Origin: Bacteroidales bacterium
Lineage (GTDB): Bacteria; Bacteroidota; Bacteroidia; Bacteroidales; Tenuifilaceae
DNA length: 12,679 nucleotides
Reading direction: 5' to 3'
Assembly (NCBI GenBank): GCA_008933525.1
Contig: WBUV01000048.1
Location: forward strand, 1-12,679
The notes under the pieces were generated by a model, which saw only the letters and a list, made by a program, of their open reading frames with translations, was not told where the DNA came from and searched no databases. The translations under genes were made by a program, and so were the position numbers. Shown piece after piece: positions 1 to 12,679 of the stretch. Numbering within the stretch: position 1 is the stretch's first letter; each line of letters opens with the position of its first letter.

Positions 1-127
1 CTGCAACAGCGTCGTCCTCAAAAATGCGGATATCGAAGCCCAAAAACTCCTTATACCATTTCCAAGCCTGACGCATATTGCTTACGCCAACGCCAACCTG
101 TTGAATTCCGTATATTATCTTTTCCAT
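1..127 (-). CDS. VOC (glyoxalase/dioxygenase fold) family protein, 5' part only
   Basis: Reverse-strand ATG at 127-125 opens a frame of 42 codons that runs off the left edge of the window. The N-terminus reads IQQVGVGVSNMRQAWKWYKE, then FLGFDI and an acidic FEDD. This is the usual first strand and helix of vicinal-oxygen-chelate proteins (hydrophobic strand ending in V/I-x-V, then helix, then LGF). Members bind a divalent metal and include glyoxalases and ring-cleaving dioxygenases. The reaction cannot be named because the metal ligands beyond this point are missing. It starts 11 bp after the stop of the SDR gene on the same strand, so the two are probably cotranscribed. Family assignment is fairly secure; function is open. 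Confidence 0.75.
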   Translation of the reverse strand, partial: MEKIIYGIQQVGVGVSNMRQAWKWYKEFLGFDIRIFEDDAVA

Positions 128-138
128 GGATTGAATTA

Positions 139-936
139 TTATGTTCGACTTATTTTGTGTACAATTTTAAAGAATATTGATGGGAATAACCTTTTGATAT
201 GAACAGCTAGAAGTTCGCCCTTACCAATCAGTATCTCTGGTTTACGTTTCTTGATTGCTTTAATATATCGTTTAGCACATTCCTCAGCCGATAGTCCGTT
301 GCCTTGACCTGGATCCATTACACCGTGAGCCTTTCCGTTTTGGTCAATAGCGTGGAGCGAAATGTTAGTTCTTATTCGTCCTGGGTAGGCTATGGTTACC
401 GAAACATTGTAGGGTAACATTTCAATACGTAGAGTTTCGAAAAATCCCTGAATAGCGTGCTTTGCAGCAGAGTAAGCAGAGCGCAGCGGAAATCCAAATT
501 TGCCAGAAATACTACTGGTGGCAGCAATATAACCTTCTTTGGCCGCAATCATTCCGGGCAAAACGGATTTTGTGAGGATAACATAGGAGAAGTAATCTAT
601 CTCCATAAGCTTCCTGTCAATCTCCACAGGAGTGTCCATAACCAAGGAGCGCTGGCTTATTCCACCATTGTTAATTAATAAATAGATTGTACCGTATTTA
701 CTGATAGTATCGTCGGCAATTTGCTTTACCTCCTGTGGGTTTGAAAGGTCGATAGGAATTTCAATGCAAAAGTTAGTGTAATCTTTGCAAATTTTAGCCA
801 CATCGCTAAGCTCTGCAGGATTGTTAGATGAAATCAGGAGTTTTGCACCTTCCTTGGCCAGTTGAATTGTAATTTCCTTACCAATTCCCGATGATGCACC
901 TGTAATCCAAACCAATCTATCTTTAAAACTTACCAT
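139..936 (-). CDS. Short-chain dehydrogenase/reductase (classical SDR, DHRS7-like)
   Basis: 265 residues, a normal length for a classical SDR. Seen directly: the Rossmann glycine motif TGASSGIG at residues 12-19; NNGG at 89-92 (the common form is NNAG); the catalytic serine in TSSISG (140-145); YSAAK at 155-159 supplying Tyr155 and Lys159; and YPG near 184-186 followed by a Thr at 190. All catalytic residues are present, so it should be an active cytoplasmic NAD(P)-dependent oxidoreductase. The NNGGISQRS stretch resembles DHRS7-type SDRs. There is no acidic residue at the end of the second strand (ISSNNPAEL), which argues against strict NAD preference. The C-terminal ~25 residues are basic and hydrophobic and might contact the membrane. 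The substrate is unknown. It is first in a two-gene transcript with the VOC gene. Confidence 0.9.
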   Translation of the reverse strand: MVSFKDRLVWITGASSGIGKEITIQLAKEGAKLLISSNNPAELSDVAKICKDYTNFCIEIPIDLSNPQEVKQIADDTISKYGTIYLLINNGGISQRSLVMDTPVEIDRKLMEIDYFSYVILTKSVLPGMIAAKEGYIAATSSISGKFGFPLRSAYSAAKHAIQGFFETLRIEMLPYNVSVTIAYPGRIRTNISLHAIDQNGKAHGVMDPGQGNGLSAEECAKRYIKAIKKRKPEILIGKGELLAVHIKRLFPSIFFKIVHKISRT

Positions 937-985
937 AAATGTGAAATTATGTTCAGTGTAATTTGCTGGGTAAAAAATTAGACAC

Positions 986-993
986 CAAAAGTA
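986..993 (-). promoter_or_regulatory. Candidate -7 element for the SDR-VOC transcript
   Basis: On the reverse strand the sequence reads TACTTTTG, an exact match to the Bacteroidota -7 consensus TAnnTTTG, 49 bp upstream of the SDR start codon. I do not see a convincing TTTG at the -33 position. Motif match only. Confidence 0.4.
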
Positions 994-1040
994 AGTTTTT
1001 TTACGAAATGGAGTAACTAAATTTGATAATATCGCTTAGA

Positions 1041-1069
1041 CAAAAGAAAATTCCGGGAGTAGCCCGGAA
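1041..1069 (-). terminator. Rho-independent terminator after the MORN-repeat gene
   Basis: A perfect 7-bp stem, TTCCGGG / CCCGGAA (1051-1057 and 1063-1069) with loop AGTAG, is followed on the reverse strand by TTTTCTTTTG. It lies 28 bp past the stop of the MORN-repeat gene. The plus-strand side also has CTTTTT, so it may work both ways, although no plus-strand gene ends here. Confidence 0.75.
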
Positions 1070-1096
1070 CTTTTTGAGATGAATATTTACGTTTTA

Positions 1097-1555
1097 TTAG
1101 TATTCTTTCTTTGAGACTACGTTACCCTTTTCGTCGTAGATAATCCAAGTGCCTTTCTTGTCTCCATTTAGGTATTCCATATCGTAACGAAGTGTTCCAT
1201 TCTCGTCCCACACAAACCATTTTCCACTCTTTTTGCCCATTACAAAGTTTGCCTCGGATAGTTTTTTCCCAGCCTCGTTCCATGTTTCCCATTTTTTATC
1301 TTTTTCGCCGTTGGTGTAGGTGCGTATTTCGTTGATTTTGCCTGATTTGAAATATATTTTCACTTCGCCATTTAGCACTCCATTTGCTATAGGCATTTCG
1401 GATTTTAAAGTGCCATCCTCAAAGATTTCCTTGTGAGTACCGGTGAATAAATTTCCCTTTTCATCAACAAATTTTCCATCCTTTTCAACAACTTTTTGTT
1501 GGGCAAAAACCCCAAGGAGCAATACGAAAAGAATTATCAAACTAAATAGTCTCAT
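1097..1555 (-). CDS. Secreted MORN-repeat (YwqK-like) protein
   Basis: 152 residues. The N-terminus MRLFSLIILFVLLLGVFAQQ is a short signal peptide with a likely cut after FA, so the mature protein is periplasmic or exported. From about residue 38 to the end there are roughly five units of 20-24 residues built on the MORN_2 pattern: hydrophobic/aromatic - E/D-x-G - hydrophobic - x - NG - G - W-x-x-Y. Examples are IFEDGTLKSE, NGVLNGEVKIYFKSGKI, GKWFVWDENGTLRYD and KGTWIIYDEKGNVV. Such proteins are often annotated as YwqK-family antitoxins in Bacteroidota, but the signal peptide and the lack of a toxin neighbour make that role unlikely here; a repeat-scaffold role is safer. It has its own terminator at 1041-1069. 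I see no convincing promoter and no 11-bp repeat array upstream, so it is probably not part of the regulon of its neighbours. Confidence 0.8.
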   Translation of the reverse strand: MRLFSLIILFVLLLGVFAQQKVVEKDGKFVDEKGNLFTGTHKEIFEDGTLKSEMPIANGVLNGEVKIYFKSGKINEIRTYTNGEKDKKWETWNEAGKKLSEANFVMGKKSGKWFVWDENGTLRYDMEYLNGDKKGTWIIYDEKGNVVSKKEY

Positions 1556-1676
1556 AAATTGAAAGTTTAATTGCTAAATATAGATAAAACCTAATAATTA
1601 ATACGAAAGATGTTTTAATTAGTTCAAAATAAATGCCAAAAAGTTTTTACTCTTAGTGACGATTATTAATAAGGAT

Positions 1677-1698
1677 ATTCCGGGACTATGCCCGGAAT
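1677..1698 (-). terminator. Terminator hairpin after the beta-helix lipoprotein gene
   Basis: An 8-bp stem, ATTCCGGG / CCCGGAAT with a 6-base loop, lies 30 bp past the stop of the lipoprotein gene. The stem core TTCCGGG/CCCGGAA is identical to that at 1051-1069. The reverse-strand tail (ATCCTTATTAAT) has no clean T run, so it may stop transcription weakly or mainly protect the 3' end. Confidence 0.5.
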
Positions 1699-1728
1699 TC
1701 CAAAGGGTGTATATTTGGGTTGAAACGA

Positions 1729-3084
1729 TTAGTAAACTGTATTTTCAGGATCCCAGTTGCACCAGTCGGTTGTCCAGTTTTGTGTTCCAAAGGCTCCTTT
1801 AAAGGAAACAACCTCAAAGAATGCAGGTAGACCTGTAAATGAAGCTCCTGTAAGTACTGGCGAGCCAGCTTGTGGCATAGGGTTAACATTGCCCCAGTTC
1901 CAAGCATTGGTAAGTTGAAGTCCAGTGTTTTCTGCAACTATAGTATTGTTTCCGTTTGTCCACATAGCTTCATACTGAGTTTGAGTTAAGGATGTGCCAT
2001 CAGTTTTTGCTTCAAAATTCTTAACGCAGCCAGCAAGTACAGAGTTTTTAATTGATGGGCCAGAAGTTGCATTGTAGTTTAACATTGAAGGACCTTCTAA
2101 TCGGATACCGATTGCAAAACCCGCGATAATTGAATTGTAAAGGTTAAGGTGAGTATTTCTTCTTAGTCTTAAACCGTACTTATGGTTAGGGTTTACACCA
2201 GTTTGGGTTTTTGTAGCATATGGGCCAAGTATTGTAATGTTGCTGAATTTTGCAGAGGTCAAAGGTGAGTTTGATGAACCATTTGCATCGTTATCGGATT
2301 CAAAACCATTGGAAGCATCCGATTTATCAGCTTCTGCTGGGCCACGTAGGATAAGACCAAACTGAACGTTTCCGCTGAATCCGTTGTCGGTGTCAAAATC
2401 ATCGTCACCACCACGGTACGATACAAGGTATTTAGCGTTTACTGTACCGCCAAAGAATTCGAATGAGTCATCGCGACCAAACGATACTTGAACGTACTCA
2501 ATGGTTGTGCCGCTACCAACGCCACCCATTGTTAAACCATTAATCTCGTTACCGCTTGTTACCTCAAACCCTGCAAACTCAATACGTACATAGCGAAGGA
2601 TACCAGAATTATCAGTTGCATCAGTTCCACCATAAACAGCACCTGTTCCACCTTCAATTTCGGCTTCGCCACCGGTTTGGTTGATAGGCGCTTTACCACA
2701 GATAATAATACCTGCCCAATCGCCTGGTTTGCGTTCACCAACTGGCTTATCGCTTGTAAAAACGATAGGTTTGTTTTGAGTTCCATCTGCAATAATTTTT
2801 CCGCCACGCTCAACAATTAAGCATGCTTTGGTATCGCTTAATCCTCTAATAACTGTACCAGGTTCAATTGTTAAGGTAACGCCGTTATTTACGTACACAT
2901 AACCATCCAAAACAATTGTGTCCTCTGCAGCCCAGGTTGTATTTTGGGTAATATCACCCGATACTGTTACTTTTTCGCCTTTTGGTTCTGCATCGTCATC
3001 CTTATCGCACGATACAAACGCACCACCCATAAGCATTAGGGCTAGTAAAAAACTTTTCGCTTTAATTAGGTTTCTCATTTTCAT
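1729..3084 (-). CDS. Surface-type lipoprotein with parallel beta-helix fold
   Basis: 451 residues. A signal peptide with lipobox FVSC puts the lipidated cysteine at residue 26. It is followed directly by DKDDD, an acidic run like the lipoprotein export signal that sends Bacteroidota lipoproteins to the outer face of the outer membrane. The body repeats short strand/turn units typical of a right-handed beta-helix (for example VTLTIEPGTVIRG at 69-81, then IIADGTQNKPIVFTS). Two striking conserved-looking loops are FGRDDSFEFFGG (202-213) and YRGGDDDFDTDNG (223-235); the acidic clusters could bind metal. The protein ends in WCNWDPENTVY. I recognise this as a Bacteroidota-wide family usually labelled hypothetical or misnamed 'multidrug transporter', often found near TonB receptors. 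Function is not established. Upstream is a five-box 11-bp array and a -7 element, so I infer control by the PhoB-like regulator and a role in scavenging a phosphorus source at the surface. A second ATG two codons in is an equally possible start. Confidence 0.85.
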   Translation of the reverse strand: MKMRNLIKAKSFLLALMLMGGAFVSCDKDDDAEPKGEKVTVSGDITQNTTWAAEDTIVLDGYVYVNNGVTLTIEPGTVIRGLSDTKACLIVERGGKIIADGTQNKPIVFTSDKPVGERKPGDWAGIIICGKAPINQTGGEAEIEGGTGAVYGGTDATDNSGILRYVRIEFAGFEVTSGNEINGLTMGGVGSGTTIEYVQVSFGRDDSFEFFGGTVNAKYLVSYRGGDDDFDTDNGFSGNVQFGLILRGPAEADKSDASNGFESDNDANGSSNSPLTSAKFSNITILGPYATKTQTGVNPNHKYGLRLRRNTHLNLYNSIIAGFAIGIRLEGPSMLNYNATSGPSIKNSVLAGCVKNFEAKTDGTSLTQTQYEAMWTNGNNTIVAENTGLQLTNAWNWGNVNPMPQAGSPVLTGASFTGLPAFFEVVSFKGAFGTQNWTTDWCNWDPENTVY

Positions 3085-3115
3085 TTTATTTTGGTTTAAG
3101 AAATATTTTCTGATA

Positions 3116-3193
3116 CAAAAGTATATGACGCCATCATAGTACTAGCTAAGCAAAAATTACGCTTTCGTTACTTGTTTGTTAGGAGATTGTTAA
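3116..3193 (-). promoter_or_regulatory. Promoter with five-box 11-bp array (candidate Pho boxes) for the beta-helix lipoprotein
   Basis: On the plus strand, 5-mers recur every 11 bp: GCTAA (3145), ATTAC (3156), GTTAC (3167), GTTAG (3178) and GTTAA (3189). Read in the gene's direction these are TTAAC-like boxes leading to a perfect -7 element TACTTTTG at 3123-3116. The gap between the last box and the -7 element is 21 bp. An 11-bp direct-repeat period is the hallmark of PhoB/OmpR-family operators. Binding by the regulator at 7263 is inferred. Confidence 0.65.
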
Positions 3194-3234
3194 GAGGGGA
3201 TAATTTAAAATGTAGAATTAAAAAATGAAAAAAA

Positions 3235-3364
3235 TAGCCCCGAGTTTTAACTCAGGGATTAATGAAAAAGAATTAAAAGCGATGCACGTAAAGACGATTG
3301 TTTGAAATAACATTTAATAGTTGCATCGCAAAGGATTGATTTTGGTATGAAATAAACCGTAAAA
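3235..3364. repeat. Intergenic ~130-bp repeat, copy 1
   Basis: Collinear with copy 2 (270 bp further on) and clearly similar over about 130 bp. It opens with a hairpin CCCCGAG/CTCAGGG (one G-T pair, loop TTTTAA, 3238-3257). It then carries GAATTAAAAGCGATGCACG, an inverted repeat GCGATGCA (3279-3286) / TGCATCGC (3322-3329), and ends after TTTTGGTATGAAA. Differences from copy 2 are scattered substitutions and one-base shifts, so this is an older, diverged copy. No open frame is conserved in it. Confidence 0.8.
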
Positions 3365-3403
3365 CTCATAGACTCGATGTTATATCGCCCCGACTCACCC
3401 CAA

Positions 3404-3432
3404 CCCCTCTCTGCCTGACCGGCAAAGAGGGG
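3404..3432. repeat. REP-like hairpin between the two 130-bp repeats
   Basis: CCCCTCT and TGCC pair with GGCA and AGAGGGG around a TGACC loop, with a single C/A mismatch in the middle: an 11-bp stem. The preceding CACCCCAA and this GC-rich stem stand out from the AT-rich surroundings and resemble the short palindromic elements scattered between genes in many Bacteroidota. It has no T tail and follows no gene closely, so a terminator role is unlikely. Confidence 0.6.
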
Positions 3433-3482
3433 CAAGAGTTGTAGAGGATTGGAAATACTAAAATCGCATGTAAATAATTAAC

Positions 3483-3495
3483 GCCCCAACGGGGC
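3483..3495. repeat. Short GCCCC/GGGGC hairpin at the edge of repeat copy 2
   Basis: GCCCC (3483-3487) and GGGGC (3491-3495) form a 5-bp stem around AAC, nine bases before the start of repeat copy 2. Only copy 2 has it. Together with the hairpin at 3507-3526 it gives a double-hairpin arrangement, as seen in REP elements moved by REP-associated tyrosine transposases. That link is inferred from shape only. Confidence 0.45.
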
Positions 3496-3503
3496 AATAG
3501 CAC

Positions 3504-3637
3504 TAGCCCCGAGTTTCAACTCGGGGATTATTGACAAAAGAATTAAAAGCGATGCACGCAAAGGACATAGTTTGAAATGGGGTTGAATTGTTGCATCGCA
3601 ATGGATACATTTTGGTATGAAACAACCATTGTAAAAA
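3504..3637. repeat. Intergenic ~130-bp repeat, copy 2
   Basis: Copy 2 of the element at 3235. The opening hairpin is perfect here, CCCCGAG/CTCGGGG with loop TTTCAA (3507-3526). The inverted repeat GCGATGCA (3549-3556) / TGCATCGC (3592-3599) has the same 51-bp total span as in copy 1. The element ends just before the terminator of the gene at 3715. The whole 630-bp stretch from 3085 to 3714 holds no gene that I can support: only the lipoprotein promoter, these repeats and that terminator. Confidence 0.8.
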
Positions 3638-3652
3638 ATCATCTAAATACAC

Positions 3653-3688
3653 AAAAAAAATGAGCCAGAATGCATTGGCATCTGGCTC
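3653..3688 (-). terminator. Rho-independent terminator after the small carboxypeptidase-regulatory-like gene
   Basis: On the reverse strand a stem GAGCCAG/CTGGCTC continues, after a one-base bulge, into ATGC/GCAT with a four-base loop, and is followed by A and eight T residues (3660-3653). It lies 26 bp past the stop codon. This is the strongest terminator in the window. Confidence 0.9.
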
Positions 3689-3714
3689 CGAATAATTGTT
3701 AACCAAATCTATAT

Positions 3715-4074
3715 TTAGTCCTTTACAGGATTGAGTTCTACCTTAATTGTTCCATTGCAGGTTGTTGCATCAACTTTTACCTCCTGTGGATTGTACGATA
3801 TCAAATTTGCATTGATTGATACTGTTTGGCATCCCATTACGGTTGCGCTGAAATTGCCTTCAAAGTCGGTGTAAGTTGTGGTGTTATCAATTTTAACCGC
3901 TACGCCTGCAAGAGCTTCGCCAGTTTCCTTATCAACTACTTGTCCGCTAATTGTAAGTGCTGCAACTGAGGTTGAACTGCTTGTTGTGCTTTTATCATCA
4001 CCCTTAACATTTGCATTTACATTAACCGATACTGCTACTAGGGCTATAACTAAAATCTTGCTAATTGTTTTCAT
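3715..4074 (-). CDS. Small secreted protein with one carboxypeptidase-regulatory-like (CarboxypepD_reg) domain
   Basis: 119 residues. The signal peptide MKTISKILVIALVAVSVNVNA is followed by a polar Ser/Thr/Asp-rich linker (residues 23-38). From 41 to about 115 it is a single beta-sandwich domain: ISGQVVDKETGEALAGVAV, then TDFEGNFSATV, then SYNPQEVKV. This is the same domain type that starts the TonB receptor next door (residues 27-105 there), so the two are likely related. Cys82 and Cys106 could form a disulfide in the periplasm. With no enzyme or barrel attached, it probably binds a partner. It lies 163 bp after the receptor gene on the same strand, but an array of 11-bp repeats and a perfect -7 element lie in that gap, so it has its own promoter. 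It is likely a small periplasmic or cell-surface accessory of the receptor; that role is inference. Confidence 0.8.
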   Translation of the reverse strand: MKTISKILVIALVAVSVNVNANVKGDDKSTTSSSTSVAALTISGQVVDKETGEALAGVAVKIDNTTTYTDFEGNFSATVMGCQTVSINANLISYNPQEVKVDATTCNGTIKVELNPVKD

Positions 4075-4099
4075 CGTTTTTAATTTTTATTTCTTGATA

Positions 4100-4166
4100 C
4101 AAAAATAGACCCCGAACATTACCTGAATATTACACAAAAATGATTTAAATGTTAAGTTTAGGTTAA
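4100..4166 (-). promoter_or_regulatory. Promoter with 11-bp box array (candidate Pho boxes) for the small secreted protein
   Basis: On the plus strand, ATTAC (4118), ATTAC (4129), a non-matching slot at 4140, GTTAA (4151) and GTTAA (4162) all sit on one 11-bp grid. In the gene's direction they lead to a perfect -7 element TATTTTTG (4107-4100), 10 bp from the last box. This fits a PhoB-type operator in place of a -33 element. It also implies expression independent of read-through from the receptor gene. Confidence 0.65.
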
Positions 4167-4179
4167 GAGGTTTGAAGAA

Positions 4180-4207
4180 GTGACTGGTGATTAGTGACGA
4201 GTGACTA
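4180..4207. repeat. 7-bp tandem repeat, four units
   Basis: Four consecutive units GTGACTG, GTGATTA, GTGACGA and GTGACTA (consensus GTGAYKR) lie just past the end of the TonB receptor gene and before the box array of the next gene. No coding or hairpin role is apparent. Confidence 0.75.
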
Positions 4208-4237
4208 TTTGGGTTTCAACCAATCGATAATCATCAA

Positions 4238-7048
4238 TTAAAACTTTGCAGTTACACCAAAGCTAAACGATATTCCATCGGAACTACGCTTGTTATCTAA
4301 ATACATGCTTGCATTGCCATTGCTATCGAGTAAGGGGAAATAGGTGACACTTTTTTGGTTAAGCAAGTTTTTAATTCCAAACTTGAACTCAATTGAACTG
4401 TAGAATTCCTTGCTAACAGTTAAGTCCACTAGGTGTTTTTGCTTCTCTGGGATATGGGGTATGTTCTGATTTGCATTTTGGTTGGTTTTTCCAATGGTTA
4501 TTAATCTGTCGCCAATAACGTTATACTGAACAGAGAAGTTTATCTTACGTTTTTCGTTGCTATAGAATATTCCTGTATTAATTAGGAATGGCGATTGCCC
4601 TTGCATCTCTCTATCCTCGAAAATAGAGCCTTCGGGGAATATTACTTTACTGTAAATATAGGCAGCATTGGCAACAAGGTAAAAATCTTTAAGTAATTCA
4701 ATTGCCTCGAGCGATTTACGAAGTTCCACTTCAACTCCTAGGCTGGTTGCTTTGTTGGCATTGTTAAAAGTAAAGGTTGGACGATTACCTGCTTGTTTGT
4801 AGGTAGATTCGATGGTCGATTTAAAATCCTTATAGAATAAACCTACCGAGAAAGTTTCGCTTGAACTTGGATAAAACTCGTAGCGTAAATCGTAATTCCA
4901 TGTGTAAGCATTTTCAAGTTCTGTATTACCAACATAGTCGGCTTCATCTTCAAAATTATAGAAATAAAATGGTGCAATCTCCCTAAACTCTGGTCTGTTT
5001 ACCGATAGGCCAGTTGCCAAGCGGATTAAGTTCTTTTCGTTGAAGTTATAGGTTAGGTTTGCAGAGGGGAAAAGGTCAATATGATTCGATTCAAGGTTCA
5101 CAGCCCTGTTATAGCTATCGTAACCATCGAGTTGAAGGCTATTGTACTCAGCTCTAACACCCCCATAGAACTTTATTTTACTGGTGATATTTGTACTCAA
5201 AGCAACATAACCCGCCAAAAGCATATTGGTTGCATCGTAACTGTCGGATTTGCTAGTGGTTTCCTTGATTATGAATCCATCGGCAGAGGTGTTGATATTC
5301 TCGGGGCTGAAAATAGTTTCCACTGGCAGCCAAACCGACTCTGTGTAAGAAGAGTTTTTAGCGTATCCTAAAATTCTTGTATCAAAAACCCTGTGCTTGT
5401 ATTCGGAGTAAATACCTGTTTTAACTGAAGGTTGCCAGTTTCCAATTTTCAACTTTCGGTCGTAATTAACACCTAACGACGATATGTACTCGTTTAATCG
5501 CATAAAGAGTCGTCCGGCATCGCTTACAGAGGGTGTTAATCCAATTGAAGCGTAATAATCGCCATAGTGGGTAAGTAACTCTTCGCTTTGTAACGTTGTG
5601 CGGAGTTGTTTTAGGTCTGGTTCGTTCTTGCCCGAGTAGGAGAATCCTAAAACCCAATCAATTCGGTTCTTATCATCCTGTCCGTATTTATGCTCGCCAC
5701 CTAACTGACCGGAGTACGTTGTACGCGACATATACTTATCCTGATACGAACGAACCGTGTAACCCTCGTAGCCATTTAGTCCATTACGGATTATTGCCGT
5801 ATTCTTTCCGTTGATATTTAAAAGATTCCGGAACTCAATTTTGTTACCGTTTCCCAAAAAGAATGCCCAGTTGTGTAGTACTCCAATTTTGGTGCTTCTC
5901 GAAAAAGCGCTATCGGTGTAATTGTAATTGTATGGTGGTATATCGCCTAAGTTGAATTGCGCTTGGTAGCTTTTAAGCTCTTTTACATCAGAATTATTTG
6001 CAACTCCATAGTTGATATTGGTTATAGTACCAATTTGCTTGTTTCCTACCTGAAATCTTCTACCAAAATTTATGTTGATTTTTTGCTCAGGATATGCTGT
6101 TGCCTTTTTAGGAGCCCAGTTGCTGTTGAATTCTTTTCCCAAAGCTGCCAGTTGAGAGTTGGATAAACCTTTTAATGTAGTTGGAACGTTATCGGGCAGT
6201 GCTCTTTCGCCGTTATCAATACCCAACCAATCGTATTTTCCCTTGTTTATGAGTTGAAAGTTGGAGTAATCGTCCTCGGTGTTGTATGTGGTTGAGTATC
6301 CAATTTGGAAGAAATTTTTTTCGGGCATATTCTTGGTGAAAATCTTTATGAACCCACCAGTAAAATCGGCAGGTAATTCGGGCGATGGACTTTTTGCAAT
6401 TAGTATGTTGTCAATCATTGAGCTGGGAATAACATCGAACGAGAAGGCTTTCTGGTCGGTTTCGCTCGATGGGGTAGAGGCATTATTAACCCAAACACTA
6501 TTATAGCGTTGGTTCAATCCGCGAACCACCACAAACCTATCCTCAATAATCGAGATTCCAGGTACACGCTTAATTACTTCCGAGGCGTCCTTATCCTGGG
6601 TACGAGTAATTTGCTGTGCAGTAATTCCATTGGCAATAATATTGCTGGCTTTAATTGTGCTAATCATCGCAACATCGGTATTGCTACGCTTGGTTGCTGT
6701 AACAACAACACCTTCAATGGCGGTTGTTACCTCTTCCAAATCAACACTAATTACGGATGCTTTATTGGCTTCTACCTTTATTCCTTCAATGATAACTTGT
6801 TTGTACGAAATAAATGAAACCTGAACATTGTATGTTCCGGGGGTAAGATTTCCTAAAATAAATTTACCGTCGAAATCGGTTATTGTGCCATTGGTTGTTC
6901 CTTGTATTACTACTGTGGCACCAACAAGTGTTTCAGCCCTGAGTTTATCAACTACTACTCCCTCGATACTTCCTCGTTGGGCTAAGGCCGATAGGTTTAC
7001 TAAACAAAAAAGAAAAATGCCAATAGATTTAATTGTTTGCCTGCTCAT
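4238..7048 (-). CDS. TonB-dependent outer-membrane receptor (no SusD partner)
   Basis: 936 residues from the ATG at 7048. A longer frame from a TTG at 7066 is possible, but the ATG gives a clean signal peptide (MSRQTIKSIGIFLFCLVNLS, likely cut after ALA at residue 23). Order of parts: CarboxypepD_reg-like domain 27-105 (GTITDFDGKFILGNLTPGTY inside), linker with a TonB-box-like VVVTATKR (114-121), plug domain about 125-240 (ASEVIKRVPGISI, FVVVRGLNQRYN, DFTGGFIKI), then a long barrel to a terminal Phe (FGVTAKF). It imports a ligand across the outer membrane using TonB/ExbBD energy. No SusD-like lipoprotein lies beside it, so it is not a standard glycan SusCD pair. Its companions are the small secreted protein and the beta-helix lipoprotein, all with the same promoter boxes. 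It is divergent from the PhoB-like regulator, and 214 bp separate the two start codons. The substrate is unknown; a phosphorus-containing one is inferred from context. Confidence 0.93.
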   Translation of the reverse strand: MSRQTIKSIGIFLFCLVNLSALAQRGSIEGVVVDKLRAETLVGATVVIQGTTNGTITDFDGKFILGNLTPGTYNVQVSFISYKQVIIEGIKVEANKASVISVDLEEVTTAIEGVVVTATKRSNTDVAMISTIKASNIIANGITAQQITRTQDKDASEVIKRVPGISIIEDRFVVVRGLNQRYNSVWVNNASTPSSETDQKAFSFDVIPSSMIDNILIAKSPSPELPADFTGGFIKIFTKNMPEKNFFQIGYSTTYNTEDDYSNFQLINKGKYDWLGIDNGERALPDNVPTTLKGLSNSQLAALGKEFNSNWAPKKATAYPEQKININFGRRFQVGNKQIGTITNINYGVANNSDVKELKSYQAQFNLGDIPPYNYNYTDSAFSRSTKIGVLHNWAFFLGNGNKIEFRNLLNINGKNTAIIRNGLNGYEGYTVRSYQDKYMSRTTYSGQLGGEHKYGQDDKNRIDWVLGFSYSGKNEPDLKQLRTTLQSEELLTHYGDYYASIGLTPSVSDAGRLFMRLNEYISSLGVNYDRKLKIGNWQPSVKTGIYSEYKHRVFDTRILGYAKNSSYTESVWLPVETIFSPENINTSADGFIIKETTSKSDSYDATNMLLAGYVALSTNITSKIKFYGGVRAEYNSLQLDGYDSYNRAVNLESNHIDLFPSANLTYNFNEKNLIRLATGLSVNRPEFREIAPFYFYNFEDEADYVGNTELENAYTWNYDLRYEFYPSSSETFSVGLFYKDFKSTIESTYKQAGNRPTFTFNNANKATSLGVEVELRKSLEAIELLKDFYLVANAAYIYSKVIFPEGSIFEDREMQGQSPFLINTGIFYSNEKRKINFSVQYNVIGDRLITIGKTNQNANQNIPHIPEKQKHLVDLTVSKEFYSSIEFKFGIKNLLNQKSVTYFPLLDSNGNASMYLDNKRSSDGISFSFGVTAKF

Positions 7049-7105
7049 ATTTAGTTTTTTTTGCAATGTCTGAATTCACTGTTTCTTAAGATTTTTTTCA
7101 CACTG

Positions 7106-7161
7106 CAAAGTAAACTACTATATATGGGATCAGTTTTAAGGCTATGTTAAACTTTGGTTAA
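7106..7161 (-). promoter_or_regulatory. Promoter with 11-bp box array (candidate Pho boxes) for the TonB receptor
   Basis: Plus-strand boxes TTTAA (7135), GTTAA (7146) and GTTAA (7157) are 11 bp apart. In the gene's direction they precede TTACTTTG (7113-7106), which matches the -7 consensus except for one base. The gap is 21 bp, the same as for the lipoprotein and regulator promoters. The imperfect -7 element makes this the weakest core promoter of the group. Confidence 0.55.
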
Positions 7162-7189
7162 CCATTTTGTGTTATTATGCTGTATACAT

Positions 7190-7234
7190 TTAATGTTTTC
7201 TTAACTTAATATTTGCTATTTGTAAATAGTTTTG
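7190..7234 (+). promoter_or_regulatory. phoB: Promoter of the PhoB-like regulator with two candidate Pho boxes (autoregulation)
   Basis: TTAAT (7190) and TTAAC (7201) are 11 bp apart in the direction of transcription. They are followed after 21 bp by a perfect -7 element TAGTTTTG (7227-7234), 28 bp before the start codon. No TTTG sits at the normal -33 distance. The arrangement mirrors the receptor promoter on the other strand, so the regulator probably controls both sides of this 214-bp gap. Confidence 0.5.
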
Positions 7235-7262
7235 TAAACTTACTTTTTAAAGACAAAACACT

Positions 7263-7955
7263 ATGGATTTATCGAAATTCAAGATTCTAGTAGTTGATGA
7301 TGAGCCCGATATTATTGAATTTTTGAGTTACAATCTCAAAAAGGAGGGCTTTACCATAAAAACAGCATCAACAGGTCGTCAGGCAATTGATATGGCTGTT
7401 TCCTTTAATCCGCACCTAATTCTGCTCGATGTTATGATGCCCGAGATGGATGGCATTGAAACGTGTGGGGAGTTAAGGGCGAATCCTATAACCAAGGATA
7501 TGCTTATTGCGTTTCTTACCGCACGTAACGAGGATTATAGCCAGATTGCGGGTTTTGATGCTGGCGGCGATGATTATATTTCGAAACCAATTAAACCAAA
7601 GGTTCTAATCAGTAGAATAAAAGCATTGTTAAAACGTGCTGGCTCGTTGGACGATGGCATTGATACAAGGGATGAAATTCCTCAATCGGGTTTGGTTATT
7701 GATAAAGAACGTTATGTTGTTTACCTTGATGGAAATGAGGTGATTCTACCAAAAAAAGAGTTCGAATTGCTTGCCTTGCTTCATAGCAAACCTCAAAAGG
7801 TTTTTACTCGTGATGAGATATACCAGGCCATTTGGGGCGATGAAATTGTGGTGGGCGATAGAACAATTGATGTTCATATTCGTAAACTGCGCGAGAAACT
7901 AGGCGAGGATTATATTCGTACCGTTAAGGGGGTTGGGTATAAGTTTATGAATTAG
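7263..7955 (+). CDS. phoB: OmpR/PhoB-family response regulator
   Basis: 230 residues, typical for the family. Receiver domain 1-125: acidic pair Asp12/Asp13, phosphoacceptor Asp56 in LILLDVMMPEMDG, Thr86, and Lys108 in SKPIKPK. Winged-helix DNA-binding domain about 144-228, with FELLALL, FTRDEIYQAIWG, recognition helix RTIDVHIRKLREKLG and the closing hairpin IRTVKGVGYKF. All phosphorylation residues are intact. The best family match I can judge is the Bacteroidota PhoB group. Supporting this, 11-bp direct-repeat boxes occur before its own gene, the receptor, the secreted protein, the lipoprotein and the phosphate transporter. A histidine kinase normally follows a PhoB gene; here a hemerythrin follows instead, so its kinase must be encoded elsewhere. 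The name phoB is inferred from family and context. Confidence 0.88.
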   Translation: MDLSKFKILVVDDEPDIIEFLSYNLKKEGFTIKTASTGRQAIDMAVSFNPHLILLDVMMPEMDGIETCGELRANPITKDMLIAFLTARNEDYSQIAGFDAGGDDYISKPIKPKVLISRIKALLKRAGSLDDGIDTRDEIPQSGLVIDKERYVVYLDGNEVILPKKEFELLALLHSKPQKVFTRDEIYQAIWGDEIVVGDRTIDVHIRKLREKLGEDYIRTVKGVGYKFMN

Positions 7956-7971
7956 TTTTTTATGTGGATTG

Positions 7972-7995
7972 TTGGAGATTTGGAGTAGTGGAGTG
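7972..7995. repeat. 8-bp tandem repeat, three units (locus A)
   Basis: Three consecutive 8-bp units, TTGGAGAT, TTGGAGTA and GTGGAGTG, lie between the regulator and hemerythrin genes. The same unit recurs at 10862-10885. Confidence 0.7.
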
Positions 7996-8033
7996 TGCTA
8001 TTTTGCTTTGAAAGTTATTTAAATATAATAAAC

Positions 8034-8441
8034 ATGGGTATTGTAGATTGGAATAACAATTTCAGCGTTGCTGTTGATAGCATCGATAATGATCATAAGC
8101 AGTTGATTAGTATAATTAATCAACTTTTTAATGCTATGACAAAGGGTGAGGGGGCAAAGGTTTTATCGCCATTAGTTGATGAGTTGTATAAGTACACAAT
8201 TTATCATTTTAACAGGGAGGAAACCTACTTTAGAATGACCAATTACCCTAATGCTCTCCAGCATAATCAGGAGCATGCTATGTTTATTCAAAAGGTAAAT
8301 GAGTTTAAGGCTAAGGTTAGTTCTGGTAAGTTAGATTTTTCGCCCGATATGCTTAACTTTCTACGCGATTGGTTACTGCATCATATTACCAATGTTGATG
8401 CAATGTATGCAGAGCATTTTAAGAAGTATGGAATAAAATAG
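8034..8441 (+). CDS. Bacteriohemerythrin
   Basis: 135 residues from the ATG at 8034, which gives the usual hemerythrin N-terminus MGIVDWNNNFSV; a frame from a GTG 39 bp upstream would add 13 atypical residues. The di-iron ligand set is complete: His21 (NDHKQL), His58 and Glu62 (HFNREE), His77 and His81 (HNQEH), His117 and Asp122 (HHITNVD). It is a cytoplasmic four-helix bundle expected to bind O2 reversibly or to sense oxygen or NO. No output domain is attached, so it is a single-domain carrier or sensor. It starts 78 bp after the PhoB-like gene with no terminator between, so read-through is likely, and it ends at a strong hairpin. Its link to phosphate control is unclear. Confidence 0.93.
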   Translation: MGIVDWNNNFSVAVDSIDNDHKQLISIINQLFNAMTKGEGAKVLSPLVDELYKYTIYHFNREETYFRMTNYPNALQHNQEHAMFIQKVNEFKAKVSSGKLDFSPDMLNFLRDWLLHHITNVDAMYAEHFKKYGIK

Positions 8442-8460
8442 TTTTCGATTTTTTGATAAA

Positions 8461-8494
8461 GAGAAAGGGAGCAATATTGCTCCCTTTCTCTTTT
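8461..8494. terminator. Bidirectional terminator between hemerythrin and the phosphate transporter
   Basis: A perfect 30-bp palindrome (8461-8490; arms GAGAAAGGGAGCAAT and its complement) is followed by TTTTG on the plus strand. On the reverse strand it is followed by TTTATCAAAAAA. It lies between two convergent genes, 19 bp past the hemerythrin stop and 16 bp past the transporter stop, and can serve both. Confidence 0.9.
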
Positions 8495-8506
8495 GTGTAT
8501 CAGTTA

Positions 8507-10744
8507 TTAATCAATATTGTTAAGAATGAAATCCCTTTGAGCTTTCATTAGATTAACGGTGTGAAGCATAATATTCTTAATCTCGTTCAGAAGTCCTAGG
8601 TAAAGTACGCTGTTACGTGTACCCGTTTCACTCTGTTTAATACGCTTTACCTGTTTTTTGCGGGCATCGTTCACTATTTCAAGAATATCCTGCTGTTTCT
8701 TAATTGCATCGGGAACGCCAGTGTAATCGTTCTCCTTAATCATCTTCATAATATCATCGAAGAATACCGATATATTTTCAGAGATTTCTTTTAACTCCGA
8801 AGCTTGTGCTTTAGTTAAGCCTTTGTGTTGATTATCGATATGCTGTAAACTAGGCGACACTACAAATGTTAATGAGTGGGCAATTTCGCGTAAGTAATCA
8901 ATAACCTGTATGTAGTAGTGCCCTGTTTCAATTGAATCGGCTTCAAGTTTTTTAAGTACGGTGTAAACATTGTACTTAAGTTTTTTAGCCTCGGCGTTAA
9001 GTTCCTCTACATCTTTATTTACCTGCTTAAGCGTTTTACGGTCTTCGTTGGTTAATCCTTCAACAGTTTTTGTGAAGGTTTTCAAAACATCCTTTAACGA
9101 TTTTGTTACCTCTTTGGTGCATTTTTTAACAACACTATCGTCGGTAGCTAGTATTTCTTCATCAACTTTAGCGGCTTCAACTTTCTTTTTGTGTAGTAGG
9201 TGCGATTTAATAAGCAATCCAACCGCAATAGCAACAAGAATAATTAGAGCTGGTGTTTTTCCGTAATATAATGCTGCTGCCATTATAAATGCCATAGTGA
9301 ATGTTACAAAGGCGGTGAAGAACCATCCTGAGATTACTGTTAAAACACCCGTAATACGGTAAACAGCACTCTCGCGTCCCCAGGCTTTGTCGCTAAGCGA
9401 TGTACCCATAGCAACCATAAAAGTTACGTAAGTAGTTGAGAGAGGTAGTTTAAGTGATGTTGCCGAGCTAATTAGAATACTCGATACCACAAGGTTTACC
9501 GATGCGCGGATAAGGTCAAATGCAGGTGCATCGTTTGGATTTTTGTATTTAGGTGCCTTGCTGGTATCAAATCTACTTTCAAGAAACTTTTTTATAAACT
9601 TTGGCATTATTCCGCCTGTATTGTTGCTAAGTCCTCTCATTGCTCTTACAAGTGTCCTCGAGAACTGGGTGCTTCCAAAGCGCTCCACGCCAGCATCCTG
9701 ACGGGAAAGTCCTACCTCAGTTTCAGTAACAGTTCTTGCTTTACGTGAGGTCCATAACGTTATAACCATTATCAATCCTGCAATAAATAGATATATAAAG
9801 TTAGTTGTTACAGGCCCCGCTAAATCTGTCATAAGGAGTTGGTCTGGGGCTACACCAGGGTTAGCTAGATGGATTTGGTATGACTTTAAACCTGCAAGAG
9901 ATACTCCTATAAAGTTAACAAGATCGTTTCCGGCAAATGAGAGAGCTAACGCAAATGTTCCCATTAGCACCACAAATCGCAAAATATTAAGTTTGAAAAC
10001 CGATATTAGTATTTGGAAAATTACAGCCCATACAAGAAAACTGTAGAAAAGAATAAGAACGGTATGTTCGTTAATGTAATTTAAAACAGATTCATTTATA
10101 ATTGAAGCACCTTGAACTCCTTTCATTACAATAAAATATGTAATTGCTGTAAGCGCAAATCCGCCCCAAATACTACCTACGTAATTAATGCTCTTTTTAT
10201 AGTTGAAAGTGAATAGAAAACGAGCAAAGTATTGTACAACGGTTCCCACTACAAATGCAACCACAACTGATATTAAAATACCCGAGATAATTGCCAGCGC
10301 TTTTCCGCTGTTGATATAGTTGCCAAGGTTGCTTAACGATTCATCGTTACCCATTATTTTGAATATGGAAACCGCTACAGCAGAGCCAAGCAATTCGAAT
10401 ACTAAAGATACCGTTGTTGAGGTTGGCAATCCAAAGGTGTTGAAAAAGTCCAAAACAATGACATCGGTTAGCATTACGGCTAGGAATATCACCATAATTT
10501 CGCTCATGTAGAAGTTCTGCGGGTAGAACACCCCTTTACGCGCTACCTCCATCATGCCGCTGGAGAAGAATGAACCAACTAAAACTCCAGCCGATGCAAC
10601 CAGTAAAATCCAGTGGCGGGGCGCAACTTTTGAACCGATTGACGAGTTAAGGAAGTTAACCGCGTCGTTTGCAACGCCAACCACCAAGTCGGACATTGCG
10701 AGTAGAATAAGAATTACAACTGCAATTAGGTAATAGGTTTCCAT
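8507..10744 (-). CDS. pit: PiT-family inorganic phosphate transporter with C-terminal PhoU-like domain
   Basis: 745 residues. The membrane part (about 1-515) has both halves of the PiT signature: VANDAVNF at 24-31 and AGNDLVNF at 271-278, plus the paired GLPTSTT (105-111) and KLPLSTTYVTF (432-442). About ten to twelve hydrophobic segments are visible, with a long basic cytoplasmic loop near 333-408. Family members take up Pi with H+ or Na+. After residue 515 follow about 230 mostly helical, charged residues (TKSLKDVLKTFTKTVEGL, YLREIAHSL at 617-625, LLNEIKNIMLHTVNL at 718-732) that resemble PhoU three-helix bundles. Plain PiT proteins are near 330-500 residues, so this is a fusion with a probable regulatory domain. 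Upstream is the longest 11-bp box array in the window, consistent with phosphate-dependent expression. The gene ends at the shared terminator at 8461. Confidence 0.93.
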   Translation of the reverse strand: METYYLIAVVILILLAMSDLVVGVANDAVNFLNSSIGSKVAPRHWILLVASAGVLVGSFFSSGMMEVARKGVFYPQNFYMSEIMVIFLAVMLTDVIVLDFFNTFGLPTSTTVSLVFELLGSAVAVSIFKIMGNDESLSNLGNYINSGKALAIISGILISVVVAFVVGTVVQYFARFLFTFNYKKSINYVGSIWGGFALTAITYFIVMKGVQGASIINESVLNYINEHTVLILFYSFLVWAVIFQILISVFKLNILRFVVLMGTFALALSFAGNDLVNFIGVSLAGLKSYQIHLANPGVAPDQLLMTDLAGPVTTNFIYLFIAGLIMVITLWTSRKARTVTETEVGLSRQDAGVERFGSTQFSRTLVRAMRGLSNNTGGIMPKFIKKFLESRFDTSKAPKYKNPNDAPAFDLIRASVNLVVSSILISSATSLKLPLSTTYVTFMVAMGTSLSDKAWGRESAVYRITGVLTVISGWFFTAFVTFTMAFIMAAALYYGKTPALIILVAIAVGLLIKSHLLHKKKVEAAKVDEEILATDDSVVKKCTKEVTKSLKDVLKTFTKTVEGLTNEDRKTLKQVNKDVEELNAEAKKLKYNVYTVLKKLEADSIETGHYYIQVIDYLREIAHSLTFVVSPSLQHIDNQHKGLTKAQASELKEISENISVFFDDIMKMIKENDYTGVPDAIKKQQDILEIVNDARKKQVKRIKQSETGTRNSVLYLGLLNEIKNIMLHTVNLMKAQRDFILNNID

Positions 10745-10766
10745 ATTATCAATATTAATTTCAGCG

Positions 10767-10845
10767 CAAAAATACCTCAGCTTATGTTAACATTAATAAA
10801 ATGATGGGTTATGTTTCTATTAATCTAATGTTAAGTTAATGTTAA
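10767..10845 (-). promoter_or_regulatory. Promoter with extended 11-bp box array (candidate Pho boxes) for the phosphate transporter
   Basis: Plus-strand boxes on one 11-bp grid: GTTAA (10786), an AT-rich non-match (10797), GTTAT (10808), ATTAA (10819), GTTAA (10830) and GTTAA (10841). In the gene's direction they lead to a perfect -7 element TATTTTTG (10774-10767), 11 bp after the last box and 22 bp before the start codon. This is the best-supported array, and it sits in front of a gene whose phosphate role is clear. Confidence 0.7.
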
Positions 10846-10861
10846 GAAGGTTGAATTTTGT

Positions 10862-10885
10862 TTGGAGTAGTGGAGTATTGGAGTG
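10862..10885. repeat. 8-bp tandem repeat, three units (locus B), with inverted units nearby
   Basis: Units TTGGAGTA, GTGGAGTA and TTGGAGTG match the array at 7972-7995. Two further units occur on the opposite strand at 10920-10935 (AATGGAGA, GCTGGAGT), so the arrays could pair across about 34 bases. This lies just past the end of the LytTR regulator gene, where no ordinary terminator is seen. Confidence 0.65.
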
Positions 10886-10941
10886 TTTTTGAATTATTTG
10901 AGTTGGTTAAGCCTACATTACTCCAGCTCTCCATTGCTCAT

Positions 10942-11691
10942 TTACTTCTTCTCTTCAATACCCTTGAGCAGGTCTTTTTTACGGATAGCGACTGGAATTT
11001 CTGAGTTGTCGGACATTCTTATGGCTGGCGTAGGGAAACGCATCACTTTTACAATGTACTTTTGGTTCACTAGGTGCGATTGGTGGCAGCGAATAAATCC
11101 GCAGTCGTCCAATAAATCTTCATACTCCTTAAGTGTTCTCGAAACACGAATCGGAACATTATCTTTAAATATAAACTCAGTAGTATTATTGTGCGATTCG
11201 CACCGAATAATGTTATCGGTATCAACAACGTGAATGCCACTTATGGTTTTAAGCACTAGTTTTTTACTTGATGATTCCTGATTTACAGTGTTTGATAGTA
11301 GTGCATCGAATTTACTCTTTGTTTCTGTTTGATTGTACGATGTAGATATTTTTTCAACTGCCGAGATTAAGTCTGATGGATCGATAGGTTTCAGCAGATA
11401 GTCGACCGCACTGAACTTAAATGCTTTAATAGCGTATTCCTGATAAGCAGTTACAATAATTAGCTGAAAGTTGATTGGCGAAAACTTATTGAGCAAATCG
11501 AATCCGTTACCATCGTTCATCTGCATATCAAGGAAAACCACATCGGGGTTTTGCGTGGTAATAATTCTGTAACCCGATTCAACGCCGTCGGCTTCGCCTA
11601 TAACATTGATGTTGGGGCAATAGATGCTTAACATCTGTTTCAAAGTTTCGCGCACCTTGCTTTCATCATCTATTACAATAGCACTTAGCAT
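10942..11691 (-). CDS. LytTR-family response regulator (LytT/AlgR type)
   Basis: 249 residues. Receiver domain 1-115: Asp8/Asp9, phosphoacceptor Asp55 in VVFLDMQM, Thr81 in IVTAYQEYA and Lys101 in YLLKPIDP. A linker follows, then a LytTR DNA-binding domain from about 145 to 243 (KLVLKTISGIHVVD, IIRCESHNNTTEFIF, then FIRCHQSHLVNQKYI). The key residues are intact. It begins 2 bp after the stop of the LytS-type kinase gene on the same strand, so the two are translationally close and surely form a pair. LytTR regulators bind DNA through a beta fold and often control envelope or quorum functions; the target genes are not visible here. There is no 11-bp box array in the operon's promoter, so it is probably outside the phosphate circuit. 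Confidence 0.93.
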   Translation of the reverse strand: MLSAIVIDDESKVRETLKQMLSIYCPNINVIGEADGVESGYRIITTQNPDVVFLDMQMNDGNGFDLLNKFSPINFQLIIVTAYQEYAIKAFKFSAVDYLLKPIDPSDLISAVEKISTSYNQTETKSKFDALLSNTVNQESSSKKLVLKTISGIHVVDTDNIIRCESHNNTTEFIFKDNVPIRVSRTLKEYEDLLDDCGFIRCHQSHLVNQKYIVKVMRFPTPAIRMSDNSEIPVAIRKKDLLKGIEEKK

Positions 11692-11693
11692 AG

Positions 11694-12449
11694 CTATACA
11701 GGAATTTTGAATTTAACTAGAGTTCCGTGACGGGTAATATCTATGGTTCCAATATCAATAATGCTCATCTCAATATTAATCCCTTTTGAGCATTTGATTT
11801 TACGAATACGTTCTTGGGTTATTTCAGTGGCAAGAGAGCGGTGTCCTTTGCCTTTTTCTAACTGCAACTGTCTGGATTTTTCAATACCAATTCCGTTATC
11901 CTCGACCTCAATTACAAGACAATTCTTGTTTTCGGCGATGAATCGGATATTCAGCATTCCTTTTTCAGAGATATGGATAAATCCGTGCTCAATGGCATTT
12001 TCAATAAAAGGTTGTGCTAACATTGGTGGAATCTGGACATTGTCGATATCAATCTGCTCATCAACCTCAATTTTATGCTCAAAACGCCCCTCGAATCTTA
12101 AAGCCTGAAGTTCTAAGTAGTGTTTTAGGGTGGTAACCTCTCGTTCAAGAGTATTTAGTTCAATTCGCGAATTCTCCAGTATCAACCTAATTAACTTTGC
12201 AAAGCTGGCTAAATACTTACTGGCCTGGTGCGCCTCATTCCTGAAAATATAACTTTGAATGGCGGTAAGCGAGTTGAAAACAAAGTGAGGGTTCATTTGC
12301 GAGAGCAATAACTGCTGCTCTATTTGCAAATTTCGGCGTTGAACAGCCCTGTATTTAATGTAAAGAATGGCAATTGATACGATACAAATAACAAGTAATG
12401 CCGCAAGAACTATTGTGATTACTGAAAGTTGAATAGTTGGAATTACCAT
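11694..12449 (-). CDS. LytS-type sensor histidine kinase (HisKA_LytS/His_kinase family)
   Basis: 251 residues from the ATG at 12449. One transmembrane helix (about 9-32, ITIVLAALLVICIVSIAILY) is followed by a short coiled stretch. The His_kinase domain carries phosphoacceptor His55 in SQMNPHFVFNSLTAIQSY. An ATPase domain follows with the N-box FIENAIEHG (148-156) and the G1 box DNGIGI (184-189). The second glycine region is short (GKGHRSLATEITQERI), as is usual for LytS-type kinases. No extracellular sensor domain is present: the protein has only a few residues before the helix, so the signal is probably sensed in the membrane or through a partner. A GTG at 12470 would give a longer frame, but it overlaps the -7 promoter element and would likely precede the transcription start, so I chose the ATG. 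It is the partner of the LytTR regulator directly downstream. Confidence 0.92.
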   Translation of the reverse strand: MVIPTIQLSVITIVLAALLVICIVSIAILYIKYRAVQRRNLQIEQQLLLSQMNPHFVFNSLTAIQSYIFRNEAHQASKYLASFAKLIRLILENSRIELNTLEREVTTLKHYLELQALRFEGRFEHKIEVDEQIDIDNVQIPPMLAQPFIENAIEHGFIHISEKGMLNIRFIAENKNCLVIEVEDNGIGIEKSRQLQLEKGKGHRSLATEITQERIRKIKCSKGINIEMSIIDIGTIDITRHGTLVKFKIPV

Positions 12450-12469
12450 TATTTGTATTATTAGTTTCA

Positions 12470-12500
12470 CAAAAATAGTTGCTATTGTTTACTTTACAAA
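12470..12500 (-). promoter_or_regulatory. Classical Bacteroidota promoter for the LytS/LytT operon
   Basis: The reverse strand reads TTTG (12500-12497), 19 bp of spacer, then TATTTTTG (12477-12470), a full match to the -33/-7 consensus TTTG-N19-TAnnTTTG. The -7 element ends 20 bp before the chosen ATG. No 11-bp box array is present, in contrast to the five promoters of the putative Pho set. Confidence 0.65.
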
Positions 12501-12592
12501 AATTATTGGATTGATATGAATTCTTAAGGATGATTAAACCTAATCAACATCAATGTGTCAATTCTATGTAGAATGATTTTAAAATAGTTTTT

Positions 12593-12600
12593 TAACTTTG
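12593..12600 (+). promoter_or_regulatory. Candidate -7 element for the gene leaving the right edge
   Basis: TAACTTTG matches TAnnTTTG and lies 18 bp before the ATG at 12619. A clear -33 TTTG at the usual distance is not seen. Confidence 0.35.
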
Positions 12601-12618
12601 TGCCGTTAAAAGAAATTG

Positions 12619-12679
12619 ATGAGAGGTCGTTATACAGCATTTGGTTTTATTCTGCTTGCCAATATAATGTTATTGGTAC
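12619..12679 (+). CDS. N-terminus of an unknown membrane or exported protein, cut by the window edge
   Basis: An ATG opens a frame that stays open to the window end (20 codons). The translation starts MRGRY and continues with a hydrophobic stretch (FGFILLANIMLLV), typical of a signal anchor or signal peptide with basic residues in front. It is divergent from the LytS/LytT operon and has a -7-like element at 12593. Nothing more can be said about the product. Confidence 0.5.
   Translation, partial: MRGRYTAFGFILLANIMLLV

Follow-up and report, generated by a model that had tools for sequence, protein, structure and literature searches.

Phased 11-bp TTAAC arrays at five promoters around a PhoB-type regulator gene point to a probable local Pho regulon in a Bacteroidales genome

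Five promoters in the window, by which we mean the whole 12,679-nucleotide stretch of DNA analysed, carry arrays of TTAAC-type boxes that follow one another head to tail every 11 bp and keep a near-constant helical position relative to a -7 element. These arrays are very probably PhoB boxes of a Pho regulon whose regulator would act under phosphate shortage. A first-pass annotation of this DNA had proposed a local Pho regulon, with boxes repeated head to tail every 11 bp and the gene of a PhoB-type regulator next to them, and this part of its interpretation is supported. A box specific to Bacteroidota is not supported, and a simple replacement of the -33 element fits at most the closest arrays. 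The genes concerned are as follows.

1729..3084, minus strand: secreted lipoprotein, about 450 aa long, with a signal sequence and a lipobox cysteine that were judged by eye
3715..4074, minus strand: secreted CarboxypepD_reg-like protein of 119 aa (the small gene)
4238..7066, minus strand: TonB-dependent receptor with CarboxypepD_reg and Plug domains
7263..7955, plus strand: PhoB-type OmpR-family response regulator
8034..8441, plus strand: hemerythrin-domain protein, directly 3' of phoB and without an array of its own
8507..10744, minus strand: PiT phosphate transporter (PHO4) with a C-terminal PhoU-like domain

The regulator contains receiver and winged-helix Trans_reg_C domains and its best NCBIfam model is NF053854 PhoB, but as its scores against this model (214.7 bits, cut-off 270) and TIGR02154 (200.1 bits, cut-off 296.2) fall below the curated cut-offs we name it only PhoB-type. 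Elsewhere in the genome a candidate PhoR kinase (G000:C220:3112-4143), whose NCBIfam matches are likewise under cut-off, shares 51% identity with a kinase adjoining PhoB and PiT in genome G056 and may be the partner of the PhoB-type regulator. The PhoB-PiT neighbourhood, at times with a histidine kinase, is retained in several families, and the lipoprotein gene keeps its place next to PhoB and either a TonB receptor or a porin. The lipoprotein itself has no Pfam or NCBIfam match and no PDB relative by profile search, and its single-sequence structure model is uninformative (mean pLDDT 30); a beta-helix was a mere impression and is not claimed. Translation of the TonB receptor likely starts at an ATG near 7048, where its orthologue at locus L099 begins. 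No PBP_like_2 match was found in this genome, which is 85% complete.

The boxes were recovered at all five promoters where the annotation had placed them, and are given here with their -7 elements, the sequences being read on the strand of each gene.

3145..3193, minus strand: lipoprotein-gene array, TTAAC CTAAC GTAAC GTAAT TTAGC, in 11-bp steps from 3193 down
3116..3123, minus strand: lipoprotein-gene -7 element TACTTTTG, first box 70 bp away
4118..4166, minus strand: small-gene array, TTAAC TTAAC ATCAT GTAAT GTAAT, from 4166 down
4100..4107, minus strand: small-gene -7 element TATTTTTG, first box 59 bp away
7135..7161, minus strand: TonB-receptor array, TTAAC TTAAC TTAAA, from 7161 down
7106..7113, minus strand: TonB-receptor -7-like element TTACTTTG, one mismatch to TAnnTTTG, first box 48 bp away
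7190..7205, plus strand: phoB two-box array, TTAAT TTAAC
7227..7234, plus strand: phoB -7 element TAGTTTTG, first box 37 bp away
10786..10845, minus strand: PiT six-unit array, TTAAC TTAAC TTAAT ATAAC TTTTA TTAAC, from 10845 down
10767..10774, minus strand: PiT -7 element TATTTTTG, first box 71 bp away

Several of the proximal boxes are degenerate in sequence. When the window was scanned with a 27-bp matrix trained solely on the PiT promoters of relatives, the best sites coincided with four of the five arrays, namely those of PiT (32.1 bits at 10819-10845), the TonB receptor (18.8 bits), the small gene (18.5 bits at 4140-4166) and the lipoprotein gene (13.1 bits at 3167-3193). With 7.5 bits at 7190 the phoB array scores weakly, and the strongest site on the phoB strand in its upstream region is in fact the TonB-receptor array read backward. 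Five window sites reached at least 13 bits, whereas 200 shuffles gave 0.10 such sites on average and never more than 3, and a two-box pattern with one mismatch matched 8 times where 2.5-2.6 matches were expected, a count reached in 1/200 and 3/200 shuffles. The phased arrays in the window are thus confirmed. As the annotation had noted, the region upstream of LytS/LytT is without an array, the best nearby site of the matrix scan scoring 3.4 bits at 12557.

Conservation extends these observations to related genomes. A search upstream of phosphate genes in relatives had been suggested. An array (p<=0.05) is present at 23 of 30 PiT promoters, those of 22 of 29 relatives and of this genome, with a significant array missing at 7 of the 30. 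The expectation of boxes upstream of phosphate genes was borne out for PiT and seldom for PstS, where only 4 of 30 upstream regions reach 10 bits, and PstS promoters were dropped as a test set. Other genes were scored with the PiT-only matrix in 20 fetched loci, the threshold being the 95th percentile of 131 control upstream regions, and a stricter recount removed sites that read better on the opposite strand (four rows, arrays of divergent neighbours). The threshold was exceeded upstream of phoB in 14/19 cases in the stricter recount (15/19 at first), of the TonB receptor in 9/12 (10/12), of the lipoprotein orthologue in 7/11 (8/11) and of the small-gene orthologue in 8/8. The arrays are conserved in orthologous promoters, whereas neighbouring genes rarely have one (stricter recount: SDR 0/9, MORN 1/7, LytT 1/9, LytS 1/9, and hemerythrin 1/14 after 0/14 in the first count). 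Another apparent target is a porin-like gene encoded elsewhere in the genome; among its orthologues 10 of 16 rows are without an array within the scored 300 bp, two of which (L161 and L164) had the wrong frame chosen and yet have an array in the locus.

The distance from first box to -7 element is variable in the window but its phase is not, being 11n+4 bp four times and 11n+5 bp once, so that the proposed constancy of helical position across the five promoters is upheld. The -7 octamers of the window were picked by the analyst; the TAnnTTTG-type element claimed for all five is exact at four, the TonB receptor being the exception, and exact TAnnTTTG is missing in 22 of 59 array promoters. Elsewhere 34 of 37 promoters fall within the same two of eleven phases (27 of 30 without near-duplicates), and in a set collected by motif first, among the matches listed, 19 of 32 do so (p=2.6e-7 against 2/11), while controls in flanking DNA lack such phasing (2/16 and 4/24). 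No clear phase relative to a TATAAT-like element was seen at 26 loci in other phyla. An apparent 92-bp spacing was lost once the backward-read arrays of divergent neighbours were removed.

The closest three-box arrays end 10 bp from the -7 element and most end 21-22, 32-33 or 43-44 bp away. Among 33 phased promoters whose array starts at least 48 bp upstream of the -7 element, only 5 have a TTG starting 22-26 bp upstream of it, so the -33 element appears to be mostly absent and not overlapped. The idea that the array takes the place of the -33 element applies at most to the closest arrays. That many arrays start 59-71 bp and a few 81-91 bp from the -7 element might suggest that they repress instead of activate, or answer a signal other than phosphate. 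We regard this as very unlikely, since activation fits both the helical phasing with the -7 element and the mostly missing -33, and comparable genes of F. johnsoniae, namely a TonB transporter, a hypothetical lipoprotein adjoining PhoB and PhoB itself, are reported to be induced upon phosphate depletion, OprP being described as not induced (PMC8115612).

A motif-first scan of GTDB genomes returned at least 117 stretches with an array, and among the matches listed none of 117 arrays lies within a reading frame. Phosphate-transport families account for 38 of the 90 downstream genes in these matches; the other 52 have no such assignment, three aldehyde dehydrogenases and two efflux adaptors being among them. 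Also among the matches listed, a three-box array stands upstream of a pst gene in Firmicutes (pstC or pstS) and in a Dehalococcoidia genome (pstC), and in a cyanobacterium adjoins pstS in reverse orientation. Genome-wide, an extended three-box pattern with up to three mismatches occurs 5 times in this genome, against 2 for its control. The bare two-box core is too weak alone as a genome-wide search pattern (33 exact matches, 18 with the reversed pattern), and this roughly twofold excess speaks for chance repeats in AT-rich intergenic DNA. Such an origin is nevertheless extremely improbable, being opposed by the shuffle, neighbour-gene and motif-first tests and the flanking-DNA phase control, which speak against chance for the PiT, TonB-receptor and small-gene arrays and have least force for the phoB array by itself. 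An explanation by shared neighbours was set aside on the shuffle, neighbour-gene, flanking-phase and strand-corrected counts.

There is a small chance that the arrays are sites of another OmpR-family regulator, or are shared by several, with PhoB a mere neighbour. At the C291 locus of this genome a perfect TTAAC triple, 49 bp away from a TAnnTTTG, precedes a gene that neighbours an RprY-like system (regulator 233.2 bits, under the 370 cut-off; kinase adjoining in 6/7 loci). Of 7 loci compared, its own included, 6 retain the triple. Other OmpR-family regulators may therefore use this core, and TTAAC alone is no proof of PhoB. In two Oribacterium genomes, among the matches listed, an OmpR-type regulator and an efflux adaptor flank an array. 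Against this, the extended unit TTAACATT is strongly linked to phosphate-transport genes across phyla, again among the matches listed, and genes that carry an array are grouped with phoB and PiT in different families.

Similar boxes are found in other phyla. The B. subtilis PhoP box consists of TTAACA-type direct repeats; its core and period are very similar to those of the window arrays, while its sigma factor and spacing rules are different. The cyanobacterial SphR Pho box is described as CTTAACCT with a 3-bp linker in three or more tandem copies (PMC1906773), and shares with our arrays the TTAAC core, the 11-bp period, the direct repeats and the position upstream of phosphate genes, whereas the window arrays are tied to a Bacteroidota -7 element with phase kept and distance variable. 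With this core present in SphR boxes (PMC1906773) and at Firmicutes pst genes, the box does not appear to be specific to Bacteroidota. The E. coli Pho box, of the CTGTCAT type, is given as a pair of 11-nt direct repeats situated 10 bp before the -10 element (PMC4415409, PMC1906773); it has in common with our arrays the 11-bp head-to-tail arrangement, the PhoB-type regulator and the 10-bp distance of the closest three-box arrays, and differs in box sequence and in the greater distance of most arrays. Within the phylum, permease, porin, TonB transporter and lipoprotein are among the genes reported for the B. fragilis PhoRB and F. johnsoniae PhoBR regulons. B. fragilis PhoB is reported to bind the pstC promoter, and a phosphate permease, the pst genes and one porin to be PhoB-dependent, the permease not being listed as phosphate-responsive in wild type and a second porin falling (PMC3547664). 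The available text of that paper gives no binding sequence and does not contain the words motif, binding site or consensus; that of PMC8115612 likewise gives none and lacks Pho box and motif. Among the titles and abstract openings listed from the open-licence literature, none defines a Pho box for Bacteroidota.

Taken as PhoB boxes, the arrays suggest the following course of events. Under phosphate shortage a PhoR-like kinase, for which the candidate elsewhere in the genome may serve, would phosphorylate the regulator encoded at 7263, which would occupy TTAACATTnnn units in a head-to-tail row, with nucleation at the strong distal boxes and extension over the weaker boxes in phase. The resulting chain would help RNA polymerase to open promoters that have a -7 and mostly no -33 element, with the distance between them free to vary in near-whole helical turns. 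Predicted targets are the phosphate transporter, the outer-membrane receptor with its lipoprotein and small secreted partner, phoB itself and apparently the porin-like gene. More tentatively, and with slightly less than even confidence, we propose that Bacteroidota PhoB activates from arrays at several whole-turn steps (37, 48, 59 or 70 bp between first box and -7, and 81 bp in rare cases), the reason being that the chain nucleates on strong distal boxes and extends over weak in-phase ones until it reaches the polymerase. If so, this rule would have a natural ladder in the five promoters of the window. Defining the box as TTAACATTnnn, in about three units and in phase with TAnnTTTG, would allow phosphate regulons of Bacteroidota, a large phylum, to be predicted from sequence, and the phase-locked yet distance-flexible layout may offer a clean test case for the contact between an OmpR-family chain and RNA polymerase at these unusual -7 promoters.

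The window corresponds to contig 170 in a draft genome of 3.39 Mb that is 85% complete. Its genes encode an SDR enzyme, a MORN protein, a lipoprotein assigned to no family, a 119-aa protein of the CarboxypepD_reg type, a TonB receptor, a PhoB-type regulator, a protein with a hemerythrin domain, a PiT (PHO4) phosphate transporter carrying a PhoU-like tail, and the pair LytT/LytS. The first-pass annotation had described arrays of TTAAC-type boxes at 11-bp spacing, as candidate Pho boxes, in five promoters and all five were found. A two-box pattern with one mismatch allowed matched the window 8 times versus 2.5-2.6 expected. A 27-bp matrix was trained on the PiT promoters of relatives, for which 30 loci were scored (own genome and 29 relatives) and the 23 sites from relatives with at least 12/15 core matches were used. 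The repeat unit has the extended form TTAACATTnnn. Five window sites reach at least 13 bits versus a shuffle mean of 0.10.

Matrix sites in the window and the genes downstream of them
10819: PiT gene (8507..10744, minus strand), 32.1 bits, best in the window
overlapping the first PiT site: second PiT site, 13.3 bits
7135: TonB receptor gene, 18.8 bits
4140: small gene for the 119-aa protein (3715..4074, minus strand), 18.5 bits
3167: lipoprotein gene (1729..3084, minus strand), 13.1 bits
7190: phoB (7263..7955, plus strand), 7.5 bits

Two imperfect copies (82-83%) of one intergenic element, at 3235-3355 and 3504-3625, both start close to a palindrome of the type CCCCGAG...CTCGGGG.

Among PiT promoters a three-box core exceeded dinucleotide shuffles at p<=0.05 in 23/30 (the source genome and 22/29 relatives), with L049, L054, L055 (p=0.055), L058, L059, L061 and L062 the seven loci lacking it at that level. 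We then applied the matrix to the 300 bp upstream of genes, on the gene's own strand, in 20 stretches from relatives, with the threshold set at the 95th percentile of the scores for 131 other genes. Some phoB matches of the first count were actually the divergent receptor's array read backward, and in a recount sites scoring higher on the opposite strand were removed. The threshold was then exceeded for PiT in 11/12 (unchanged, and taking in the matrix training set), phoB in 14/19 (first count 15/19), the TonB receptor in 9/12 (10/12), the small gene in 8/8 (unchanged) and the lipoprotein in 7/11 (8/11), these counts being non-independent as many genomes are closely related. For the neighbour genes the recount gave SDR 0/9 (first count 1/9), MORN 1/7, hemerythrin 1/14 (0/14), LytT 1/9 and LytS 1/9, the others unchanged. 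The hemerythrin-domain gene (8034-8441) lies directly 3' of phoB, as in many relatives, and has no array of its own.

The spacing from first box to the -7 element (TAnnTTTG-type) is 70, 59, 48, 37 and 71 bp in the window's five promoters. In relatives a first count found 63 promoters with an array of at least 8 bits, 40 of them with TAnnTTTG within 130 bp, and phases 4-5 of 11 in 35/40. Taking out four backward readings left 59 promoters, 37 with the element, and phases 4-5 in 34/37 (27/30 with near-duplicates removed). Control TAnnTTTG elements showed no excess of phases 4-5, with 2/16 upstream and 4/24 at 160-700 bp downstream. Among 39 de-duplicated promoters, selected for phases 4-5 and including one backward reading, weaker boxes run on in phase beyond the three boxes (mean core match 2.24/5 vs 1.2-1.7 out of phase). 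The F. johnsoniae study that gives the -7 consensus leaves the -33 element unidentified there (PMC7366714).

A search of GTDB genomes starting from the motif alone, as exact TTAACATTNNNTTAACATTNNNTTAA, returned at least 117 stretches. Among the 117 matches listed none lay inside a retained reading frame of at least 80 codons, and for 90 a gene began no more than 400 bp downstream. A set of 62 downstream genes includes PHO4 (7), Porin_O_P (6), PBP_like_2 (5), PstC (5), DUF47 (3) and Na/Pi cotransporter (2) and the other 28 include PHO4 (5), DUF47 (2), PBP_like_2 (1), Na/Pi (1) and PstC (1). Phosphate-transport families thus account for 38/90 downstream genes among the matches listed, a sum of family counts that presumes one count per protein. 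Phosphate-transport genes are generally a small fraction of a genome. Individually verified were PstC at L174, L223, L224, L239, L240 and L280 and PstS at L192 (partial), L210, L235 and L247. Outside Bacteroidota, Firmicutes have PstS or PstC genes among those downstream, and one Dehalococcoidia genome has PstC; the PstS gene of a cyanobacterium, which is reversed and sits on the array's opposite side, was excluded from the 38. TAnnTTTG lay at 27-110 bp in 32/75 Bacteroidota-type loci of the matches listed, in phases 4-5 in 19/32, a set overlapping the PiT set by at least two loci (L191, L219). In three loci among the matches listed (e.g. L171) the array precedes an aldehyde dehydrogenase gene, and in two Oribacterium genomes (L193, L242) it sits in the gap separating an OmpR-type regulator gene from one for an RND efflux adaptor rather than next to a phosphate gene.

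In 14 genomes from which motif-scan loci came, a lipoprotein relative is present in 14/14 and a close PhoB in 13/14. Matrix sites stand 5' of the lipoprotein or phoB in Maribacter stanieri, Arenibacter, Sphingobacterium, Solitalea and others, and are absent in some genomes. The PhoB-PiT neighbourhood recurs in other families of Bacteroidales, often with a TonB receptor or porin-like gene plus lipoprotein and in some with a kinase. PstS promoters carried the array in just 4/30.

Pho boxes in general are described as direct repeats of 11 nt (PMC4415409) and cyanobacterial SphR boxes share both core and period with the window's arrays (PMC1906773). In B. fragilis PhoB is reported to bind the pstC promoter and control a phosphate permease, which is absent from the phosphate-responsive genes listed there for wild type (PMC3547664). 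F. johnsoniae is reported to induce the TonB transporter and lipoprotein of its PhoBR cluster, which resemble the window's genes by description, but not its OprP (PMC8115612). The regulator encoded at 7263 combines a receiver with a winged-helix domain, and we call it PhoB-type because its top NCBIfam models, which are PhoB models, score under cut-off. A PhoR-like kinase is encoded on another contig of the source genome (C220). The B. subtilis PhoP box is a known comparison system.

A perfect TTAAC triple elsewhere in the source genome (contig C291, 5070-5096, L031) separates the gene for a secreted protein of 237 aa from an RprX/RprY-like system, is kept in 6/7 loci and is in phase with TAnnTTTG in the source genome. 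Such a conserved, phased triple at an RprY-like system suggests that the TTAAC core may be common to several OmpR-family regulators, and the PhoB assignment therefore depends on the extended unit, gene content and neighbourhood. Four TTAAC boxes also occur on contig C450 (4192-4238, L032) upstream of a gene for a 371-aa porin-like protein with no Pfam match, with TATTTTTG 10 bp past the last box. The porin orthologue is interrupted by stops in two relatives, G013 and G020 (loci L162, L165, L168-L170). Judging from its promoter sequence, the porin-like gene on C450 is probably a further target in the source genome.
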